From positions 186,001 through 250,000 of the forward strand of contig JALVYU010000026.1 of the NCBI GenBank assembly GCA_027022365.1: a DNA stretch of 64,000 nucleotides. The letters are read 5' to 3'. Numbering within the stretch: position 1 is the stretch's first letter; each line of letters opens with the position of its first letter. The notes under the pieces are model-generated. The model worked only from the letters and a program-made list of their open reading frames with translations. It did no database searches and was not told the DNA's origin. The position numbers and the translations under genes are program-made. Origin of the DNA: Desulfurococcales archaeon. GTDB taxonomy: Archaea > Thermoproteota > Thermoprotei_A > Sulfolobales > Desulfurococcaceae. Positions 1 through 64,000 of the stretch are shown here, piece after piece.

Positions 1-559
1 TTACTCTAAATGTCTTTGTATACTGCTTATATGTTAGAGCCAAGAATGCCTCGAGGTCTTCTCCTAGGAGATCGAAGCTATTCCTCAACGCGTAGTAGAG
101 GCTAGGTGAAACACGGTATTCTAGAAGTATCTTCTCCTCCGGGCTTTTAGGCCTCCATTTAGTCTCCGCTATTTTATTGATATATTCTATGTTATCGGTT
201 CTCGCACGGAGTGCCAGATACTTTTTAGCATATCTTGTCACGGTGTGTTTCAGGCTATGTCCGGCTCTTGGGTCAAGCTGTAAGACGTATGTAACAAGTC
301 TCAGCACCGATCTCGTGATGCTATCTAACTCGTATGGTTTCTTCCCTGTAATCTCCTCTATGATCTTATCTACTATACCGAGGTTTCTGAAGACACTATA
401 TATTATGCCCGATGCCCGCCTATCCAGAGGTGTCCCCTGGAGCTTGTACTTGATCATGGCTCTCCTGATCGGTTCCTGCACGGGTTTAATTTTCTCTCCC
501 TGCCTTACAGCCTCGATGACAGCATATATCATTCTCTCATAGTCTTTCGCTGAAACCAT
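1..559 (-). CDS. NSUN/RsmB-type RNA cytosine-C5 methyltransferase, N-terminal part (runs off left edge)
   Basis: The minus strand is open from an ATG at 557-559 to the window edge, about 186 codons. The visible part is all helical and basic, with the character of the NusB-like/PUA-like N-terminal extension of archaeal NOL1/NOP2/Sun methyltransferases (for example the segment VLRLVTYVLQLDPRAGH and, further on, SPSLYYALRNSF, which usually precedes the substrate-binding region). The catalytic SAM domain would lie outside the window. A strong Shine-Dalgarno GGGAGG sits just ahead of the ATG. The family is inferred from overall pattern, not from a catalytic motif, so the call is moderate; RNA m5C methylation of rRNA or tRNA would be the expected role. 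Confidence 0.6.
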   Translation of the reverse strand, partial: MVSAKDYERMIYAVIEAVRQGEKIKPVQEPIRRAMIKYKLQGTPLDRRASGIIYSVFRNLGIVDKIIEEITGKKPYELDSITRSVLRLVTYVLQLDPRAGHSLKHTVTRYAKKYLALRARTDNIEYINKIAETKWRPKSPEEKILLEYRVSPSLYYALRNSFDLLGEDLEAFLALTYKQYTKTFRV

Positions 560-645
560 TCTTTCCTCCCACATACCTATGGTCGACTATACTGTATTTG
601 TACCTCGTCCACCACTATCTATTATGTGGAGAGGTGGTGGTTTGA

Positions 646-1815
646 TTGGTGTTTAAACTTGGTTTTGCGACAACATACCCCCCCACTCACTGTGGCATTG
701 CCGAGTACTCTCGCATGCTTTTAATGGCTATGAAATCCATTATGCCCTCTATCGAGGCATATGTTTTCGCGGACAGGCTCGGCGGTGACAAGAGATTCGA
801 CGAGTTCGCCCGTGTAAAGGTTTATCCGTCCTTTACTCATCAGGAGAGGGGTTACGGCGGATTACTCGATAAGCTTACGGAACTCGGCGGAGTCGATGTT
901 CTTCATGTACAGCACGAGTACGGTATCTTTGGCCTGCACAACGGGTTGATCCATGCTGTTGAGGAAGCTGTCAGGGAGAGGCTTGCAAAGAAGATAGTTA
1001 TAACCATGCACACAGTTGATCACCCGAACTCGCCGAGAAAGGCGGCGATAGAGTTCCAGTCCTATCTAAATGTTTTCGATGCCGTCATCGTGCACAGCGT
1101 CCTCCAGGAATTTGAACTACAACACCAGGATATCCACCCACTAAAAATATATAGGATCCCCCATGGAACCATGTTGAACCCATACCTCTGGATGCCGAGA
1201 TTCAAGTTAATGGAGGAGCTCGGCCTCAAATCAGAGCAGCTACGGGGCTTCATAGTTGTTGTCCCGGGTTTTCTCAGGAAGGATAAGGGTTTCGACATAC
1301 TTGTCAGGGCCGTCAAGCCATTGTTGAAGGAGAGGGGTTTTACTCTTATCGTTGCAGGGGAGACGAAGGATCCTGTTCTTAGGCGGGAGCTCGAGGAGAT
1401 GATCAGGAACGGGCCCAATACGATCTTCATAGAGCGGTATCTGGCCAATGAAGAAATACTCAAACTCGTGGCCCTGGCCGACGCCGTCGTGCTACCATAT
1501 AGAGATAGGCCTAAATCCTATAGCGTGTCCGGCATACTTCATCTCTCCATGGGCGGGTTGAAGCCGATCATAGGTACTAGGACGCCTAGGCTGATCGAGC
1601 TATACCAGCACGCCCCACGCCTCACAGTCCCGCCGAAATCACCGAGGGAATTAACAAAGAAGATCAGGTGGCTGTCGAAGAACTATGACCTCGCAATAGC
1701 GTATATGGGGTCGCTATACAGCTATGCTGTGAGAACTCAGTGGCTGAGAATGGCCCGCAGGCACTTGTCCCTCTACGCCTACCTCTTGGGAGTCGACCGT
1801 GTGACCGATATCTAG
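646..1815 (+). CDS. GT4-family glycosyltransferase
   Basis: A 389-residue GT-B fold glycosyltransferase. The N-terminal half opens with KLGFATTYPPTHCGIAEYS, the usual donor/acceptor loop pattern of family 4 enzymes, followed by HVQHEYGIF. The C-terminal nucleotide-sugar domain contains VVPGFLRKDKGFD and the E-x7-E type region NEEILKLVALADAVVLPYR. Start chosen is TTG at 646 with GGAGAGGTGG upstream; GTG at 649 is equally possible. No signal peptide or membrane segment is seen, so it probably acts at the cytoplasmic face on a sugar nucleotide. The acceptor is unknown. It overlaps nothing before it and is followed within 50 bases by the macro domain gene. Confidence 0.8.
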   Translation: MVFKLGFATTYPPTHCGIAEYSRMLLMAMKSIMPSIEAYVFADRLGGDKRFDEFARVKVYPSFTHQERGYGGLLDKLTELGGVDVLHVQHEYGIFGLHNGLIHAVEEAVRERLAKKIVITMHTVDHPNSPRKAAIEFQSYLNVFDAVIVHSVLQEFELQHQDIHPLKIYRIPHGTMLNPYLWMPRFKLMEELGLKSEQLRGFIVVVPGFLRKDKGFDILVRAVKPLLKERGFTLIVAGETKDPVLRRELEEMIRNGPNTIFIERYLANEEILKLVALADAVVLPYRDRPKSYSVSGILHLSMGGLKPIIGTRTPRLIELYQHAPRLTVPPKSPRELTKKIRWLSKNYDLAIAYMGSLYSYAVRTQWLRMARRHLSLYAYLLGVDRVTDI

Positions 1816-1862
1816 ATAACGATAAGGCGACCGGTATAGTGGATAAGATCATCTGTAGGACG

Positions 1863-2381
1863 ATGTATCGCAACACCGAGATCATAGGTTTGAGGGGCGA
1901 TATTACCCGCCTAAAAGTCGATGCTATTGTGAATCCGGCGAACAGCCTGATGATCATGGGCGGCGGTGTTGCCGGAGCTATAAAGAGGCGTGGAGGAAAG
2001 ATGATCGAGGAGGAAGCGAAGAGGCACGCCCCCGTACCCGTTGGGAGAGCAGTGGTTACCCGTGCTGGCAGACTTCCAGCGAAGTACGTCATACACGCCC
2101 CGACTATGGAGAGACCGGCCATGATGATACCGGTTGAGAACGCCTATAAGGCGACCAGAGCAGCCTTGATCAAAGCACTGGATCTATCCCTCGAATCAAT
2201 AGCGTTGCCAGGTATGGGTACAGGCGTCGGAGGCTTATCGCCGAGAGAAGCAGGTAAGGCTATGGCCAGAGCGATCAAGGAGATACTCGACCTAGGGACG
2301 AAACTTAGGAAGATATATGTTGTCGACCTAAACGAAGAGATACCTCTAGAAGTATGCAGGAACATAGAGGCGGAGCCGTAG
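1863..2381 (+). CDS. Macro domain protein (ADP-ribose/O-acetyl-ADP-ribose binding or hydrolase)
   Basis: About 172 residues forming a single macro domain. Recognisable parts are GDITRLKVDAIVNPANS near the start, the glycine-rich GGGVAGAIKRRGG loop, and the ALPGMGTGVGGL phosphate-binding loop near residue 110. Family members bind ADP-ribose and some hydrolyse O-acetyl-ADP-ribose or protein mono-ADP-ribose; the activity of this one cannot be told from sequence. The ATG at 1863 fits the domain start; an in-frame GTG at 1839 is the alternative, and a longer frame back to 1740 would overlap the glycosyltransferase gene. The next gene begins 2 bases after its stop, so the two are probably co-translated. 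Confidence 0.85.
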   Translation: MYRNTEIIGLRGDITRLKVDAIVNPANSLMIMGGGVAGAIKRRGGKMIEEEAKRHAPVPVGRAVVTRAGRLPAKYVIHAPTMERPAMMIPVENAYKATRAALIKALDLSLESIALPGMGTGVGGLSPREAGKAMARAIKEILDLGTKLRKIYVVDLNEEIPLEVCRNIEAEP

Positions 2382-2383
2382 AG

Positions 2384-2650
2384 ATGCGGGTGGTTGTCAA
2401 GTACTTGTTGTGGATGCGGGAAAAAGCAGGGACGAACAAGGAGGAGTATATCTTAGAGGAGAACAGCACAATCGAAGACCTGCTCGAGAAAATAATCAGT
2501 AAGCACGAGAACCTAAGAAAACACCTCGCTAACCCATTTACACGAGAAAACCCAGTTCTAATAACAATTAACGGCCGCACAGCCCGGCCAGGAGCTAGAC
2601 TAAGAGAAAACGATACAGTAACGATAATGCCGCCAGTATCAGGAGGATAA
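2384..2650 (+). CDS. MoaD/ThiS-family ubiquitin-like protein
   Basis: An 88-residue beta-grasp protein ending in SGG, the C-terminal Gly-Gly that is adenylated and thiocarboxylated in sulfur carriers or conjugated to lysine in archaeal SAMPs. The body reads as MoaD: RVVVKYLLWMREKAG at the N-terminus, then a DLLEKI helix and PVLITINGR and DTVTIMPPVSGG at the end. ATG 2384 is preferred over an upstream in-frame ATG because GGCGGAG lies about eight bases before it. Molybdopterin sulfur carrier, tRNA thiolation carrier and protein modifier are all possible; no E1-like or MoaE gene is visible nearby to decide. Confidence 0.85.
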   Translation: MRVVVKYLLWMREKAGTNKEEYILEENSTIEDLLEKIISKHENLRKHLANPFTRENPVLITINGRTARPGARLRENDTVTIMPPVSGG

Positions 2651-2655
2651 AATAA

Positions 2656-2761
2656 TGGAGCCGCCGGCGGGATTTGAACCCGCGACCACCGGCTATCCCG
2701 ACGGGCCTGATACGCCGAACCGCTTACAAGGCCGGCGCTCTACCGGCTGAGCTACGGCGGC
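2656..2761 (-). tRNA. tRNA-Thr (anticodon TGT) with 30-nt intron and encoded CCA
   Basis: Read on the minus strand, acceptor GCCGCCG (2761-2755) pairs with CGGCGGC, the D arm is GCTC/GAGC, the anticodon stem is CCGGC/GCCGG and the T arm is GCGGG-TTCAAAT-CCCGC. The anticodon loop CTTGTA-A is split between positions 37 and 38 by a 30-base intron (2724-2695), the canonical archaeal site. CCA is encoded at 2658-2656. A TATA-like CTTTAAAGG on the minus strand at about 2793-2800 lies 35 bases upstream. Anticodon TGT assigns threonine. Confidence 0.95.
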
Positions 2762-2764
2762 ACA

Positions 2765-3109
2765 AACCATTAAAAACAAAATCCGGAAACACCTTTAAAG
2801 AATTTTTCCACAAGAACAAAGATGCCCGCCCACCTAAAACATTAATTACCTAAACAAACTCCTCTTCCACAAAGGTACTAGACAAATCACTACTGTCGGT
2901 AATGGATTATTTCCGGGATGTGTTTTGTGCTTGTTTATTTCTGGGAATATGTGATTGTTCTTGATTCTGTGTTAGCCTATGCTTAACACTTTATCGCTGA
3001 TCTATACCAACCGGTTTATGGTGGCTCTCACCGGGCCAGTGGATCGTTAGTGGAAGCACTCAGAGCAAAACATAAAATATTAAAACAACCAAATAAACAA
3101 CAAAGAACA
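2765..3109 (+). promoter_or_regulatory. AT-rich leader and promoter region before the CRISPR array
   Basis: This 345-base stretch has no credible gene. It lies on the side of the array where the repeats are identical and where repeat transcription would start, so it is the expected leader. A TATA-like run AAAATATTAAAA at about 3074-3086 is roughly 26-30 bases before the first repeat, which would place the transcription start at the array edge. The rest is AT-rich with a short GC-rich island around 3018-3046 of unknown meaning. Confidence 0.5.
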
Positions 3110-3432
3110 GTTACAAACACAAAGAACTGAAAGCAATACATATTGGGTCGTATAACCCACGACGGTGAAGACATTCACAATACTTGTTACAAACACAAAG
3201 AACTGAAAGTGTATGGGTACCACTTCGGATTGATTGGCTTCTCCCCTCTGATCCTTGCCTTCGTTACAAACAAAAGAACTGAAAGTTATTCATGAAACAC
3301 CCAGAACTAGACACAATCACAAAATGAAGAAGGTGTTACAAACAGGTAGAACTGAAAGTAGAATCGCCGACGCCGAGACCAGCATACTCGAGGACAAAGC
3401 CGTGGCTAAGTTACAAACAGATAAACTGAAAG
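3110..3432 (+). CRISPR. Small CRISPR array: five repeats, four spacers, decaying at its distal end
   Basis: Repeats of 23-24 bases begin GTTACAAACA and end GAACTGAAAG. They lie at 3110-3133, 3186-3209, 3263-3285, 3335-3358 and 3410-3432. Repeats 1 and 2 are identical; repeat 3 has one deletion, and repeats 4 and 5 carry internal changes but keep both ends. Spacers are 52, 53, 49 and 51 bases, long for 24-base repeats. The GAAAG end matches crenarchaeal repeats whose 3' end forms the crRNA tag, so transcription should run left to right. No cas gene is seen in the window, so any effector must be encoded elsewhere. Confidence 0.88.
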
Positions 3433-3603
3433 ATGAATGCTTGATGTAATAATTCAAATAGTTTTATGTTATTCTATGAACTCTAAACTCTAGGTAACAA
3501 TTATCTCTGAGGTACTTTTCTACGTAGAATTTGAGAAATAAGGGATAACCAAGTGTATTGTCGGAAAAGTAGTTGTCTTCTTGTAGGAGAGAGGATTTGC
3601 TCG

Positions 3604-3691
3604 TGGTGCGGGGGGTGGGATTTGAACCCACGCAGGCCTACGCCATCGGGTCCTGAGCCCGACCCCTTTGACCAGGCTCGGGCACCCCCGC
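3604..3691 (-). tRNA. tRNA-Leu (anticodon CAG), encoded CCA, no intron
   Basis: On the minus strand acceptor GCGGGGG (3691-3685) pairs with CCCCCGC, anticodon stem TCGGG/CCCGA closes a CTCAGGA loop with anticodon CAG, a long variable arm (about ATGGCGTAGGCCTGC) marks a class II tRNA, and the T arm is GTGGG-TTCAAAT-CCCAC. Discriminator A is followed by encoded CCA at 3606-3604. It begins only 7 bases after the FAU-1 stop codon. A TATA-like CATTTATAACC lies inside the last codons of the FAU-1 gene, 30-36 bases upstream, so it may be transcribed independently. Confidence 0.95.
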
Positions 3692-3698
3692 GTCTGTT

Positions 3699-5129
3699 TT
3701 ATTGGATTTGGGCGTTGGGGTTATAAATGTGGTTTTCGGGTTTTTCTCTGATTTTTCGGGCTGTTTCGCGGGCTTTTCTGGCTAGTTTTTCCGGTATTAC
3801 TCCTTGTTCTAAGAGTTGTTCTAGTTCTTCTTCGTCTATTATCTGTGTTTTTGTCCTTGTTATGACTATGTCTATTGCTAGGTCGTGGTATTTTATTTCT
3901 CGGGGCAGTATTTCTGGCGGCGTGTTTATGTTTACGTATGTTCCTAGCCATTCTTCTCCTCTGTAGTAGTTGTGGCTTATCCACCACTCTCCAGTTTTTA
4001 TGAACATGTAGTCTATGTCTCCCGGTTTTTTCTCCATGTTTAGCCCGTCGTATACTCCCTTGGAGCGCATTGTTCTTTTAACAATGAGTGTTGCACCTTT
4101 TTTGCCTATCTTTATCTCGTGTACTGTTCCTGGTGTTAGATGTAGTTTTTCACCTGTGGGCTTTATGTGTGTGATCCCTATTCTGGTCTCCTTGTTTTTC
4201 TCTAGAATATAGTCTCTGATACTATGTGAGGCATGCTCTCTCGTGAATACTTGTTTCTGGACCAGGTATTCCGTATAGTCTACTAGCTCGCTGAGGCTTT
4301 GGTCGTGCGTTGATTTTAGGCTGTGATGCCCGGTTATCGTCGGGACTACCTGGTTGCGTATCTCGTCTAGTCTCTCCTTGGCTCTACTTGTGAGACCTAT
4401 TAGGCCGAGGTATTCTCCGGGATAGATTATTGTCGGTTTTTCAGGCGGCTCCATAACTAGGATCTCGTCCAGTTTTTCCAATAGTTCGTCTATCTCTCTC
4501 ATTATGTCTTCGTCCGAGGCATACATGCTACTGCTTCTTAGATGCACGCCGACTCCTTTTCCGAAGACCTTGGATGCGGCAAGGGCTAGTAGGTAGTCTC
4601 TCCTAGCCTTATCCCTTATGTGCTCTGATGCTGTAAGTTTGGGCACGCCATGGATTAGCGCGACGTATTTTCCAATGATCCTGATATTTGTTGTAAGCCT
4701 GATCTTCTCCCCTGGCTTGACAGGGGGTCTCGCCACGGCCAGAATGACTTTTTCTCCAGGCCTCCTCCCGCAGTTGAATAGTTCTCCTTCAAGGCCGAGT
4801 GGTAGTTTGACCCGGCACACTCTATCGTTACTCTCGATGATTACTCCGGAGACTATGCTCCATAGGCCGAGCCTCGAGCGCCACGTGAACACGTCTTCGA
4901 GCGTCTCTACAAGTAGCTCGTAGACCTGTCTGGCTGGCTCCGGGAAGCCGATCACTAGTATCTCGTCGTTGTCCGCGTCCTTCACAGTCACTTCTGCCGG
5001 GCTTGTATTGAAGCCTATACCTAGTCTTTCCTGTATAGGCTTGCTGGCCTGAACAATAGTGTAGCCATGATCAAAAAGAATTTTGGATACAGCTGTAGCT
5101 ATGATTCCACGCACACGTACATTCGCCAA
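3699..5129 (-). CDS. FAU-1 family RNA-binding protein / probable ribonuclease
   Basis: A 476-residue protein with the full FAU-1 (RNA-binding protein AU-1) layout and the usual family length near 470. The N-terminal half resembles the RNA-binding part of RNase E/G (LGLWSIVSGVIIESNDRVC, an S1-like strand set; KARRDYLLALAASKVFGKG). The C-terminal third is a DUF402/FomD-like domain with GVYDGLNMEKKPGDIDYMF and HDLAIDIVIT, carrying the conserved tyrosine and aspartates. In Pyrococcus the protein binds AU-rich RNA and related proteins process 5S rRNA precursors. The UPF0147 gene precedes it by 12 bases in the same direction, suggesting an operon, and its 3' end carries the putative tRNA-Leu promoter. 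Confidence 0.9.
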   Translation of the reverse strand: MANVRVRGIIATAVSKILFDHGYTIVQASKPIQERLGIGFNTSPAEVTVKDADNDEILVIGFPEPARQVYELLVETLEDVFTWRSRLGLWSIVSGVIIESNDRVCRVKLPLGLEGELFNCGRRPGEKVILAVARPPVKPGEKIRLTTNIRIIGKYVALIHGVPKLTASEHIRDKARRDYLLALAASKVFGKGVGVHLRSSSMYASDEDIMREIDELLEKLDEILVMEPPEKPTIIYPGEYLGLIGLTSRAKERLDEIRNQVVPTITGHHSLKSTHDQSLSELVDYTEYLVQKQVFTREHASHSIRDYILEKNKETRIGITHIKPTGEKLHLTPGTVHEIKIGKKGATLIVKRTMRSKGVYDGLNMEKKPGDIDYMFIKTGEWWISHNYYRGEEWLGTYVNINTPPEILPREIKYHDLAIDIVITRTKTQIIDEEELEQLLEQGVIPEKLARKARETARKIREKPENHIYNPNAQIQ

Positions 5130-5141
5130 GCCGAGACCACG

Positions 5142-5411
5142 CTAGTCTCTAACTGTCTCGAGTATAGCGATGATCTGCCATATTTTTGTCCTAGTGTTTA
5201 TGGGCATGTTCGGGTCCTGGCTTATGGAGTCCAGGATGCTTATAGCGTTGGCGGCTCTGACGCCTGGACTATACTTCGTATTACGTAGCTGGTTAAGAGC
5301 CTCTGTAGCGGCTCTACGAATGTTTCGTGGTACACCGGTATCGTTAATAATACTCATAAGCATGAACATGGCGTTCCTTATTTTTGTCTCATTATCGATT
5401 ATCGTGGCCAT
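5142..5411 (-). CDS. UPF0147 family protein
   Basis: An 89-residue all-alpha protein with the UPF0147 signature: [20 protein letters not shown], then [23 protein letters not shown], and [13 protein letters not shown] at the end. Function is unknown; the family is nearly universal in archaea and is often next to RNA-related genes, as here with FAU-1. ATG at 5411 is preferred because GGGGTGA lies four to five bases before it; a GTG at 5420 would give three more residues but overlaps that ribosome binding site. Confidence 0.88.
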
Positions 5412-5587
5412 AACGCTCACCCCTACAGCTTATCTTATAAGCGGAGCGTCTCCCTATTTTTCCATAACAGGTATTTGGTATTAAATAATAATCTTTATTT
5501 AAACTTGTACTTCACATACTAATAATAATTATTTTCATAAATATAGTGTCCGGCTATAGAGCCAGGCATTATTGTAGGTGGTGAAGA

Positions 5588-5962
5588 ATGAGTAGAATCA
5601 GCCGAGACAAGGTTGTCAGGAAAATGGCTGAGCTCATGAAAGCAGGGGCCGTGATGCTTTCTGATACATGCCCTGTTCAGGGATGTAATCTACCATTATT
5701 CAAGCTCAGATCAGGAGAGATAGTATGCCCTGTTCATGGAAGAGTAGTTGTTGTTCGGAGCGAGGAGGAAGCTGTTGAGGTCACTAAGAAGTATGGCTTG
5801 GCCGGTGTACTGGATAAGTTAGAAGACTATGCGATTAAGACGATTGATTCTATGGTGGGTGAAGCTTCTGATCCGTCGCTTATCATTGAGTGGCTAGAAG
5901 TGATTGAGAGGGTTGAGAGGATCAAGAAGATGATTAGGGCGACCCCTAGAAGTCAATCCTAA
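5588..5962 (+). CDS. UPF0148 (SSSCA1/autoantigen p27-like) zinc-binding protein
   Basis: A 124-residue protein. Residues 10-55 form the family core: MAELMKAGAVMLSDTCP, then C28-x4-C33 and C47-x2-H50 as likely zinc ligands, with FKLRSGEIVCPVHGRV between and after. The C-terminal 60 residues are helical and charged. The role in archaea is unknown. GTAGGTGGTG gives a good ribosome binding site before ATG 5588. Its last 17 bases overlap the convergent thymidylate kinase gene. The fourth ligand being His rather than Cys is a small variation from the usual four-cysteine form. Confidence 0.8.
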   Translation: MSRISRDKVVRKMAELMKAGAVMLSDTCPVQGCNLPLFKLRSGEIVCPVHGRVVVVRSEEEAVEVTKKYGLAGVLDKLEDYAIKTIDSMVGEASDPSLIIEWLEVIERVERIKKMIRATPRSQS

Positions 5963-6545
5963 GCTTCTCAGCAACTAGTTCCTTAACATCCCGATAAACC
6001 TCGTTGAAGCTTCTCGATGCATCCACCATTATGAGTAGTCCTTTATCAACGAGGTACAAGTAGTTCTGCCTGACCTTCTCGAGGATTTCCAGCTGTTCGT
6101 ACTCGGGGAACCTAGACGATAATCCCTTCCTTCTCTTAAGCCCTAACCCGGGATCTATGTCTAGGTAGATCGCTATGTCGGGCCTCATGGCGAATCTGTT
6201 GATCTCGAGTATCCAATCTATTGGTGCTCCCATGGCTCCCTGGTAGGCCGCACTACTGTAGTAGTAGCGGTCGCACAAAACTATCTTTCCTTCACGGATG
6301 GCTGGTTCTATGACCATTTCGATGTGTAGTAATCGGTCGGCAGCATATGTTAGGGCGTCTAGGAAAGCCGACCGAAAACTACTGTATTCGTTCTTGAGTA
6401 TCTCTACATAGCGGGTATTGTACGGCTCATACGTGTATAGCGCTTGGTACTTGCTTTTTTCGATATCTTCTAATAGCTTATAGGCGATGCTGGTCTTGCC
6501 AGCCCCATCTATTCCTTCCAGAACAACAAGTTTTCCCCTACTCAA
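5946..6545 (-). CDS. tmk: Thymidylate kinase
   Basis: A 199-residue dTMP kinase that converts dTMP to dTDP. It has the P-loop LEGIDGAGKTS, the DRYYYSSAAYQGA segment of the substrate site, and the AIYLDIDPGLGLKRRKG strand-loop. TTG 6545 is the likely start: GGAAGAGGTG lies seven bases upstream and the start overlaps the stop of the aconitase-X small subunit gene by eight bases (TTGAGTAG). A longer frame to 6572 would read far into that gene. It is the last gene of a six-gene operon. Confidence 0.92.
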   Translation of the reverse strand: MSRGKLVVLEGIDGAGKTSIAYKLLEDIEKSKYQALYTYEPYNTRYVEILKNEYSSFRSAFLDALTYAADRLLHIEMVIEPAIREGKIVLCDRYYYSSAAYQGAMGAPIDWILEINRFAMRPDIAIYLDIDPGLGLKRRKGLSSRFPEYEQLEILEKVRQNYLYLVDKGLLIMVDASRSFNEVYRDVKELVAEKLRIDF

Positions 6546-6936
6546 TAAACAGCACCTCTTCCCCGCGTCCATGAAGTATTATGGCATGCTCCCTGTTCTT
6601 AACGTGTCCTACTAATTCCTCATACTCCTCCCTGACTATAAACAATGGTATATCTGCAAGGACTGCTCCAGCAATGAGTATTGGCTCGGCATCATGCACA
6701 ATCATACATGCAGGTGCATGGCCATAGTATTTAAGGCCATATATTATGTACGTGCCGACAGTCGAACCTCTTGTTCCAGGGAAGATGAGGGCTTTTCCGC
6801 CGATGTAGTGGCCCTCAACAGTTCTACCCATCCTAGGATCTACTTCGCCGAAGAAACTGATCCTGTGATCGACTACTAGGGCTTCCGCCCTACAGCTGCC
6901 GTCAACTATGATCTTGTCGATCCTTATCCTCTTCAA
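6538..6936 (-). CDS. Phosphomevalonate dehydratase small subunit (aconitase X swivel domain)
   Basis: A 132-residue protein matching the AcnX swivel family (DUF126). Features are IIVDGSCRAEALVVDHRISFFGEVDP, the GKALIFPGTRGSTVGTYI loop that carries the substrate-binding serine/threonines, and APACMIVHDAEPILIAGAV. In the archaeal mevalonate pathway the small and large AcnX subunits together dehydrate mevalonate 5-phosphate to trans-anhydromevalonate 5-phosphate. The TTG start at 6936 overlaps the large subunit stop by four bases, so the two are translationally coupled. The next step, decarboxylation, is encoded by the neighbouring UbiD-type gene. Confidence 0.93.
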   Translation of the reverse strand: MKRIRIDKIIVDGSCRAEALVVDHRISFFGEVDPRMGRTVEGHYIGGKALIFPGTRGSTVGTYIIYGLKYYGHAPACMIVHDAEPILIAGAVLADIPLFIVREEYEELVGHVKNREHAIILHGRGEEVLFIE

Positions 6937-8102
6937 TACTTTGCACCGATAATTTCCTCTATGCTTGCAAGGTACACGTCTAGTTTGTGTAGTCTTCTCA
7001 GATAGAAGAACGCCTTACCACTATTAGTGACCACTAGTCCGGGTTTATACTTGAACCTCGTTACAACTGGACATGTGCCCGCAATAACTTCTATACATTT
7101 CTTCCTAAGAATACCAAATTCTCTTCCGAACACGCTAAACACTATAGGTGGTATTGATAAGATCATTTTACCCCTAGCCTTCCATAAGCATTTTTCCAGT
7201 GACCGCATTATCTTGAGCACCTCGGCGCCTGAAAGGTGTGGGCACCCGATATAAGCAAGATCATAGTCTCCCCTACTCCACAAGTAGTCTCTATAGTCTT
7301 TCAGGAGATCCTCCCTCCTCAATGAGATCTTGTCAACTATATCCTCCCCATAGGTTCTCGGAGGCGTCACTCCACGGATCACTATTAGGGCGTGGCTCCC
7401 AGTCGCAGCTGCAGACGCCAGCAATAGCTTGATCTCATGAATACTTGGCCTCGGAGTAAGTTCTAGCAGGGGTATATTGTTGATGCTCTCCCCGATCCAT
7501 AGGCCTAGGAGGCTCGCCGTCAGATCATCTAGCCGGTCATGGAATCTAATCATAACTCTAGCCGTGCGCTCCTCGATCTTGTGGAGCCCTGCGTCGTATA
7601 TATACCCTGTTATTGATGCTAGGAGCGCTATAGGGCCCCCCTCCCTGTTCGTCCTGGCCCCATAGAAGCTGTTGGCCATAGCTACGGCATTACTCTCCCC
7701 CCACGCTAGGTGTTCATGGGGCGCGGGGGCTCTCAGCATGTATGGAAGGCATGTATAAGTGGGTTTTATCCTCATTTTCTCGAGTGCTTTATTGACGAGG
7801 AGTTGTTGCTCTAGATGACTATGATCGATCAGACTCGATTCTCCAGTAAGGTCTACACAGGTGGGATTGGACGTGGTGTAGACAGCTGTTTCCGCACCAC
7901 TACTGGCTAATTCTTCCAGAAACTTTAGGCCCGGCTCACCTATGTTTGTGTAGGATATGCCGGAGACATGTGCATGCCTTATCTTAACCAGCCTGTCGGC
8001 GCCCAGCGCCTCCCCTACCCGGACAATCACCTTTAGGGCTTTCGCTTTCACCCAGCCTTCTTCCCCGGCAAGTATTCTTTCCTGTTCCCTGGTCAGGTAC
8101 AT
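6933..8102 (-). CDS. Phosphomevalonate dehydratase large subunit (aconitase X catalytic)
   Basis: A 389-residue AcnX catalytic subunit. It starts with the family N-terminus (LTREQERILAGEEGW), continues with HAHVSGISYTNIGEPGLKFL, a first cluster-ligand region at TYTCLPYML, the GESNAVAMANSFYGARTNREGG block typical of the family, and C-terminal cysteines in EVIAGTCPVVT that can serve an iron-sulfur cluster. The enzyme loses water from mevalonate 5-phosphate. Its ATG overlaps the UbiD stop by one base. The order UbiD, large, small within one operon points to the modified mevalonate route rather than to proline racemase-linked hydroxyproline metabolism, the other AcnX role. Confidence 0.93.
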   Translation of the reverse strand: MYLTREQERILAGEEGWVKAKALKVIVRVGEALGADRLVKIRHAHVSGISYTNIGEPGLKFLEELASSGAETAVYTTSNPTCVDLTGESSLIDHSHLEQQLLVNKALEKMRIKPTYTCLPYMLRAPAPHEHLAWGESNAVAMANSFYGARTNREGGPIALLASITGYIYDAGLHKIEERTARVMIRFHDRLDDLTASLLGLWIGESINNIPLLELTPRPSIHEIKLLLASAAATGSHALIVIRGVTPPRTYGEDIVDKISLRREDLLKDYRDYLWSRGDYDLAYIGCPHLSGAEVLKIMRSLEKCLWKARGKMILSIPPIVFSVFGREFGILRKKCIEVIAGTCPVVTRFKYKPGLVVTNSGKAFFYLRRLHKLDVYLASIEEIIGAKY

Positions 8103-9376
8103 TAGCTGGGCTTCACCATCCTATACTTTGTCCACGGCTCGGACAACGGCTTTGTCGCATCTATGATCACCTTATCACATACTCCCTCATCGCATCTAGG
8201 GTCTAGTGTACTTCCCCTAGTCCTTCTAATCACATGTATGTCCTCGCTTGGTTTGACGCGTGTCGCTATGGCCCATTCAACCATGAATGAGTCATCCACG
8301 TCTATATCGTGATCAACGACGATAACCAGTTTGGCGCTAGGGTGGGCAGCGAGCGCGGCCATCCCGGCGTTGACCGCCTCTCCCTCTCTCGTTTTCTCGA
8401 TTGAGACGATTATGTGCAACCATGAAGAGCCTCCACGCGTAAGTCTCACGGACTTGACGCCGGCCACGGCTTTCTTCACGCTCTCATATATTACTGGCTC
8501 CTTCGGGAAACCCATGAACATGTAGTGTTCGTGATATCCCGGGACTATTGCGTGGACCATTGGGTCATGTTTTTTGTTCACATATATCGCGTCAACCTCC
8601 AGTACTGGCTGTAGCCTCTTCTTATCGACCATTCGGAGTATATCGACAAAGGGGCCCTCCCATGCTTTATCCCGTGTTATCCTTCCCTCGATTATTACCG
8701 AGGCGTTTACCGGGATATTTAGGCCGTGGATAGGGGTTTCTACGACACGTTTATCCCCTGTTATCCTAGCATAGATGTCTAGCTCGTATTTCCCGAGCGG
8801 CGGGCTGGTCGCGGCCGCTAGCTCGAAGACAGGGTGCGCGCCTAGGATGACCGCTACAGGCGTGTCTTCTCCTTTCTCAGCATGTTTTTTAACTATGTAG
8901 TAGAGGTGGCGTGGAACTATTCTTAGTGTTGCTCTGCGTGGTCCCAGCCTCATAATCCTGTGTATGCTGGCGTTATGGATGTTGTTCCATTTAGTAATAA
9001 CGATAGATCCTGTTAGATAGTATCCCCCGTCTTCTCGGTAGAATTTTATGAACGGTATATCTTCGAGACTACCACTATATTTCTCATAGTAGTCTTCGAA
9101 CACTTCAAGACTGTATTTTGGGGGCGGGCTATTAATAGCGTTGATGTATTTTTCATAGAGTACTGTATCACTGTCTACTTGGAACAGGCTATACAGATCT
9201 TTCCTTGTCGTTACTATGTTTGAGTAGCAGGGAAGTTTTGCTCCTTTAACCCTGTATATGTATAGGGTGTCGGGATTCCTGTTGCTTATCCTTGTTATGG
9301 TGTATTCGGCCTCTATTTCCCCTAGATCCTCTATTTTCTTCCCACTAGCCAGGCTTATCGCAGGGTGAACAAGCAT
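8102..9376 (-). CDS. UbiD-family decarboxylase, probable anhydromevalonate phosphate decarboxylase
   Basis: A 424-residue UbiD fold protein. It has the prFMN-binding segment (GSIVITKWNNIHNASIHRIMRLG, GPRRATLRI), the PVAVILGAHPVFELAAATSPP strand, PVNASVIIEGRI followed by EGPFVD with the conserved acidic pair, and VIVVDHDIDVDDSFMVEWAIATR near the end. UbiD enzymes use prenylated FMN made by UbiX. Beside the AcnX pair the natural reaction is decarboxylation of trans-anhydromevalonate 5-phosphate to isopentenyl phosphate, which the kinase at 54.2 kb would convert to IPP. No ubiX gene is in the window. Confidence 0.9.
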   Translation of the reverse strand: MLVHPAISLASGKKIEDLGEIEAEYTITRISNRNPDTLYIYRVKGAKLPCYSNIVTTRKDLYSLFQVDSDTVLYEKYINAINSPPPKYSLEVFEDYYEKYSGSLEDIPFIKFYREDGGYYLTGSIVITKWNNIHNASIHRIMRLGPRRATLRIVPRHLYYIVKKHAEKGEDTPVAVILGAHPVFELAAATSPPLGKYELDIYARITGDKRVVETPIHGLNIPVNASVIIEGRITRDKAWEGPFVDILRMVDKKRLQPVLEVDAIYVNKKHDPMVHAIVPGYHEHYMFMGFPKEPVIYESVKKAVAGVKSVRLTRGGSSWLHIIVSIEKTREGEAVNAGMAALAAHPSAKLVIVVDHDIDVDDSFMVEWAIATRVKPSEDIHVIRRTRGSTLDPRCDEGVCDKVIIDATKPLSEPWTKYRMVKPS

Positions 9377-9387
9377 TTGCCTAGCAC

Positions 9388-10635
9388 CTAGTATTCGAGC
9401 AATGATTCGTGATATTCTTCTGTGAGCTTATATCTTGCGAGTCTGACTATGTGTGTATTTGTTAGTTCTTTAGTCTTCAGGTAGATTGTCCCGCCTGCGA
9501 AGTCTATTTTCTCGATCATCGCGGGATAGTCTGTCTGGTCACCAATAAGGGCTGCATAAGCCCGTTTCTCGAATCCGGCCACATAGTACCTTATCCTCTG
9601 TACGCCGAAAGCGCTTTTCAATAGGTCGAGCCGCGGGCTCTTGATCGGTTCTTGGACAACCATATATAGTGTGTCCGGAGTCTTTGACGCATATAGTGGC
9701 TTCACACCAATTATCTCCCGTATTAATGCGGGATCCACTGGTGCTCCATGGAATAATGGGTGGCCTGAGATTATAGTGGCGGCCAGCCCTAGTCTTACCG
9801 GTTTGCCGCCGTCAAGGTATTCCCTGTATTTTTCTGATCTCAAACACCTTCTATCTTCTCTGTTTCTCTCCCTCTTGCTGGGCGGCGGCTTGATCATCTT
9901 CACCTTTATCCCGATCGAGCTATATTTATTATAGATCTCGTAGAGGGTACCCCCAATAACCACTAAGTAGTCAGGCCTTATCTCCTCGATGAGTGTTGAC
10001 TTGTATATTGTTGCATAGGTATCCATTATCCACCCATCAGTATCTATTATGACAGGCGATCTATTGTCTCGTATGGAGATATCTATCAATTGTTTTATGG
10101 CCTGTATTATCTGGAACATGTGCCCCTGGGGCTTGATATCTCCTATAAACTTCATTGCCTGGGGCTTGAGGGTCCTCATCCACACGGTTTTCCCGCTGGG
10201 ATAGGATAGAGTTATGAAGCCCGGGGGCCCTATATCTGCTTGTCCTACATCACCATCTATTATCGCTGGTTTTCCCCCGTTTCTGAGCGCAATGTTTGAT
10301 AATAGTATTGATACGGATGATTTCCCCGAGTCAACTTGGCCGATAACCATTATTTTGCGGGGCTTATCATTGATTATTTCCTCAGCTGTTTTTCTCCATT
10401 CAAGATACGGGTCCTCTTGGCCTGCCGCCTGAATCGTTCCCTCGGAGCCAAGGTTTACGTCTAGTATTGATTCTTTCAGGGCCAGGATGGTATAGCTTCT
10501 TAGTCTGTGTATGATTATTCTCTCGCCTGCACTATATAGTGCTCCGAGAACCTCTATTTCCCCCGTGGCTACGTTTAGTGCGGCTGGGCCGAAGACCCTT
10601 ATAAGCTCACCCTCTGCTAGATGGATTCTCGGCAT
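9388..10635 (-). CDS. Polynucleotide 5'-hydroxyl kinase of the Clp1/GRC3 family
   Basis: A 415-residue protein with an N-terminal beta domain (about 1-85), a P-loop kinase domain with GQVDSGKSSV near residue 100 and DGDVGQADIGPPG, the DTDGWI segment, and a C-terminal beta domain. Archaeal members phosphorylate 5'-OH ends of RNA or DNA, plausibly during tRNA or rRNA processing. In a genome with several tRNA introns this is a relevant partner for the splicing endonuclease, though that link is inference. ATG 10635 follows the previous stop by one base and the UbiD gene starts 11 bases after it. Confidence 0.9.
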   Translation of the reverse strand: MPRIHLAEGELIRVFGPAALNVATGEIEVLGALYSAGERIIIHRLRSYTILALKESILDVNLGSEGTIQAAGQEDPYLEWRKTAEEIINDKPRKIMVIGQVDSGKSSVSILLSNIALRNGGKPAIIDGDVGQADIGPPGFITLSYPSGKTVWMRTLKPQAMKFIGDIKPQGHMFQIIQAIKQLIDISIRDNRSPVIIDTDGWIMDTYATIYKSTLIEEIRPDYLVVIGGTLYEIYNKYSSIGIKVKMIKPPPSKRERNREDRRCLRSEKYREYLDGGKPVRLGLAATIISGHPLFHGAPVDPALIREIIGVKPLYASKTPDTLYMVVQEPIKSPRLDLLKSAFGVQRIRYYVAGFEKRAYAALIGDQTDYPAMIEKIDFAGGTIYLKTKELTNTHIVRLARYKLTEEYHESLLEY

Positions 10636-10636
10636 C

Positions 10637-11305
10637 TTACGCTATTACCTCGATTCCTTTTCTTAGTGCGATTGATAAGGCTGCATAGGCGTCCTTGTTC
10701 CTATATGGTTTGAGCATGTTTTTTATTCTCTCAACTATCTCTCCCGTGCCGTTTTTCGGCGTGGTTTTAGCCTCATCCACTATTTCTACGGCTATGTCTC
10801 TCTCGGCTTTTTTCAGCGTGTATGCTATTCTCCACCCGTTGTGGCATTGTCCGACACGCACTTTCAGTGTCTTGTATGGATATTCCTGCTTGATCCTCTC
10901 GATCTCTTTTGCCAGGGGGGCCTCTGGATCTAATCTCTTCATCTCGAGGATCTCCGAGTCTCCCAGCACTATAATGTATGGGCTGGGCCCGGGATCAACT
11001 CCTACTATGATCTCATTATATGTTTCTTTGAGTTTTGTTCTTAGGATTGCTTTCTCGACGACTAGCGACCGGTGTTCTGGATCATATACTATCTCTAGGT
11101 CTTTTCTCCCCGCTACTTGGTCGACGAAGTACTTGTAGTCCGTATAGAGTACGCTATAGTATGGTATGTTGTCAGGTGTATAGTATAGGGTGTAAGGTAT
11201 TCTACGGGCTTTCAGCCTGTCAAGGACTTTCATGAACCATCTCGGATCATATACTGCAAGCACCAGTGCTCTGTATCTTGGCGTGCTCAATGTCAGTTCT
11301 TCCAC
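10637..11305 (-). CDS. Conserved archaeal protein with RNase H/RuvC-like features
   Basis: A 222-residue protein that I do not recognise by name. Residues 97-109 read NEIIVGVDPGPSP, like the first strand and catalytic aspartate of RuvC/YqgF-type nucleases; residues 153-180 contain VRVGQCHNGWRIAY and VEIVDEAKTTP; and the end, about 200-215, is KDAYAALSIALRKG, as in the RuvC family where a D-A pair sits on the last catalytic helix. The first 95 residues look like a separate alpha/beta domain. It heads the six-gene operon with the RNA kinase. Nuclease activity is a suggestion only. Confidence 0.6.
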   Translation of the reverse strand: MEELTLSTPRYRALVLAVYDPRWFMKVLDRLKARRIPYTLYYTPDNIPYYSVLYTDYKYFVDQVAGRKDLEIVYDPEHRSLVVEKAILRTKLKETYNEIIVGVDPGPSPYIIVLGDSEILEMKRLDPEAPLAKEIERIKQEYPYKTLKVRVGQCHNGWRIAYTLKKAERDIAVEIVDEAKTTPKNGTGEIVERIKNMLKPYRNKDAYAALSIALRKGIEVIA

Positions 11306-11400
11306 CCTTTTCGTGGACAGGTTTCAGACTATAATCCTTTATTATATTGTAACCTCTATTTTTATCCTCATGTAACCGCTAATGGGTGGTGCCATAATTA

Positions 11401-12060
11401 TTGGGTGGCGCGCGAAGTATTACTGGCTGGGGTGCCCTCGATAAGATTATTGGGTCCCCGCCGCGCGCCATCCTATTTTATGGGGAAGCCGGTATCGGTA
11501 AGACGAACATGTTGCTATGGATCGCGAAGAATGTGTGTAGGGAGAGCTGCCCATGTATCTATATCAGTACTGAGGGCTCCCTGTACCAGGGGATCGTTGC
11601 ACGTAGGCCTGAGGACTACGAGCATGTATTGTTTGGTGAGACCAGGGATTTGTATGGTTTGCTTGAGACGATTATTCGAGGGGTTTACCCGGTTGAACCC
11701 TGTGCTGTGTTTGTGGATAGTATTAATGCTCCGTTCCGAGAGGCGTCGGGGTCTGAGGAATCCATACCCTTATTTGGACTCATACTTGCTCTGCTGAGGA
11801 AGAAGACCGATGAGGGTAGGGCCTACTTGTTCGCCTCGGCCCAGGTGAGGGGTTTGACCGAGCTTGAGCCGCGTGGTGAGGGGGAGGAGGTTGTCGCTAG
11901 CGGCATGTCTATCCTTGAGTACTGGTTTGACGTAATAGTTTTTCTGGGTGTAGAGGAGGGGCTCCGCTATGCCCGTATTGTTAAGCCTGAGGGATTGGAG
12001 GCTGAGGCATACTTCGTGATCGAGAATGGGGGTGTTGAATGGTTTGAGTCTCTCGAATAA
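11401..12060 (+). CDS. RecA/RadA-superfamily ATPase (RadB/aRadC-like)
   Basis: A 219-residue single-domain RecA-fold ATPase. It starts directly with the domain (SITGWGALDKIIGSPPRAILFYG), has Walker A GEAGIGKTN at about 28-37 and a Walker B strand CAVFVDSINAPF near 97-108, and lacks the N-terminal helix-hairpin-helix domain of RadA. This matches crenarchaeal Rad paralogs that modulate RadA-driven recombination, and KaiC-like single-domain proteins. TTG 11401 is the in-frame start, with GGTGG about ten bases upstream. It diverges from the operon at 11305. The 3' end overlaps the CarS gene. Confidence 0.75.
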   Translation: MGGARSITGWGALDKIIGSPPRAILFYGEAGIGKTNMLLWIAKNVCRESCPCIYISTEGSLYQGIVARRPEDYEHVLFGETRDLYGLLETIIRGVYPVEPCAVFVDSINAPFREASGSEESIPLFGLILALLRKKTDEGRAYLFASAQVRGLTELEPRGEGEEVVASGMSILEYWFDVIVFLGVEEGLRYARIVKPEGLEAEAYFVIENGGVEWFESLE

Positions 12061-12571
12061 TGTCTTCACGGTGTGTTTTTTGCTCTGGTTCATAAGGTAT
12101 TATGTGCCCCCAATGATCGCTAATGCTTCTCCACTACTAGTTAGTGGCTCTCATCCTATCGATGGTGGTAGAGTATTTATCGACGGCAAGCCCCTGCTCG
12201 GGCCTGGTAAGACTGTTGAGGGCTTCATCACCGGGGCCTTAATGGCTCTTTTTTCTTCAATGCTTGTATCAGTTATTGTTGGTGACGAGTATTTTGTCCC
12301 CTACGGATTTATTGGTGGTGTCGCTGGTTTACTGGGGGATATGGTGGCTTCGTTCTTTAAGAGGCGTTTGGGGCTTAAGCAAGGTGATCCTCTCCCCATT
12401 ATTGATCAGCTGGACTTCGCAGTAGCTTCAACCATATTTTACTGGTTTGTAGACCCGGGTTTTGCTTATAGGCCTTTGTTCGTACTCTACGCGTTTATTA
12501 TTATCTTGGTTCTCCATATTGTCACCAATAATATCGCCTATTATATGGGGGTTAAGGATAGACGATGGTAG
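12026..12571 (+). CDS. carS: CDP-archaeol synthase
   Basis: An integral membrane enzyme of up to 181 residues that transfers CMP from CTP to digeranylgeranylglyceryl phosphate. The DUF46 signature is clear: the loop GGRVFIDGKPLLGPGKTVEGFI followed by a helix, then GGVAGLLGDMVASFFKRRLGLKQGDPLPIIDQLDF with conserved acidic residues. Four or five hydrophobic helices are visible. The start is uncertain: ATG 12026 lies inside the upstream ATPase gene, while TTG 12044 has GGGGGTG about ten bases before it and also precedes the first membrane segment. Confidence 0.92.
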   Translation: MGVLNGLSLSNNVFTVCFLLWFIRYYVPPMIANASPLLVSGSHPIDGGRVFIDGKPLLGPGKTVEGFITGALMALFSSMLVSVIVGDEYFVPYGFIGGVAGLLGDMVASFFKRRLGLKQGDPLPIIDQLDFAVASTIFYWFVDPGFAYRPLFVLYAFIIILVLHIVTNNIAYYMGVKDRRW

Positions 12572-12663
12572 TTTTTCGCTAGATTTATTATAGGTAATGT
12601 TTTAAGTTGGTTTGGATTGATACTACTGCGTAGTTGGAGCGGAATGGTTGAGGGGTGCTACGG

Positions 12664-12951
12664 TTGAGGATCCCCAAGATGATAGTGACGTATTGTCCGA
12701 GGTGCAAGACCCATACACCGCATACTGTGACGATTTATAAGCATGGCAAGAGGAGGAGCATGGCTCAGGGTGAGCGTAGATACGCGGCTAAGAAGAAAGG
12801 TTATGGTTCTAAGAGGAAGAGCGAGCAGAAGAGATTCGCTAAGGTTACCAAGAAGGTTGTGCTTAAGCTTAAGTGTAGGAAATGCGGCTATATCTTGCAT
12901 AGGAGAGGTATTCGTATGAAGAAGTATGAGCTTGTGGAGGTGACTCGTTAG
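12664..12951 (+). CDS. rpl44e: Ribosomal protein eL42 (L44e)
   Basis: A 95-residue large-subunit protein located at the ribosomal E site. It has the zinc ribbon C-P-R-C near residue 12 and C-R-K-C near residue 73, with a central basic region containing [23 protein letters not shown] 12664 is preferred because AGGGGTG lies six bases before it; a GTG at 12655 overlaps that site. A TATA-like TTTATTATAGG lies about 70 bases upstream at 12586. eS27 follows two bases after the stop, the usual archaeal pairing. Confidence 0.97.
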
Positions 12952-12953
12952 CC

Positions 12954-13163
12954 ATGGTTAAGAGGAGAAAGATCCTTATTCCTCAGCCTAGGAGTAGATT
13001 CTTGAAGGTTGTGTGTAAGACCTGTGGTGCTGAGAATATAGTGTTTAGCCACGCGACCTTCCCGGCTCGATGCAAGGTATGCGGTACTCTGCTTGTCAGG
13101 CCTACTGGTGGGAAGGCCGAAATTATAAGGGAGCATGCCGAGATTGTTGCTGAGCTCGGATGA
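12954..13163 (+). CDS. rps27e: Ribosomal protein eS27
   Basis: A 69-residue small-subunit protein with a four-cysteine zinc finger: C-K-T-C near residue 21 and C-K-V-C near residue 40, with the NIVFSHATFPARC segment that is diagnostic of eS27. The ATG follows the eL42 stop after two bases and its Shine-Dalgarno (GAGGTGA) lies within the end of that gene, so the two are translated together. Confidence 0.97.
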   Translation: MVKRRKILIPQPRSRFLKVVCKTCGAENIVFSHATFPARCKVCGTLLVRPTGGKAEIIREHAEIVAELG

Positions 13164-13332
13164 GATCGTTTCTCTTGTTCTTCATCTTTTCTCGTAATAT
13201 AGGTCTTTGATTATCCTAGTGTCTATTCTTCATAGGATGTATAGTAGTCGATAAGATTACTTCATTGTTTATTGGCGGAGGAAGATATGTATTATTTAAA
13301 AATTGAGTGTTTGTTATTACTTGTTCTCTTGA

Positions 13333-13998
13333 TTAGAATAATGCTGTACCTATAAGTATTGTTAGGAAGCTGACTAGCGGCACCGTTATGTTGTCATCGA
13401 TCGGGTTTGACTCGAAGTGTTCAACGATGCTTGCAAGTAGGCCTGCTAATGCCCCTATCCATCCTAAGGCTATATATCCTATTGGTATGACTACTGCGGC
13501 CATTGCTATGTTTCCTATCCAGGACTTTGTTCTTTTATTGTACAGCATGTTTCGAATAATACCTGTTACGCCGTCGCCGAACGCCATAAAGGCTACGGGT
13601 ATTACACCGTACCACCAGTTGTGGAAGATTAACCACGCAAGCGTAATGGTTACTCCCCACATAATTATGAAGTGTATCTCGTAGTTGTTCTCCTCTACTT
13701 GGAACCAGTCCATTAGTTGATTCCTTCTTCTAGGCAGCCATGTCAATATGGCTAGGATTACGGCTAGTAGTGCTGGGTACAACGGTGTTGTGTAGAAGAA
13801 TGGTACTAGAACCGATACAAGTCCTCCGGCCAGTATGTGTATTACTTTCCTATTATAGTAGACGGCCTTAATGTGTGTCATCCCTCTAGCACGCATCTTC
13901 TGGTACAAGAACTTCGTCAGTGGTCCGACGACGATCATTACCCAGATGAACAAGACCAGGGTAATTAAGCCCTCCCTAATCAATACACTAATATCCAT
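13333..13998 (-). CDS. Dolichol/polyprenol kinase-like membrane protein
   Basis: A 221-residue protein with about seven hydrophobic helices. The cytoplasmic motif set of the dolichol kinase/phytol kinase group is visible: YYNRKVIHILAGGLV early, AFGDGVTGIIRNMLYNKRTKSWIG in the middle (D-G-x-x-G plus a basic loop), and VEHFESNPIDDNITVPLVS near the end. These enzymes use CTP or another NTP to phosphorylate a polyprenol. ATG 13998 is chosen because GGTGA lies five bases ahead; an upstream in-frame ATG at 14025 would lack a site. It could serve dolichol phosphate supply for glycosylation. Confidence 0.8.
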   Translation of the reverse strand: MDISVLIREGLITLVLFIWVMIVVGPLTKFLYQKMRARGMTHIKAVYYNRKVIHILAGGLVSVLVPFFYTTPLYPALLAVILAILTWLPRRRNQLMDWFQVEENNYEIHFIIMWGVTITLAWLIFHNWWYGVIPVAFMAFGDGVTGIIRNMLYNKRTKSWIGNIAMAAVVIPIGYIALGWIGALAGLLASIVEHFESNPIDDNITVPLVSFLTILIGTALF

Positions 13999-14110
13999 GT
14001 TGTTCACCGAACCCAGTACATACAATACATACAGCTAAGTACAGCTACACACTAGAAAAATCTTCTAAATGTAAATATAAAAACCATACAGGCACAGAAA
14101 ACCCTCGGGG

Positions 14111-14161
14111 ATGATGAAGGCCGTACTCACAGAGACAAGTGAAGAAACCTTTAAGTCCTGA
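14111..14161 (+). ncRNA. C/D box sRNA, double guide; predicted 16S rRNA helix 27 targets
   Basis: Boxes in order: C ATGATGA (14111-14117), 12-base guide AGGCCGTACTCA, D' CAGA (14130-14133), five-base spacer, C' GTGAAGA (14139-14145), 12-base guide AACCTTTAAGTC, D CTGA (14158-14161). A TATA box AAATATAAAAA at about 14073-14083 puts the start near 14104. From recalled conserved 16S sequence, the D' guide pairs with GAGTACGGCC (E. coli 888-897) and the D guide with ACTTAAAGG (909-917), which by the N+5 rule predicts 2'-O-methylation at U891 and U912. Confidence 0.85.
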
Positions 14162-14183
14162 CCACGCCAGAAACTCGAAACGT

Positions 14184-14237
14184 GTGATGAAGGCTAGATA
14201 AACTGAAATACACGGTGATGAAGGTTTCTGGTACTGA
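14184..14237 (+). ncRNA. C/D box sRNA with four perfect boxes
   Basis: C GTGATGA (14184-14190), 12-base guide AGGCTAGATAAA, D' CTGA (14203-14206), eight-base spacer, C' GTGATGA (14215-14221), 12-base guide AGGTTTCTGGTA, D CTGA (14234-14237). All four boxes match the consensus exactly and both guides have the standard length. It follows the preceding sRNA by 22 bases on the same strand with no obvious promoter between, so the two may be made as one precursor. I could not name its targets. Confidence 0.9.
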
Positions 14238-14478
14238 AAACAATTATAGAACACATCAACCCCAACATGATATATTACCAGCATGATCCGAGTTATCACC
14301 GATACCATTGATACATGATTTTATATAGCCTGAACATGCCAGTAAAACAGCCATCTTATAAAAATCGCAATAAATATGAGCCACAAATACACATAGCATC
14401 AGCACATCTCGTTAATTTAATTCCCAGATAACACACCTATACAACTTATTAGAAGAAATGGTGGCGGGGCCCCCACAA
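14238..14478. other. Intergenic region between the tRNA-iMet 3' end and the sRNA pair
   Basis: An AT-rich 241-base stretch between two converging transcription units (the sRNAs from the left, the initiator tRNA from the right). I see no credible gene, repeat or clear hairpin terminator in it. The possible reading frame on the minus strand at 14045-14308 covers both sRNAs, has no Shine-Dalgarno and resembles no protein. Confidence 0.5.
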
Positions 14479-14495
14479 TGGTAGCGGGGGGTGGA

Positions 14496-15207
14496 TTCTC
14501 CCGGGGCGGCTGTCCGCAGAGTCTTATTCGCTATATGTAATGAGTATTATTGACCCTTTTAAAACTTACTACAAATCTTAGTCAAAGCCCTTTTCTCAGC
14601 TTGATGATGAATATCCATGATGTTATATAGATTGCATACGTTATCTTTTCTACTAATAACTAATCTATAAAATCCCCAGGTCTCGCCATAATTATATCTT
14701 AGAATCTATGCTGATTTTCCTAAGCATTTTGAATATCTAACACTCCGTAATAGTTCACAGAATTGATGATAACTCTATGTTTTTGTTTATCAATATGTCC
14801 TTCATCTATAAATGCTGAGATCCAATTAATGAGTATATTGGGACTTTTTCTTATGAATGCCTGTGCTCTCCATAATTTTTGAATTATTTGCACCTAAACG
14901 TCTAAGTGTGTAGTAAAGATATCTTGATTTAACTCTTGCTATATAGACGTGTTTTTGGATGAATATACAATAGTCGGGCTTATCTTCAAAACATCATATA
15001 TGTCTCTGGCAAATGAACTAATTAGTTCAATTGATTTATTAATATATTCTATAATGTAACGTTTTCCTCTATCTCCTTTCTCGACATATATATGTCCATC
15101 TCCGCAAATATGTGCATGAATCCTTGCAAAATAAGGATTATCCATTAAGGACATGTTATTCCCGTTTTAGATAGAATAGGAGAATATAAAGCGGACAGCC
15201 GCCCCGT
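14496..15207 (-). mobile_element. Intron 3 of tRNA-iMet: 712-nt intron in the T loop with a decayed homing endonuclease gene
   Basis: The T arm GGTGG-TTCAAA ends at 15208 and resumes with TCCACC at 14495. Adenines on both sides leave the junction ambiguous among 57/58, 58/59 and 59/60. The intron ends form a perfect 15-bp stem, GGGGCGGCTGTCCGC (15205-15191) with its complement (14517-14503). The interior is AT-rich and contains the remains of a LAGLIDADG gene in the same orientation as the tRNA. The bulge-helix-bulge here is less regular than at intron 1. Confidence 0.88.
14559..15154 (-). pseudogene. Decayed LAGLIDADG homing endonuclease gene in intron 3
   Basis: The first 71 codons (15154-14939) read MSLMDNPYFARIHAHICGDG and then EKGDRGKRYIIEYINKS, a first LAGLIDADG-type motif with its acidic residue and following strands; then a stop. 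The match continues in shifted frames: YIARVKSRYLYYTLRRLGAN, then NWISAFIDEGHIDKQKHRV (second motif), then GFYRLVISRKDNVCNLYNI and AEKRALTKICSKF, ending at a TAA at 14559-14561. At least three frame changes are needed. Intact length would be about 198 residues, like single-chain archaeal rRNA-intron enzymes such as I-DmoI. The product cannot be active as it stands. Confidence 0.8.
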
Positions 15208-15229
15208 TTTGAACCACCGACCTCGGGGT

Positions 15230-15250
15230 GTCCCTGAGGCGGCAGCCTCT
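15230..15250 (-). other. Intron 2 of tRNA-iMet, 21 nt, canonical 37/38 site
   Basis: Between CTCATA and ACCCCG of the anticodon arm lie 21 extra bases forming a GAGGC-TGCC-GCCTC hairpin. The position, one base 3' of the anticodon, is the standard archaeal site. It is separated from intron 1 by a seven-base exon only, so splicing order may matter. Confidence 0.9.
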
Positions 15251-15307
15251 TATGAGCTTCGCGGGGCGGGGCTACCGTCCCTGCTACTACCTTTATTATT
15301 GGGGGTC

Positions 15308-15481
15308 TTATAAAGTTTTATTCTTAGGTGTTATGAGTAAGCCTTTTCTTTTATTGTTAATATAAATTTCGACACTAAGTTCTATCCCTTCTTTCCAGCC
15401 TAAGGCTTCAACTAATTGTTTTGGTAGTGTTATTTCATAGGTGTAATATTTTTGTTTACCTTTCCTCTTTCTAAGTTTCAT
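15308..15481 (-). CDS. Small AbrB-like (SpoVT-AbrB fold) DNA-binding protein inside tRNA intron 1
   Basis: A 57-codon gene. After a basic start (MKLRKRKGKQKYYTY) it reads EITLPKQLVEALGWKEG, then IELSVEIYI and RKGLLITPKNKTL: the swapped-hairpin AbrB pattern with a strand, LPK-x-LVEALGW helix and K-E-G turn. Members bind DNA as dimers and usually autoregulate. GGTGA lies four bases before the ATG, and a TATA-like element lies 20-35 bases upstream. It is transcribed in the tRNA direction, divergent from the endonuclease gene with 83 bases between the start codons. A repressor of the endonuclease is a natural but unproven role. Confidence 0.75.
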   Translation of the reverse strand: MKLRKRKGKQKYYTYEITLPKQLVEALGWKEGIELSVEIYINNKRKGLLITPKNKTL

Positions 15482-15518
15482 TATTTCACCAAGAAATACT
15501 ATATAATCGTAGATAATA

Positions 15519-15560
15519 AATTTATATAGGAATTCTTTACAGAATTCCTAACAGAGGTGA
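15519..15560 (+). promoter_or_regulatory. Endonuclease promoter with palindromic operator and ribosome binding site
   Basis: TATA box ATTTATATA at 15520-15528 is followed at once by a perfect inverted repeat GGAATTC-TTTACA-GAATTCC (15529-15548), then GAGGTGA (15554-15560) and the ATG at 15565. The palindrome covers the bases between TATA and the expected transcription start near 15550, where a bound dimer would block TFB or polymerase. The adjacent AbrB-like protein is the obvious candidate ligand. Confidence 0.65.
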
Positions 15561-15564
15561 AGAA

Positions 15565-16644
15565 ATGAAGCAGTCTATGGGTAATATTATCGCAAATTTG
15601 CTGGAAAATTATGGATCAAACTATCTTAATAAATGGAAATCAAGAGAACATTTACTGGGTAGAAGAAAGTTTTTGGTATATAATGTCGATGAACAAATAA
15701 AGTCAGAAATTCTATTTCTTCTTTATAAAGAACTTCACAACATAAAAACAACTACCTTTAAAGAAGTAAAGTTCTTGAGTAAGTGCTTAGTAATTAGGTC
15801 AACGCATGAGGCCCCGCTATGGTATAGATTAGGCTTAGCATTAAGCGATGGCTCTGTCCTAGGTAAAAGTAATATAATATTCTCTACATCAAAACCACAC
15901 ACAATAGATGCCGTGATGTATGGATTTAGTTATATAAAGATCTACGTAGCTAGATACATGCTAAGTATAAAAACTAACAAGATAATACCTGTTATTAACA
16001 TCGTAGTGAAGGATCCGGATACTGCATTACTTCTAAGACGTATTAAAGAAAACAAACTAGATACGGATCAATTTATAGATGCACTAGTTAATGATAGAAT
16101 GGCGTTGGCACAATTCCTAGCTGGGATAATAGATGGTGATGGAAGTATAGATTGTGATAATATAAGAATATGCATTGATAAACGTGATCCTCTATACACG
16201 ATTTTACAAAAAATCTTTAGAAATAATTTGGTTTATGATGAAAAACGATATATGTTAAGGATAAAAACACGAGCCGTTAGGGAACTAAGCATTTTAGAAG
16301 AACTAATAAATAACATAGTCTCGGAACATAAGAAAACTATGATTAAAAGAATCCTGAGAAAAAGAAAAAGATTCGTTCTAAACAACATCACATTAACAAA
16401 TTATAAAATTAAAGAAATCCTAGACAAACTTGATAATGATGATCTAAAAACACTTACCTTATTTAAATTTAGAAAAAAGCAAAAATATACCTATGCATAC
16501 ATCTCCTTTAACAAAAAGAATAAAAACTATATATTCAGCTTAATTAACAAGCTACTCTATAAAATAGAATCCGTACTTTTCTTAAACCTCCTCGATTCTG
16601 TTAAGGAAGGTAACAGAGAATATGTAATTTATAACAAAGAATAG
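15565..16644 (+). CDS. LAGLIDADG homing endonuclease, intact, antisense within tRNA-iMet intron 1
   Basis: A 359-residue protein with two LAGLIDADG-type motifs: YRLGLALSDGS at about 88-97 (acidic residue D95) and QFLAGIIDGDG at about 183-193. A lysine-rich C-terminal third follows. Two motifs in one chain means a monomeric endonuclease recognising an asymmetric site, here presumably the intron-less initiator tRNA gene. The gene has its own TATA box and Shine-Dalgarno and runs opposite to the tRNA, so it cannot be translated from the spliced-out intron RNA. It is clearly more AT-rich than the flanking genes. The reading frame is uninterrupted, suggesting recent activity or selection. Confidence 0.9.
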   Translation: MKQSMGNIIANLLENYGSNYLNKWKSREHLLGRRKFLVYNVDEQIKSEILFLLYKELHNIKTTTFKEVKFLSKCLVIRSTHEAPLWYRLGLALSDGSVLGKSNIIFSTSKPHTIDAVMYGFSYIKIYVARYMLSIKTNKIIPVINIVVKDPDTALLLRRIKENKLDTDQFIDALVNDRMALAQFLAGIIDGDGSIDCDNIRICIDKRDPLYTILQKIFRNNLVYDEKRYMLRIKTRAVRELSILEELINNIVSEHKKTMIKRILRKRKRFVLNNITLTNYKIKEILDKLDNDDLKTLTLFKFRKKQKYTYAYISFNKKNKNYIFSLINKLLYKIESVLFLNLLDSVKEGNREYVIYNKE

Positions 16645-16774
16645 TAGAACTTATCAAAACACTTAGAATATATATTGAGATGGGGAAGGGACGGTAGCCC
16701 CTGCACCTCCCGCGGGCTACCTGGCTGCCCTACCCCGCTGTTTTGCCCCGCCGTATTGTTTGTGGTGTTTTTCG

Positions 16775-16790
16775 GTGGTTATAAGGTTTT
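16775..16790 (-). promoter_or_regulatory. TATA box for the initiator tRNA gene
   Basis: On the minus strand GAAAACCTTATAACC places a BRE-like purine run before TTATAA (16784-16779), about 40 bases upstream of the first tRNA base at 16739. With a start 26 bases downstream of the box the 5' leader would be about 17 bases, removed by RNase P. It lies in the gap after the SerK-like gene, so the tRNA appears to have its own promoter. Confidence 0.6.
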
Positions 16791-16855
16791 CTGGGCTTTT
16801 CTTCTTGTTGTGTTGTTTCTTTCTAGGAGGAGGGAGAGGGGAGGGGAAAAAGGAG

Positions 16856-17602
16856 TTATTTTAGCTGGTTTAGCGGTGTGTATGTTTTTGCCGGTATGTA
16901 TGGTAGGATGTGGCGGGTTGTTTTTGGGCTGTATACTTTTCCTTGCCTAGCTATTTCTATTACTTCTTGTTTTGTCGGTGGTTTTCTCAGAAACAGGTAG
17001 TCGATCTCTCCTTTTTCGAGGTCTTGTATTGCTTCTTCGCGTAAGCCGTAATAGGCGAGCTTTATTTTTCCCTCGACGTTAAGCTTGTTTAGGATCTTTG
17101 ATACTTTCTTTTGTTCTTCTACGCCTCCCTTTATGATCCATGCTCTACCGTCTCGAGACAATATTATGAAGGCTATACCTCCCTGCTCCAATAGTTTTAT
17201 CGCTTGCTCCGCATCGAGCTTGGACTCGTTTATATCTAGTTCTTTAGACGCTTCTCGCAGGAAGTCATCGATACTACCTATAATAGCGGGATACCATGTC
17301 TCGAGCCTGATACTATCGTCAAAGTAATCTACGACGATCGCTGGTGCTTTGCGATACCCCAGCTCTTTTAGAGCAGCCCAACGATGATGTCCATCAACAA
17401 TCAAGTACTTATCAGTCCCCGGTATAGGGGCAACTATGATGGGCATATCCACAGCGCCCAAGTCCATGATCATCTTCTTTACATCCTCAAGGCGCTTAGT
17501 AACAATCTCCTCGTGCGGCACCATATTATCAACATCGATCAGAACTGGCTCAACCCGCTTAACCGGTATATTTAGCTTCGGCAGCTTTATGATCACTGAC
17601 AC
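16856..17602 (-). CDS. SerK-like free serine kinase (ParB/sulfiredoxin fold)
   Basis: A 248-residue protein with a ParB-like domain: VDNMVPHEEIV near 24-34 and YLIVDGHHRWAALKELGYRKAPAIVVDY at about 66-93. In Thermococcus, SerK proteins of this fold phosphorylate free serine to O-phosphoserine using ADP or ATP. The C-terminal half (WIIKGGVEEQKKVSKILNKL onward) is as in archaeal SerK rather than plasmid ParB. The next two genes upstream on the same strand encode phosphoglycerate dehydrogenase and a class V aminotransferase, which supports a serine role over chromosome partitioning. Start is the ATG at 17602. Confidence 0.8.
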   Translation of the reverse strand: MSVIIKLPKLNIPVKRVEPVLIDVDNMVPHEEIVTKRLEDVKKMIMDLGAVDMPIIVAPIPGTDKYLIVDGHHRWAALKELGYRKAPAIVVDYFDDSIRLETWYPAIIGSIDDFLREASKELDINESKLDAEQAIKLLEQGGIAFIILSRDGRAWIIKGGVEEQKKVSKILNKLNVEGKIKLAYYGLREEAIQDLEKGEIDYLFLRKPPTKQEVIEIARQGKVYSPKTTRHILPYIPAKTYTPLNQLK

Positions 17603-17736
17603 AAGGCACCAGCCCCACAGCTTCTCTTGAGAGACAAGAATATACTAACATCTATAAAACGGTAATTGCATATACATACAATAGATATTCGTAGATAAAT
17701 TAGAGAAAAGAGAAGAAGATAAAAAGAAAGAATAAT

Positions 17737-18663
17737 TTAGTTAGACTTAAAGAATTCAATGATTTTCTCTGCGATCTGGACGCCAGCCCTCTCCTGGGCT
17801 TCGGTAGTCGTCGAGCCTATGTGTGGTGTTAGCACAACATTATCGAACTTGGTCAGCGGATGATCCTTGGGTAGAGGCTCCTCCTCATACACGTCAAGCC
17901 CCGCACCAGCAATCCAACCGTTAGATAATGCCTTGACAAGGGCTTCGGTGTCGACGACGCCGCCTCTTGCGGTGTTTATCAGTATTGCTGAGGGCTTCAT
18001 AAGCTTTAACCGTTCTTCGTTAATCATATGTCTCGTTGAAGGCAGTAAGGGCACGTGCAGGCTGACTATATCAGCTTCCCTCAAAACATCGTCAAGCTCT
18101 CTATACTCGGCATTAAGTTCTCTTTCAACATCTTCTATCTTCCCACGAGCATCATAGTAGATTATCTTCATACCGAAACCATAATAGGCTATACGGGCTA
18201 CCTCCCTGCCAATCCTGCCCATACCGATAATGCCGAGGGTTTTTCCCCTTAGCTCAAACCCCATGCACTGCTTCTTGGCCCAAACACCCTCACGCATCTT
18301 ACGATCGGCGAAGGCGATCTTACGTGCAACAGCAAGCATTAATCCAATAGCTAGCTCGGCAACACTCCTTGAAGGAGCACCGGGAGTATTCAGTACTGTG
18401 ATCCCTTTCTCCTTGGCCGCCTCAAGATCGATGTTATCAATGCCGACGCCAGCCCTGCCAATAACCCTTAGCTTCTCCGCGGCCTCGATAACTCTCCTAG
18501 TAACCCTCGGCTTAGACCTCACAATGATAGCGTCGGCGTCCTTTATCAGCTCGATGAGCTCGTCCTCGGAAGGATACTCTTTAACAATGACTTCGAAGCC
18601 AGCGCTTCGGAGCTTCTCGATCGCTTTGGGATGAAGGGGTGCGGCAACCAGCACCTTTACCAT
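17737..18663 (-). CDS. serA: D-3-phosphoglycerate dehydrogenase
   Basis: A 308-residue D-2-hydroxyacid dehydrogenase without a C-terminal ACT domain. The NAD-binding motif GIIGMGRIGREVARIA is near residue 145-160, with catalytic R in NTARGGVVDTEALV, E in the GAGLDVYEEEP segment and H in LTPHIGSTT. It oxidises 3-phosphoglycerate to phosphohydroxypyruvate, the first step of phosphorylated serine synthesis, or works in reverse for serine breakdown. The neighbouring SerK-like and aminotransferase genes fit either direction. Glyoxylate/hydroxypyruvate reductase is the main alternative assignment. Confidence 0.88.
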   Translation of the reverse strand: MVKVLVAAPLHPKAIEKLRSAGFEVIVKEYPSEDELIELIKDADAIIVRSKPRVTRRVIEAAEKLRVIGRAGVGIDNIDLEAAKEKGITVLNTPGAPSRSVAELAIGLMLAVARKIAFADRKMREGVWAKKQCMGFELRGKTLGIIGMGRIGREVARIAYYGFGMKIIYYDARGKIEDVERELNAEYRELDDVLREADIVSLHVPLLPSTRHMINEERLKLMKPSAILINTARGGVVDTEALVKALSNGWIAGAGLDVYEEEPLPKDHPLTKFDNVVLTPHIGSTTTEAQERAGVQIAEKIIEFFKSN

Positions 18664-18761
18664 AGCGTATCACCTACAACAATAGTATGGATACTTTCAT
18701 CTTAATAAATTAGGTAACAGCGAGAAGAGGAAGAGAAGAAAAAGAGTCGGCTGAAAACAAT

Positions 18762-19904
18762 TTATTTCTGTTTGAGTTCCTCGATAACCTCCCTTAAGTT
18801 CTTGAACAGCTCATCGATCTCTTCATCGGTGATATAACCCATATGCCCGATCCTAAACGTGTACTCCTTGACGGGCCCATAGCCCTTCGCTATCTCGAAG
18901 CCGCGCTCCCTCATCTTGTTATAGACGTCAACACCCCTGACACCCGGTGGCGTCTTAACAACAGTTATGGTAGGGCTATAGTATCCCGGAGTAGCGAACA
19001 GCTCCAACCCCAGGTCAAGCACACCCTTCCTAATTCTTTCCGCACGCCTAGCATACATGTCGAGCCAAGCCTTCTTACCGCCCATAGCCTCAATGGTTCT
19101 CAGCACAACGTTCAACGCGATAATCTGTGGTATCGGGGGCGTCGAAGGGGTAGACCATTGTTTCTCCAAGTACTTCTTGTACTTCAACAAGTCGAAATAC
19201 CAGCCCCTGTTTGGAATGTTCTTGGCCTTCTCGAATACTGCCTCACTTACAGCAGCCATGGCAAGGCCTGGCGGTACACCGAACGCTTTCTGGCTACTGG
19301 CAAAGACCAGATCGAGGCCCCACTCATCAACCTTTATATCGGCTGCACCCATAGCCGAGACGGCATCGACAAACACGAGCTTGTCATGCTCCTTAGCAAC
19401 CTTGGCGAGTTCAGGCAATGGATTGAGAACACCTGTGCTTGTCTCATTATATGTTATCGTAACTGCTTCGACATCGGGGTTCTTCTTCAGTGCCTCGTCC
19501 AGTTCCTCGGGGAGGACAGGCTCGCCGGGCTTCTTTTCAAGAACAACAGCTTTACGGCCGTTGCTCTCAACTACTTCACGGTATCTGTTGCCGAAAGCAC
19601 CGATGATCGTTACTAGGACTTTGCCGCCGGGAGTTACGGCGTTCCTGATGCTGGCCTCCATGAACCCGGTGCCGCTAGCAGGTATTAGAAGTACCGTAGC
19701 CTTTTTTGCCTCGAGGAACTCTGCAAGCCTCAGGGTTGTGTCGCGGTGGAGTGCCTGATACTCCTTAGACCTGTGGCTGAACATCTGGAAACTCATAGCC
19801 TTCAGTACTTCGGGAAAACACGCTACTGGCCCAGCAGTGAATAGTTTCAGCTTCTTAGGCCATATAATCTTCTCAACTTCGCGTAGGATCTCATCACAGT
19901 TCAT
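18762..19904 (-). CDS. Class V aminotransferase (serine/alanine-glyoxylate or phosphoserine type)
   Basis: A 380-residue PLP enzyme of the AGXT/SPT group. It starts with KLKLFTAGPVACFPEVLKAM, has the phosphate loop PASGTGFMEASIRN, the D in FVDAVSAMGAADI, and the Schiff-base lysine in VFASSQKAFGVPPGLAM. The reaction is transamination between serine, alanine or phosphoserine and a 2-oxo acid. In this cluster it could supply the missing aminotransferase step between phosphohydroxypyruvate and serine metabolism. ATG 19904 is chosen over 19934 because GGAGGG lies eight bases before it. Confidence 0.88.
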   Translation of the reverse strand: MNCDEILREVEKIIWPKKLKLFTAGPVACFPEVLKAMSFQMFSHRSKEYQALHRDTTLRLAEFLEAKKATVLLIPASGTGFMEASIRNAVTPGGKVLVTIIGAFGNRYREVVESNGRKAVVLEKKPGEPVLPEELDEALKKNPDVEAVTITYNETSTGVLNPLPELAKVAKEHDKLVFVDAVSAMGAADIKVDEWGLDLVFASSQKAFGVPPGLAMAAVSEAVFEKAKNIPNRGWYFDLLKYKKYLEKQWSTPSTPPIPQIIALNVVLRTIEAMGGKKAWLDMYARRAERIRKGVLDLGLELFATPGYYSPTITVVKTPPGVRGVDVYNKMRERGFEIAKGYGPVKEYTFRIGHMGYITDEEIDELFKNLREVIEELKQK

Positions 19905-20007
19905 AGCACATACCCTCCAGTATGCTTCAGTCAATTTTGCCTATATAGAGATATGCTAGTAATATATGATTCCATACGATCAAGGAGAGGCGGTCCCAGT
20001 CGCTCCA

Positions 20008-20048
20008 CCTACATCATCGCTCAGATCGTCTCTGCCCGGTCATCCCAG
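20008..20048 (-). ncRNA. Weak C/D box sRNA candidate
   Basis: On the minus strand a GGGATGA (C-like) is followed by a 15-base stretch, CTGA, an adjoining GCGATGA (C'-like), about 14 bases and CTGG (D-like). A TATA box GGATATATAAGG at about 20083-20072 is correctly placed to start transcription seven bases before the C box. The boxes are degenerate and there is no spacer between D' and C', so this is only a candidate. Confidence 0.25.
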
Positions 20049-20107
20049 ACATGTCTATAAATCCAATACCTTATATATCCAGATACTGATCAATAATCCT
20101 GGGTCAG

Positions 20108-20431
20108 ATGATCATGGTGGAAGAAGAGATCGATTATAGCGAGATAGTGCCCGAAGATGTGCTGGAGGAGATCGAGGAATACGAGGCAAAACCGAACAGG
20201 CGGAAAACAAGGAAAAAATACCCCTCTAGCAGAGACATAGTAGAAGCCGTAAAAGAAGCAGCCCTCCATGCAAGGGGGATACATCCCGACGAATTCCCGG
20301 ATCTGGTTTACCGAATACTCGAGGAACAAGGCTTTGACACAAGGTACGTTACTGTGAAAAGGATCTGGAGAACCTACGAGAAACTAGTAAGGACAGGAGT
20401 TATACCTGACACACTACACGTCGTCTATTAA
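20108..20431 (+). CDS. Conserved crenarchaeal hypothetical protein
   Basis: A 107-residue acidic-then-basic protein I do not recognise. The N-terminus is acidic (EEEIDYSEIVPEDVLEEIEE), followed by a basic stretch (PNRRKTRKKYPS) and a helical part with SSRDIVEAVKEAALHARGI and DLVYRILEEQGF, which could be a small helical nucleic acid-binding domain. TATA CCTTATATATCC at about 20070-20081 implies an almost leaderless transcript at ATG 20108; ATG 20114 is an alternative start. The next gene follows after 26 bases in the same direction. Confidence 0.7.
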   Translation: MIMVEEEIDYSEIVPEDVLEEIEEYEAKPNRRKTRKKYPSSRDIVEAVKEAALHARGIHPDEFPDLVYRILEEQGFDTRYVTVKRIWRTYEKLVRTGVIPDTLHVVY

Positions 20432-20457
20432 TAATCAGCTGGTTAAGGGAAGAAGCC

Positions 20458-20886
20458 ATGACAGGCGATAAAGACAGTGTCACGCCCGGAATCTACGTTA
20501 AACTACCATCTGGTACATGGGTGAAAATACAGGGGAAACTAGAGAGACTAGTAAGGACGTCGCGGAAAGGTAGGGGAAAACCGAAAACTAGTGTAGCATA
20601 CACGTTGATCGGTAAAAGCCTGGATAATCCCCCCAAAAAGCCCAGCGGGATACCTGAAAGAATATACGTTTCCTCGACTAGAATAACAAAGCTCCTCATA
20701 AAACTACTTGATGAGATCAAGATTGATAAAGAAATAATACTTGTCTGGCCACGGACCAAGGAGACCTATGTTATCGAAATATATTATCCAAGGAGAGCGA
20801 TCGTTGACAGGATAAGAAAGCTTGCAGAAGAGCTAAAAATACTGAGGCAGATCAAGGAGAAAGCCGTAGGCTCCTCCTCACGATGA
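20458..20886 (+). CDS. Conserved hypothetical protein
   Basis: A 142-residue basic protein with no family I recognise. The first half is beta-rich (GIYVKLPSGTWVKIQGKLERL, TSVAYTLIGKS), the second helical and charged (RIYVSSTRITKLLIKLLDEI, then ETYVIEIYYPRRAIVDRIRKL). It is codirectional with the preceding small gene and overlaps the convergent zinc ribbon gene by 35 bases. The high lysine/arginine content would suit nucleic acid binding, but no motif proves it. Confidence 0.65.
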   Translation: MTGDKDSVTPGIYVKLPSGTWVKIQGKLERLVRTSRKGRGKPKTSVAYTLIGKSLDNPPKKPSGIPERIYVSSTRITKLLIKLLDEIKIDKEIILVWPRTKETYVIEIYYPRRAIVDRIRKLAEELKILRQIKEKAVGSSSR

Positions 20887-21055
20887 TGTTTGGCCCGCTA
20901 TTCTCTATTATTATCTGCTCAATAGTGATCCTATACCCGCATACAGGGCATCTATAATAGAACGTTATTCTATGGCTTCCATCACTCATTCTCTCCGATT
21001 CTTCTACAAGATACATTGGCCTGCCATCCTTTTTACAGTACAATGTACCGGTCAT
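20852..21055 (-). CDS. Small zinc ribbon protein
   Basis: A 67-residue protein: MTGTLYCKKDGRPMYLVEE near the start supplies C7, and YYRCPVCGYRITIEQI gives C35-x2-C38. With only three cysteines in clear positions the metal site may use another residue or a partner. The strand order looks like the TFIIS/RPB9-type zinc ribbon. GGGGACACG precedes the ATG. It diverges from the dipeptidase gene, whose start lies about 100 bases away. Confidence 0.6.
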   Translation of the reverse strand: MTGTLYCKKDGRPMYLVEESERMSDGSHRITFYYRCPVCGYRITIEQIIIENSGPNIIVRRSLRLSP

Positions 21056-21156
21056 ATCGTGTCCCCGGCAAAAATCTCTGTATTCTAGGGGTAAGTAGTA
21101 ATTTAGTACCCAATATATACGTATGCTTAGAGAACAGCTTCACCGGTGTAAAAGGA

Positions 21157-22260
21157 ATGGACTTCATATATAAGCTTCGCAAGCTACATGAGGAGACAGG
21201 TCTCGACGACATTGTGATAATCTCTTCTGAGAATATCGAGTACTTTCTCGGCGTACCAACCATAGCAGACTCGATGATAGTGCTCTACAGCCATAAAGGA
21301 GACATAGAAGTCTATGTGCCGATACTCGAGTACTACAGGTACAGAGACATGCTCAGTAAACAGGATGTAGAAGTCTATGCAGTATCCAAGAAGATCAAGC
21401 CAAACGATGCAAAGGTCTTCGAGGGCGAATACAAGGATCTTTTCGAAAAAATAGGTACGGGGAAAGAGAAGATAGGATGCGACATAGGCTACTCATCACC
21501 ACTAGTAAATCCACTACGGGAAAAGCTGGGAGAGAAAATAGCTGATATATCAGAGACTATCATGGGCTATAGGATGAAGAAAGAATCTTGGGAGATCGAG
21601 AGGATAAAAAAGGCAGTAAAAATTACGCAGAACTCGATAAAAGCGCTCGTTTCCTACATACAGGAAGGAATAACTGAGGCGCAGCTCGCTGGCATATTCG
21701 AGCATAGAGCTAGACAGTACAATGTATCACAGTACGCTTTCGACCCAATTATCGTCTTCAACCCGGGGACAAGCTATCCGCACAATATACCTGGTCCTAA
21801 CAAGCTCAGAAGACCGAATCTCATCCTGGTAGATGTTGGTGTCAAGTACCAGGGGAGATGCAGCGACCTAACAAGAATGATCCTCTGGGGTAGGCCCAGA
21901 AAAGAATGGAGAAGGGCGTTAGAAGCTGTCAACGAAGCCATAAATGAGGTTATCGACAAGGCAGAGCCGGGGATGACTGGAGAAGAAATAGCGAAGATAG
22001 CCATAGACGTAATAGCAAAACATGGCTATAGAGAGAGATTTATCCACGGACTAGGACATGGACTAGGAGTGGTCGTCCATGAACACCCCTACTTAACACT
22101 AGGATCGACTACCAAGGTGGAACCCGGCGCGGTGTTCACCATTGAGCCCGGCGTATATATACCCGGCGAATTCGGCATTAGAATAGAAGAAGATGCTGTG
22201 ATGACAGGGAAAGGAGTAAAAATACTCTCGTCAGGCCTCGAGAGAATAATTACTCCTTAA
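21157..22260 (+). CDS. pepQ: Xaa-Pro dipeptidase (M24 family)
   Basis: A 367-residue prolidase with an N-terminal creatinase-type domain (about 1-125) and the C-terminal pita-bread domain. The five metal ligands are visible: D in LILVDVGVKYQGRCSDLTRM (two aspartates), H in FIHGLGHGLGVVVHE, E in FTIEPGVYIPG and E in GIRIEEDAV. It cleaves dipeptides ending in proline, in the cytoplasm, using two divalent metals. ATG 21157 with AAAGGA before it starts at the domain edge; a frame open back to 21016 overlaps the opposite-strand zinc ribbon gene and is unlikely. Confidence 0.93.
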   Translation: MDFIYKLRKLHEETGLDDIVIISSENIEYFLGVPTIADSMIVLYSHKGDIEVYVPILEYYRYRDMLSKQDVEVYAVSKKIKPNDAKVFEGEYKDLFEKIGTGKEKIGCDIGYSSPLVNPLREKLGEKIADISETIMGYRMKKESWEIERIKKAVKITQNSIKALVSYIQEGITEAQLAGIFEHRARQYNVSQYAFDPIIVFNPGTSYPHNIPGPNKLRRPNLILVDVGVKYQGRCSDLTRMILWGRPRKEWRRALEAVNEAINEVIDKAEPGMTGEEIAKIAIDVIAKHGYRERFIHGLGHGLGVVVHEHPYLTLGSTTKVEPGAVFTIEPGVYIPGEFGIRIEEDAVMTGKGVKILSSGLERIITP

Positions 22261-23065
22261 GGAACTTCGGAAAATCAAGTATTTCTTTGCCGCCGATAAG
22301 CATCGATCTAAGGCGGCTAATACCATCCGTTCTCCCATCGATCTCAATACCCTCAACATCAATAACGGGCAAGCCGAACCTCTTAGCAATAGCGTAGCCA
22401 CACGCGATATCGAGGTTTCTAAGCTTACCAGTATTATTGATAAATAGCGAGAACCTGCCTATGGCAGCATATGTTGATTCGAGAGCTGCCGAGCCGAGCA
22501 CCCTTATTCTTGAACCAAGCCTGTATCTGCCATGTAAATACCTCTCAACAACCATGAATAGCGATGGATCATTAGTATAAACAGTGGCTATACCCGATTC
22601 TAGCTCGCGGCGCTCATGCATAACCGCCCCATTAACATACACGTTCTCTTCATCGAAACTGTATATTTCACGTACAAACACATTAGCGACAGCACCGCTT
22701 AGTGCCTGGCTTAAGTAGGGTTTATCAATGCTATAGAAAACCACGGAAACCGCGGCAACCGGTATTCCGAGGACATAGTTGAGAGAACCGTCCAGTGGAT
22801 CTGTCAGCAAGACCAGATTGGGCCTATCACTTATTCTCACAATTCCTTTCTCTTCGGACACGATCAGAACATCTAGGCCTTCAGCCTCAACAAGATCAAT
22901 TAGGAAATCTTCAGCAAGTCTATCAGCTCTTCTCGTCGTATCGCCAGAGGCGCCTCTGCCTAATACCTCGTCCAATCCCTTCGTTCCATGAATATCGCGC
23001 AGATATCCAGCAACTTCACCAACTATTCTCCGGGCTATTCTCTCTAGTTCTTTCGCATCCAACAT
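22250..23065 (-). CDS. suhB: Inositol monophosphatase/fructose-1,6-bisphosphatase family phosphatase
   Basis: A 271-residue Mg-dependent phosphatase. The three metal-site motifs are present: VSEEKG near residue 72, DPLDGSLNY near 90, and LDIACGYAIAKRFG near 222. Archaeal members hydrolyse inositol 1-phosphate, fructose 1,6-bisphosphate or both. Crenarchaea usually also carry a type V FBP aldolase/phosphatase, so the inositol role (for lipid head groups) is as likely as the sugar role. It converges with the dipeptidase gene with an 11-base overlap. Confidence 0.88.
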   Translation of the reverse strand: MLDAKELERIARRIVGEVAGYLRDIHGTKGLDEVLGRGASGDTTRRADRLAEDFLIDLVEAEGLDVLIVSEEKGIVRISDRPNLVLLTDPLDGSLNYVLGIPVAAVSVVFYSIDKPYLSQALSGAVANVFVREIYSFDEENVYVNGAVMHERRELESGIATVYTNDPSLFMVVERYLHGRYRLGSRIRVLGSAALESTYAAIGRFSLFINNTGKLRNLDIACGYAIAKRFGLPVIDVEGIEIDGRTDGISRLRSMLIGGKEILDFPKFLKE

Positions 23066-23170
23066 AATTACCTCTTATGGGCTTGATAGTATCCTAATAT
23101 AGGTTTTAAACAGTACATAGTTATATCTCTTGAACAAGTAATATAATGAAGATAAAAAATGGGTGATACA

Positions 23171-24418
23171 ATGAAGCTTATAGAAGCAACATTCAAGCCT
23201 GCCAAGGACAAAGTCATCGAAGGCGTAGAAGATACTGTGCCATTTATTCTATCGATCAAGGGAGTACATAGCGCATCACCACCAGTAGCCTTTCTCATAA
23301 TGATAGATGTCAGTTACTCGATGGACGGTGAAAAGATATTCAGGGCAAAACAGGCCGCGCTGAAAATTCTTGAGCTTATTCGTGACAAAGACTATGTCGG
23401 GGTATATGGGTTCTGCGGTAAAGTCAAAGAAGTACTAAAGCCAATACCCTTCACCGATAAGAAGCTCGTCGAGAAGGCCATTGTTTCGCTTAAACTAGAT
23501 AGTGGTACGAATATTTATGAAGCATTGAAAGTCTTAGCGGAGCAGGCTAGGAAGCTTGTAGAGTCAAAAACAGTATCTGCTGTTAGAGCAATATTCATCA
23601 CGGACGGAGAACCCACATCTGGGCCGAAGAAGCCCAAGAAAATACTCGAGATGGCAAGAAAGCTCCGTGAGGCTGGCGGGACAGCTCTAGTGATCGGTGT
23701 AGGCGATAAATATAATGAGAAACTGCTCCTAGATATTGCGCGTGCCGTTAACGGTGTATTCGAACATGCACAGGATCCGGAAGCACTTGAAAAAACCATG
23801 TACGAATACACGTCGATCGTAAGAGAGCTGTGTGCGAGAGAAATAGTCGCAACGTTTGTCTCATCACCGTACACTCGTGTGAATATCTATAATAGAGAAT
23901 CTATAACCATCGACAACGAGACCAGAGTAAACATTGGAGACATACATTATGGAGAGGTGATTGATGTAGTTGGCGAATTGCTCGTGGAGCCTATGGTTTC
24001 AGGCACACACGAGGCATTAACCATAACAATATCGTACATCAACCCAGAAACTGGTGAACAAGAATTCCTAAAACCAATCAAGTTCTCACTAAACATCATA
24101 GAGAGAAGCCGTGCTGGCGAAATAATGGTGGATAATACCGTAGAAGCAGAAGTAAGAGCCGTCAAGGCCGCACTGGCCCTGAGCGAGAATGTGGGTAAGA
24201 AGCCTAAGAAAGAGGAGATCGAGAAGCAGTTCGAAGAACTCGTAGAGGCTACACGTGTACTGGGCTCAAAGAACCTCGTGACAAGAACCATGAGTATAAA
24301 GGAGATGTTGAGCGAAGAAGGATTCACACCCGACGTAACCAAGGAGATGGCGAGTATAATATCAAAGATTTTATCTGGAAGAATCGAAAAAGAGAAAGAA
24401 GAAGGTGAAAAAGAATGA
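23171..24418 (+). CDS. VWA domain protein, ArnB-like
   Basis: A 415-residue protein with a von Willebrand A domain at about 35-215: the MIDAS motif is D-V-S-Y-S in FLIMIDVSYSMDGEKIF, with the threonine in LDSGTNIYEAL and the aspartate in AIFITDGEPTSG. After it comes a beta-rich region (about 215-310) and a helical end, the layout of crenarchaeal ArnB. In Sulfolobus, ArnB (VWA) and ArnA (FHA) form a phosphorylation-controlled complex that represses the archaellum. ATG 23171 follows GGGTGAT; ATG 23159 is the alternative. The FHA gene overlaps its stop by four bases. Confidence 0.85.
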   Translation: MKLIEATFKPAKDKVIEGVEDTVPFILSIKGVHSASPPVAFLIMIDVSYSMDGEKIFRAKQAALKILELIRDKDYVGVYGFCGKVKEVLKPIPFTDKKLVEKAIVSLKLDSGTNIYEALKVLAEQARKLVESKTVSAVRAIFITDGEPTSGPKKPKKILEMARKLREAGGTALVIGVGDKYNEKLLLDIARAVNGVFEHAQDPEALEKTMYEYTSIVRELCAREIVATFVSSPYTRVNIYNRESITIDNETRVNIGDIHYGEVIDVVGELLVEPMVSGTHEALTITISYINPETGEQEFLKPIKFSLNIIERSRAGEIMVDNTVEAEVRAVKAALALSENVGKKPKKEEIEKQFEELVEATRVLGSKNLVTRTMSIKEMLSEEGFTPDVTKEMASIISKILSGRIEKEKEEGEKE

Positions 24419-24765
24419 GCGAGGCAAAGGGAGAGAAGCCCAAATTACTAAAACTAACTGTCGTCAAGAGTAATTTCTTCATGCCGCAGAATCAATGGGT
24501 CTTAGAACCGGGAGAATACATTCTCGGAAGATATCCTACTAACGACATAGTAATTCCTGATCCGTATGTGTCTCGTCGCCACGCAAGAATATTCTTTAAA
24601 GAAGGAGAATGGTACATAGAAGACCTAGGTAGTACTAATGGTACACTTGTAAATAACGAAGATATTAAGGGAAAAGAACCTGTCAAGCTAGAGGATGGTT
24701 CAGAAATAGTTGTTGGTTTAACAATACTCGCAGTATCATTTGTTGAGAAAACAGAGGAAGAATAA
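24415..24765 (+). CDS. FHA domain protein, ArnA-like without zinc finger
   Basis: A 116-residue protein that is essentially one forkhead-associated domain: GEYILGRYPTNDIVIPD, then VSRRHARIFF and WYIEDLGSTNGTLVN, containing the conserved G-R, S-R-R-H and N-G residues that bind phosphothreonine. Unlike Sulfolobus ArnA it has no N-terminal zinc finger. The ATGA overlap with the VWA gene means translational coupling. It would read phosphothreonines made by the kinase encoded 92 bases downstream, probably on the VWA partner. Confidence 0.92.
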   Translation: MSEAKGEKPKLLKLTVVKSNFFMPQNQWVLEPGEYILGRYPTNDIVIPDPYVSRRHARIFFKEGEWYIEDLGSTNGTLVNNEDIKGKEPVKLEDGSEIVVGLTILAVSFVEKTEEE

Positions 24766-24856
24766 ACAACTTAAACAACGATGTAGTTAAATAACATATT
24801 CAATGACAAGGTTGTATTTGGTTTTCATTATTTGTCAGTATACTGGTGGATGAGAA

Positions 24857-26452
24857 TTGGTTGATTTAAGGCCGTATTCAAGAATAGATGATTCAAGCAA
24901 TGTATTTGTAGATCCAGTAGTATTATCAACTATTTTACTTAAACAAAAAATGATTGTCGCTAATAAGAAGGCTAATTTAGCCCAATTCATAGACGAGTTA
25001 AAAACAAGAGCGATAAATGCTGCTAAAAATGAGCAAGTACTATACGTAACCGTGCGAGCCGCAGATTCATCCTGGAGAATAAGGCTTTTACTCTACTCTA
25101 CAAATATCGTTGGAATGATTTACGAGACTAGGGAAGGCACACAGATAGTAGGCGGTTTAGCTTATAGTAATTTCATAAAAGAGGTCTATCCTAGCAACCC
25201 AATGGTAAAATACAGTATGGGTGTGCTTCCAATAGATGAACTCCCTGATCAGCTGAAAGAGCATGTAATAAACTGTAGGCAGGAAAAATCAAGGGAAAAA
25301 CCCCCATATATTTGGCTCAATAAAATGATATATGATATATATATTGACAAGATATTGACTGAGAAAGGAGCCTACATGTATGTTCTCCTAGGCCGCGATA
25401 GATTCGGATATAGGTACGCGGTTAAAATACCGAGAGAAAAAACCATTGAGGGGAAACCACTAGCTGTTAGTAGTAGGTCGATGGGATTAAACGAGGTGCT
25501 CAAAGGAGTCTTCAATTCCCTAGAAGTAGCCCACTCTAATAGGCAGGGTATACGCGAATCATTAATGCTCAGAGGATACGATGAAGCGCTCGCCGATAAA
25601 CTGCTTGTCTATAGGAAATACATACTATATCCGAAAGCGATTATAGTGTTAAGAGATATTTATACAGAAGATGAATATATGTCGAGCCCGCCAATAGTGA
25701 TCGAGGATTATGCTGATCTAGGAGACCTGGATGGCAGGATCAAAAAATACAAGATCGATCCGAGAGAAGTAGCCTTTATAGCGATACGTACATCTGGCGC
25801 TCTAGGATTGATACACGCGAATCATTATGTACACATGGATATTAAGCCTCAGAACATACTGTTAAGGGAAGACGATGGAGAACCTTATGGGTACGCCCCA
25901 CTAATAAGTGATTTCGTTGGAACACCGCATTTGTTCAACGAAACCATAGAGTTAAAGAAGTCGACGCCAGAATATGCTGATCCTCTAGCCCTGATAAGAG
26001 GAAAGGCTGGATACAATTACGATGTATACAGCTTAGGGCTGACATTATTCTATGCCGCTACACGCCAGAAGCTTAAGACAAGGATCCTTGTAAACCTATT
26101 GATACTTAAAAACCTCTACGGCACGCCTGTCCCTCTAAGAGTATTTTTGATCGAAAACCCAGATCTAGTTCAAATACATAGAAGGCTCGAAGTAATTCTG
26201 CGCAACTATACTAGCTCAACCAGAAAATCACCACCAGAAGAACTAATGTCAAACATATTATCCATAATAGGAGATCATGATGCAAATGCTGTCAAAACTA
26301 TACGTAAGAAATTACCTGATAGACTAGTCAAAGTGATTCTTAAAGCGATAACATTAGATGAGCAAAAAAGATATCAAGATGCTATCGCTATGTGGAACGA
26401 TCTAATGTCTGCTCTTGTTGAGCTAGGATATACAAACCTTATACCGAAATAG
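24857..26452 (+). CDS. Serine/threonine protein kinase (eukaryotic-like)
   Basis: A 531-residue protein. Residues 1-165 are a domain I do not recognise. The kinase domain runs from about 172 to 450: glycine-rich LLGRDRFGYRYAVK with the ATP lysine K190, hinge near VIEDYADLGDLDG, catalytic loop HMDIKPQNILL (326-336, D328, K330, N333) and SDFVGTPHLF, where the usual DFG is DFV-G. The catalytic residues are all there, so activity is likely. TTG 24857 is the start with GGTGGATGAG ahead. Its neighbours make a VWA-FHA-kinase set; no membrane segment is seen. Confidence 0.88.
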   Translation: MVDLRPYSRIDDSSNVFVDPVVLSTILLKQKMIVANKKANLAQFIDELKTRAINAAKNEQVLYVTVRAADSSWRIRLLLYSTNIVGMIYETREGTQIVGGLAYSNFIKEVYPSNPMVKYSMGVLPIDELPDQLKEHVINCRQEKSREKPPYIWLNKMIYDIYIDKILTEKGAYMYVLLGRDRFGYRYAVKIPREKTIEGKPLAVSSRSMGLNEVLKGVFNSLEVAHSNRQGIRESLMLRGYDEALADKLLVYRKYILYPKAIIVLRDIYTEDEYMSSPPIVIEDYADLGDLDGRIKKYKIDPREVAFIAIRTSGALGLIHANHYVHMDIKPQNILLREDDGEPYGYAPLISDFVGTPHLFNETIELKKSTPEYADPLALIRGKAGYNYDVYSLGLTLFYAATRQKLKTRILVNLLILKNLYGTPVPLRVFLIENPDLVQIHRRLEVILRNYTSSTRKSPPEELMSNILSIIGDHDANAVKTIRKKLPDRLVKVILKAITLDEQKRYQDAIAMWNDLMSALVELGYTNLIPK

Positions 26453-26800
26453 CTGTTGTAGTTACCCAGATGTTTTACATCAAGTTCTTTTACTCATCTA
26501 TTTTTCATTAGAACCAATATGTTTTCGTCTTTACGATAATGTTGTCTTGGACAATGATTCACAATAACGTGTATTCTGTTTATATTTTAGTATTGATCAT
26601 TATATGCTTGGAACATTATCTTTGCTAATACGTATACATGGTACTGTTTATAGAATACATACTATTTAACGTCAATACAGTGATGTAAAATAATTGTAGG
26701 TAGAATATAACAGGTTTTATTAAACCAATATAAATCTGTAAAAAAGAAATAATTAATTGTATTTATTAGTATATATTATATGGACACAGGGTGACCAATA
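26453..26800. other. AT-rich intergenic region upstream of the PhoU-like gene
   Basis: This 348-base gap holds no gene that I can support. It is very AT-rich. A TATA-like TATATATTATATGG at about 26770-26782 and GGGTGA at 26790-26795 serve the next gene. Short inverted repeats (GATGT-TTT-ACATC near 26468; GGTTT-TATT-AAACC near 26711) could be operator or terminator elements but are too short to call. Confidence 0.4.
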
Positions 26801-27832
26801 GTGGTAGAGAAAAGAAAGATACAGAAAACGGGTTCTTCCTCATATATCGTTACATTACCAAAAGAATGGATAGATATGATGGGACTAAAATCAGGTGATT
26901 ACGTACTAATATATGAGCATGAGGGTAAACTAATAATTACTTCTCCTAAAGCGGAGGCTAGACAACTGAGCGGAGAGATCCATATCAAAGAGGATATCGA
27001 TAACCAGGAAATATTCCGTGTACTCGTCGCGATGTACCTCGCTGGCTATGACAACATAGCTGTAACGTTCTCATCTAACATTCCTAATCTGGCGCGACGG
27101 ATAAGCGAGCTCAAGAATATGGCAAGGATCAAGCTTGCCGGTATAGAGGTTGTCGACGAAACCTATAATTCAATATCATTTAAGATACTCCTTGACCTAA
27201 AGGAGCTACCGCTCATTAGAGCGATAAGGAGGCTACACTTGATAGTTAACGGCATGCTCAACGATGCTCTAAATGCGTTCATAAAGAAAGACAAGGAACT
27301 GGCTGCTGCGGTAATACAACGTGATGATGAAGCAGATAGGTTTCACTTCATGATCGTTAGACAGTTAGCCCTAGCACTACTTGATATCAAGATAATGTAT
27401 GAGCTCGGAATCTCGAACCCCGTTGAGGCAATCAACTATAGAATAGTCGTTAGAAACCTCGAGAGAATAGCTGATCATGCCGTAAATATAGCTAAGAGGA
27501 TCAAGCACATGCCCGAGGATTGCGTCTTATGCCAGGAAACCTATGAGCTCGGTCAGAGAATAATCAGTACTTTCAACAACGCAATGGATAACCTATACAA
27601 ATTAGGGAGAAAGAAGGCGGAAGAGGTGATCAGAGATGCGCAGAAAATAGTCGGTGAGATAGAGGATGTATTACTGAACAAGATCCTCTTAGGAAACATA
27701 AGTGATCAAGAGAAAATAGTCTTAACACTAATCTACGATAGTCTACGGAGAATCACAAGATATAGTAGCGGAATAGCCGAAGCTACTCTAAACATCAAAG
27801 TTAACAAGAACAACATCATAGATATTAAATAA
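26801..27832 (+). CDS. AbrB-PhoU fusion, phosphate uptake regulator-like
   Basis: A 343-residue protein. Residues 1-50 are an AbrB DNA-binding domain (RKIQKTGSSSYIVTLPKEW, GLKSGDYVLIY). From about 110 to 330 two PhoU helical repeats follow, with the D/E-x-x-D metal pattern in RDDEADRFHF and RNLERIADHAVNIAK. Archaeal proteins of this type are thought to control phosphate transport genes. GTG 26801 is the start, seven bases after GGGTGA. A C-x2-C pair (CVLCQE, near 246) between the repeats is unexplained. Confidence 0.88.
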   Translation: MVEKRKIQKTGSSSYIVTLPKEWIDMMGLKSGDYVLIYEHEGKLIITSPKAEARQLSGEIHIKEDIDNQEIFRVLVAMYLAGYDNIAVTFSSNIPNLARRISELKNMARIKLAGIEVVDETYNSISFKILLDLKELPLIRAIRRLHLIVNGMLNDALNAFIKKDKELAAAVIQRDDEADRFHFMIVRQLALALLDIKIMYELGISNPVEAINYRIVVRNLERIADHAVNIAKRIKHMPEDCVLCQETYELGQRIISTFNNAMDNLYKLGRKKAEEVIRDAQKIVGEIEDVLLNKILLGNISDQEKIVLTLIYDSLRRITRYSSGIAEATLNIKVNKNNIIDIK

Positions 27833-27869
27833 GTTAAATTAGGAGCAATACAATAAACTCTATACGAGT

Positions 27870-27946
27870 GCCCCGGAGCCTACGCAACGCCCCCGAGTAC
27901 CGGGGGAGTATGAGCGTAGGACGGGTCACTCCCGGCCATAACAACA
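27870..27946. ncRNA. GC-rich structured element, candidate non-coding RNA
   Basis: In an AT-rich gap a 75-base GC-rich block folds well: CCTACGC (27879-27885) with GCGTAGG (27914-27920) enclosing CCCCCG-AGTAC-CGGGGG (27890-27906), then CGGG-TCACT-CCCG (27922-27934). CCGGAG (27873-27878) could alternatively pair with CTCCCGG. ACA triplets follow at 27941-27946, so an H/ACA guide is possible but its geometry does not fit cleanly. On the minus strand a TATA box GCTTTTATATC near 27985-27995 would start a transcript about 15 bases before it. Strand and family are undecided. Confidence 0.5.
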
Positions 27947-28074
27947 TGTCGCATTGTCTGAATTCTAGTAGATTCTTATTATGATATAAAAGCAGCAGGC
28001 ATGATAAGTTATTAAGAATTAAAAAATAATGAATAAGTGGTAGCTATGCGTTCGCCTTTTCCAGAAAAGAATGA

Positions 28075-28353
28075 TCATTCTTTTCTTGCAGGTATATAGG
28101 TTCTCTTCTCCGGGGGTTCAAGTTCATCCATGTTTCTAAGAGCTTCAAGGTAAGAATCATAGTCGTCGGTAGGCAGTAGTTTCCTAACCCTAATATATGA
28201 TTCTATTAGTTCGTCAGGGATATTATCCAGCCTACCAAACAGATGAGTGTATCCCTGGTTCCTAAGCCATTCCATAAAGTCTTCTTCGAGGCCCGCATCG
28301 ACTATTAATTTGACAAGCTCGTATTTTTCAGAAGGGCTCAACTTGGGCGTCAT
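28075..28353 (-). CDS. Conserved hypothetical protein
   Basis: A 92-residue acidic, helical protein: SEKYELVKLIVDAGLEEDF, then GRLDNIPDELIESYIRVRKLL and YDSYLEALRNMDELEPPEKR. I do not recognise the family. It lies between a structured RNA candidate and a PhoU-TrkA regulator, read in the same direction as the latter with a 78-base gap. Its stop codon lies inside a perfect 22-base palindrome (28064-28085). Confidence 0.65.
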   Translation of the reverse strand: MTPKLSPSEKYELVKLIVDAGLEEDFMEWLRNQGYTHLFGRLDNIPDELIESYIRVRKLLPTDDYDSYLEALRNMDELEPPEKRTYIPARKE

Positions 28354-28431
28354 AGAAGAATCCCTGCGAGGAATCCTGTGCCGAAAATAGTTTTGTCGCC
28401 GGCCCTAATTAAGGCTTAGGTTTACGGATCC

Positions 28432-29646
28432 TTATTCTTCCTCTTCTTCTATGCCCTCGTATTCAATGTTCAGAGACTCAAGTTTTTCTATAAGATTGGC
28501 CTCGGTTCCTGAATAGTATTTTATTAGGAGTGTATCACCGGGTTTAACTATGGTATTAGGTTTAGGCATGGGTATTATCTTGTTGTTTCTATAAAGAGCT
28601 ATCACGAGAACGCCTAGGTCGTCCAATGCAAGAGATTCTAGTGTTCTTTCCTTGAATCCTTCAGGGATCTTCAGTCTTGCTACTTGTTCTACGCTTTCTT
28701 CCTCTACCCTCCTAACAATAGGATGGATCGGTAGGTTTGACGCCAATGGCACTATTAGTTCTGTCGCTGCATCAGCTATGTTTTCCATAGATGTTACGAA
28801 GCTCATGAGGCCGGCCTTTTCTTCAGGCTCGCCATTGTACTCGGATAATATGTATAGGATCATTTTGTACGCCAGGTCGTCAACGACCTCTTCAAGATTT
28901 AGTACTTCGTTGGCGGCGATTTTATCGTTATTTACTATTGCGTGGAACGCTAGATCAATCATGACGTCAGAGATATTCTTGAGATAAGCTATTTTCTTAG
29001 CTAGTTTTTCCTCTACAACATTAGTGCTTGGTTTCCTAAGAGCGATTTCATCGCCCAACATCTTTGCAACTAGGCTTAGAGAATCGAAGGTTCCCCGCAC
29101 GATCAATATGTCGCCGACCTTGATCTCCGTGTCCTCGTCAGGGTTTATGATCCAGTGATCCTCTCTCCTGATAGCGATTATGTTGAAGCCTGTCATCATC
29201 TCATACAGTCTGTCTATGCTAAAGCCTTCGTAGGCTTTGTTCTTAACGATTATTCTCGCAATAACTTCCTCGGACTCGAGAAGCGCTGCGCGTACTTGTT
29301 CACTAATTCCTGTACCTCTCAATACGAGCATGGCTATATCAGCTGCCGAATCACTTAATTTATCGAGGGCATTTGCCATCCTATACACGCTTACCATCTC
29401 CTCGGCGTCACGCACTGTTTTGACGGCAAGGCTTGCCTGCATTACCAGGAGGCTCCAAGCGGCATCTAGTTTGTCTTCTACACGCTGTACTTCATAGGCA
29501 AGGCTAGAGTCATTCACTACTACTGAGTAGTAGGCTAGATCGACCATTAGTCTCGAGTACTCGCTCATATCGGTTAATAGTTCATATACAGGTATGGGTT
29601 CGTACTTGACTTGCCTTGGCGCCTTTATAGGCAATATCTTCTTCAC
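28432..29646 (-). CDS. Duplicated PhoU-TrkA_C regulator
   Basis: A 404-residue soluble protein with two copies of the same module. Each has a PhoU-like helical segment (about 20-110 and 210-300; for example SEYSRLMVDLAYYSVV and LKNISDVMIDLAFHAIV) followed by a TrkA_C/RCK_C ligand-binding beta domain (about 120-200 and 320-395; GFNIIAIRREDHWIINPDEDTE and KPNTIVKPGDTLLIKY). Such proteins accompany ion transporters, often K+ or phosphate, and bind nucleotides. No transporter gene is adjacent. The acidic tail EGIEEEEE is unusual but not informative. Confidence 0.85.
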   Translation of the reverse strand: MKKILPIKAPRQVKYEPIPVYELLTDMSEYSRLMVDLAYYSVVVNDSSLAYEVQRVEDKLDAAWSLLVMQASLAVKTVRDAEEMVSVYRMANALDKLSDSAADIAMLVLRGTGISEQVRAALLESEEVIARIIVKNKAYEGFSIDRLYEMMTGFNIIAIRREDHWIINPDEDTEIKVGDILIVRGTFDSLSLVAKMLGDEIALRKPSTNVVEEKLAKKIAYLKNISDVMIDLAFHAIVNNDKIAANEVLNLEEVVDDLAYKMILYILSEYNGEPEEKAGLMSFVTSMENIADAATELIVPLASNLPIHPIVRRVEEESVEQVARLKIPEGFKERTLESLALDDLGVLVIALYRNNKIIPMPKPNTIVKPGDTLLIKYYSGTEANLIEKLESLNIEYEGIEEEEE

Positions 29647-29695
29647 CTAATAGTGGAGGGGATTAATGTTCAGAATACATGAATTATTGACTGGA

Positions 29696-30841
29696 TTAAT
29701 AAATCCTATATCTTAGTATGCCTACTATGCCCCCGAAGGTCTTCTTAAGCCATGCTCCCTCCGGTATATCGTCGCTCAAATAAACTGGTTTGGCACCAAA
29801 TTTCTTCGCGAGCTCAGCCCACTCCAGAGCATCCGCTCTGCTCTCATCGATTATCAGTGTCTTGACAGCTCCCATTTGAAGTGCTTGCCTAACTTCATCC
29901 TCACCATAAATAATAAGGCCGTCGTCCTTCGCCATGTGGAGCTTGAACTCCTCGACAGCCTTTAGTGCATCAACATATTCTTGTTCTTTCAAAATATCCG
30001 CAGCCTTCATGATCATCTCTCTAAGCCCTACCTCACCCTGATAACCAACATCGATTAGTCTCGGTAGCACGATCTGCTTGAGCCTATAATCTAGATAATT
30101 TCCTTCTAGGAAATCGTATTTACTATAGGCTGGGCCACCGATAAGTATCGCTTTTAGTTTTCCTTGCTCGAGAAGTGGTAGGAAATGCTTCTTGGCATGC
30201 TCAGCAACTCTTTTGTAAAACTCGTCTACAAGTTGCTCTATTATACGGTCAAAACGTCGCTGACTCTGACCGCCCCTGTGGTGTTTGCCTGGGATATAGG
30301 CTTCTAGTTCTTCGAGGACTTCGAGTCTACTGCCTTTAAGCAGTCCAAGTGTTGCTGCGTCTCTCTCGACAAGTATTAGTCCGACAAGATTTGACTCTAG
30401 CACCATTTCTTCTAGGAATTCTGTGTGGAACTCCTTGTCGGTTCTATAGTAGTATACGGGCACTTTCTCAGGCGGTATGAGCATTATACATATGAAGTCA
30501 CCGGTATTCATGTCCTCTCCACAAAACAGTGCCAATCCCTTATCAGGTATCTTTGGAACCTTGCTGAGTCTCTCGATGGCTGCCGATAGTGCTCTCTGGA
30601 CGGCGTTTCGTGTTTTCTTCAATTTGATGTTATCAGTAATAGAAAGCTCTTGTCGCAGCATGTTCAGTACGTCGCTTACAGGTCTTCCCGGAGGAATATA
30701 CAGGCTCAACAATACAGTCGCGGGTGCACGCCATTTCTTGAGCTCATTAATTATGTTTTTCAGCTGCCTCCGATCAACACGGAGCGACTGGAGCTTCTCC
30801 TCACTATAGCTAAAAACCCACCCCTCATACACCTCTCTCAC
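29696..30841 (-). CDS. prf1: Peptide chain release factor aRF1
   Basis: A 381-residue class I release factor recognising all three stop codons. The N-domain has NIKLKKTR (stop-codon decoding loop; the serine of eukaryotic NIKS is Leu), the middle domain has the catalytic GGQ in HHRGGQSQRRFDR, and the C-domain ends with VKTLIIDESRADALEW and GIVGILRY. GTG 30841 is chosen from a TATA box ACCTATATAATAG near 30884-30876, which puts the transcript start at about 30854. A longer frame to 30946 would overlap the divergent YrdC-type gene. The two genes share one bidirectional promoter region. Confidence 0.95.
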   Translation of the reverse strand: MREVYEGWVFSYSEEKLQSLRVDRRQLKNIINELKKWRAPATVLLSLYIPPGRPVSDVLNMLRQELSITDNIKLKKTRNAVQRALSAAIERLSKVPKIPDKGLALFCGEDMNTGDFICIMLIPPEKVPVYYYRTDKEFHTEFLEEMVLESNLVGLILVERDAATLGLLKGSRLEVLEELEAYIPGKHHRGGQSQRRFDRIIEQLVDEFYKRVAEHAKKHFLPLLEQGKLKAILIGGPAYSKYDFLEGNYLDYRLKQIVLPRLIDVGYQGEVGLREMIMKAADILKEQEYVDALKAVEEFKLHMAKDDGLIIYGEDEVRQALQMGAVKTLIIDESRADALEWAELAKKFGAKPVYLSDDIPEGAWLKKTFGGIVGILRYRIY

Positions 30842-30895
30842 GCATAATTCATTAACTCGTGGATGTTGAAACTCTATTATATAGGTTTGGAACAG

Positions 30896-31549
30896 GTGAT
30901 AGCATTGCGTGTAGTAAAAACACCGTTTTGGCGTCCGAGCGAGCAAGTTGTTGAGGAAGCATACAGGGCAATAAGAAGTGGATGGCTTGTTGTAGGTCCG
31001 ACGGATACCGTATACGGTATTTTCAGCGATGTATATAATGATGAATACGTGGAGAAGGTTTTCCTTGTTAAGCGTAGAGAAAAAACTAAGCCCTTACCTG
31101 TACTAGCATCTAGCATAGCGGCTGTTGAAGAGATCGTTGAGATGAATAACAAGTTAAGAGCATTTCTCACAGCGGTCTGGCCTGGCCCGATAACGATTGT
31201 TTTCAACGATATTGATTGTAATATATTCTCTAGTCTTGTGTGTAGGAATAATAGTGTAGCTCTACGTGTTCCTGCAGCGCCTTTTCCGCGAAAACTAGCA
31301 GAAATGAATGGAGGATTCATAACAGGGTCAAGTGCTAATATTTCCGGCGAGCCGTCCCCCTTGAACATTGAGGAAGCCATACATTATTTCAACGGGGACG
31401 TGCAGATATATGTGGATTCAGGCGAGACACCACTTAAAGCACCGTCAACAATTGTTAGTATAAATGACCGGGAATTATCCCTAATCAGACAAGGAGCCGT
31501 AGATTACGTTATCATATCGAGAATCTACCGTAGAATAATGAGTGGTTGA
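30896..31549 (+). CDS. Sua5/YciO/YrdC family L-threonylcarbamoyladenylate synthase
   Basis: About 217 residues of the YrdC fold: the N-terminal AYRAIRSGWLVVGPTDTVYGI motif, KRREKTKPLPVLAS, VWPGPITIVF, and GGFITGSSANISGEPS near 145-160. It makes threonylcarbamoyl-AMP from threonine, bicarbonate and ATP for t6A37 of ANN-decoding tRNAs, including initiator tRNA-Met. GTG 30896 or TTG 30905 is the start; the TATA box near 30872-30882 implies a nearly leaderless mRNA. It lacks the C-terminal Sua5 domain. The next gene overlaps its stop by four bases. Confidence 0.92.
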   Translation: MIALRVVKTPFWRPSEQVVEEAYRAIRSGWLVVGPTDTVYGIFSDVYNDEYVEKVFLVKRREKTKPLPVLASSIAAVEEIVEMNNKLRAFLTAVWPGPITIVFNDIDCNIFSSLVCRNNSVALRVPAAPFPRKLAEMNGGFITGSSANISGEPSPLNIEEAIHYFNGDVQIYVDSGETPLKAPSTIVSINDRELSLIRQGAVDYVIISRIYRRIMSG

Positions 31550-32523
31550 GATTGAATATTCAGGAAATAAAGATCTCCAAGAAAACAATAGTACTTGTTA
31601 TTCTTGTTGTTACTACAGTTATGATAGCCTATAATGTTATTACAGAAGGGATGAAACCGCCAATCATAGATCCGCTTAATCTTCTCCTAGCCTTTATTGT
31701 ATTCTTCGGGGCTTGGCTGGTCTCAGCTATTAGATTAAGAACCATACACGCCAGCCTCGATCCCGAGAAGAAGCTTCCGCTGAAAGAATACTTATACGCA
31801 AGATTGCTAGGCGGGTTAATGGCATATATAACGCCGTCTGCAATAGGGGGAGAGCCCGCTCGTGCATATTATTTATCATACAAGTGTCATGAACGGTTCT
31901 CAAAATACTTCGCCCTAGTCATATACGAGGTTCTATACGATGTATTCGTTACATCAATAGGTGCTGTAGTATTTAGCCTATTCTACCTGCCATTAACGAT
32001 ACCTATAATCATCGTGGGAATAGCAAACACGAGTTTTTGGGGAACGATGTACCTCTTACTCGAAAACATGATTGATCCCGATAACGCGCCGCGCATCATA
32101 AGATTTGTGGTTAGAATAGTCAACGACCAGCTCAGTAAACGATTAGGCGATTCCTACACATCTTTTGCCTCATCTTTTAAGACGATTGTTTCAAGAATGA
32201 ATATTACCAGAAGATTCGTTGTTTGTGCCTTAACAATTGTTTTTCAAATACTATTTGGTATCACGATCTATTTATTGGGCTTCAATGTTTACAACGTAAA
32301 CGTTGTGAGAGCTATAGTTGCTTATTTTCTAGCAATAACAGCTAGCGCTCTCCCTACACCCGGCGGAGCTGGTACCATGGAATATGGTTTATCTATAACT
32401 CTTCCTCCAGGACTAGTTATTCTTTCACGCTCATTCATATATTATACGACCGTAATTATGGGGATTATTATCTTATACCATAGCGGTATAAGAGAAATTA
32501 TTGAAAGAAACAGCGGGTCTTAA
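31546..32523 (+). CDS. Membrane protein of the LPG synthase/UPF0104 flippase-like family
   Basis: A 325-residue protein with about eight hydrophobic helices. It matches the COG0392 group: LVSAIRLRTIHASL, then RLLGGLMAYITPSAIGGEPARAYYL, and late SALPTPGGAGTMEYGLSI, which are the family's conserved polar loops. The group includes the transmembrane part of lysylphosphatidylglycerol synthase and proposed lipid-linked sugar flippases. Substrate is unknown. The TTG start lies in the TTGA overlap with the YrdC stop, so the pair is co-translated. Confidence 0.82.
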   Translation: MRLNIQEIKISKKTIVLVILVVTTVMIAYNVITEGMKPPIIDPLNLLLAFIVFFGAWLVSAIRLRTIHASLDPEKKLPLKEYLYARLLGGLMAYITPSAIGGEPARAYYLSYKCHERFSKYFALVIYEVLYDVFVTSIGAVVFSLFYLPLTIPIIIVGIANTSFWGTMYLLLENMIDPDNAPRIIRFVVRIVNDQLSKRLGDSYTSFASSFKTIVSRMNITRRFVVCALTIVFQILFGITIYLLGFNVYNVNVVRAIVAYFLAITASALPTPGGAGTMEYGLSITLPPGLVILSRSFIYYTTVIMGIIILYHSGIREIIERNSGS

Positions 32524-32592
32524 CAAGTTTGCATAAAATATTTTTAATTAATCAATACAAATAGTGTTTGAAATAAAATGAGTTGATATAAA

Positions 32593-33213
32593 ATGTTAAG
32601 TCAGATTTATGCTAATAGTAGTATTGTTCTACTGAATTTGTCGGGATTTGATCTTGTTGTGACTCCGGAAGTGGAAAACTTTATTCCAGAGTTTTGGCAC
32701 ACGAAAAAGACTGATGAATGGCAATACATAATACTCCCAAGGAGATCGGTCAGCTTTCTCCAAGTATTCAAGATACTGTCAGACAATTGTTCAGGTAAAC
32801 TTTGTTATTCACGAATATTCTTCTACGAACTACGAGATAGACCCGTGGATTTAGTCTTAGAACCCATAGATACTAAGACATTCATTATATATGGTTCGAA
32901 TCCCCCATTTCCACGAATAGTTAGAAGAATACTTGCTAATCCTAAGTATAGCAATACAGTTATATTTATCGCTAAATTCAATGAGACAAAATATGATAAA
33001 TACAGGAAATCTACGGCAATAGCTCGCCGCATATTCATGGAATTATCGCCACTAACAATCAGTAGAGGACTAGGCAGGTTATTGGGTGTAAAACTTGAAA
33101 ACATAAGTGGTCGCATGAAAGTAACCCTATGCGTTAGCAGGGAAGGAATAAAATCTACCGAGACTATGGGAGGAGTATTAGTTGATATAAGAAGTATAAA
33201 CCAGTGTCTTTAA
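32593..33213 (+). CDS. Hypothetical protein
   Basis: A 206-residue protein I do not recognise. The composition is mixed alpha/beta (SSIVLLNLSGFDLVVTPE at the start; VDLVLEPIDTKTFIIYGSNPP and RILANPKYSNTVIFIAKFN in the middle). No signal peptide, membrane segment or catalytic motif is apparent. It stands alone between two AT-rich gaps, followed in the same direction by another small unknown gene. Confidence 0.6.
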   Translation: MLSQIYANSSIVLLNLSGFDLVVTPEVENFIPEFWHTKKTDEWQYIILPRRSVSFLQVFKILSDNCSGKLCYSRIFFYELRDRPVDLVLEPIDTKTFIIYGSNPPFPRIVRRILANPKYSNTVIFIAKFNETKYDKYRKSTAIARRIFMELSPLTISRGLGRLLGVKLENISGRMKVTLCVSREGIKSTETMGGVLVDIRSINQCL

Positions 33214-33307
33214 TACAGGGCCCTACAAGTTTTATTCTCAGCCCTATCCATTATCACACGGGTTCACGACTACTTTATCAGTATTACTGATTAAAGGTGT
33301 CTAGTTT

Positions 33308-33601
33308 ATGAAGGAAATAAACATTGTTTTACATACCACTAGAACAAGTCAAGGAATAGTACTAGATAACATAGTTGGATTCACGGTTGAATTACTTAGG
33401 AAAATATATGGTTTACCCGTCGTCTATAGTGTTCTTTATGATAATCCCGATATACCTTACTTAATTGTAGACAATATGCCTCCGCTCTATCTTTATGAAC
33501 AGCCTGAAATCGACACCCTGATCAATATAGTGAGAGCCGTATATGATATATATAGCATTGAGACAATACATAATGAGAGACTCGTACCAAGTGAGATCTA
33601 G
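33308..33601 (+). CDS. Hypothetical protein
   Basis: A 97-residue acidic alpha/beta protein of unknown function: INIVLHTTRTSQGIVLDNI, then RKIYGLPVVYSVLYDNPDIP and IDTLINIVRAVYDIYSIET. It resembles a small thioredoxin-like or swapped-dimer sensor, but nothing specific supports that. The upstream gap contains ATCAG-TATTA-CTGAT, a possible operator, near its start. Confidence 0.55.
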   Translation: MKEINIVLHTTRTSQGIVLDNIVGFTVELLRKIYGLPVVYSVLYDNPDIPYLIVDNMPPLYLYEQPEIDTLINIVRAVYDIYSIETIHNERLVPSEI

Positions 33602-33618
33602 CTGGAAACTATCCGCAA

Positions 33619-34017
33619 TTATACGAGTTCCATATTAGCGCCTATCTCGTAGAACGGGCATTTATCCCAATAAAGGGCGCATTTCTTGACAGCGCTTCTA
33701 GTTATGTATCTTTCAGTTATGTAACAATAGGCTACATACATGTTATCGCCGGCTTTTACCAATTTATAAAACGGGCAGTCCGAGTCTACAGGCTCCGACA
33801 ACACGTGGACCAACGGATAATAGCCTCTACGGATCTCAACACCTAAAGCCTCTGCAAGTCCTTCTTCAGGGCCGGGCTTCTCATATAGTGGGCATGAAGT
33901 GAATTTATTTGTTAGACAAATGTCTTCAACTACAGGCTCGGGTGAAGGACTGCCATATTTTGCAATTGCTCTCTTACTGTAACACAATCCACTATTGTAC
34001 CAAGGGCACTTAGGCAA
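33619..34017 (-). CDS. Cysteine-rich crenarchaeal protein with two C4 clusters
   Basis: A 132-residue protein with eight cysteines in two sets: C4, C12, C34, C42 and C81, C98, C113, C120. Four of them are followed by P-hydrophobic-Y or P-W-Y (CPWY, CPLY, CPFY, CPFY), which shows an internal duplication. This looks like two metal sites, iron-sulfur or zinc. Function unknown; no redox partner gene is adjacent. It converges with the small gene at 33308-33601. Confidence 0.7.
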   Translation of the reverse strand: MPKCPWYNSGLCYSKRAIAKYGSPSPEPVVEDICLTNKFTSCPLYEKPGPEEGLAEALGVEIRRGYYPLVHVLSEPVDSDCPFYKLVKAGDNMYVAYCYITERYITRSAVKKCALYWDKCPFYEIGANMELV

Positions 34018-34240
34018 GCTTAATCCCTTGTCGACTCTTTATTAGGTCTTCCCTTTAAATAGACTGTTATTGTCCAGTATTCTTTTTTAAAATTACTAAA
34101 CATTTATGGATTTATGAGAAAATATTGCTGGATTTGAACTCTGTATAAGCTCATTTAAGAAAAGATATATTTAGAGATAATGTGTTATAGAATACTATGC
34201 AGAATATATCAGTTACATCAAGGTGTGGAGGGTGAAGAAC

Positions 34241-34864
34241 ATGAGCATCCAGGAAAAAATCAACGAGATGACTGAAGAGATAACAATTGATCTGTCGCAT
34301 ATACCTTTAAGGCCAACAAGCAAGAAAGAGATACAACAGCTTGAGATGGCGCTAATCATAGCAACGCTATACTCGCCTGAAGTAATAGAATTAATCAAAG
34401 ATCCTATTGAGCGTGCAACATGGGTTGATAGCCTCGCAGTTGCTGCTGCTGCTTTAGCGCGATATAAGGCGGGCTACTCGATCAGACAGATTGCTGATGA
34501 AGTGGGAAGAAGTGAAACAATGATAAGGGCTCATCTTAGCGGTAAAACAAAAGCTGGAAAACTAGTACTTCAAACGTATGAGAAATTAAAGCGAGGCGAG
34601 TTGAAAATAGTTGTACCGTTCTTAAAAGTACCGAAGACCATGGTGGAAGCCGACTTACAAGCGATACGTGAGGAGAAGAAGAAATTTGAAGAGGAGCTGA
34701 AGAAAACGAAGGAAGAACTAGAAAACTTGAAGAAACAATACGAGGATCTCAAGAACAAGTATGATCAGCTACTACACGAGAAGCAAGAATTAGAGGATAG
34801 GCTCAACAAGTTTACAGAAGCACTCAAGAAGATCAAGGAGATTATCGAGAACTTCACTCTTTAA
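34241..34864 (+). CDS. Helix-turn-helix protein with long C-terminal coiled coil
   Basis: A 207-residue protein. Residues about 20-110 are helical with an HTH: AALARYKAGYSIRQIADEVGRSETMIRAHL. Residues about 135-205 are a heptad-rich coiled coil (EEKKKFEEELKKTKEELENL and onward). This architecture, a DNA-binding head with a coiled-coil tail, is found in crenarchaeal regulators or chromatin-associated proteins. ATG 34241 is preceded by GGAGGGTGAAG. The last 11 bases overlap the convergent gene. Confidence 0.75.
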   Translation: MSIQEKINEMTEEITIDLSHIPLRPTSKKEIQQLEMALIIATLYSPEVIELIKDPIERATWVDSLAVAAAALARYKAGYSIRQIADEVGRSETMIRAHLSGKTKAGKLVLQTYEKLKRGELKIVVPFLKVPKTMVEADLQAIREEKKKFEEELKKTKEELENLKKQYEDLKNKYDQLLHEKQELEDRLNKFTEALKKIKEIIENFTL

Positions 34865-35189
34865 TCCTAATGCTTAGATGTATTTTTTCTGATTCCTTAT
34901 CCTTTATCTGTATCTCAATCTTTGATATGTTCTGTAATTTGAAATCCTCATCCCTCCTCAGTACAACTTGATACTTAAAACCATTAATGCTTCCTACAAC
35001 TTTGTACTCGTAGCCCTTAGAGGCGTCGCTAATACTCTTTTCTATTAGCTCAAATAGTATATTTGGTTGAATATTCATTTGCTCATATCTAGCTATGCCA
35101 AGCCAAGTATAATTTCCTCTCCTCACCTTAAATTTCTGTATAATTTTTCCATCCTCTCTATGTATGGGCATTCCTATCTTCATTTCCAT
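34854..35189 (-). CDS. Hypothetical protein
   Basis: A 111-residue basic protein without a recognised domain, mostly beta strands: KIGMPIHREDGKIIQKFKVRR, then YEYKVVGSINGFKYQVVLRRD and ISKIEIQIKDKESEKIHLSI. ATG 35189 follows GGAGGCGAT at eight bases. It may be translated alone; the next gene to the left converges on it. Confidence 0.55.
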   Translation of the reverse strand: MEMKIGMPIHREDGKIIQKFKVRRGNYTWLGIARYEQMNIQPNILFELIEKSISDASKGYEYKVVGSINGFKYQVVLRRDEDFKLQNISKIEIQIKDKESEKIHLSIRIKE

Positions 35190-35295
35190 AATGATCGCCT
35201 CCATTTGTAAACATATTTTTACCATTAAATATATAGATCTTAACTAATCTCTCTATAAATTTTTGAAAATAGCCTAGTGAAGAATAATTATATGA

Positions 35296-36246
35296 TTACG
35301 TGTTCCTAAATCTATCCAAGAATTTTAGCCTCTTAGAAGGATGAGGATGAGAACTAAATAATTCTTCCAGGAGACTAGGTTTAAGCGATTTAACATATTC
35401 TATTAGATAATCTATATCATGTGTACTTACCATTATTATGTTCTCGGGATCACTTATCAGTAGCATCTTCAGCTGAGAAGCCTTGGCAATCTGTGTCCTC
35501 ATTCTCTCTGACAACCTGCCCGTAGCGGCGAGTATCTTGACTAGTGCTCTCTGAAGATAATAGGCTCCATTTTTGACTGTTAGTGCTGAGTGCATGTCTG
35601 CATAATATTCTCGTAGTCTTGAAAGATAAAGTACACCTAGATTCAGAATAAATGCTATGACCATGAGGCCCAAGCCTATGATCATTATCGCGATTGGGCT
35701 TAGATCGTTTTCATCCCTATTGCCGAACCCGTAAAACCATCCCCAGCGGAGCATGATGTTTCCTAGCCACCATAGAATAGCTGGGAGTAACCCTATCATC
35801 ATCATTACCATGACATCCTTATGCTTTAGATGCCCTATCTCATGTCCTATTACAGCCTCGACTTCCCTCGGTTCTAAAATATTTAGGAGGCCACGTGTAA
35901 CCGCTATCCTATATCCCGCGATGATGTTACCATATGCAAATGCGTTAGGTACGTCCATTTCTGCAAGCATAAGGCGCGGTCTCTTGATACCGCTTTCCCT
36001 CGATATCTTATCTACGGCTTCCCTAAGCCATGAAGGCGCTCTATCGTCATAGGGCTCGACATGATACATAGCGTCTATTAGGTATGGGGAGATCAACCAT
36101 TGTATAAAGTATATCATTGTTACCATTGCGACAAGAGATTCTATGCTTATACCGCCAATTAATGGTGATATAGCCCATAATATTAATAGGCTCGCCCCTG
36201 TAACAATTAAGATTGATATGAGCATTGATAAGTAGAGCTTCCACAT
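35296..36246 (-). CDS. htpX: HtpX-like membrane zinc metalloprotease (M48)
   Basis: A 316-residue integral membrane protease. Two N-terminal helices (LYLSMLISILIVTGASLLIL, then about 35-60), the zinc motif HEIGHLKHKD at about 135-144, two further helices, and the third ligand region LSRLREYYADMHSAL with E. The end, FSSHPHPSKRLKFLDRF, is typical of the family. It degrades misfolded membrane proteins. ATG 36246 is favoured because a TATA box (TATTTATAAGGGG) lies at about 36305-36312, inside the longer frame that starts at 36318; GTG 36273 is also possible. Confidence 0.9.
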   Translation of the reverse strand: MWKLYLSMLISILIVTGASLLILWAISPLIGGISIESLVAMVTMIYFIQWLISPYLIDAMYHVEPYDDRAPSWLREAVDKISRESGIKRPRLMLAEMDVPNAFAYGNIIAGYRIAVTRGLLNILEPREVEAVIGHEIGHLKHKDVMVMMMIGLLPAILWWLGNIMLRWGWFYGFGNRDENDLSPIAIMIIGLGLMVIAFILNLGVLYLSRLREYYADMHSALTVKNGAYYLQRALVKILAATGRLSERMRTQIAKASQLKMLLISDPENIIMVSTHDIDYLIEYVKSLKPSLLEELFSSHPHPSKRLKFLDRFRNT

Positions 36247-36352
36247 CAACGTACAAACACCGTAATACTCCACGATATCCTTTAGAATTACTCCTTTGCA
36301 CCCCTTATAAATACTCAATGTTCAATCAAGATAACAGAAACGGGTGGAAGCA

Positions 36353-36655
36353 ATGTCTGAACTAGCTGTAGCGGTACTTGATCTTCATGGCCGTCTAATA
36401 ACGTGTAGCTCTACCAGCTCAATGCCTTATTCAAAAATACAGAATGCGGTTAGAATAGGCTACGACATATTCAGAACCGTTGATTTCATTGTAAGAGAAC
36501 TAGGTTATGAAACGCCTAAAAACGTCAGCGTGAAGACCGAGGATCTAGAGCTGACGGTATTTAGGCGCAGAGATAAAGTTGTCGTAGCAATGATATATGA
36601 GCCGAGCATACCAGTATCAATAAATAGCAATGCTACTGCCTCAATGGAGGCCTAA
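36353..36655 (+). CDS. Small conserved hypothetical protein
   Basis: A 100-residue protein with strand-helix pattern: SELAVAVLDLHGRLITCSS, then IQNAVRIGYDIFRTVDFIV and LELTVFRRRDKVVVAMIYE. The order resembles a roadblock/profilin-like small domain, without certainty. ATG 36353 follows GGTGGAAG. It diverges from the htpX gene. Confidence 0.6.
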   Translation: MSELAVAVLDLHGRLITCSSTSSMPYSKIQNAVRIGYDIFRTVDFIVRELGYETPKNVSVKTEDLELTVFRRRDKVVVAMIYEPSIPVSINSNATASMEA

Positions 36656-36695
36656 ATACGAGTAAAATATTTACCAATCCATATTTCGATTCAGA

Positions 36696-37421
36696 TCATA
36701 AGTTAAGGATTTTCTTTCCATTAAGCTCAATCATTTTAACCACATATTCACGTTCAACGCCCTTTAAGGAACTGATCAGCTCAATTGTTTTCTCAATAAG
36801 GAATGGATTGAGCTGAAGCGACTTATACTTGTACGGGCCATCAGATTCCGTAACCATTATTTTAAGTGGGGCTTTCTCAATTATCCTCTTATGTTTTTCT
36901 TGAATAAGTGCTGCAGGATTAATACCTATAAAGTAGCCCATCGACTCAATATCTTTCAATAGATCCGCAGGACCAGTATACCAATGGAAATATGCTCTCT
37001 TTACATCGTATTTTACGAGTAAATTGAATACTTCACGCCAAGTCTTTGGAGTGTGGAGATTGTATATGAAATCATGTGATCTACCTGCTTCTAGGAAAGC
37101 CTTTAAGATTTCGTTCTGTTTATTAATCGTTTCAGCGACAAATAATCGATCAAGACCAACTTCTCCAATACACTTTACATCGTTCTCGATCGCTAAGTCA
37201 ACAAGCTTGTAGACATCATTAATGTTGTATTTAGTGATCTCCCAAGGATGTATTCCAATGCAAGGTATTATCTTACCTTTAAACTTTTTTCCGATCTCAA
37301 TATTTTTTATACTCGTACTAGGATCATCGGCGACAGATACAACTAAGATTTTATTGTTAATGAATTCAATGATGGATTTTTCATCGTATTCGTGGGCATG
37401 ACAATGCATATCAATGATCAT
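36696..37421 (-). CDS. TatD-family metal-dependent hydrolase
   Basis: A 241-residue TIM-barrel amidohydrolase: H6-x-H8 in IIDMHCHAHEYD, the glutamate in IGEVGLDRLF, histidines in YNLHTPKTWRE and AYFHWYTG, and aspartate in MVTESDGPYK. TatD proteins are DNases or related phosphodiesterases, also linked to tRNA or peptide quality control. It overlaps the upstream gene (37411-38133) by 11 bases, so the two are co-translated. Confidence 0.88.
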   Translation of the reverse strand: MIIDMHCHAHEYDEKSIIEFINNKILVVSVADDPSTSIKNIEIGKKFKGKIIPCIGIHPWEITKYNINDVYKLVDLAIENDVKCIGEVGLDRLFVAETINKQNEILKAFLEAGRSHDFIYNLHTPKTWREVFNLLVKYDVKRAYFHWYTGPADLLKDIESMGYFIGINPAALIQEKHKRIIEKAPLKIMVTESDGPYKYKSLQLNPFLIEKTIELISSLKGVEREYVVKMIELNGKKILNL

Positions 37422-38133
37422 GGATAATTATCTCCCTCCCTTTTCCAAGCTTTTTGTAGGTGAGATCAAATCTCTTTGTCTCAACAAATAATTTGTTATC
37501 ACTAGTAAACACATTTATCTTACTATATCCTATGATGCCTTTTATGATTGATATTATAATATGATGAGACAAGAGACCATCCGTTATCAGATCAGCGAGT
37601 TTCTGGACAATATCGGTATCACTGATAAAAAGTCTCAAAAAATTCTGTGTAGCATACGATAGTGGTTTACTGGTTCTGCCCGACAGGATCGTGAGCATAG
37701 AGTACTTTGGCTCTAAGAATGGGATAAAAAATATGCACGCATTGTGTCCAATTAATGATTTAATGACCAATGAATAGTATGAAATGTTTTGTAGAACATC
37801 TAGCTCTTTATAACTAGTATTATTCTTGAGAACATATAGATTATCATCGAATTTTTTCATATATGCCTTAGTGCGAACACAATATATCTTCTTGCCCTGT
37901 AGGAAATCCGGAAAAGACCATAGAAAACCCTTGTCTTTACCCCAGACAAGTTCTTGGAAGTCCTTACCAGGGCATATTATATTATCGGTAGCACTAACCA
38001 TGAATAAGATGTTGTATGAGGAGAGTTTCTCAAGAACTAATATGCCGTCTCTAATGTATTTAGCTTCATTCACATTGCATTTAACCGTATTATTATTCAC
38101 GACGCAGATATCATAATATGCTAGATCATGCAT
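37411..38133 (-). CDS. Hypothetical protein
   Basis: A 240-residue protein of unknown function, rich in aromatic residues and asparagine. Segments such as LSSYNILFMVSATDNIICPG and GHNACIFFIPFLEPKYSML suggest buried strands; no catalytic motif is seen. Start M at 38133 is chosen over 38145. It is translationally coupled to the TatD gene, which is the only clue to its role. Confidence 0.6.
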   Translation of the reverse strand: MHDLAYYDICVVNNNTVKCNVNEAKYIRDGILVLEKLSSYNILFMVSATDNIICPGKDFQELVWGKDKGFLWSFPDFLQGKKIYCVRTKAYMKKFDDNLYVLKNNTSYKELDVLQNISYYSLVIKSLIGHNACIFFIPFLEPKYSMLTILSGRTSKPLSYATQNFLRLFISDTDIVQKLADLITDGLLSHHIIISIIKGIIGYSKINVFTSDNKLFVETKRFDLTYKKLGKGREIIIHDH

Positions 38134-38199
38134 GGTGCTTCGCACCGTATTCTTAATTTAAGCCCGGTAATAATAACCTGTATGTTAGCCCGCGTAGGG

Positions 38200-38250
38200 A
38201 TGATGAGTTTGCCGATTACCGTAGCTTGTGCGGAATCTCCCGAAATCTGA
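38200..38250 (+). ncRNA. C/D box sRNA candidate upstream of the HAD gene
   Basis: C box ATGATGA (38200-38206), 12 bases, a degenerate D' (CCGT, 38219-38222), a C'-like GTGCGGA (38228-38234), 12-base guide ATCTCCCGAAAT and a perfect D box CTGA (38247-38250). The spacing is right although the internal boxes are poor. An AT-rich TATA-like element (GGTAATAATAACC) lies about 28 bases upstream. It ends only 15 bases before the HAD gene start. Targets not identified. Confidence 0.55.
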
Positions 38251-38265
38251 CCATGGTGTTGCTTA

Positions 38266-38931
38266 GTGAGTAAGAACCTAGTATTACTAGACTATGATCT
38301 AACTATTATGGATAACATGATTGATTTCTATGAGGCTTTCTCAGAATCCTTGAAGAGATTTGGTTGCAAACCAGTATCTTATGATATATTTATTAAACAT
38401 GTACTGGACGATAGTCTGCATGATCTTCTTCCCCCAGAAATACGACCACTGAAGTTTTGGATGTATTTCCGGAGAATATACCCTAGTAAATCAGGATATC
38501 CTATGAAGGGAATTAAGCGCTTTCTCATTGTATTGAAGAGCCTGAATACACCAGTAGTAGTTATCTCCGGAAGAGATTCTCACCCTCTTCTTTTATGGCA
38601 TGAGCTGGCGCGGTTCGGGTTAGATGATTATATAGATGAAATATATACGGTGTTTGATCTAAGGATGCATGGCGGTATCGAAGAAGAACTGTTCGATAAA
38701 AGCTGGCTCATAAGAATGGTTATAAAAAAGTATTACGTAGAACCATCACACGCTATATATATTGGCGATTATAAGCAAGATTACATCAGCTGCTCTAAGG
38801 CAGGGGTAAGATTCATTGGCATAACTAGGTATCGTGAAAGAGCCGAAACTCTCAGAAAACTTGGTGCTGAGATTATAGTAAGCGATTTTGATGAATTATT
38901 TTGTTATTTAGACAGGATAATTCGTTTCTAG
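38266..38931 (+). CDS. HAD-superfamily hydrolase
   Basis: A 221-residue phosphatase-like protein: motif I LLDYDLTIMDN (nucleophile D near residue 9), a helical cap, motif II VVVISGRDS, a lysine in FDKSWLIRM, and motif IV IYIGDYKQDYISC. Substrate unknown; phosphoglycolate and nucleotide phosphatases have the same layout. The GTG start at 38266 overlaps the tail of the sRNA candidate transcript. Confidence 0.85.
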   Translation: MSKNLVLLDYDLTIMDNMIDFYEAFSESLKRFGCKPVSYDIFIKHVLDDSLHDLLPPEIRPLKFWMYFRRIYPSKSGYPMKGIKRFLIVLKSLNTPVVVISGRDSHPLLLWHELARFGLDDYIDEIYTVFDLRMHGGIEEELFDKSWLIRMVIKKYYVEPSHAIYIGDYKQDYISCSKAGVRFIGITRYRERAETLRKLGAEIIVSDFDELFCYLDRIIRF

Positions 38932-38996
38932 TTCATGTCATAGCTAAAGATAGAAGATAAAATAAAGAGGACAAAGAAAATAGTTTTCAAGACCGA

Positions 38997-39290
38997 TCAG
39001 TAAACTATAGCCATATACCGTCCGTCAGGCCCCATTGTTGCAAGTCCCTGTTCGATAAGTGTTGATAAGGCCTTTCTTATTTTGTCTTCACTGGCAATGC
39101 CGGATAATATGGTATGTATTTCCCTGAGATTCATTGGTCTCTCGCTTATTAGTTCTCGGATTATCTCTATGAGTTCGTCCTCATTAGGCGCCGTCATCAG
39201 CACGATGTCGCTATCCTCGTGGAGTATCTTTAACCTGATCTTCTTCATGAAGTACTCTATTTCCTTGTCCGTTAAGCTGATATTGTTCAT
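38997..39290 (-). CDS. Small winged-helix-like protein
   Basis: A 97-residue protein. The second half, ELIEIIRELISERPMNLREI and KIRKALSTLIEQGLATMGPDGRYM, has the helix-helix-wing order of a winged helix, ending in a wing strand. Likely a small DNA-binding protein. ATG 39290 follows GGTGG at five bases. It diverges from the radical SAM gene. Confidence 0.65.
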   Translation of the reverse strand: MNNISLTDKEIEYFMKKIRLKILHEDSDIVLMTAPNEDELIEIIRELISERPMNLREIHTILSGIASEDKIRKALSTLIEQGLATMGPDGRYMAIVY

Positions 39291-39386
39291 GCCTTCCACC
39301 GATCTATTGATCGTCGCCTCTGTCTGGATAAGTTATATTGTATAGAACCGGATAACTTTTTTGGTAGCCTTCTTACACTGGTGTTT

Positions 39387-40709
39387 ATGGAGTTGCCACG
39401 TGCGGCCCTAATACTGTATCGCACAAGGTTCACTCGATATAGTGTGAATGTTATATCAGCTGTAGCGGATCTCATTGATGATGTCGACGTCTATATAGTT
39501 GAAAACATTGAGCCATCGAAATCAACTAATCTATTCGACGTCTTAAAAGCAAAATATAGTATCGGCATAGTAGCTGTTTCTCTAAACACCTTTGCACTAG
39601 TAGATGATAATTTCCGTGCAAAGCTAGTTAGGTTGATTAGGACCGCAAAGAAGAAAAGGTTCATAACCCTAGCTGGAGGCCCCCATGCATCCGGTGACCC
39701 GCTGGGAACTCTAAATATTCTGGGCTTTGACTACGCGGTAATCGGCGAAGGAGAAGAGACTATCTATGAGTTTCTTTCAACAATAGTGAATTCTCTTGAT
39801 CCACTTAAGGTTAAGGGTTTGTTCACCGTTGTTGATGAAAAACCATTATTTACTGGGCAAAGAAACAAGCATGTTGATCTAGATGATTATCCCCCATTCC
39901 CGTACTGGAGGCATCTGTACAATCCCATTGAGATAACTCGGGGCTGTCCACATGGTTGCAAATACTGTCAGGTAAGTTATGTCTTTGGAAAGGAAATGAG
40001 ACATAGAAGCATAAATGTAATCATAGAGCATATCGACATAATGCTCAGTGATGGATTAAATGATGTGAGGTTTGTATCGCCGGACAGTTTGTCGTATGGG
40101 CTTAAATACTATAAGCGAGAACCGGCTTTGGAGGTTATTGAAGAATTGTTTACTCGGATCCATAATGTCTTCGAGAAACATGGGAGAGGAAGACTTTTCT
40201 TTGGAACTTTTCCAAGTGAGGTAAGGCCGGAACACTTGACAAGAGAAGCCGCGAGACTATTGTCGCGATATGTACATAACAAAAACCTGATCATGGGGGC
40301 TCAATCCGGGAGCAACCGAGTCCTTAAGATCCTTGGACGGGGACATACTATTGAAGATGTATTTGAAGCAGTCGAAAACGCTACCAAATATGGGTTTCGG
40401 CCGGATATAGACTTCATCGTGGGACTCCCGGTTGAAGAGGAAGAGGATCTTGTTCTAACACTTAAGGCTATCAAAAAGCTTGTAGATCTGGGTGCACGGA
40501 TACATCTCCATACTTTCATGCCGTTGCCAGGCACACCATACGCGTATAAGTCGCCAAAACATGTGCCGCAATGGTTTAGACGTGAAATCATGAGGATTAT
40601 AGGGAAGGGCGGAGGATACGGTCAATGGCTTAAACAAGAAGAAATATCTCGTAAAATAGTCGAGCTAAGACGGAAGGGGATAATACTTCCGAGAACGCGG
40701 CTCAAATAA
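39387..40709 (+). CDS. B12-binding-domain radical SAM protein (MJ1487-like)
   Basis: A 440-residue enzyme. Residues 1-150 form a Rossmann-like B12-binding-type domain (AGGPHASGDPLGTLNILGFDYAVIGEGEET), followed by the radical SAM core with the cluster motif TRGCPHGCKYCQ near residue 195, GAQSGSNRVLKILGRGH, and DFIVGLPVEEEEDL. The family resembles MiaB/B12 methyltransferases and HpnR-like proteins but its reaction is not known. GTG 39381 is an alternative start. It stands alone in its direction. Confidence 0.85.
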   Translation: MELPRAALILYRTRFTRYSVNVISAVADLIDDVDVYIVENIEPSKSTNLFDVLKAKYSIGIVAVSLNTFALVDDNFRAKLVRLIRTAKKKRFITLAGGPHASGDPLGTLNILGFDYAVIGEGEETIYEFLSTIVNSLDPLKVKGLFTVVDEKPLFTGQRNKHVDLDDYPPFPYWRHLYNPIEITRGCPHGCKYCQVSYVFGKEMRHRSINVIIEHIDIMLSDGLNDVRFVSPDSLSYGLKYYKREPALEVIEELFTRIHNVFEKHGRGRLFFGTFPSEVRPEHLTREAARLLSRYVHNKNLIMGAQSGSNRVLKILGRGHTIEDVFEAVENATKYGFRPDIDFIVGLPVEEEEDLVLTLKAIKKLVDLGARIHLHTFMPLPGTPYAYKSPKHVPQWFRREIMRIIGKGGGYGQWLKQEEISRKIVELRRKGIILPRTRLK

Positions 40710-40830
40710 GCGCCCGGCGTCATCACATATTCAGTCCCGCCATAGTATAGTTCATTGCCGCGTGTATGTTATTGATATATATTGGGAGAAATAAACCTAT
40801 TATAGCTATGGATAACCGAGGGAGAACATC

Positions 40831-41151
40831 ATGCCTGAGCTGGATGTATTAGGAAGGATACTCACTGAGTCGAAGAAAGGGGTAATTATACAGATATATG
40901 TTAAGCCAGGCTCTAACAGAGAGGAATTAGTTCTTGAGGGCGGCGAACTTGTGTTCTATACTACTGAACCTCCCGAAAAAGGAAGAGCAAATGCAGCATT
41001 GATCAAATACTTATCCAAAAGGCTGGGAATACCAGTTTCAAAAATAGACATAGTGAGTGGTCAGCATGATAGACTGAAAATGATCCTTATCAAAGACATG
41101 AAATTCGATGAAATAGTAGAGCTGATCAGTAATATCAAAGAAGAGAAATAA
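40831..41151 (+). CDS. DUF167/UPF0235 (YggU-like) protein
   Basis: A 106-residue protein with the YggU signature: IQIYVKPGSNREEL, then ELVFYTTEPPEKGRANAALI and LSKRLGIPVSKIDIVSGQ. Function unknown across domains of life. It ends one base before the convergent winged-helix/zinc ribbon gene. Confidence 0.88.
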   Translation: MPELDVLGRILTESKKGVIIQIYVKPGSNREELVLEGGELVFYTTEPPEKGRANAALIKYLSKRLGIPVSKIDIVSGQHDRLKMILIKDMKFDEIVELISNIKEEK

Positions 41152-41478
41152 CTAGGTCTTTTCTCTTATTTTGAATCTGGGTGGAGCTATTCTTTCGCTC
41201 TTGCATCGTGGGCACCTACTTGGTTTTCGCGGTTTTTTCAAGTCCTTGAACAAATAGCCGCACTTCATACAATATGGGGGCACCATGACTATTTCGAGGC
41301 GTCCACGGCTTTTTCGGCTAAGTGATTTGGCGGCATGTAGAATCGCTTCGTAGACCAGGCGTCGATCACTCCGTCTAAGCCCAAGCAGAGCTATAATATC
41401 ATCTATCGTTAGGGGCGTTTCAGTGTTTTTAAGCACCTCAATTATTTTCTCGCGAAGAGTAAGATCGTCGGATAACAT
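41152..41478 (-). CDS. Winged-helix plus zinc ribbon transcription regulator-like protein (COG3357 type)
   Basis: A 108-residue protein: a winged helix at about 1-65 (LREKIIEVLKNTETPLTIDDI, VYEAILHAAKSLSRKSRG) and a zinc ribbon at about 66-100 with C-M-K-C and C-P-R-C. The family is archaeal and predicted to regulate transcription. It diverges from the threonine deaminase gene 61 bases away, which could be a target. Confidence 0.85.
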   Translation of the reverse strand: MLSDDLTLREKIIEVLKNTETPLTIDDIIALLGLRRSDRRLVYEAILHAAKSLSRKSRGRLEIVMVPPYCMKCGYLFKDLKKPRKPSRCPRCKSERIAPPRFKIREKT

Positions 41479-41539
41479 GGGCTATCACTGGAAACTATTT
41501 CTAACAATTGAATCCTTAATATTGATTGGTGGGAAATAG

Positions 41540-42802
41540 ATGAGCTTCGGGGATGTGGATAAACTAATCGATAAGATATACGATTACAGCCTTGAGGCCA
41601 GGGAAATAATTTCTCGACATGCCCACAAAACACCTCTAATAACAAGCTATACACTATCAAGTATTGTTGGTCGTAATGTCTACTTGAAGCTTGAGAATCT
41701 ACAGAAAACGGGTAGCTTTAAAGTTAGGGGAGCGATCTACAAGGTTTATAAGATCATAGAGGAGGCGCGCTCCAGGGGCGAGGAGGTAAAAGGAGTAGTA
41801 GCAGCTAGCAGCGGCAATCATGCTCAGGGGGTAGCGTACGCAGCAAGAGTATTCGGGCTGAAAGCCGTCATAGTCATGCCGAAAACAACCTCGGCCACGA
41901 AAGTCAATGCAACTAGAAGTTATGGCGCAGAAGTTGTTCTCCACGGCAATATATATGATGAAGCCTATGAGAAAGCCATGGAGATCGCTCGGGAGAAAAA
42001 CTATGTGTTCGTGCATCCTTATGATGATCCCCATGTCATTGCTGGACAAGCCACAATAGGCCATGAGATAATGGACGAACTAGCATCTCCCGGGTGTGTG
42101 CTCGTACCAATAGGGGGTGGAGGCCTAATCTCTGGTATAAGTATAGTGGTCAAGAAAAGAAAACCCGACACAAAGGTAATAGGGATTCAGCCAAAGAATG
42201 CACCAGCAATGTACAGGCTCCTCACGAGGAGCCTGGAAAACTATAGACCTAAACCATCAATAGCTGACGGGGTCGTAGTGAAGAAGCCAGGACAGATAAC
42301 GAGTAAGATCGTGGAGAAACTCGTGGACGATATAGTCTTAGTAGATGAAGAGGATATATCATATGCTATCAACTTCCTTCTCGAGAGAGCCAAGATAGTG
42401 GCAGAAGGAGCTGGTGCCCTACCAATAGCTGCACTGCTCTCGGGAAAATATGCTCCGCTAAAAGAACCAGTTGTATGTGTAGTCAGCGGAGGAAACATCG
42501 ATCCAACACTGTTGTCGAGGATTATCATGCATGAACTAGCGAAAGACGGAAGACTAGTCTCCCTAATAGGCGAAGTAGATGATAGGCCGGGAGAACTGGG
42601 CAAGGTGATAAAACTACTAGCCGAACATATGCTAAACATCGTTGATATAAGACATGATCGCTGGGATCCCGCCTTACTGCCCTCGAAAGCAAGAGTTGAG
42701 ATAATAGTGGAGGCGAAAACACTCGATGATGTAGTGAGGGCTCTAGAGGAGCTCGAGGAGAAGGGACTAAAGTTCAGAGCGAGAAGTGAGCTAGTGAAAT
42801 AG
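41540..42802 (+). CDS. ilvA: Threonine ammonia-lyase with ACT domain
   Basis: A 420-residue PLP enzyme. The Schiff-base lysine lies in LQKTGSFKVRGAIYK, the cofactor phosphate loop is VPIGGGGLISG, and the substrate loop SSGNHAQGVAYAAR is canonical. The last 80 residues (LVSLIGEVDDRPGELGKVIKL and on) are one ACT domain, as in the degradative type. It converts threonine to 2-oxobutanoate and ammonia, and may act on serine. The ATG at 41540 stands about 60 bases from the divergent regulator. It converges with a HAD gene, overlap 12 bases. Confidence 0.93.
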   Translation: MSFGDVDKLIDKIYDYSLEAREIISRHAHKTPLITSYTLSSIVGRNVYLKLENLQKTGSFKVRGAIYKVYKIIEEARSRGEEVKGVVAASSGNHAQGVAYAARVFGLKAVIVMPKTTSATKVNATRSYGAEVVLHGNIYDEAYEKAMEIAREKNYVFVHPYDDPHVIAGQATIGHEIMDELASPGCVLVPIGGGGLISGISIVVKKRKPDTKVIGIQPKNAPAMYRLLTRSLENYRPKPSIADGVVVKKPGQITSKIVEKLVDDIVLVDEEDISYAINFLLERAKIVAEGAGALPIAALLSGKYAPLKEPVVCVVSGGNIDPTLLSRIIMHELAKDGRLVSLIGEVDDRPGELGKVIKLLAEHMLNIVDIRHDRWDPALLPSKARVEIIVEAKTLDDVVRALEELEEKGLKFRARSELVK

Positions 42803-43435
42803 TTTTTTCAAATACTTGGGGATTTCTATTAGGTCCCCAATAACATAATCAGCATACCTACACGCCGTTCCACACGGGCTCATTGCGAAGGAGACGCCTA
42901 CATCTCTGAATATAGTGATATCCCATGAACTATCACCGACGTAGACAGTCTTACTCATAGGGATCCCATGCTTTTCTGCAAGCTCACACATGATTTCCAA
43001 CTTCTTGTCAGGAGGAACTCTTGGTACTCCGCCTGGGATAAGCTCGTCGCCGATGAATAGTAGCTCATTATAATAGCATTCACTAATACCCAGCTCGCGG
43101 CATACGCGGCTGACCAGTAAATCGACACCACTGCTAATAACGATCGTTTTAAAGCCGTCTTCTTTTAACATCTCAACTGCTCTTTTGGCAGAGCTCCTTA
43201 TTCTAATACCGGATAAAGCTTTGACTACATCTTTCTTCGTAATAGGTCTGCCGTAACTGTGGATCATTAGTGCTATATCGATCTTCATCCAGTCCAAGTA
43301 ACTGATTAAACCCCGCTTATACAGGTCAGCGAAATAACTATTGTCTCTGCTCCCGAAGTATTCGTGTAGCACACCCCAACTGCTATGCTCAACAGTTAGT
43401 ACGCCATCACAATCAAAGAACACTAGTCCTTTCAA
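42791..43435 (-). CDS. HAD-family phosphatase, phosphoserine phosphatase-like
   Basis: About 214 residues: motif I VFFDCDGVLTVEHS, motif II VISSGVDLLVSRV, K in PPDKKLEIM and motif IV YVGDSSWDITIF, with a helical cap between I and II as in SerB-type (HAD-IB) enzymes. Together with the serine genes at 16.9-19.9 kb it could complete phosphoserine to serine conversion, but the substrate is inferred. TTG 43435 with GGTG upstream is preferred; ATG 43447 is the alternative. It overlaps the upstream gene. Confidence 0.78.
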   Translation of the reverse strand: MKGLVFFDCDGVLTVEHSSWGVLHEYFGSRDNSYFADLYKRGLISYLDWMKIDIALMIHSYGRPITKKDVVKALSGIRIRSSAKRAVEMLKEDGFKTIVISSGVDLLVSRVCRELGISECYYNELLFIGDELIPGGVPRVPPDKKLEIMCELAEKHGIPMSKTVYVGDSSWDITIFRDVGVSFAMSPCGTACRYADYVIGDLIEIPKYLKKLFH

Positions 43436-44015
43436 GGCTTGATGCACCAGATGTACTCATTGACGAAACGATGTTTTTGATATAGTCTAGTAGCTCATCA
43501 AGTGTTTTCGCACTGTATTTCAGCTTAATTGTGCCAGATACATCATACGTAGAATCGCCTATCTCTATAACGAGCTCTACATCGTCTAGCTTGAGAGAAA
43601 CCCTGTTATCATCAATACCTATCTTTGCCTTCGGAAACTCTTTTTTCAAGTTCTCAACAATATTCTCCGGCGTTAGTGGTTTTTCCTCGCCAGCAAGACT
43701 TGGTAGTACCTCGTCAATAGCCTTCACAACACTTGGGAGCTCTGAATATAGCTTCTTGGTCTCGGTAAGTATCTCCTTGAGAACGTCCAGCTTGCTAGCC
43801 GATTTAAACAGAGATACTACAAGCTTGAAGTCCGCGCTCTTCAAGTATTTAGCGAGATTTTCGGGGTTACCGCCGAAGCTACTGAAATTATATTTTTCCT
43901 CGGCCTTTGCAATCATTTTCCGTACTTCGTCGATAATGCTAGCGACACTTTTATTGTTCGAATACTCCGCCAGCTTAGAGTTCACAATATGTCTCAGAAA
44001 ATCCGGGTACCTCAT
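43413..44015 (-). CDS. Conserved hypothetical protein
   Basis: A 200-residue, mostly helical protein of unknown function (RHIVNSKLAEYSNNKSVASI, KKLYSELPSVVKAIDEVLPS) ending with a strand-rich segment (VSLKLDDVELVIEIGDST, VSGTIKLKYSAKTLDELLDY). It overlaps the HAD phosphatase gene by about 23 bases and is probably co-transcribed with it. Confidence 0.6.
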   Translation of the reverse strand: MRYPDFLRHIVNSKLAEYSNNKSVASIIDEVRKMIAKAEEKYNFSSFGGNPENLAKYLKSADFKLVVSLFKSASKLDVLKEILTETKKLYSELPSVVKAIDEVLPSLAGEEKPLTPENIVENLKKEFPKAKIGIDDNRVSLKLDDVELVIEIGDSTYDVSGTIKLKYSAKTLDELLDYIKNIVSSMSTSGASSLERTSVL

Positions 44016-44147
44016 TGTTTTCTCCCTGCGGTGATAAGAGTGTTGAAGACTCTAATAATGCTGACTGATCAATATAATTATGCATAAACGATATAATGTT
44101 CTCTGACGATTAGATACAGGGAAAAACAAGAATTATGGGATGCATTC

Positions 44148-44453
44148 GTGGCTAGACATAGAGCTCGTAAACATCGTTGGAACCCCTATACAAGCGAAGT
44201 CCAAAGATTCAGCGTCTATCCTCGTATACAGGTTCCAAAAGAGAAATCGATTAGAATAGGCGAAGAGTTCATCGTTAAGATCAACGATGTCGATGAAAAA
44301 GGAAGAGGCATAGCAAGATACCAGGGACACCAAGTTATAGTCTATGATGCGAGCCTGGGCTCGAAGGTACGGGTTAAAGCAGTCAGAAAGATCGGTGAAA
44401 CGATCTACGCGGAAATAGTTGAAACCCTCAGTGAAACTGATACGGAATACTAG
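44148..44453 (+). CDS. TRAM domain RNA-binding protein
   Basis: A 101-residue protein with an arginine/histidine-rich head (ARHRARKHRWNPYTSEVQRF) and a TRAM domain at about 33-95: RIGEEFIVKINDVDEKGRGI, YQGHQVIVYDASLGSKVRVK. Stand-alone TRAM proteins act as RNA chaperones in archaea. The GTG start lies after GGGATG. The next gene follows by 30 bases in the same direction. Confidence 0.88.
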   Translation: MARHRARKHRWNPYTSEVQRFSVYPRIQVPKEKSIRIGEEFIVKINDVDEKGRGIARYQGHQVIVYDASLGSKVRVKAVRKIGETIYAEIVETLSETDTEY

Positions 44454-44483
44454 ACCTGCCACTGCCAATATAACGGGATTATT

Positions 44484-44822
44484 ATGCAGCGCGGAGTCAG
44501 CTTTATAAAGCAGGTCATCAGGGAATTCGGTATAGACAATGTATCGGCACTATTTTCTGGAGAACCACTTGTTTCCACTGATGCATGGAAGCTAGTAGAT
44601 ATAGCACGTAGGCACAAATATTGGGTAGAATATGAGGATGAAGAAGGCGATCCTCCTCAATGCTATGTTCTTGTTATAGTCGTTGATGACAAATACATAA
44701 TAGTGCTTGCAAGGAGTCATGGAGAGAGCGTGGCGTATATGTATGAGAAAGAAAGCGTCAATATGGATGAGGCAATACGTTATGCGCGAAAGATATTCAA
44801 TGAGTGTTGTTCACAGCTATAG
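44484..44822 (+). CDS. Hypothetical protein
   Basis: A 112-residue acidic protein: FIKQVIREFGIDNVSALFSG, then YWVEYEDEEGDPPQCYVLVI and ESVNMDEAIRYARKIFNECC at the end with a vicinal cysteine pair. No family recognised. It lies between the TRAM gene and an HD hydrolase gene. Confidence 0.6.
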   Translation: MQRGVSFIKQVIREFGIDNVSALFSGEPLVSTDAWKLVDIARRHKYWVEYEDEEGDPPQCYVLVIVVDDKYIIVLARSHGESVAYMYEKESVNMDEAIRYARKIFNECCSQL

Positions 44823-44917
44823 GTTCTCCCTGTGTAGATATAATATAGCGGAAGCAGAATATTAGAATCTTAAAACTAAATATTATTTTTAAGCCAGCGA
44901 ATAAAGCGTGGTGTTTT

Positions 44918-46327
44918 ATGGGGTCTATAGGGTTTATCAGGGATCCCGTATACAACTACATCGAGTATGATAAATCGCTTGAAAAACCAGTGATGGATAC
45001 CGCTCCCATGCAGAGACTAAGGCTTCTCCATCAGCTCCAACTATCCTATCTAGTATATCCAGGCGCTGAACATTCAAGATTTCAACACAGTATAGGCGTA
45101 ATGCACTTAGCGGGTCTTTTCGCTAAGAGCTTACTCCAGGGGATTAGCAAGGAATCTATCATAGAGGGCTATAAAGCCGTAGAACTCATCAAAGCAACAC
45201 GTATCGCAGGCCTCCTACATGATATAGGTCATGGGCCGTTCAGTCATGCCTTCGAGGAGGCGATCTATTGGACTTATGAACATAGCCTGAACATCAAGAA
45301 CCATGAAGAAGCAGGATACAATATAATAAAGAATACTGAGATCAAGTATATCCTTGAGGAGAATGGTCTGCTCGATATTGTTCTCCAACTATTATCTAAT
45401 AAGCAGCCCGAAGAACCCATACTTAAACTCTTAAGGAAGACTGTGAAAGAATGGATATATCCTGCCGATATACTCGATTTCCTCATACGTGATAGCTACT
45501 ATACAGGTACAAGAGAGTACGGACTAATAGACTATTACAGGCTTATAAGGCTCAGCCACGCCTCCCCCTTTGAACCGGGAAACATAGTTTTGGAGCTAAG
45601 GGCAAGAGGAGCACTAGCCTCTTATCTTAGATCCCGCATAGCAATGTTCGAAAACGTTTACTTCCACCCGGTAACACTTGTATTCAATAAGGCTGCGATA
45701 GAACTGCTAAGAATAACCGATGATATAAGTGGTGGTATATACAGAGAAGCAATTAACTCCCTCGGAAAAGGGGATCCAACAAAATATCTCTCCCTCAACG
45801 ATTATGAGGCGTTGAGACTAGCTTCAAACTATCGTGATAAGGATAAACGGATAAGTAGACTATATTCAAGCATAGTCAATAGGAAGCCTCTATGGAAGCT
45901 GTTGTACGAGGAAAAATACGTCTTATCACCGATCAATCTGAGGGGGCCAGTATCCATATTATTCAAAAGGAGAACTGCAATAGAATTCAGGGACAGGATA
46001 GAGAAAGCGGTGCGCGAGGAAATCATTGATAAAGGATTAAAGTATAAGGAAATGGAGGACTTCTGGGTAGCGATAAATACTCTTCGTCCCGTTCCACCAT
46101 TACCTGTTGGTAAGATAACATTCATTGATATCCCGAACAATATCACTAAATCAATTGATATACCTCATCTCCTCGACGAGGACGGCATATTGTTTAAACT
46201 ATTAATCAGAGTCTATGGCCCAGCCGATCTCAAGAAGTCGCCTGATAGGTTCAAATACGTAGAAGCTGTACGTGATGCTGTTAAAAAAGAACTTGAACCG
46301 AGCGCTTTGGGGGAAATAACCATGTAA
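44918..46327 (+). CDS. HD-domain phosphohydrolase (SAMHD1/dGTPase-like)
   Basis: A 469-residue enzyme. The HD metal site is clear: H in EHSRFQHSIGVMHLAG, HD in IAGLLHDIGHGPFSHAFEE, and D in WIYPADILDFLIRDSYYTG. The layout (an N-terminal region PMQRLRLLHQLQLSYLVYPG, then the HD core) is that of dNTP triphosphohydrolases and related 3'-5' nucleases. It probably removes triphosphate from dNTPs in the cytoplasm. It stands with its own TATA-like region upstream (AATATTATTTTTAAG). Confidence 0.88.
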   Translation: MGSIGFIRDPVYNYIEYDKSLEKPVMDTAPMQRLRLLHQLQLSYLVYPGAEHSRFQHSIGVMHLAGLFAKSLLQGISKESIIEGYKAVELIKATRIAGLLHDIGHGPFSHAFEEAIYWTYEHSLNIKNHEEAGYNIIKNTEIKYILEENGLLDIVLQLLSNKQPEEPILKLLRKTVKEWIYPADILDFLIRDSYYTGTREYGLIDYYRLIRLSHASPFEPGNIVLELRARGALASYLRSRIAMFENVYFHPVTLVFNKAAIELLRITDDISGGIYREAINSLGKGDPTKYLSLNDYEALRLASNYRDKDKRISRLYSSIVNRKPLWKLLYEEKYVLSPINLRGPVSILFKRRTAIEFRDRIEKAVREEIIDKGLKYKEMEDFWVAINTLRPVPPLPVGKITFIDIPNNITKSIDIPHLLDEDGILFKLLIRVYGPADLKKSPDRFKYVEAVRDAVKKELEPSALGEITM

Positions 46328-46354
46328 GAGCATAAATACTAATTACATCTTAAA

Positions 46355-46849
46355 TTACATCTTATAACCGATCTTTCTCAGGAACTCTTTTCGCTCTTTC
46401 TTATCCTCTTCGGTCTCAACACCAACTGGCGGATACCCATCCACTACTCCTATGATGGCTCTACCCTGATCAGTCTCGGCCACTATGACTTGTATAGGGT
46501 TAGCGGTAGCAACATATAGTTCTACGATTTCCTGAACGTTCTTCAGCTGATTCAAGATGTTTATCGGCCAAGCATTTCTAATGAAGAGCACAAAGGTATG
46601 CCCTGCACCGATCTTCAGAGCCGCCTCGATGGCTTTCTTGACGAGCTCCTCATCATTGCCCTCCCATCTCACGAGTCGTTTGCCACTCGCTTCGTTAAAC
46701 GCGAATCCGAACTTAATCCCAGGCACACTAGTTACTAGGGCCTCATATATGTCCTCAACGCTCTTAATAAAATGGGTTCGCCCAATAATTATGTTGGCTC
46801 CCTCTGGGATTGGTACGCTGATAACGTGGAGCTTCACATTGGCTGACAC
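46355..46849 (-). CDS. Adenosine-specific kinase family protein (DUF355)
   Basis: A 164-residue protein matching the archaeal adenosine-specific kinase family almost throughout: [40 protein letters not shown], and [19 protein letters not shown]. The family is small, single domain and unrelated to PfkB sugar kinases. A nucleoside phosphorylase gene lies about 740 bases away, so both may work in purine salvage. Confidence 0.9.
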
Positions 46850-46949
46850 AGATGTTCACCCCCTCCTAAGCCTTACCGTTAAATATTAATGGGTGTTACC
46901 AACTAATATGCACTGACATAATTAGAACATATTCTCCTATCTAGGTGTA

Positions 46950-47588
46950 TTGGTTTTGGTTAAAGTTTTAGCAAAAACAGTATACTACGAGCCGAGAAAA
47001 ATAGGAAATGACACAGTAAGGATTACCCTACTTGAAAGAATAGAAGCTGAATGGAATGAACACAATCTTCGTAAGCACGAGAAACTAATAGATCGTATGT
47101 TAGTGCTAGCCCATAACAATGTCGTTAGACATATGAGTAGTGTAGGTGGAGAAAACAAGTATATTTTCTCAGAAGTCGAAGCCCCCGGTCTACGTGCAAT
47201 AGTTGGTGACGGCCAAATAAAGGACACGGAGACACTGTTGTTCCTTAAGCCGGAACCAGTAACACGCATTGTGATCCTCAAGAAGAATAAGGAGACAGAC
47301 ATGCTCGAAAAAATATTGGAGCTCAATATATCCAAAGAACTATGGTGCTATGAAACCAAATTAGAGTTCTTGAAAAACATGGAATGGGACGCCATACTCG
47401 TAGAATCTCCAGAGAGAAAAAGGATCATACTGAGAGAAGAGGCTAAGCTACCCCTACGTGAGAAAATCGTTGAGGAGTCAATGAAGCCTAGAACCCATAG
47501 AAAAACGAAGGCGAAGAAGAAAAAGACAAAATCCGACAAGAAGAAAAAGAGAAACAAGACAAAGAGAAAGAAAAGGCGTAGACGATGA
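46950..47588 (+). CDS. Hypothetical protein with a long lysine/arginine-rich tail
   Basis: A 212-residue protein. The first 175 residues are a beta/alpha domain I do not recognise (VRITLLERIEAEWNEHNLRK, TRIVILKKNKETDMLEKIL). The last 35-40 residues are almost entirely Lys and Arg (for example KKKKTKSDKKKKRNKTK), a nucleic acid-binding tail. Start TTG 46950 or TTG 46956, with GGTG before. The nucleoside phosphorylase gene overlaps its stop by four bases. Confidence 0.65.
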   Translation: MVLVKVLAKTVYYEPRKIGNDTVRITLLERIEAEWNEHNLRKHEKLIDRMLVLAHNNVVRHMSSVGGENKYIFSEVEAPGLRAIVGDGQIKDTETLLFLKPEPVTRIVILKKNKETDMLEKILELNISKELWCYETKLEFLKNMEWDAILVESPERKRIILREEAKLPLREKIVEESMKPRTHRKTKAKKKKTKSDKKKKRNKTKRKKRRRR

Positions 47589-48310
47589 GCGGCCCCCCAT
47601 TCCACATAAAAGCCAAGAAGGAGGATATAGCTGAAAACGTCATCGCCGTCGGTGATCCTGGAAGAGCCAAGATGCTAGCTGAGCTTCTTGACGATGCGAG
47701 ACTAGTTAATGAGCACAGAGGCTTCCTGATTTATACGGGTACCTACAAAGGCAAAGAAATAACTATAGCAACACACGGGATAGGATGCCCATCAGCCGCT
47801 ATCGTCTTCGAAGAACTAGGCATGCTCGGCGCGAAAAGAATTGTCAGGCTCGGAACAACAGGTGGCATGAAGCCCGAAATGGAAATCGGGGACGTCGTGG
47901 TTGCAACTGGCGCCGTATATCCGCCAGGCGGATGCGGTGTTGGAATGTATCTTGATGGACATTGCGGTCCGACAGCCCCTGACCCGGTGTTATCAACAAG
48001 GATCATGGATGAACTAGACAAGGAGGGCATTAAGTACTACTATGGCCCCGTATTTAGCAGCGATGCATTCTATGCTGAGGATCCGGGCTTTGCGAAGAAA
48101 TGGTCGGAGAAAGGCGTCATAGCAGTCGAGATGGAAGCAGCCATACTTTTCACACTTGGATGGATGAGGGGTTGGAGCACAGCAGCAGTACTTATAGTTA
48201 GTGATAACCTGTTGGCGGAAAAACAGTACCTGGCTACAAGCGAAGAACTACGTGCTAGAATCGAGAGAGTTGCAAAAACGATTATGAATGTCTATACTAA
48301 ATACTATTAA
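47585..48310 (+). CDS. Nucleoside phosphorylase (PNP/MTAP/UDP family)
   Basis: A 241-residue enzyme of the hexameric NP-I family: VIAVGDPGRAKMLAELL phosphate loop, THGIGCPSAAIVFEEL, IVRLGTTGGMKPEMEIGDVV, FSSDAFYAED, and the purine/ribose site segment VIAVEMEAAILFTLG. It cleaves nucleosides with phosphate; archaeal homologues prefer 5'-methylthioadenosine or purine nucleosides. The ATGA overlap couples it to the basic-tail protein gene. Confidence 0.9.
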   Translation: MSGPPFHIKAKKEDIAENVIAVGDPGRAKMLAELLDDARLVNEHRGFLIYTGTYKGKEITIATHGIGCPSAAIVFEELGMLGAKRIVRLGTTGGMKPEMEIGDVVVATGAVYPPGGCGVGMYLDGHCGPTAPDPVLSTRIMDELDKEGIKYYYGPVFSSDAFYAEDPGFAKKWSEKGVIAVEMEAAILFTLGWMRGWSTAAVLIVSDNLLAEKQYLATSEELRARIERVAKTIMNVYTKYY

Positions 48311-48356
48311 ACACTTTGTTTTTCATATCTAAGATCCCGTATTATTGGGGAGAAAA

Positions 48357-49793
48357 ATGCTTCCTAAGATTAAGATATACAATACATTGTCAAGAGACTA
48401 TGAGGAATTCACGCCCATAAAACCGGGCATTGTCAAGATGTATGTATGTGGCCCGACAGTCTACGACTACAACCATATCGGTCACGGTAAACCCTATGTG
48501 ATATACGATGCTATGAAAAGATACTTTTCGCTCAGAGGCTATCATGTTGTCCATGTGATGAATATTACAGATATTGATGACAAGATCATCAGGAGAGCTC
48601 AGCGTGAAAATCGTTCATGGAGAGAGATTGCAGATCAGTATACAAAGGACTATCTTGAGAGCCTAGAGAAACTAAATGTACATGTGGATATACATCCTAG
48701 AGTAACTGATCACATTAAGGAAATAATTGATTTCATACAAGTGCTGATCGATAAGGGATATGCTTATGTTGCGCCCAGCGGGAGCGTGTACTTCGAAGTT
48801 GACAAATACCCCGATTACGGTAGGTTATCAGGTAGACTGGACCGTTCACTCTGGAATCAAGAACAAGAATTCCTCGGAGAAAAGAAGAAACCCTATGATT
48901 TTGCCCTCTGGAAAGCTGCTAAACCCGGAGAGCCCAGCTGGGAATCACCATGGGGAAGAGGAAGACCCGGATGGCACATAGAATGCAGTGTCATGAGCAC
49001 ACGTTATTTAGGCAAACAATTCGATATACATGGTGGAGGAACAGACCTAATATTCCCACATCATGAGAACGAGCGAGCCCAGAGCGAAGCAGCCCTAGGT
49101 GTAAAGCCCTGGGTTAAGTACTGGGTCCATGTGGGAATGGTTGAGATCTCCGGGGAAAAGATGAGCAAAAGTCTTGGAAACATAATAACGCTTAGAGAAG
49201 CCTTTAAGAAATGGGGCCCGGAGACCCTCAGGCTGTGGTATCTCACGGGACATTACCGTAAACCACTTATATTCACAGATGAAGCCTTGAACCAAGCATC
49301 CAAACTATACGAACGACTAGTTGCATCTATTCAGCTCGTAGAGAAGCTAAGCAGGGAAGCAATCGATATGCATCGTATGGATGAACAGGACATTGCATTG
49401 CTTAATGAGATCCTAGAAACACATACACGGTTCCACGAGGCACTGAGCAATGATTTCAACACGCCTGAGGCGTTGGCGGCGGTGAGAAAACTTACGAACA
49501 TAGTATTTAAGGAGCTCCAGTACAGGCCAAAATACATGCTTGTATGGACAACATATAGGTTATTCAAGGAATTCAATGTTGTTCTAGGGGTTCTCGACAA
49601 ATATTTCACAAAGACACCTGAAGAGCTCGAGACATTTGTGGAATCACTGATAAAAATCGTTGTTGATATTAGGTCAAGGCTTAGGCAGAAAAAAGAATAC
49701 GAGTTATCCGACTTCATACGAGAAGAACTCGCAAAAATAGGAGTTGTACTAATGGATCGAGGTAAGGAGACCAACTGGATGATTAAGCGATGA
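48357..49793 (+). CDS. cysS: Cysteinyl-tRNA synthetase
   Basis: A 478-residue class I synthetase that charges tRNA-Cys. It has the N-terminal zinc cysteine in [11 protein letters not shown], the HIGH-type [10 protein letters not shown], the DIDDKI and WHIECSVMS blocks, and [10 protein letters not shown] (KMSKS). ATG 48357 follows GGGGAG; TTG 48345 is an alternative. The stop overlaps the next gene's ATG by ATGA. Presence of CysRS means cysteine is charged directly rather than via phosphoserine. Confidence 0.95.
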
Positions 49794-50491
49794 CAATATC
49801 GGCTAAACGTAAATAGAGGAGTAGCGAAAGAATAGCCCTTTCTTTTCTCGAAGAGCTAGGATACAGGATCATCGATACTCATGTCCGTATAAAACAGCAT
49901 GGTTTCGAAATAGCAGAAATAGATGCTATTGTCGATGATGAGAATGGGAATAGATATGCTGTTGAGATCAAGGCTGGAAGGATAGATGTTAATGGTGTCC
50001 GCCAGGCATATGTGAATGCGGTTGTTGCCGGATATAAACCACTAGTGGTGGCCAAGGGGTACGCGGATGACTCGGCACGAGAGCTTGCCGATAAACTTGG
50101 TGTTAAGGTGATACAGTTAAGTGATTATTTTCTAATTGAAGCGGAGGAGCTAGAGAACATAATAAGGGACACGATAACAAATACTTTGGCCGACTTCCTC
50201 ACGATCATAGCTGAAGATAAACAAATACCTCCCGGAGACCTAGTGCTTCTAGAGCAAATAGTGGCTTCTCCAACGATAAAGGATCTCTCGGAAAAACTTG
50301 ATCTGCATATACGTGATGTTGTGAAAGAAATAAAGAGATTACAGAACAAGGGCATAATTCCGAAGAATGCGAAGAGCTACGGAAAAGTCAGGCTCTATGC
50401 CGCTATGAGACTAACGGGTTATCACTTTGGGCTCTTGAAGAAACTCATATCTTCTTTGCACGAACAATGCACTCGGGGGGAACATACTTAG
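49790..50491 (+). CDS. RecB-like (archaeal type) nuclease with an in-frame TAG near the start
   Basis: The frame opens at ATG 49790, overlapping the CysRS stop, reads MTISAKRK, hits TAG at 49814-49816, then continues RSSERIALSFLEELGYR in the same frame to 50491, about 225 further codons. The nuclease core lies after the TAG but before the first downstream start codon: EIDAIVDDENG and YAVEIKAGR, the D...E-x-K site. From GTG 50012 only the last 159 residues, without the active site, could be made. GAGGAG at 49816-49821 lies ten bases before an ATA. So it is a nonsense mutation, a sequence error, or a rare start. Confidence 0.7.
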
Positions 50492-51098
50492 TCAGAAAAA
50501 TACGATCAGTTGCATAGAGCAACTCATAGCCATGTCTCTCAAGACACTTTGGGTTAATGATGAGAATAACTGGTTTACCATGCCTTCTTCCTGTATCGAT
50601 AGCTGTTTCTTCATCGATTGTTAGATGAACATATTGGCGCTTCATAGGCTTAATCCCCTCCTTCAAGATGCTCTTAATAGAAGACAGTGATGTTCCGTGA
50701 TATAGGGGTTTATCCCATTTTATCCTAGGATAATTAATGGATACTTTGAAGCTATGGCCATACCTAGCACGTATCATTCCGTTTTTCAGCTCAAATCTAC
50801 CCTTGGGATCAAGCCTCGCTATGGCAACTACATGCTCATAAGTGATCCATTGGTAAAACTCCCTGTTGTGCCAGCACTTCTTAATACCTCTGACGAGTTC
50901 ATCTATTTTTACCCATCCTTCACTATCGGGTTCTACACATGCTTCCCGCGGAAAATGTCTGAGGATACCGCTAATCAATTTGCTGAGCTTGACGCGCCTA
51001 GCAGGATCGATCAATAGTGTCCAGCCCCCAACACATTCATTATGGTTCTCAACATATCTGCCATCCGCGCACTTGTATATCGGCCTCAAGGACTTCAC
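50445..51098 (-). CDS. kptA: RNA 2'-phosphotransferase (Tpt1/KptA)
   Basis: A 217-residue enzyme of about the usual size plus a short zinc-type head (YKCADGRYVENHNECVGGW). The core reads RVKLSKLISGILRHFP, then the NAD-binding R-H-x-R type segment, PLYHGTSLSSIKSILKEGI, and YVHLTIDEETAIDTGRRHG. It removes a 2'-phosphate from RNA using NAD. In archaea, which splice tRNAs by RtcB without a 2'-phosphate, the substrate is uncertain. It overlaps the nuclease gene by 47 bases, convergently. Confidence 0.92.
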   Translation of the reverse strand: MKSLRPIYKCADGRYVENHNECVGGWTLLIDPARRVKLSKLISGILRHFPREACVEPDSEGWVKIDELVRGIKKCWHNREFYQWITYEHVVAIARLDPKGRFELKNGMIRARYGHSFKVSINYPRIKWDKPLYHGTSLSSIKSILKEGIKPMKRQYVHLTIDEETAIDTGRRHGKPVILIINPKCLERHGYELLYATDRIFLTKYVPPECIVRAKKI

Positions 51099-51171
51099 CC
51101 TACGATACCATTATAATCCTAGAAAAGATATAGTGTTAGACCAAGCTATGAGGAACGCGCCGGAAGCTGGA

Positions 51172-51199
51172 GCCTCTCCGTAGGCCAGGGCGGGGAGGC
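51172..51199 (+). ncRNA. Intergenic hairpin, candidate RNA element
   Basis: GCCTCTCC (51172-51179) pairs with GGGGAGGC (51192-51199), eight pairs with one G-T, over a 12-base loop. A GC-rich block (about 51150-51200) surrounds it in an AT-rich gap. A TATA-like CATTATAATCC near 51108-51118 is placed to start a plus-strand transcript. No guide boxes fit well. The hairpin may be an RNA gene or a structural feature; no family recognised. Confidence 0.3.
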
Positions 51200-51255
51200 C
51201 ATGAATGAACACTCTTTCTCTGAGCACTATCATGGTTGGAGAACCGCATATGGAT

Positions 51256-52245
51256 TTATAGATTATCAATGATGCCTAACAAATACTCGATAATCTTATC
51301 AGGTTTTGGTGGTGATATTTCTATTCTTAGTGACGCCTGCTTGTACCTATCAATATTATTGAGTACATCAAGTATTTTGGAAGCAATAGTCTCAGGATCA
51401 CTTGATGGACTATAAACTATTAGTCCCGTATCTTCGTATATCCATGCTAGACCCTGTTCTTTTGACGTTATAATCGGGCGTCTGCTACCTATAGCTCGTG
51501 CTACAATACTGGTAGAGGTGTGATCTATGTCCGTTACGATTACTGCTGTAACCCTTGGAATTACACTTTCAAGCGTATCGCTCATCACACATACTACACG
51601 TGGATCTATGTTGCAATTTTCTTTATTCTCCTTGGTGAGCCCGATTACTATAAGTGGGGTTATTTCGACTTCTCTTAATAGCTCGATCAATCTCTTAATG
51701 GTCTTATATTCGATTTTCTTGGACATTATCAATATCTTAGGAGGATCAACAGGTATCTCTCCTATGAACTTCTCTTTCTCCCACGAGTATATAGGGAGAT
51801 AGATATAATCAAACTTATCAAATATGAAGCCGAATAATAGCCTCTCTCTCGGGGTGGTGTAACCAATCATAATGTAGGTGCCGCGCGCTCTTAATCGGCT
51901 GAGGGCTAGATTGACTGCGGATAGCAGTGCGATATTCTTAGAGCTAATGTTATGGTGGGGATCGGGCGGTATTATAAGTAGTAGGAAGACAGGCTTCACT
52001 TTTGCAATTGACGATAGTATTACCGGGAGATGTCTGTCAATCCTAGAAATAATTACAATACGAGCATTTTCGGGAACAGACCTCAATACAAATAATTTCT
52101 CAATATAAGTTCTAAGATTCTTAAGCCGAATATCATGGAGAGAAACATACTCCGTCCTTGCCCCCATCTTCTCGAAAAGCTCGATGAATCTCTTATCAAA
52201 CTCCGGATCGTATCTGCTTATAACAAATATTTCCCTGCGCATCAT
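51256..52245 (-). CDS. Glycosyltransferase-like (GT-B fold) protein
   Basis: A 329-residue protein with two alpha/beta halves. The second half, KILIMSKKIEYKTIKRLIEL through PLIVIGLTKENKEN, then TDIDHTSTSIVARAIGSRRPI and AWIYEDTGLIVYSPSSDPETI, follows the GT-B donor domain pattern. No clear acceptor or catalytic residue. It may act in polysaccharide or lipid-linked sugar synthesis. Start ATG 52245. The radical SAM gene diverges from it. Confidence 0.6.
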   Translation of the reverse strand: MMRREIFVISRYDPEFDKRFIELFEKMGARTEYVSLHDIRLKNLRTYIEKLFVLRSVPENARIVIISRIDRHLPVILSSIAKVKPVFLLLIIPPDPHHNISSKNIALLSAVNLALSRLRARGTYIMIGYTTPRERLLFGFIFDKFDYIYLPIYSWEKEKFIGEIPVDPPKILIMSKKIEYKTIKRLIELLREVEITPLIVIGLTKENKENCNIDPRVVCVMSDTLESVIPRVTAVIVTDIDHTSTSIVARAIGSRRPIITSKEQGLAWIYEDTGLIVYSPSSDPETIASKILDVLNNIDRYKQASLRIEISPPKPDKIIEYLLGIIDNL

Positions 52246-52306
52246 GCATCATCAAATTAACTAGGATGACTAGCCAGATAAATACTTGTAGGGAGATGAG
52301 CCGGTC

Positions 52307-53449
52307 TTGCCGAGCACATTTGATGAAATCATCGCCTTGAAGGAGGAGATTAGGGACAAGCTCAGCCATAAGCTCTCCAAGAAAGAAATACGTGAAGCCG
52401 TTCATGATCCTCATGCTCGTAGGAGGCCGAGGCCTTGCGGATTAACAGTTCATACAGGTATAGGTTGTCCTCTACGATGCGTGTATTGTTACATATATGA
52501 TATGGGGTTCCAGAGCAATGCCAGGCAATATCCCTTAAGCCCCGAGCAACTAGTATATGCATTAGCCTCTAACCCGTATTTCATACCGGGTAGAAACGGC
52601 ACATTAATAGCTATGGGCTCGGTGACCGAGCCTTTCCTACCACAGACAAAGGATCTCAGTATCGGATATATCGAGGCGATAACTAAGTATCTGGGCAACC
52701 CTATACAGTTTTCGACAAAAATCTATATCGATAAGCGAGACGCCCAGAGAATAGCCAGTATAGACCCCGATATAAGCCCGTTGATAACAATAGTTACTAT
52801 TAAACATAGAGCCGAACTAGAGCCATATGCCCCAATACCCGAGCTTAGGTTCAAGACCATAGAGAATCTCTCGGAAGCAGGTCTTAAACCGATTCTCTTT
52901 TACAGACCCATAATTCCCGGAATAGCTGAAGAAGAATATGAAGAAATACTTGCGAGGGCCAAGGCAACTGGAGCTATAGGCGTAGTTGCTGGAGGGCTGA
53001 GGGTCACAAAGAACATATTGTCTAGACTGTCAGAGAAAGGTGTTCCTGTCAAGGAAATTCTTCAACGAATAACAAGGCCTCTCCGCGGCAACGAGCAAGT
53101 CCCAGTCAGGGTATCCGATCTGAAGATGAAGATCAAGGATAAGGCCTTATCGCTGGGCCTCATCTTTTTCCCGCAGGCCTGTATGGCTAACATATATACG
53201 CATGGTATGTATTGCCTCCGTATGGTCATGGAAAGAATAGTTTCAGCCGGATTTAATTTACCATCCACTGCGGAAATAGAAAATATAGTTAAGAAAGCCG
53301 GTCTTACACCAACAAGAATACGTTTCACGCGCTACACACTAATTATAAGTGTTAAGGAACCATGCGATAAAGTTAGAAAGCTTCTGTTACAAGAATTTAT
53401 CAAATATAGGTATAAGATCTGCGTTTCTATAAAATGTGAGAAAACATGA
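52307..53449 (+). CDS. Radical SAM protein
   Basis: A 380-residue protein. The cluster motif is in TGIGCPLRCVYCYIYDMGF (C-x3-C-x2-C) near residue 55. Next come LIAMGSVTEPFLPQTKDLSI and QFSTKIYIDKRDAQRI, typical of the SPL/SplB-like and COG1533 group. The reaction is unknown. TTG 52307 follows GGGAGATGAG at eight bases. The distant C-terminal cysteines could hold a second cluster. No activation partner gene adjacent. Confidence 0.85.
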   Translation: MPSTFDEIIALKEEIRDKLSHKLSKKEIREAVHDPHARRRPRPCGLTVHTGIGCPLRCVYCYIYDMGFQSNARQYPLSPEQLVYALASNPYFIPGRNGTLIAMGSVTEPFLPQTKDLSIGYIEAITKYLGNPIQFSTKIYIDKRDAQRIASIDPDISPLITIVTIKHRAELEPYAPIPELRFKTIENLSEAGLKPILFYRPIIPGIAEEEYEEILARAKATGAIGVVAGGLRVTKNILSRLSEKGVPVKEILQRITRPLRGNEQVPVRVSDLKMKIKDKALSLGLIFFPQACMANIYTHGMYCLRMVMERIVSAGFNLPSTAEIENIVKKAGLTPTRIRFTRYTLIISVKEPCDKVRKLLLQEFIKYRYKICVSIKCEKT

Positions 53450-53674
53450 TCACTTTGATCTTATCTTTGCAATAATTTCACTAGCGAGCTTTGCTAGGTC
53501 TTCCTCCGAAACTATATCTCTAACATGAGTCTTTGATACATACAGGTCTACCTTGCCCGACAGCTTATCTTTAACTCTGATAAGGTCTCCATCTTTTCGA
53601 TGATATATATCCAACAGCTCTACCTGCTCTTTAGACAATAGATCAGCTAGTATCTTGCTCGGCGTTTTCGGCAT
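53450..53674 (-). CDS. Small conserved hypothetical protein
   Basis: A 74-residue protein: KTPSKILADLLSKEQVELLD, then RVKDKLSGKVDLYVSKTHV and VSEEDLAKLASEIIAKIRS. A strand flanked by helices, maybe a small regulator. ATG 53674 follows GGTGG; the longer frame from 53683 is less likely. It ends next to the radical SAM stop, convergently. Confidence 0.6.
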   Translation of the reverse strand: MPKTPSKILADLLSKEQVELLDIYHRKDGDLIRVKDKLSGKVDLYVSKTHVRDIVSEEDLAKLASEIIAKIRSK

Positions 53675-53776
53675 GTTGTCCACCTTCTAGCCTACATCTT
53701 GAAACTGGGATATTTTGAATCAAAAGTGTAGTTAAATACTTTATCTGTCAATCATTGTTCTCTTGAAAGGTGTTCA

Positions 53777-54208
53777 GTGATGATTAGAAAGTATCTACGA
53801 TGGGGCGACGGATACATTGTGTTTGAACTAAGAGATTCAGAGTATTTATTACTATTTTCAAACAACACAATATTGTTTAGGCCACGATTGGTATTTGTGG
53901 AGAAGAATGTAGCTGGAAATAGGATTGTTTACTCCAAGAAAAAGAGATATGTTTATGTTATCTTTTCGAAAAATCTTTTTCCCTATAGCGAGCTCGGAAA
54001 GAAAGCTATTGACGAATACATTGGTTATCAGATCGAAGTACGCTACACGAGACTAAAATATGGTAACTATCTAACCATAAATTTCCCAGGAGCTTATCTA
54101 TATGATCACGCCATATTAACCGATGAACAAATGTGTATAATAATATCGGCGAAGAGAAACGCTTATTTTGAGAGAGCAGATGACGGGCTCACCATCTATC
54201 TTGTTTAG
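53777..54208 (+). CDS. Hypothetical protein
   Basis: A 143-residue beta-rich protein, aromatic and tyrosine-rich: YLRWGDGYIVFELRDSEYLL, VYSKKKRYVYVIFSKNLFPY, LKYGNYLTINFPGAYLYDHA. No family recognised. Its stop overlaps the convergent kinase gene by four bases. Confidence 0.55.
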   Translation: MMIRKYLRWGDGYIVFELRDSEYLLLFSNNTILFRPRLVFVEKNVAGNRIVYSKKKRYVYVIFSKNLFPYSELGKKAIDEYIGYQIEVRYTRLKYGNYLTINFPGAYLYDHAILTDEQMCIIISAKRNAYFERADDGLTIYLV

Positions 54209-55011
54209 TCCGCATATTTTATCGTTGTGCCGATAAATTCCTCTCCTTTTATGGCTCTAATGGTGTTTTCAACATCAAATCCTGACACAATATGGATAGG
54301 AGCACCTATCCTACACGATAGATTATACATTTTAATTACCTTACCGACTATTCCACCAGTCGCATCTGTACTCGTATTTTTGGATATTTTATCGATCACG
54401 TCCTTGTAGTTATTCTTATTGATAATTCTGATGAGCTCGGCGTCATCGTATTTGGTAGGATCACGATTATACACTCCTTTAACATTGGTTAAAAGCACAA
54501 CACGCACGGGTCTGATATGTTTTGACAGCTCTAGGAAAACGTCTTCTGTGGATAGGACCCTAAACACTCTTGTTAGGGAGTGAATACACTCACCATATAC
54601 TACTGGTACAACATCGTTTCTTAGCGCGATCTTTATCGGTTCCGCGAACACTTCAAGGCCCTGTTCCCCCTCATATATTATAGCTGATGTTTGAAAAGAG
54701 ACAGCTGGAATACCGTTATTCACAAGATAATCAACAATTAAGTGATTAAGATCCCTTGTAGCCTCTTGGCATTTTACAAGCGTCGAAGTAGATCCTTCTT
54801 CGCTACATAGGACTATTGGATGGGCAAAACTGCCTCCACCATTGCCTAGCAGGATATCGTATTCATCGATTACTTCTCTGATTATCTTTGCAGAATTTTT
54901 GAGTGCATTGAAATTAATAGAGTAAAACTTATCCTTGTAGGTGATGAAGCTACCTCCAAGCTTAACAAATACTATGTCTTTACCAGTCTTCAAGACGTGG
55001 TCACCTATCAT
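54205..55011 (-). CDS. Isopentenyl phosphate kinase
   Basis: A 268-residue amino acid kinase-fold enzyme. The phosphate loops are VKLGGSFIT (16-24) and LGNGGGSFAHPIVL, whose H64 corresponds to the conserved catalytic His of isopentenyl phosphate kinases; TSTDATGGIVGKV near 218 is the ADP-ribose loop. It phosphorylates isopentenyl phosphate to IPP, the last step of the aconitase-X/UbiD mevalonate route whose earlier genes are at 6.5-9.4 kb. The ATG lies near the diverging glycosyltransferase promoter. Confidence 0.9.
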   Translation of the reverse strand: MIGDHVLKTGKDIVFVKLGGSFITYKDKFYSINFNALKNSAKIIREVIDEYDILLGNGGGSFAHPIVLCSEEGSTSTLVKCQEATRDLNHLIVDYLVNNGIPAVSFQTSAIIYEGEQGLEVFAEPIKIALRNDVVPVVYGECIHSLTRVFRVLSTEDVFLELSKHIRPVRVVLLTNVKGVYNRDPTKYDDAELIRIINKNNYKDVIDKISKNTSTDATGGIVGKVIKMYNLSCRIGAPIHIVSGFDVENTIRAIKGEEFIGTTIKYAD

Positions 55012-55047
55012 TACTATAATAAATTTTTATCAGTCATTAAAACTATA

Positions 55048-56475
55048 ATGAAGAAATGGTGTGGACGTCTAGTGGTAGGTCGAAGGAATTATGTGAACGG
55101 GTTTAAAGACTTTATAGAACGCTTTTGGCATAAGCGGGGGATTTTCTTTCTTCTACTAGCTAACATATACATTTTCATCGTCGCTCCATACAACTGGAAT
55201 TACTACGATGTCAAATATTTTATTGAGTGGAGCAAAATTACAGTAACGCATGGATTATTCTCCGTATATGCATTAGCGGATAAAGTATCATATCCTCCTC
55301 TTGCTGTCGTCCTTTTTGTTCCTTTTTACTTGCTCGCAATTATGATCTCGTATAATCTCTTCGTTGTTAGGTTCGTGGTAAAACTTCCTTTGATTATAAT
55401 GTTTAATTTGATCTACTATGTTTTACTCAAATATTATGGCTGGAATACCGCCAAGTACTGGCTTATTAATTATGGCGCATATTCAACAATTTTTGGTTAT
55501 CAGTTCGATTTATACACGTCAATGTTTTTACTTTTAAGCCTTATAAGCATGGCACGATACAAAAACCCTGTATTAACGGGAGTGTTCCTTGCGCTTGCAA
55601 TACTTGTTAAGCCTCTCGTGGTTTTCGTTGGCTTTATTCCGCTGATCAAGTATTATATTGAACATAAAACAGGAGATCTAATACGCTATGTTGGTGCTGG
55701 TCTGATTACTGGATTAGCAATTGTGTTGCCGTTTATGATGTATAATCCTATTGATTTCCTTAGGAAAGTCGTGATGTTCCACAGCGATCGCCTACCTCAA
55801 GATCTGAGTATATGGGCTATACCATTGTATGTTTTGAGATATAACTACATGTTGCTCCCCTCATGGGAGATCTGGTTGTGGTTGCCAGTAATGATTACAG
55901 GAGTAACTGCTTATCTTTACGTCTTCTATAAAAGCAATGAAACCAATGAGTTATCCCTAGCAAAGGCATACGCAGCCATAATAATTGTATGCCTTATAAC
56001 CAATAAGGTCGGCAATCTAAACTATTTGACATGGGTTATCCCCTTCCTTGCAATATTATTATCCGAAGGGGCACTAGGTTCATGGGGTATGAAAGCACTA
56101 TATATATCCTTACCGATAGTCTCGATGCTATTATATCCGTTTACAATATTTGGTTCAGCTGCAGTAGTACATGGCCAAGTATTCATTGCTGAGGATAAGA
56201 AGTTCTATTCAGCTGTATGGTTGATCCAGGAATCTTTTCTTGGTTCGGAATCTATAGTTCATGAGATGATTTCAATCGGTAGGGCTTACCTCTACAGCTT
56301 TATGGCTATACTATATTATTACAGATGGGCTTCAAGTATCCTATACACAGTAATATACAACTCTATGTTAGCCGCGATTCTATACCGTATCTATGGGCTA
56401 AGAAGAATTGAGCTTGGCTTATCTCGTCATAAGAGGCCGTCTAAAATCCTACTTACAAGCTCTACAACACCCTGA
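55048..56475 (+). CDS. Polytopic membrane glycosyltransferase (GT87/DUF2029-like)
   Basis: A 475-residue protein with about ten membrane helices. Early loop NWNYYDVKYFIEWSKIT contains an acidic residue after the first helix as in GT-C enzymes, and LAILVKPLVVFVGFIPLIKY follows the P-L-x-x-F pattern of the family. It would use a lipid-linked sugar. ATG 55048 is chosen since a TATA-like AAATTTTTATC lies 26 bases upstream, giving a leaderless start; ATG 54997 would overlap the kinase gene. The C-terminus overlaps the convergent phosphatase gene. Confidence 0.75.
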   Translation: MKKWCGRLVVGRRNYVNGFKDFIERFWHKRGIFFLLLANIYIFIVAPYNWNYYDVKYFIEWSKITVTHGLFSVYALADKVSYPPLAVVLFVPFYLLAIMISYNLFVVRFVVKLPLIIMFNLIYYVLLKYYGWNTAKYWLINYGAYSTIFGYQFDLYTSMFLLLSLISMARYKNPVLTGVFLALAILVKPLVVFVGFIPLIKYYIEHKTGDLIRYVGAGLITGLAIVLPFMMYNPIDFLRKVVMFHSDRLPQDLSIWAIPLYVLRYNYMLLPSWEIWLWLPVMITGVTAYLYVFYKSNETNELSLAKAYAAIIIVCLITNKVGNLNYLTWVIPFLAILLSEGALGSWGMKALYISLPIVSMLLYPFTIFGSAAVVHGQVFIAEDKKFYSAVWLIQESFLGSESIVHEMISIGRAYLYSFMAILYYYRWASSILYTVIYNSMLAAILYRIYGLRRIELGLSRHKRPSKILLTSSTTP

Positions 56476-57149
56476 CCACTCGGCTTCGTGGTTACGAGGT
56501 CTACGAGCCTCTTGAGTTCATCGTCCGCATTTCCAACAGCAACCTTTAATCCAACATATCTTATGAAATCATAGTCCATTACACTGTCTCCAACGCCAAT
56601 AGCTTCTTCAGGTTTTACTCCTAGTTTCTTCATGACATGTACAAGGGCTTTCCCCTTACCAGCATCTTTAGGAGTTAAGTGGATAGCATATCCGCTAAAA
56701 CCTACCTTGATATTAGGGTCTCTCTTCTTGACGAATGCCTTTATTTCATTAACTATTTCATCGGCTTTTCCTCTGTATTCAGACCTTATTTTCAGGGCAA
56801 AATCATATGATCTGAACTTATTCTGCCAAGAGCCGTATACGTAATCAGAAAATTCATTCAGTACTTCCTCGTAAATTTTCCTCGCAGAATACCTTGTCAG
56901 TACCTCGAATTCGTTCCCATCCCAGTAAATTATGCATCCCGTCTCCCCAATAGCTGGCCCGGATAATCCAATGTATTTTTTGAGAGCTGCCACTGCGGGG
57001 ATCATATTGCTCGATACAAGTACTACACTAACTCCGCTTTTCTCCAATGCCCTGAGAGCTCTCAGGGCATCGAGGTCAAGCTCCACTGTATTGCGGCTCA
57101 GTGAGAGAGTTCCATCAATATCAAATGCGGCAAGCCTATATTTTGTCAT
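56427..57149 (-). CDS. Phosphoglycolate phosphatase-type HAD hydrolase
   Basis: A 240-residue Cof-type HAD enzyme: motif I AAFDIDGTLSLS, motif II VVLVSSNMIPA, K in PKDAGKGKAL and motif IV AIGVGDSVMDYDFI, with a C2 cap between II and III. This is the archaeal phosphoglycolate phosphatase arrangement (as in Thermoplasma). It likely removes phosphate from 2-phosphoglycolate or similar. The 3' end overlaps the convergent membrane protein gene by 49 bases. Confidence 0.87.
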   Translation of the reverse strand: MTKYRLAAFDIDGTLSLSRNTVELDLDALRALRALEKSGVSVVLVSSNMIPAVAALKKYIGLSGPAIGETGCIIYWDGNEFEVLTRYSARKIYEEVLNEFSDYVYGSWQNKFRSYDFALKIRSEYRGKADEIVNEIKAFVKKRDPNIKVGFSGYAIHLTPKDAGKGKALVHVMKKLGVKPEEAIGVGDSVMDYDFIRYVGLKVAVGNADDELKRLVDLVTTKPSGQGVVELVSRILDGLL

Positions 57150-57261
57150 TTTATACTCCCCCGAATACTCGTTCTAATCGGCGTTATAGGATTGTAATAA
57201 TCAACTATTAAATCTATTAAATCATAGGTTCACTAGAGTCATAGACGGTGGCGTAATCGTG

Positions 57262-58068
57262 ATGACACTGTACTTCGTTGGATTAGGTCTAAGCAGTAAA
57301 CATCTAACATTGGAGGCCATAGATGCTATCAACAAGGCTGATAAGATAATCATTGATACCTATACGAGCATAATACACGGCTTTACGCCTGAGCAGATTG
57401 CTAGTCTTAACCCACGCGCCGAACTAGTATTGGCGCGCCGAAAGGATCTTGAGGGAAGATCTATAAAAGAAATCGTCGACGAGGCTAAGCGGAAAAATAT
57501 AGCAATACTTGTCCCGGGGGATCCCTTCATCGCGACCACTCATGACGCCATAAGAATAGAGGCTCTTGAGCAAGGAGTTACTGTGAAGACAATCCATGGT
57601 GTATCAATATACTCGGTCGCAGCCTCAGCAACAGGTCTTCAAATATACAGGTTCGGAAAAACAGTGACACTCGTATATCCTGAAGCCTTCAAGCCCTACT
57701 CAACAATCGAAACTATATATGGGAACCTCATGAGGAATCTCCACACCCTCGTCCTGCTCGACCTAAAGCTAGAGGAGAAAAAGGCTATGAGAATAACCGA
57801 GGCCGTAGACATACTGCTGGAGCTAGATGAAAAAAGAATTCTCTCCAAAATAATAGCTGTTGGGCTATCAAGAGCGGGAACACCCGAACAAGTAGTACAT
57901 GCAGATATGTTCCCAGAGCTCAAAAAATATGATTACGCGGGCCCGCCAGAATCAATGATAATTGTTGCTAAGCCCCACCCTGTGGAGTTGGACGCCCTCA
58001 AGCTAATATGCGGCCTGCCAGATACCGTTATAAACAAGATCAATGATAGTTATTCAAAACTGTTTTAA
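57262..58068 (+). CDS. dph5: Diphthine synthase
   Basis: A 268-residue SAM-dependent methyltransferase of the tetrapyrrole methylase fold that methylates the 3-amino-3-carboxypropyl group on the eEF2/aEF2 histidine. Family marks: LYFVGLGLSSKHLTLEAIDAI, LVPGDPFIATTHDAIR, IHGVSIYSVAASATGLQIYRFG, and VGLSRAGTPEQVVHA. ATG 57262 follows GGTGG about nine bases before; GTG 57259 is the alternative. The next gene starts 16 bases after the stop. Confidence 0.95.
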   Translation: MTLYFVGLGLSSKHLTLEAIDAINKADKIIIDTYTSIIHGFTPEQIASLNPRAELVLARRKDLEGRSIKEIVDEAKRKNIAILVPGDPFIATTHDAIRIEALEQGVTVKTIHGVSIYSVAASATGLQIYRFGKTVTLVYPEAFKPYSTIETIYGNLMRNLHTLVLLDLKLEEKKAMRITEAVDILLELDEKRILSKIIAVGLSRAGTPEQVVHADMFPELKKYDYAGPPESMIIVAKPHPVELDALKLICGLPDTVINKINDSYSKLF

Positions 58069-58084
58069 TCCGGGGTGTATAGCC

Positions 58085-59233
58085 GTGACAAAGTATCCCT
58101 ATATCTTAATGGCCATACTAGTGCTGGCGATGGTGTTGCTATCTCCTTTGTCTTATAGTTACCCCGTTACAGTAAAAGATGCGCTGAACAGAATAGTTGA
58201 GATAAAGACAGCCCCGAAACACGTGGTGTCATTATCACCAAGCATAACAGAAATCATGGCATCGCTCGGTCTACTGGATAGACTAGTGGGTGTAGATTCT
58301 ATATCATATAAAGATCCTTACTATGGCATCGCGGAGTTCTGTAAATCACATAACGTATCAGATGTCGGAGGGTATTGGTGGTCAGCAATAAAAACAGAAA
58401 AAATATTGGCGTTAAAACCTGATCTTATCCTGGCTGATGCTGGAGCGCATGTTAAACTCCTTAAGTTCTTCGAGAACTATAACCTCACAGTAGTTTATCT
58501 TCATGCAGGTGCTTCCAAGTCGCTCGAGGACATATATTCCGATATAGACATGATCGCGAGGATATTCAATGTATCCGAAACAAGGGTTTCACAACTAATC
58601 CAGTCTATAGATAACAACATATCCCTGGCAAGACAATACATCGCGCCATACAAGACTGTTAGAGCAGTAGTTGTTGTAGGCTTCTATGAAGGCATATGGG
58701 TGGCCGGCAAAGCCACCTTTATCGATGATCTCCTCTCAAAAATAGGAATAACTAATGCCGCAACAACTATTGGCTGGAAAGCAGTAAATATAGAAACCAT
58801 AATGTCGTGGAAGCCACAAATAGTAATAATAGATACAACCTATGTCACCAATAAGACCTTAACCGAGTACGGCCTCAACAAGATCAATGCAAAACTGATC
58901 TTCTTAAACAAAACAGAAGTAGACCTGTTATCGAGGCCAGGACCATTAATCGGCGAAGCATCAGTGCTTCTAGCTAAAAGAATAGCTGACGCATTAGGCC
59001 CAGCACCAACCCCCACACCAGTAACTAAAACAATAGTTTCAACAAGCACAGTATCTCATACCGTTGTCAAAACTAGTGTAACAACTGTGACGAAGGAATA
59101 CGCCTCCGCTACAACCATAACGAGTACAAAAACTGTTGGACAGACCGCATCCTACGGGGAGATAATTGGTATCTCTATTGCAGTAATCATAGTTGGCATA
59201 GCAATCGGATACGCTATTAGTAGGAGACACTGA
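58085..59233 (+). CDS. ABC transporter substrate-binding protein (BtuF/FecB-type)
   Basis: A 382-residue surface lipoprotein-like protein. The first 25 residues are a signal peptide (a basic K then ILMAILVLAMVLLSPLSYSYP). The mature part has the two-lobe BtuF fold: HVVSLSPSITEIMASLGL, LKPDLILADAGAHVKLL, and SWKPQIVIIDTTYVTNKTL. A Thr/Ser/Pro-rich linker at about 315-350 leads to a C-terminal membrane helix (IGISIAVIIVGIAIGYAI) and RRH, so it is anchored at the C-terminus. The substrate would be cobalamin, heme or an iron chelate. GTG 58085 follows GGGGTG. Confidence 0.88.
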   Translation: MTKYPYILMAILVLAMVLLSPLSYSYPVTVKDALNRIVEIKTAPKHVVSLSPSITEIMASLGLLDRLVGVDSISYKDPYYGIAEFCKSHNVSDVGGYWWSAIKTEKILALKPDLILADAGAHVKLLKFFENYNLTVVYLHAGASKSLEDIYSDIDMIARIFNVSETRVSQLIQSIDNNISLARQYIAPYKTVRAVVVVGFYEGIWVAGKATFIDDLLSKIGITNAATTIGWKAVNIETIMSWKPQIVIIDTTYVTNKTLTEYGLNKINAKLIFLNKTEVDLLSRPGPLIGEASVLLAKRIADALGPAPTPTPVTKTIVSTSTVSHTVVKTSVTTVTKEYASATTITSTKTVGQTASYGEIIGISIAVIIVGIAIGYAISRRH

Positions 59234-59245
59234 CTGTGATAAATT

Positions 59246-60235
59246 ATGAGCATCTATAGACTACACAGGAGAAAGATAATTATTTTTACAACAATAACAG
59301 CCGTACTTTCTCTTCTTCTCCTTGTAATGTCTTATCTGTTCCTGCATATGGGTTACGGTTCATCCACAATAATATATCAATACAGACTTAACAGGATAAC
59401 GGCAGCCATTTTAGTCGGTTTGATACTAGGTCTCACGGGCGCGCTACTCCAGTCAAGCCTACGGAACCCTCTTGTCGACCACTACATACTGGGTATTGGA
59501 AGCGGTGGAGTATTCGCCGTCATGTTATTCTACCTATTCAGGTCAAACGCTTATTCCCTAGCGATATTAACCATTATCGCTGCGGCGGGAGGTCTAGTAG
59601 CGCTTACCATAACTATAATGGTGGCTGAATCAGTCGGTGGAGGTGATATAGCATATGTTCTTGCAGGCATAGGTGTTAACTCGATGTTTTCTGGTGCAAG
59701 CCTCCTATTATCATATATTGTCGCCAGTAAAAACCCGTATATCGCCTACGCGCTTGTAGGTAGCTTCATCGCTATAGATCCTGACTGGATACCGTTGTTG
59801 GAAGTAATTTCCGCAATATCATTTGTTCTATACATCCTTTCATCTAAACCGCTTAATACGTTGTTGATGGGCGACGAGTACGCTGCGCAACAAGGATATA
59901 ATCCCAGGACTACGCGTCTGTTGATAGTTCTTTTCTCGGGCGTCATAGGTGCCTCTGTTGTTGCCTGCTGCGGCCTCATCGGGTTCATCGGGCTCGTGTC
60001 CCCACACATAGCTAGACTTATGCTCGGAACAAGCGATAATAGGCTTATACCGGTGATAGCTGGGTTAACTGGCGCCATTCTCCTGCTGTTAAGCGATAAT
60101 TTCTCGAGGCTCGTACTCGCCGGCCCATTCCTAGTGTCTGTAGGCGAGGTTCCAGCTGGCGCGATAGTGTCTTTGTTTGGTGCACCATTCTTTATATCGA
60201 TAATGATAAGAAGGCTTAGGGGTCACGGGGCTTGA
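59246..60235 (+). CDS. ABC transporter permease (BtuC/FecCD family)
   Basis: A 329-residue membrane protein with about nine to ten helices. Family marks: RLNRITAAILVGLILGLTGALLQ, RNPLVDHYILGIGSGGVF, GVIGASVVACCGLIGFIGLV and PHIARLMLG, then GEVPAGAIVSLFGAPFFISI. It forms the channel for the substrate delivered by the binding protein encoded 12 bases upstream. Its end overlaps the ATPase gene's start by four bases. Confidence 0.92.
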   Translation: MSIYRLHRRKIIIFTTITAVLSLLLLVMSYLFLHMGYGSSTIIYQYRLNRITAAILVGLILGLTGALLQSSLRNPLVDHYILGIGSGGVFAVMLFYLFRSNAYSLAILTIIAAAGGLVALTITIMVAESVGGGDIAYVLAGIGVNSMFSGASLLLSYIVASKNPYIAYALVGSFIAIDPDWIPLLEVISAISFVLYILSSKPLNTLLMGDEYAAQQGYNPRTTRLLIVLFSGVIGASVVACCGLIGFIGLVSPHIARLMLGTSDNRLIPVIAGLTGAILLLLSDNFSRLVLAGPFLVSVGEVPAGAIVSLFGAPFFISIMIRRLRGHGA

Positions 60236-61008
60236 ACCGATTGAATGATATATTAATAGATGTCGAGATGGCAGGATATAGAAATAATATTGTATTTAAA
60301 GATCTTCATCTAAGAATACCCGGTTATAAGATAACTGCGATCTTAGGCCCCAACGGCTCCGGCAAAACAACCCTACTAAGAATGTTGTTTAAGCGGGTCA
60401 AGTATAGGGGCACAATTGTAATAGATTTCAAAGAACTAGCTAGGATTAGGGGCTCTGATATTGCGAGGCTCTTAGCCTACATGGGCGATATTAGCCTTCC
60501 AGAAATGATGGGGTTAAGGGTATTCGAGGCATTATTAATTTCAAGGTCTAGTCTATACACTGGCCTGATTGAGAAAATTAAAGATATACATGAGGCGGAG
60601 GCAGTCATGGCGGAGACCGGTATAAAGCACTTGGCTGATAGAAGGCTTAATGAACTCAGTAGCGGTGAGCTTAGAAAGGTAGTACTTGCTATGGCACTTG
60701 TTAAGAGGCCAAAGTACTTGTTACTCGATGAGCCAGATAGTCATCTAGATATATCATCTAGAATAGAAATATCTAGGCTCATAAAAAAATGCCGAAAAAA
60801 TACTACTATCATAATCACAACTCATGACCCCGTATTTGCAGTTAATACAGCAGACTACTTCATATTACTACGAGATGGGAAGATCATCGATAAAGGAACA
60901 ATAGAAGAGGTGATCGGGAGGAAGAGCATAGAAAAAGCCTTTGGTGCTAGGCTAAAATATGTTTATGATAAAGGCAAACTAATAGGCATAATTCCGGTTT
61001 ATGACTAA
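60232..61008 (+). CDS. ABC transporter ATP-binding protein (BtuD/FecE-type)
   Basis: A 258-residue ATPase: Walker A LGPNGSGKTTLLRM, Q-loop region YMGDISLPEMM (here with D-I rather than Q), signature LSSGELRKVVLA, Walker B YLLLDEPDSHLD and H in IITTHDPVF. It powers the importer with the two preceding genes. The start TTG 60232 overlaps the permease stop. The unusual residue at the Q-loop position is worth noting. Confidence 0.9.
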   Translation: MNRLNDILIDVEMAGYRNNIVFKDLHLRIPGYKITAILGPNGSGKTTLLRMLFKRVKYRGTIVIDFKELARIRGSDIARLLAYMGDISLPEMMGLRVFEALLISRSSLYTGLIEKIKDIHEAEAVMAETGIKHLADRRLNELSSGELRKVVLAMALVKRPKYLLLDEPDSHLDISSRIEISRLIKKCRKNTTIIITTHDPVFAVNTADYFILLRDGKIIDKGTIEEVIGRKSIEKAFGARLKYVYDKGKLIGIIPVYD

Positions 61009-61011
61009 GCA

Positions 61012-61563
61012 TTAATCCCCGATATTATCAAGTAATCCCATCACTTCCTCGCTCGATAATATCTTAGCACCATATACTTTCTCCATGTACCCTAGGGCGT
61101 ACTCGTGGTCTTCCCTACTGAACGCGGCAACAGCATCTCTGACAACTATAAGGTTGAAACCATAATAGAATGCATCCCATGCAGTATGAAGTACACAGAT
61201 ATGCGTATGTATGCCTGTCAATATAACCGTGTCAATGCCTAGATCGTGAAGTACGTTAAGCAATCCAGTATCTCTGAAACCGCTGTAGTTTCTCTTATAC
61301 AATACTATATCTTCGAGGCTAGGCTTCAGCTCGTCAATGACTCTGTTCTCAGGCGAATCATAGAGTGCATGCTCTCCCCATATCTTGAGTTCATGGTCGA
61401 AGGGGAAGTGCCTGTCGCACAGATATATGACCGGTACATTTTTCTCTCTAGCCTTGATGAGGAGCTTGTTTATCACTGGAACTATCTTCTCAGCATCAGG
61501 ACTTTTGAGCCTCCCGTGAACGAACTCGTGGATCATATCTATAACTAGGACGGCAGGCCTCAT
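61012..61563 (-). CDS. Nicotinamidase/isochorismatase-family hydrolase
   Basis: A 183-residue cysteine hydrolase: the catalytic aspartate in AVLVIDMIHEF, lysine in IVLYKRNYSGF, and the nucleophile cysteine in LTGIHTHICVLHTAWDAFYYG. Archaeal homologues are nicotinamidases that recycle nicotinamide for NAD, or related amidases. ATG 61563 is preferred over 61575. It converges with the importer operon, three bases from its end, and diverges from the sRNA candidate at 61.6 kb. Confidence 0.85.
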   Translation of the reverse strand: MRPAVLVIDMIHEFVHGRLKSPDAEKIVPVINKLLIKAREKNVPVIYLCDRHFPFDHELKIWGEHALYDSPENRVIDELKPSLEDIVLYKRNYSGFRDTGLLNVLHDLGIDTVILTGIHTHICVLHTAWDAFYYGFNLIVVRDAVAAFSREDHEYALGYMEKVYGAKILSSEEVMGLLDNIGD

Positions 61564-61575
61564 GATGTAGTACAC

Positions 61576-61622
61576 CGTTTAGAAAATACTATATAACCGC
61601 TAATAGTTCTTAGGGATAACAT
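61576..61622 (+). promoter_or_regulatory. Bidirectional promoter for the hydrolase gene and the C/D sRNA candidate
   Basis: ACTATATAACC at about 61588-61598 is a near-symmetrical TATA box. Read rightward, a start 26 bases downstream is at about 61619, four bases before the C box of the sRNA candidate. Read leftward it would serve the nicotinamidase-like gene at 61563. Confidence 0.5.
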
Positions 61623-61677
61623 GTGATGAACGACTTCGGAACAGAGCATCTGCGATGAAGAACCGTGTGAGGGCTGA
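61623..61677 (+). ncRNA. C/D box sRNA candidate
   Basis: C GTGATGA (61623-61629), 12-base guide ACGACTTCGGAA, D' CAGA (61642-61645), six-base spacer, C' GCGATGA (61652-61658), a 15-base stretch and D CTGA (61674-61677). The D guide is three bases longer than usual. The TATA box at 61588-61598 places the start at the C box. A hairpin GGTAGG-(10)-CCTACC (about 61681-61704) follows, perhaps a 3' end structure. Targets not identified. Confidence 0.65.
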
Positions 61678-61884
61678 GTGGTAGGCATTCGGAGCCCTAC
61701 CTTAATCATTTGATTAAATAATTCATGATTTCTCTAAAACAGATAGTATTCATGGCTTATTAGGCATACTTTACCAGGAGCTGAGCTCTGTATATGAAAA
61801 GTTCTAGAGACATTAGTATCTTTTACACTTCTATCTTCATCCGTAACTGAACTATATTCTGTGTTTTCTTAAATGGTGTAATCT
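61678..61884. other. Intergenic region after the sRNA candidate
   Basis: About 200 bases without a credible gene. The GGTAGG/CCTACC hairpin lies at its left end and a T/A-rich stretch follows. GGTGT before the ATG at 61885 is the ribosome binding site for the membrane protein gene. Confidence 0.4.
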
Positions 61885-62502
61885 ATGCCTAGGGAGGTCA
61901 GGGTTCTCGCTGTCGAGGATAAGCCTTGGTGGATGCAGCCATTGTTCAGCTTCCCGTTTATAGGGGATCTAAGCGTCCGCCAACTCCTCATCTTGATGCT
62001 GTTTATTGTACCCGTAGTAGTACTAAGCATTACCGCTGGTCTAGGATTCATGGAGACCTTCGCTTTCTCATTGATAATGCTCTTCATAGGGCTCGGCATC
62101 GCTAAGAAACCAGTAAAATCGGTTCTCCCGGAAAAACAGCTTCTCGTCTTTCTAACCGGGAGGTATAAGCCTCGGGCCTTGGCCAGGAGTGCTGAGACGG
62201 TTGCCGAGAGAAGACATGTAGCAGGAGTTCCTGAAACAGTCGAAGTTGTAGCACGTGATTCTACCCGGATACCTACGGTCAAAATCGTGGGTGTCTTGAG
62301 GGATCCTCTCGGAAACCCCCTTGCGAACCAAGAGCTGGAAGTCCATGTTAACGGTAGGCTGCATACCCGGGTTAGAACAGGGTCTTCCGGCGAGTACGCA
62401 GTGTATTATACCCCGGATGGCCCGGGCCTATATGAGGTAGAGATCAGGCTTGGTGGTAGAACTATTCTCAGGAAAAGGGTTAGGGTGGGTGTGCGGGGTT
62501 GA
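61885..62502 (+). CDS. PrgI/VirB3-like membrane protein with C-terminal Ig-like domain
   Basis: A 205-residue protein. Residues 22-75 hold two helices in the PrgI/VirB3 pattern: FPFIGDLSVRQLLILMLFIV then GFMETFAFSLIMLFIGLGI. The C-terminal 85 residues are a beta sandwich (VGVLRDPLGNPLANQELEVH, YAVYYTPDGPGLYEVEIRL), like an Ig or carboxypeptidase regulatory fold. PrgI proteins sit next to VirB4 ATPases in conjugation-type systems, as here. It is translationally coupled to the next gene by a four-base overlap. Confidence 0.7.
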   Translation: MPREVRVLAVEDKPWWMQPLFSFPFIGDLSVRQLLILMLFIVPVVVLSITAGLGFMETFAFSLIMLFIGLGIAKKPVKSVLPEKQLLVFLTGRYKPRALARSAETVAERRHVAGVPETVEVVARDSTRIPTVKIVGVLRDPLGNPLANQELEVHVNGRLHTRVRTGSSGEYAVYYTPDGPGLYEVEIRLGGRTILRKRVRVGVRG

Positions 62503-64000
62503 AGAGGTATTATTACCAGGTTTACCCGGTGAACTATTCTCTGCTCCACGAGGACGAGCAGATCAGTATTATCGAGGGCTTCAAGGATCTCCTAAACCAG
62601 GTGAGGGGGGACCTGATAATAACCTGTAGGAGGGAGGTTAAGGAAATACGCTGGGAGGATCGCGTGTTCGAAGCCGACCTCTACAGCTTCTATATAGAGT
62701 CTTTGGAGCGTATCGATGAGTTGTTAGAGGTTTCAGGCCTGCTCTACCAGCCTCTCCTGAACCCGCCTCCGAGCCTCCTCGATCCCGGCCGGGCCCTGGT
62801 CAAGCCCAGATACATTATCCATGATGGGAGGATCTACCGTGTCCTATCGGCCTACAGGTTGCCTGCAACGCTTACAGAGGGCTTCTTGCAAGAGATCCTT
62901 CCACTGGTCGATGAAGCGAGGATCCTTGTAAAGCCCCTCCACAGACACTATGCTGTCAGAATGCTTCAGCATAGATACAGGTTTCTAAGAGCCCTCATGG
63001 CCAGCTACCAGTATGAGGGTAGGCCACCCGACTTACACATCGAAGAGGAATATACCGTCCTCGAGGAGCTTCTTCAATCGCTTGTTAGGAGGGAGACCAG
63101 TCTATTCGGTATTAGATTCGTATTGGTAGTAAGTGGTGGTTCTCGTGAGGAGGCTAGGGCTAGAGCAGAGTATGTAAAACGTGAATTGGAATCTATGGGT
63201 TTTGACGTTGACAGCCCGGCTTTTCTACAGTGGCTTATGTATGAGCTAAAAGAACCTAACCCTATTTACACTGATACTCATACCTTGGGAGCTTTCTTCC
63301 CATTCATATCTAACACGCTTATGGAGACCGACGAGGTATTCCTCGGGCTGTCTAGGATCGATAAGAGCCCGGTGTTCTACGATATCTACATCCATACAAA
63401 CTATAACCTGGTGGTTCTAGGTATTCCGGGCGCCGGTAAATCGGTTACCGGCAAAGTACTCATATACAGGTATTATAGGAGGTATGGAGAGGACATCGAC
63501 TTCTACGTTATAGATCCTGAGAACGAGTACCGACCCCTTCTACATCAGTCAGGGGGGCAGGTCATAGAGGTCAAGCCCGGGGAACCCCTAGGCCTCGACC
63601 CGTTAAAGCTACTACCGAAAAGCGATGCCGTCGACGTAGTCTCTACACTAGCTAATATTCCAGGGCATCTATACGGAGAGTTAGCCAGCCTTGTAAAGAA
63701 ACATGAAAGTATATGGAGCCTTTACGGAGAAGCTTCCGATGAACTTAGAAAATATCTGAAAGGACTACTCGAGGGACCCGAGTCATTTGTTTTCCAGGGA
63801 GAACCGGTTGAATTGGGCAACCGTGTCGGTATATTGCTTCGCGGTGTTGAGAGCGAGAAGCTCAAAAACATTATATCACTCCTAGTATTCGCTAGGATCT
63901 GGAGGAACATTGAGGAAGCCCCAAGATCGAGGAGAAAAGTTGTTGTCGTCGATGAGGCCTGGCTCCTCCTAAAGAACCCTAATGCTGCTAGGTGGATGGA
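62499..64000 (+). CDS. VirB4/HerA-type ATPase, probable CedB-like DNA-transfer ATPase (partial, runs off right edge)
   Basis: TTG 62499 opens a frame without stop to the window edge, 500 codons. Residues 1-280 are the VirB4 N-terminal region. Walker A is LGIPGAGKSVTGK near residue 308-320, with VIDPENEYRPLL after it, and Walker B is VVVVDEAWLLL near residue 483. In crenarchaea, CedB is the VirB4/HerA-related motor of the Ced DNA import system, homologous to conjugation machinery. Other VirB4-type conjugation or pilus ATPases are possible. The Ced membrane partners would lie to the right of the window. Confidence 0.82.
   Translation, partial: MKRYYYQVYPVNYSLLHEDEQISIIEGFKDLLNQVRGDLIITCRREVKEIRWEDRVFEADLYSFYIESLERIDELLEVSGLLYQPLLNPPPSLLDPGRALVKPRYIIHDGRIYRVLSAYRLPATLTEGFLQEILPLVDEARILVKPLHRHYAVRMLQHRYRFLRALMASYQYEGRPPDLHIEEEYTVLEELLQSLVRRETSLFGIRFVLVVSGGSREEARARAEYVKRELESMGFDVDSPAFLQWLMYELKEPNPIYTDTHTLGAFFPFISNTLMETDEVFLGLSRIDKSPVFYDIYIHTNYNLVVLGIPGAGKSVTGKVLIYRYYRRYGEDIDFYVIDPENEYRPLLHQSGGQVIEVKPGEPLGLDPLKLLPKSDAVDVVSTLANIPGHLYGELASLVKKHESIWSLYGEASDELRKYLKGLLEGPESFVFQGEPVELGNRVGILLRGVESEKLKNIISLLVFARIWRNIEEAPRSRRKVVVVDEAWLLLKNPNAARWM

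What the first reader, a model, noticed from the sequence alone, without database searches (positions are those of the whole stretch)
14479..16739. Initiator tRNA-Met gene broken by three introns over 2.26 kb, two of them carrying LAGLIDADG endonuclease genes
The sequence shows four exons on the minus strand (16739-16709, 15257-15251, 15229-15208, 14495-14479) that join into a complete initiator tRNA with A1-U72, three G-C pairs in the anticodon stem, CAT anticodon and CCA. Introns of 1,451 and 712 bases are more than ten times the usual archaeal tRNA intron size. Homing endonuclease genes are known from archaeal rRNA introns; in a tRNA, and in the essential initiator at that, they would be exceptional. 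I know of no described case but cannot search.
Basis: partly seen in the sequence, partly recalled or inferred. Interest (0 to 1): 0.95.

Follow-up and report, generated by a model that had tools for sequence, protein, structure and literature searches.

The report
Initiator tRNA gene split by endonucleases
In this heat-loving archaeon the only gene for the tRNA that starts protein synthesis is cut by two DNA segments that each carry a selfish DNA-cutting-enzyme gene (one already decayed) plus what looks like a fresh promoter, so the tRNA is probably made as three separate RNAs and stitched together; this suggests where the puzzling 'split tRNA' genes of archaea come from.

Summary
The minus-strand exons (16739-16709, 15257-15251, 15229-15208, 14495-14479) join into a perfect initiator tRNA-Met. 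It is interrupted at tRNA positions 30/31 (1,451 nt), 37/38 (21 nt) and 59/60 (712 nt), and the 99.97%-complete genome has no uninterrupted copy. The 30/31 segment holds a LAGLIDADG endonuclease gene on the opposite strand, near-intact but C-terminally truncated. The 59/60 segment holds a decayed one.

More likely they are mobile split-gene cassettes. Each long segment has GC-rich complementary end arms forming a bulge-helix-bulge, and a tRNA-type TATA element at a fixed distance before the downstream exon. The same architecture recurs in 23 of 229 related genomes at the three iMet sites, and in tRNA-Trp and tRNA-Ala. In four genomes the halves lie on opposite strands, so trans-splicing is compulsory if the tRNA is made. 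The window's gene is therefore probably a tri-split, trans-spliced tRNA with an ordinary 21-nt intron at 37/38.

The open-access literature searched describes split tRNAs, mini-introns and rRNA homing introns, but no endonuclease gene inside an archaeal tRNA. RNA evidence is missing.

The parts
16779..16791 (-). promoter element (BRE/TATA) of the 5' fragment, GAAAACCTTATAA
   Evidence: score 12.2 with a matrix from 33 tRNA upstream regions of the same genome; 52 nt before exon 1
16709..16739 (-). exon 1, tRNA positions 1-30
   Evidence: cloverleaf of joined exons; 100% match to the 5' part of uninterrupted iMet of relatives
16688..16708 (-). 5' arm of the 30/31 junction (AGGTGCAGGGGCTACCGTCCC)
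   Evidence: pairs with 15281-15258; cofold
15565..16644 (+). LAGLIDADG homing endonuclease gene, antisense to the tRNA, 359 aa, C-terminus shorter than relatives
   Evidence: motifs LGLALSDGS and LAGIIDGDG; Pfam LAGLIDADG_3 E 5e-4, below cut-off; AlphaFold model pLDDT 87.8, best PDB match I-Tsp061I, then LAGLIDADG enzymes including I-DmoI
15308..15481 (-). 57-aa MazE/AbrB-like ORF in the cassette; its stop overlaps the internal TATA element
   Evidence: Pfam MazE_antitoxin E 5.6e-5, just below cut-off; also in WAPN01
15308..15320 (-). internal promoter element TAAAACTTTATAA for the middle fragment
   Evidence: score 12.3; starts 63 nt before the 3' junction; same place in relatives
15258..15281 (-). 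3' arm of the 30/31 junction (GGGACGGTAGCCCCGCCCCGCGAA)
   Evidence: complementary to the 5' arm; cognate arms pair better than non-cognate, p=5e-5
15251..15257 (-). exon 2, positions 31-37 with anticodon CAT
15230..15250 (-). 21-nt ordinary cis-intron at 37/38
   Evidence: canonical archaeal position; 21-nt intron also in G075, G076, G077, G078 and WAPN01
15208..15229 (-). exon 3, positions 38-59
15191..15207 (-). 5' arm of the 59/60 junction (ACGGGGCGGCTGTCCGC)
   Evidence: 16 consecutive pairs with the 3' arm
14660..15154 (-). remnant of a ~200-aa LAGLIDADG endonuclease gene, sense strand, with stops and frameshift (end approximate)
   Evidence: E 1.6e-24 to the intact 218-aa relative in G160, 2 TAG inside; intact 200-aa copy in congener G078
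14557..14569 (-). internal promoter element GTAAGTTTTAAAA for the 3' fragment
   Evidence: score 10.3, starts 74 nt before exon 4; identical in WAPN01 and G078
14496..14517 (-). 3' arm of the 59/60 junction (GCGGACAGCCGCCCCGGGAGAA)
14479..14495 (-). exon 4, positions 60-76 with encoded CCA

Best explanation
Two homing cassettes have invaded the single initiator tRNA gene, at positions 30/31 and 59/60. Each consists of a 5' arm, a LAGLIDADG endonuclease gene, a tRNA-type promoter, and a 3' arm complementary to the 5' arm. Shown: the arms, the open or decayed endonuclease genes, the promoter-like elements and the exact empty site in relatives. Inferred: (1) the endonuclease cut an uninterrupted iMet gene, and repair copied the cassette in (homing). 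(2) The gene is then transcribed as three RNAs from three promoters: exon 1; exons 2-3 with the 21-nt intron; exon 4. (3) The RNAs are held together by the GC-rich arms in bulge-helix-bulge junctions. (4) They are cut by the two-subunit splicing endonuclease and ligated in trans, while the 37/38 intron is removed in cis. The cassette thereby turns an essential tRNA gene into a split one that still works, at little cost to the host. Once fixed, the endonuclease decays, and deletion, inversion or dispersal leaves the classical split tRNA.
For: Structure and single copy. Internal TATA elements: on the tRNA strand of the locus, matches scoring >=10 lie before exon 1, before exon 2 and before exon 4 (plus one more at 15361); background is 0.25 per kb per strand. 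In 23 non-redundant long or medium segments the element sits at the expected place (17 with p<0.05, Fisher 1e-17; the place was fixed after inspection). Nine further segments tested with the same window gave p=1.3e-5. A HEG-bearing 16S rRNA intron, the one control, has none. Arms coevolve: p=5e-5, 5e-5 and 1.4e-3 at the three sites. Fragments lie on opposite strands in G155, G157, G160 and G111, where cis-splicing is impossible. Every relative of the 30/31 endonuclease in 229 genomes lies in iMet or tRNA-Trp, every relative of the 37/38 one in iMet, and 11 of 14 genomes with the 59/60 one have it in iMet. HEG fold. Two splicing-endonuclease subunits in the genome. Precedent: A. pernix tRNA-Asp has an internal promoter and its halves were seen as separate RNAs (PMC3218864).
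Against: No RNA data. In the window's genome all fragments are on one strand, so a read-through RNA could be spliced in cis, as HEG-bearing rRNA introns are. TATA-like words are common in AT-rich DNA and several single segments are not significant alone (G157, G073, G114, G158; G084, G082 in the later set). Trees of the endonucleases do not firmly show transfer between hosts (AU p 0.105 and 0.095), so mobility rests on site specificity, patchy distribution and empty sites. Both endonuclease genes in the window itself look impaired.
Confidence: 0.7

Rival explanations
1. One reading: one long precursor with three cis-spliced bulge-helix-bulge introns, two of them large mobile introns with endonuclease genes, as in archaeal rRNA.
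For: All fragments are in order on one strand; the arms would serve cis-splicing equally well; archaeal rRNA introns with LAGLIDADG genes are known and spliced (PMC4496867); the 59/60 endonuclease has a relative in a 16S rRNA intron.
Against: Conserved internal promoters in tRNA direction; the 30/31 endonuclease is antisense, so the long precursor would not be its message; same fragments inverted in four relatives; the rRNA homing intron checked lacks such a promoter.
Confidence: 0.2
2. Both: read-through precursor and separate fragments are made, with cis- and trans-splicing side by side.
For: In A. pernix tRNA-Asp a rare read-through product was seen by RT-PCR beside separate halves (PMC3218864).
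Against: A 2.3-kb tRNA precursor crossing an antisense gene is an unlikely major source; nothing here measures it.
Confidence: 0.07
3. A dead iMet locus or assembly artefact, with the working initiator tRNA elsewhere.
For: Draft genome of 44 contigs; most other genomes with split iMet are drafts too.
Against: 99.97% complete; no uninterrupted copy by BLAST at E<=10; the only other archaeal CAT tRNA found (L009) has G1-C72, not initiator A1-U72; exons are conserved at 90-100% while the 30/31 endonucleases have diverged to about 35% identity; same arrangement in independent assemblies.
Confidence: 0.03

Closest known systems
Split (trans-spliced) archaeal tRNAs: Aeropyrum pernix and Thermosphaera tRNA-Asp, Staphylothermus tRNA-Lys, Nanoarchaeum equitans, Caldivirga tri-split tRNA-Gly
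   Same: Fragments with own promoters, GC-rich complementary leaders, bulge-helix-bulge junctions; 30/31 and 37/38 are known split sites; T. aggregans has close halves on opposite strands like G157 (PMC3218864).
   Different: None is reported with an endonuclease gene between the fragments; here initiator tRNA is cut at 30/31 and 59/60 by cassettes that carry one.
Archaeal rRNA bulge-helix-bulge homing introns (I-DmoI, I-Tsp061I, Pog.S1213 type)
   Same: LAGLIDADG endonuclease of the same fold, bulge-helix-bulge ends, decayed and hairpin-only derivatives at the same sites (PMC4496867).
   Different: Host is an essential tRNA; the cassette carries a promoter for the downstream part; the 30/31 gene is antisense.
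Archaeal tRNA introns
   Same: Same sites, same junction motif; relatives have 21-62 nt introns at these very sites.
   Different: Published sizes are 11-129 or 11-175 nt (PMC3218864, PMC2738675); here 700-1600 nt with a gene and a promoter.
Permuted tRNA-iMet and tRNA-Tyr of Thermofilum pendens
   Same: Broken at 59/60, the site of the second cassette here (PMC3218864).
   Different: Pieces are in reversed order with one promoter and no endonuclease gene.
[quoted passage not shown]
   Same: A mobile-type intron in an initiator tRNA gene (title in the reference list of PMC4496867).
   Different: Self-splicing group I ribozyme in bacteria; no group I or other Rfam intron matches here.

Membership tests
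Initiator tRNA-Met (archaeal) | A1-U72, three G-C pairs at the base of the anticodon stem, CAT, cloverleaf | tested here: met
Initiator tRNA-Met (archaeal) | only copy in the genome | tested here: met
Split (trans-spliced) tRNA | downstream fragments have their own promoter | tested here: met
   sequence evidence only:
Split (trans-spliced) tRNA | GC-rich complementary leaders that form a bulge-helix-bulge | tested here: met
Split (trans-spliced) tRNA | fragments not collinear on one strand | tested here: not met
   collinear in the window; met in relatives G111, G155, G157, G160. The collinear, adjacent split tRNA-Asp of A. pernix (PMC3218864) shows this feature is not required
Split (trans-spliced) tRNA | separate transcripts joined to mature tRNA | not testable with these tools
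   needs RNA
LAGLIDADG homing endonuclease | two LAGLIDADG motifs and fold | tested here: met
LAGLIDADG homing endonuclease | complete reading frame | tested here: inconclusive
   window: 359 aa, C-terminus truncated, and a decayed second gene; complete in G077, G064, G226, G160 and others
LAGLIDADG homing endonuclease | cuts the uninterrupted site | not testable with these tools
   needs protein
Homing intron / mobile cassette | precise empty site in relatives | tested here: met
   100% identical uninterrupted 77-mer in G001, G016, G017
Homing intron / mobile cassette | endonuclease phylogeny disagrees with host phylogeny | tested here: inconclusive
   AU p 0.105 (30/31) and 0.095 (37/38)
cis-spliced bulge-helix-bulge intron (30/31, 59/60) | excised from one precursor | not testable with these tools
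   internal promoters argue against it as the main route
Group I intron | covariance-model match | tested here: not met

The most novel reading that the evidence does not exclude
These cassettes are a new class of homing element: instead of relying on cis-splicing they bring their own promoter and pairing arms, so that insertion instantly converts an essential tRNA gene into a working trans-spliced one. They are the source of split tRNAs (and, at 59/60, possibly of permuted tRNAs and of the mini-introns left at the same sites) in archaea.
Probability: 0.55. Interest if true: 0.95.

Novelty: new variant of a known kind. Interest (0 to 1): 0.87.

Why it matters
How and why archaeal tRNA genes became split has been open since their discovery in Nanoarchaeum; integrative viruses and plasmids were suspected (PMC3293823, PMC3218864). 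The locus and its relatives show every intermediate at the same sites of one essential gene. These are the intact gene, an intact endonuclease cassette, a decayed endonuclease, a short spacer that keeps only the promoter, halves flipped onto opposite strands, and a mini-intron. That makes the selfish-endonuclease origin of split tRNAs directly testable. The two tRNA finders tried here missed the gene, so an essential initiator tRNA may look absent in such genomes.

Tried and rejected
Group I or other Rfam intron: none. Second uninterrupted iMet in the genome: none; L009 (G1-C72) and L014 (bacterial-type, on a 5.4-kb contig) are not initiators. Viral source of the endonuclease: no relative in viral contigs. 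Sequence match to solved structures: none by sequence, found by fold. Proof of horizontal transfer by trees: inconclusive (a first run failed on an empty row, and the G059 row was a wrong frame, so that row is meaningless). Literature on endonuclease genes in archaeal tRNA introns or split tRNAs: none in ten searches of the open-access library; subscription papers and preprints were not searchable.

Full report
Observation. The interruptions are at tRNA positions 30/31, 37/38 and 59/60. The uninterrupted sequence, identical in all 77 bases, exists in relatives, so both the gene identity and the junctions are secure. The genome (1.74 Mb, 99.97% complete) has no other copy: only the fragments match at 100%, and the one other archaeal CAT tRNA found is not an initiator. 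ARAGORN and Rfam do not see the gene.

What the long segments contain. The 30/31 segment carries a 359-aa ORF on the + strand, antisense to the tRNA. It has two LAGLIDADG motifs, a weak Pfam match and a confident AlphaFold model. The best structural match of that model is I-Tsp061I, an archaeal intron-encoded homing endonuclease, followed by other LAGLIDADG enzymes including I-DmoI. Relatives are 15-20 residues longer at the C-terminus. The 59/60 segment carries a sense-strand remnant of a ~200-aa LAGLIDADG protein; the copy in congener G078 is open, and the G160 relative matches Pfam LAGLIDADG_3 at 1e-13.

Spread. Searches of 229 genomes of the class with the 30/31 endonuclease found 11 genomes. 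In nine of them the hit lies in or beside iMet exons. The other two, in one genus, have it in tRNA-Trp(CCA) at 30/31. The 37/38 endonuclease, absent from the window, occurs in ten genomes, always in iMet, one of them in another order. The 59/60 type is in iMet in 11 of 14 genomes; one of the rest is in a 16S rRNA intron. In all, 23 genomes have endonuclease cassettes in iMet. A phylum-wide search added a tRNA-Ala(UGC) cut at 37/38 by a 783-nt cassette. Pattern searches show that iMet is interrupted at 30/31 in 34 genomes, at 59/60 in 21 and (without a 30/31 interruption) at 37/38 in at least 19, often by only 21-62 nt. The one named near-identical record is a Desulfurococcales MAG, WAPN01000006.1.

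Why split rather than cis-spliced. A promoter matrix was made from 33 tRNA upstream regions of the window's genome. Matches scoring 10 or more on the tRNA strand lie before exon 1, before exon 2 (two of them) and before exon 4. In nearly all long or medium segments of other genomes a TATA element starts 58-74 nt before the downstream exon, or 81-89 nt where a further mini-intron lies in between. The positional test gives Fisher p about 1e-17 in 23 segments, with the caveat that the interval was set after looking. Nine segments tested later with the same interval, including tRNA-Trp and tRNA-Ala, give p=1.3e-5. The single rRNA homing intron used as a control has no such element. In sense-oriented cassettes the endonuclease stop codon lies at or near the TATA element, so the element cannot serve the endonuclease. 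The arms at each end of a segment pair over roughly 12-20 bp and coevolve. In G155, G157, G160 and G111 the 5' and 3' parts lie on opposite strands, with their own promoter-like elements and still complementary arms; there the tRNA can only be made in trans. In G157 the halves are about 185 bp apart with no endonuclease left, similar to the layout published for Thermosphaera tRNA-Asp.

Mechanism. The best reading is a homing cassette that cuts an intact tRNA gene, is copied in, and splits the gene into separately transcribed parts. The parts find each other through the arms and are joined by the tRNA splicing machinery. The genome encodes two splicing-endonuclease subunits, as in the heterotetrameric crenarchaeal enzyme linked to split tRNAs (PMC3218864). 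Steps shown: anatomy, conservation, coevolution, empty sites. Steps inferred: cutting, homing, transcription start sites, trans-splicing. Endonuclease trees were too weak to prove horizontal movement.

Known and new. Split tRNAs with internal promoters (A. pernix), tri-split tRNAs (Caldivirga), endonuclease-bearing rRNA introns and short tRNA introns are all published (PMC3218864, PMC10714607, PMC4496867, PMC2738675). Mobile elements were suspected in tRNA disruption, through integrases (PMC3293823). An endonuclease gene inside an archaeal tRNA, or between split tRNA fragments, was not found in the literature held. The parts are known kinds; their combination into a promoter-bearing homing cassette that splits an essential tRNA is new to this search.

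Noticed in passing
L061:1165-2060 (-) and L062:1433-2293 (+), genomes G108 and G107: tRNA-Trp(CCA) cut at 30/31 by a 717-750 nt cassette with a ~220-aa sense LAGLIDADG gene and a TATA element 63 nt before the downstream part; the usual C/D-box-type intron remains at 37/38.
   Followed up: partly
L227:1303-2162 (G507, another family of the phylum): tRNA-Ala(UGC) cut at 37/38 by a 783-nt cassette with a 219-aa LAGLIDADG gene, complementary arms and a TATA element 60 nt before the downstream part; the related hit in G453 (L228) lies near a tRNA but was not resolved.
   Followed up: partly
L172 and L223 (G111): iMet halves 2.4 kb apart on opposite strands, with a run of T just after the 5' arm that looks like a terminator and no endonuclease gene recognised between them.
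   Followed up: partly
L173 (G114), 37/38 segment of 1.6 kb: The iMet segment holds an archaeal ATPase_2/DUF234 gene instead of an endonuclease gene.
   Followed up: no
window 15308-15481 (-): 57-aa MazE/AbrB-like ORF inside the 30/31 cassette, conserved in WAPN01; possibly a regulator of the cassette.
   Followed up: no
59/60 of iMet in the window and 20 other genomes: Same site at which Thermofilum pendens iMet and tRNA-Tyr are permuted; permutation may descend from such a split.
   Followed up: no
L061 around 920-1043 (-): tRNA-Val next to the Trp gene interrupted after its 5' part by an integrase-like ORF, probably an integrated element.
   Followed up: no
G000:C1 (5,354 bp), L014: Bacterial-type CAT tRNA on a tiny contig, probably contamination of the assembly.
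   Followed up: no
G073, G161, G162, G164, G004, G140, G059, G084 iMet: Beside the 37/38 cassette a further ~20-nt mini-intron a few bases downstream in the anticodon stem.
   Followed up: no

What the first reader, a model, noticed from the sequence alone, without database searches (positions are those of the whole stretch)
14496..15207. Intron 3 is a second, dying mobile intron in the T loop of the same tRNA
The minus strand holds a LAGLIDADG gene broken by at least three frame changes (15154 to 14559) with both motifs still readable (HICGDGHI and SAFIDEGHID). It points in the tRNA direction, unlike the intact endonuclease of intron 1. So the two introns are independent invasions at different stages: one with an active-looking gene, one decaying but still held because the intron cannot be lost imprecisely from an essential tRNA.
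Basis: partly seen in the sequence, partly recalled or inferred. Interest (0 to 1): 0.72.

Follow-up and report, generated by a model that had tools for sequence, protein, structure and literature searches.

The report
Decaying mobile intron in archaeal tRNA
The only initiator tRNA gene of this heat-loving archaeon is interrupted in its T loop by a mobile intron whose DNA-cutting gene has died here but is still intact in sister species, so the rise and fall of a selfish tRNA intron can be followed in related genomes.

Summary
The minus strand holds a single initiator-tRNA (CAT) gene with three bulge-helix-bulge introns. Intron 3 lies at position 59/60 in the T loop and is exactly 15207..14496 (712 nt). 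Inside it is a LAGLIDADG endonuclease pseudogene (15154..14559) with four frame-shifting indels and one in-frame codon loss; that loss removes one of two acidic residues invariant in motif 2. A congeneric species has the same intron at the same site with the gene intact; another has one late frame break. Substitutions on this genome's branch look neutral, while the sister copies show constraint. The intron 1 endonuclease is unrelated and antisense, so the invasions are separate. Both introns differ far less between species than the flanking genes' synonymous sites do, which points to recent spread. Across the order, 10 of 11 members of this nuclease family sit in the same T-loop intron, mostly broken. 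Other species carry 22-33-nt mini-introns at that site, or nothing. Distant relatives sit beside tRNA genes, often ones with T-arm introns. I read this as a tRNA-homing nuclease family in a late stage of its life cycle: a new variant of a known kind. Cleavage and splicing are untested.

The parts
16709..16739 (-). exon 1 of initiator tRNA-Met(CAT), up to position 30
15258..16708 (-). intron 1 (30/31), 1451 nt, bulge-helix-bulge type, with its own LAGLIDADG gene antisense
15565..16644 (+). HEG1, intact 359-aa LAGLIDADG-like protein, antisense to the tRNA; unrelated to HEG3
15251..15257 (-). exon 2, G31-A37 including anticodon CAT
15230..15250 (-). intron 2 (37/38), 21 nt
15208..15229 (-). exon 3, positions 38-59, ending in T-loop TTCAAA
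14496..15207 (-). intron 3 (59/60, T loop), 712 nt, bulge-helix-bulge ends with a 16-bp inner stem
14559..15154 (-). HEG3 pseudogene: LAGLIDADG endonuclease with four frame-shifting indels and one codon loss; intact ortholog in a congeneric genome
14479..14495 (-). exon 4, T-loop U60 to the 3' end with encoded CCA

Best explanation
Intron 3 is a homing element carried by an archaeal bulge-helix-bulge tRNA intron. When intact, its two-motif LAGLIDADG protein would cut intron-free initiator-tRNA genes across the T loop and T stem, and break repair would copy the intron in. The RNA copy is spliced out by the host tRNA-splicing endonuclease, so the tRNA survives. Once fixed, the endonuclease gene loses its purpose and drifts. 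In this genome it is dead, while the splice-site core is still held by the need for a working initiator tRNA. SHOWN: the position, the shared bulge-helix-bulge ends, the broken frame here and intact frame in a sister species, the neutral pattern on this branch, occupied, mini and empty forms of the same site, and much lower divergence of the introns than of the flanks. INFERRED: DNA cleavage, homing as the cause of the low divergence, splicing, and shrinkage into mini-introns.
For: Same-site intact ortholog in G004 (93%, no stops) and one late break in G005. G000 branch 2 synonymous: 9 nonsynonymous plus all the indels but one; sister branches 9:8, P = 0.016 for constraint. HEG3 synonymous differences G000-G004 5/133 against 96/582 in flanking genes (P = 4e-5), G000-G005 8/133 against 230/974 (P = 4e-7); intron 1 14/1450 over all sites. 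Divergence falls at the intron edges. 24 of 24 distinct T-loop introns keep the same bulge-helix-bulge pairs. 20 of 65 genomes have a T-loop intron: 6 with HEG, 13 mini, 1 of 187 nt. 10 of 11 family members in the order lie in this intron and 3 are fully open. Congeneric species G002 and G003 carry a HEG1 of only 36-39% identity.
Against: No cleavage, splicing or transcript data. Reads were not available. The HEG tree largely follows host families, so older steps may be vertical; one family is split only marginally (p-AU 0.0375). Mini-introns could be ancestral rather than shrunken. Most genomes are MAGs.
Confidence: 0.86

Rival explanations
1. The frame breaks are sequencing or assembly errors and the gene is intact.
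For: Most of the indels lie in short A or AT runs; raw reads were not available.
Against: Seven flanking genes (about 1,340 codons) align to orthologs at full length without frame breaks, HEG1 is intact, and substitutions on this branch are also neutral-like. Most related copies in other assemblies are broken too.
Confidence: 0.04
2. Intron 3 was inherited vertically in the genus; low divergence reflects constraint or low mutation rather than transfer.
For: The HEG tree groups the three congeneric copies and roughly follows host families.
Against: Synonymous sites of HEG3 and HEG1 are 5-10 times less diverged than those of neighbouring genes, and the change in divergence falls at the intron edges. 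Two congeneric species lack intron 3.
Confidence: 0.13
3. T-loop introns arise by RNA-level or integrase-level events, and the LAGLIDADG gene is a later, incidental passenger.
For: Mini-introns without any gene outnumber HEG-bearing ones at this site. Distant relatives sit beside, not inside, tRNA genes.
Against: The family is tied to tRNA genes in every archaeal genome where its context was read, and HEG-bearing and mini introns share position and ends.
Confidence: 0.12
4. The broken frame still makes a working product, by programmed frameshifting or as a one-motif fragment.
For: An open 71-aa piece with motif 1 remains.
Against: Four separate frame shifts, loss of an invariant motif-2 residue and a 2:9 substitution pattern.
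Confidence: 0.02

Closest known systems
Archaeal rRNA introns with LAGLIDADG genes (for example I-DmoI; Thermoproteales 16S introns, PMC4496867)
   Same: Bulge-helix-bulge splicing, LAGLIDADG gene inside, full, remnant and hairpin-only forms at one site.
   Different: Host is an initiator tRNA T loop rather than rRNA; a nuclease family found in or beside tRNA genes.
Non-canonical archaeal tRNA introns and tRNA intron transposition (Fujishima 2010, as reviewed in PMC4090602)
   Same: Bulge-helix-bulge introns at non-canonical tRNA positions that appear and spread.
   Different: As far as I know those are short and carry no gene; the review states that the transposition mechanism is unknown. Here a nuclease gene is present.
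Bacterial group I introns in tRNA genes with homing endonucleases (reviewed in PMC3984707)
   Same: A homing gene in an intron of a tRNA gene.
   Different: Group I ribozyme splicing; no group I match here.
Intein-type LAGLIDADG endonucleases (PI-PfuI, 1dq3; V-ATPase inteins)
   Same: Nearest solved relatives of the HEG3 profile; Pfam PF14528.
   Different: Those are carried in protein-splicing hosts; HEG3 is a free protein from an RNA intron.

Membership tests
Archaeal bulge-helix-bulge tRNA intron | Splice sites in two 3-nt bulges flanking a short helix, with exon helix outside and intron helix inside | tested here: met
   Three helix pairs (U54, U55, C56) form in 24 of 24 distinct T-loop introns, a fourth in 11; 16-bp inner stem in this intron
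Archaeal bulge-helix-bulge tRNA intron | Exons join to a normal tRNA | tested here: met
   Exons match the intron-free initiator tRNA of relatives
Archaeal bulge-helix-bulge tRNA intron | Removal by the splicing endonuclease | not testable with these tools
   No RNA data
LAGLIDADG homing endonuclease (PF14528) | Profile match over the curated cut-off | tested here: met
   Intact ortholog 34 bits against 22.5; the broken pieces alone give no hit
LAGLIDADG homing endonuclease (PF14528) | Two intact motifs with acidic residues | tested here: not met
   Met in the intact relatives (invariant GDG and DDE); in this copy motif 2 has lost one D and the frame is broken, so this copy is a pseudogene of the family
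LAGLIDADG homing endonuclease (PF14528) | Predicted fold | not tested
Mobile (homing) intron | Occupied and empty forms of one site in relatives | tested here: met
Mobile (homing) intron | Intron younger than its surroundings between species | tested here: met
Mobile (homing) intron | Encoded enzyme cuts the empty site | not testable with these tools
   Needs biochemistry
Group I intron | Catalytic core | tested here: not met
   No Rfam group I match in the window at gathering threshold

The most novel reading that the evidence does not exclude
HEG3 belongs to a family of LAGLIDADG nucleases dedicated to tRNA genes across archaea. In one order it rides inside a T-loop intron of initiator tRNA. 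Elsewhere it sits beside tRNA genes whose own T-arm mini-introns may protect them from the enzyme (collaborative homing). Such elements would be a source of non-canonical tRNA introns and, through rearrangement inside a large intron, of split tRNA genes.
Probability: 0.45. Interest if true: 0.85.

Novelty: new variant of a known kind. Interest (0 to 1): 0.68.

Why it matters
How archaeal tRNA introns are gained and spread is described as unknown in the review literature (PMC4090602). Here the same T-loop site is seen empty, with an intact nuclease gene, with genes at several stages of decay, and with a bare 22-33-nt core. That makes homing as the route of tRNA intron gain directly testable, with intact orthologs and an empty target named. 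In nine open-library searches I found no paper on a homing endonuclease gene inside an archaeal bulge-helix-bulge tRNA intron; subscription journals were not covered.

Tried and rejected
Group I intron: no Rfam match. Pfam on the separate open pieces gave nothing; the intact ortholog was needed. A Rfam scan of the six DPANN loci found no tRNA, probably because two introns per gene defeat the model; I used a stem-pairing script, which found T-loop introns at four loci. Three further T-arm introns (L100, L107, L108) were read by eye only. Horizontal transfer between families: the tree gave only a marginal rejection (p-AU 0.0375) for one family, so I do not claim it. Weak order- and phylum-wide matches, mostly in much longer frames, were set aside as probable inteins or other LAGLIDADG proteins without reading their contexts. 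The low identity of G000 in the table is an artefact of extension past frame breaks; I used the codon-masked row for the tree.

Full report
OBSERVATION. On the minus strand, 16739 to 14479, lies an initiator tRNA-Met gene in four exons and three introns. Intron 1 (30/31) is 16708..15258, intron 2 (37/38) is 15250..15230 and intron 3 (59/60) is 15207..14496. It is the only match to the initiator T-arm sequence in this genome. The genome belongs to a Desulfurococcales group: named records with the same element are Desulfurococcales MAGs, and one family member's genome length equals that published for Staphylothermus hellenicus.

THE BROKEN GENE. The read-through protein of intron 3 matches an uninterrupted 200-aa frame in congeneric genome G004 (93%, E 1.4e-115) and a nearly complete one in G005. 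Both sit in the same intron at the same site. Aligned to G004, this copy differs by four frame-shifting indels (near 14952, 14880, 14731, 14698), one codon loss at 14807 and one base in the leader; none of these is shared with G004 or G005. The codon loss falls in D-D-E of motif 2, invariant in 15 relatives. G005 has one break of its own near the C-terminus. The intact protein is PF14528; its nearest solved relatives are intein endonucleases.

NOT A SEQUENCING ARTEFACT, MOST LIKELY. Seven neighbouring genes align to orthologs at full length and HEG1 is intact. On the G000 branch substitutions are 2 synonymous to 9 nonsynonymous, close to neutral; on the G004 and G005 branches they are 9 to 8, fewer nonsynonymous than neutral (P = 0.016). 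Reads were not available.

SPLICING CORE. All 24 distinct T-loop introns examined, from 22 to 801 nt, have the same geometry: the T stem outside, U54-U55-C56 paired to the intron's 3' end (A57 too in 11), and an inner stem starting at intron nucleotide 2. The ends of intron 3 are the same in this genome and in G004 while the frame decays.

INDEPENDENCE FROM INTRON 1. HEG1 is antisense to the tRNA and has no meaningful similarity to HEG3. Its relatives include a 36.5% homolog in G040's iMet locus and 36-39% homologs in congeneric G003 and G002. G000 and G005, about as far apart in flanking genes as G000 and G002 (dS 0.28 and 0.30), share intron 1 at 99%. Intron 3 is intermediate (3-4% divergence). 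So the two introns have different histories. In G005 it is HEG1 that has a mid-gene break, so decay stage is particular to each genome.

SPREAD. Intron divergence is far below that of flanking synonymous sites (P between 4e-5 and 1e-11 for synonymous comparisons) and changes at the intron edges. Transfer by homing is the simplest reading; it is inferred.

DISTRIBUTION. Among 65 genomes of the order with a readable site, 20 have a T-loop intron: 6 with a HEG, 13 of 22-33 nt, one of 187 nt. An order-wide protein search found 11 genomes with the family above 75 bits; 10 lie in the iMet T-loop intron and one just downstream of iMet; three are fully open. In Bathyarchaeota and in four genomes of another family (f15) the gene is beside iMet (in one of the four only the iMet 5' part was recognised). 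In DPANN archaea it lies next to other tRNA genes: three with T-loop introns by script (L097-L099), three more with T-arm introns by eye (L100, L107, L108), one without (L103). Three bacterial relatives lie near tRNA-Met or group I introns. These distant members share ancestry, so the association counts as several rather than many independent cases.

JUDGEMENT. The finding stands as written, with one correction (motif 2 is damaged) and one open point (why the intron is kept). The wider pattern makes the mechanism of tRNA intron gain testable. No function has been shown experimentally.

Noticed in passing
L072 (G040) 37-2150: The only iMet match in this genome appears split: exon 1 on one strand and the 3' half (with the HEG3 intron) on the other, with a HEG1 homolog between and complementary intron arms. 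It looks like an inversion inside intron 1, giving a trans-split tRNA, or an assembly error; exon 1 lies at the contig end.
   Followed up: partly
L012 (G033) 487-1530: A broken HEG3 homolog lies about 200 bp downstream of a complete iMet lacking the T-loop intron, followed by what resembles a second tRNA 3' tail and trailer; possibly a fossil left by a duplicated tRNA.
   Followed up: partly
window 15308-15481 (-): A 57-aa MazE/AbrB-like antitoxin-type ORF lies inside intron 1, in tRNA direction (Pfam PF04014 E 1.1e-6).
   Followed up: no
L026, L030, L036, L050, L073, L074: iMet genes of other genomes carry a third LAGLIDADG class (about 340-390 aa, many with an LAGLIDGDGY-like motif) in a large intron upstream of the T arm, sense to the tRNA.
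   Followed up: partly
L035, L037, L050: G033 (both copies) and G008 have a mini-intron in the 3' strand of the T stem instead of the T loop.
   Followed up: no
L139, L142, L148: iMet genes beside the HEG in family f15 have an unusual T stem (AACAG/CTGTT or AATAG/CTATT) and no T-loop intron; whether that protects them is untested.
   Followed up: no
iMet leader and trailer, window about 16750 and 14470: Leader GGCGGGGC and trailer GCCCCGCC are complementary around the iMet gene in many members of the order.
   Followed up: no
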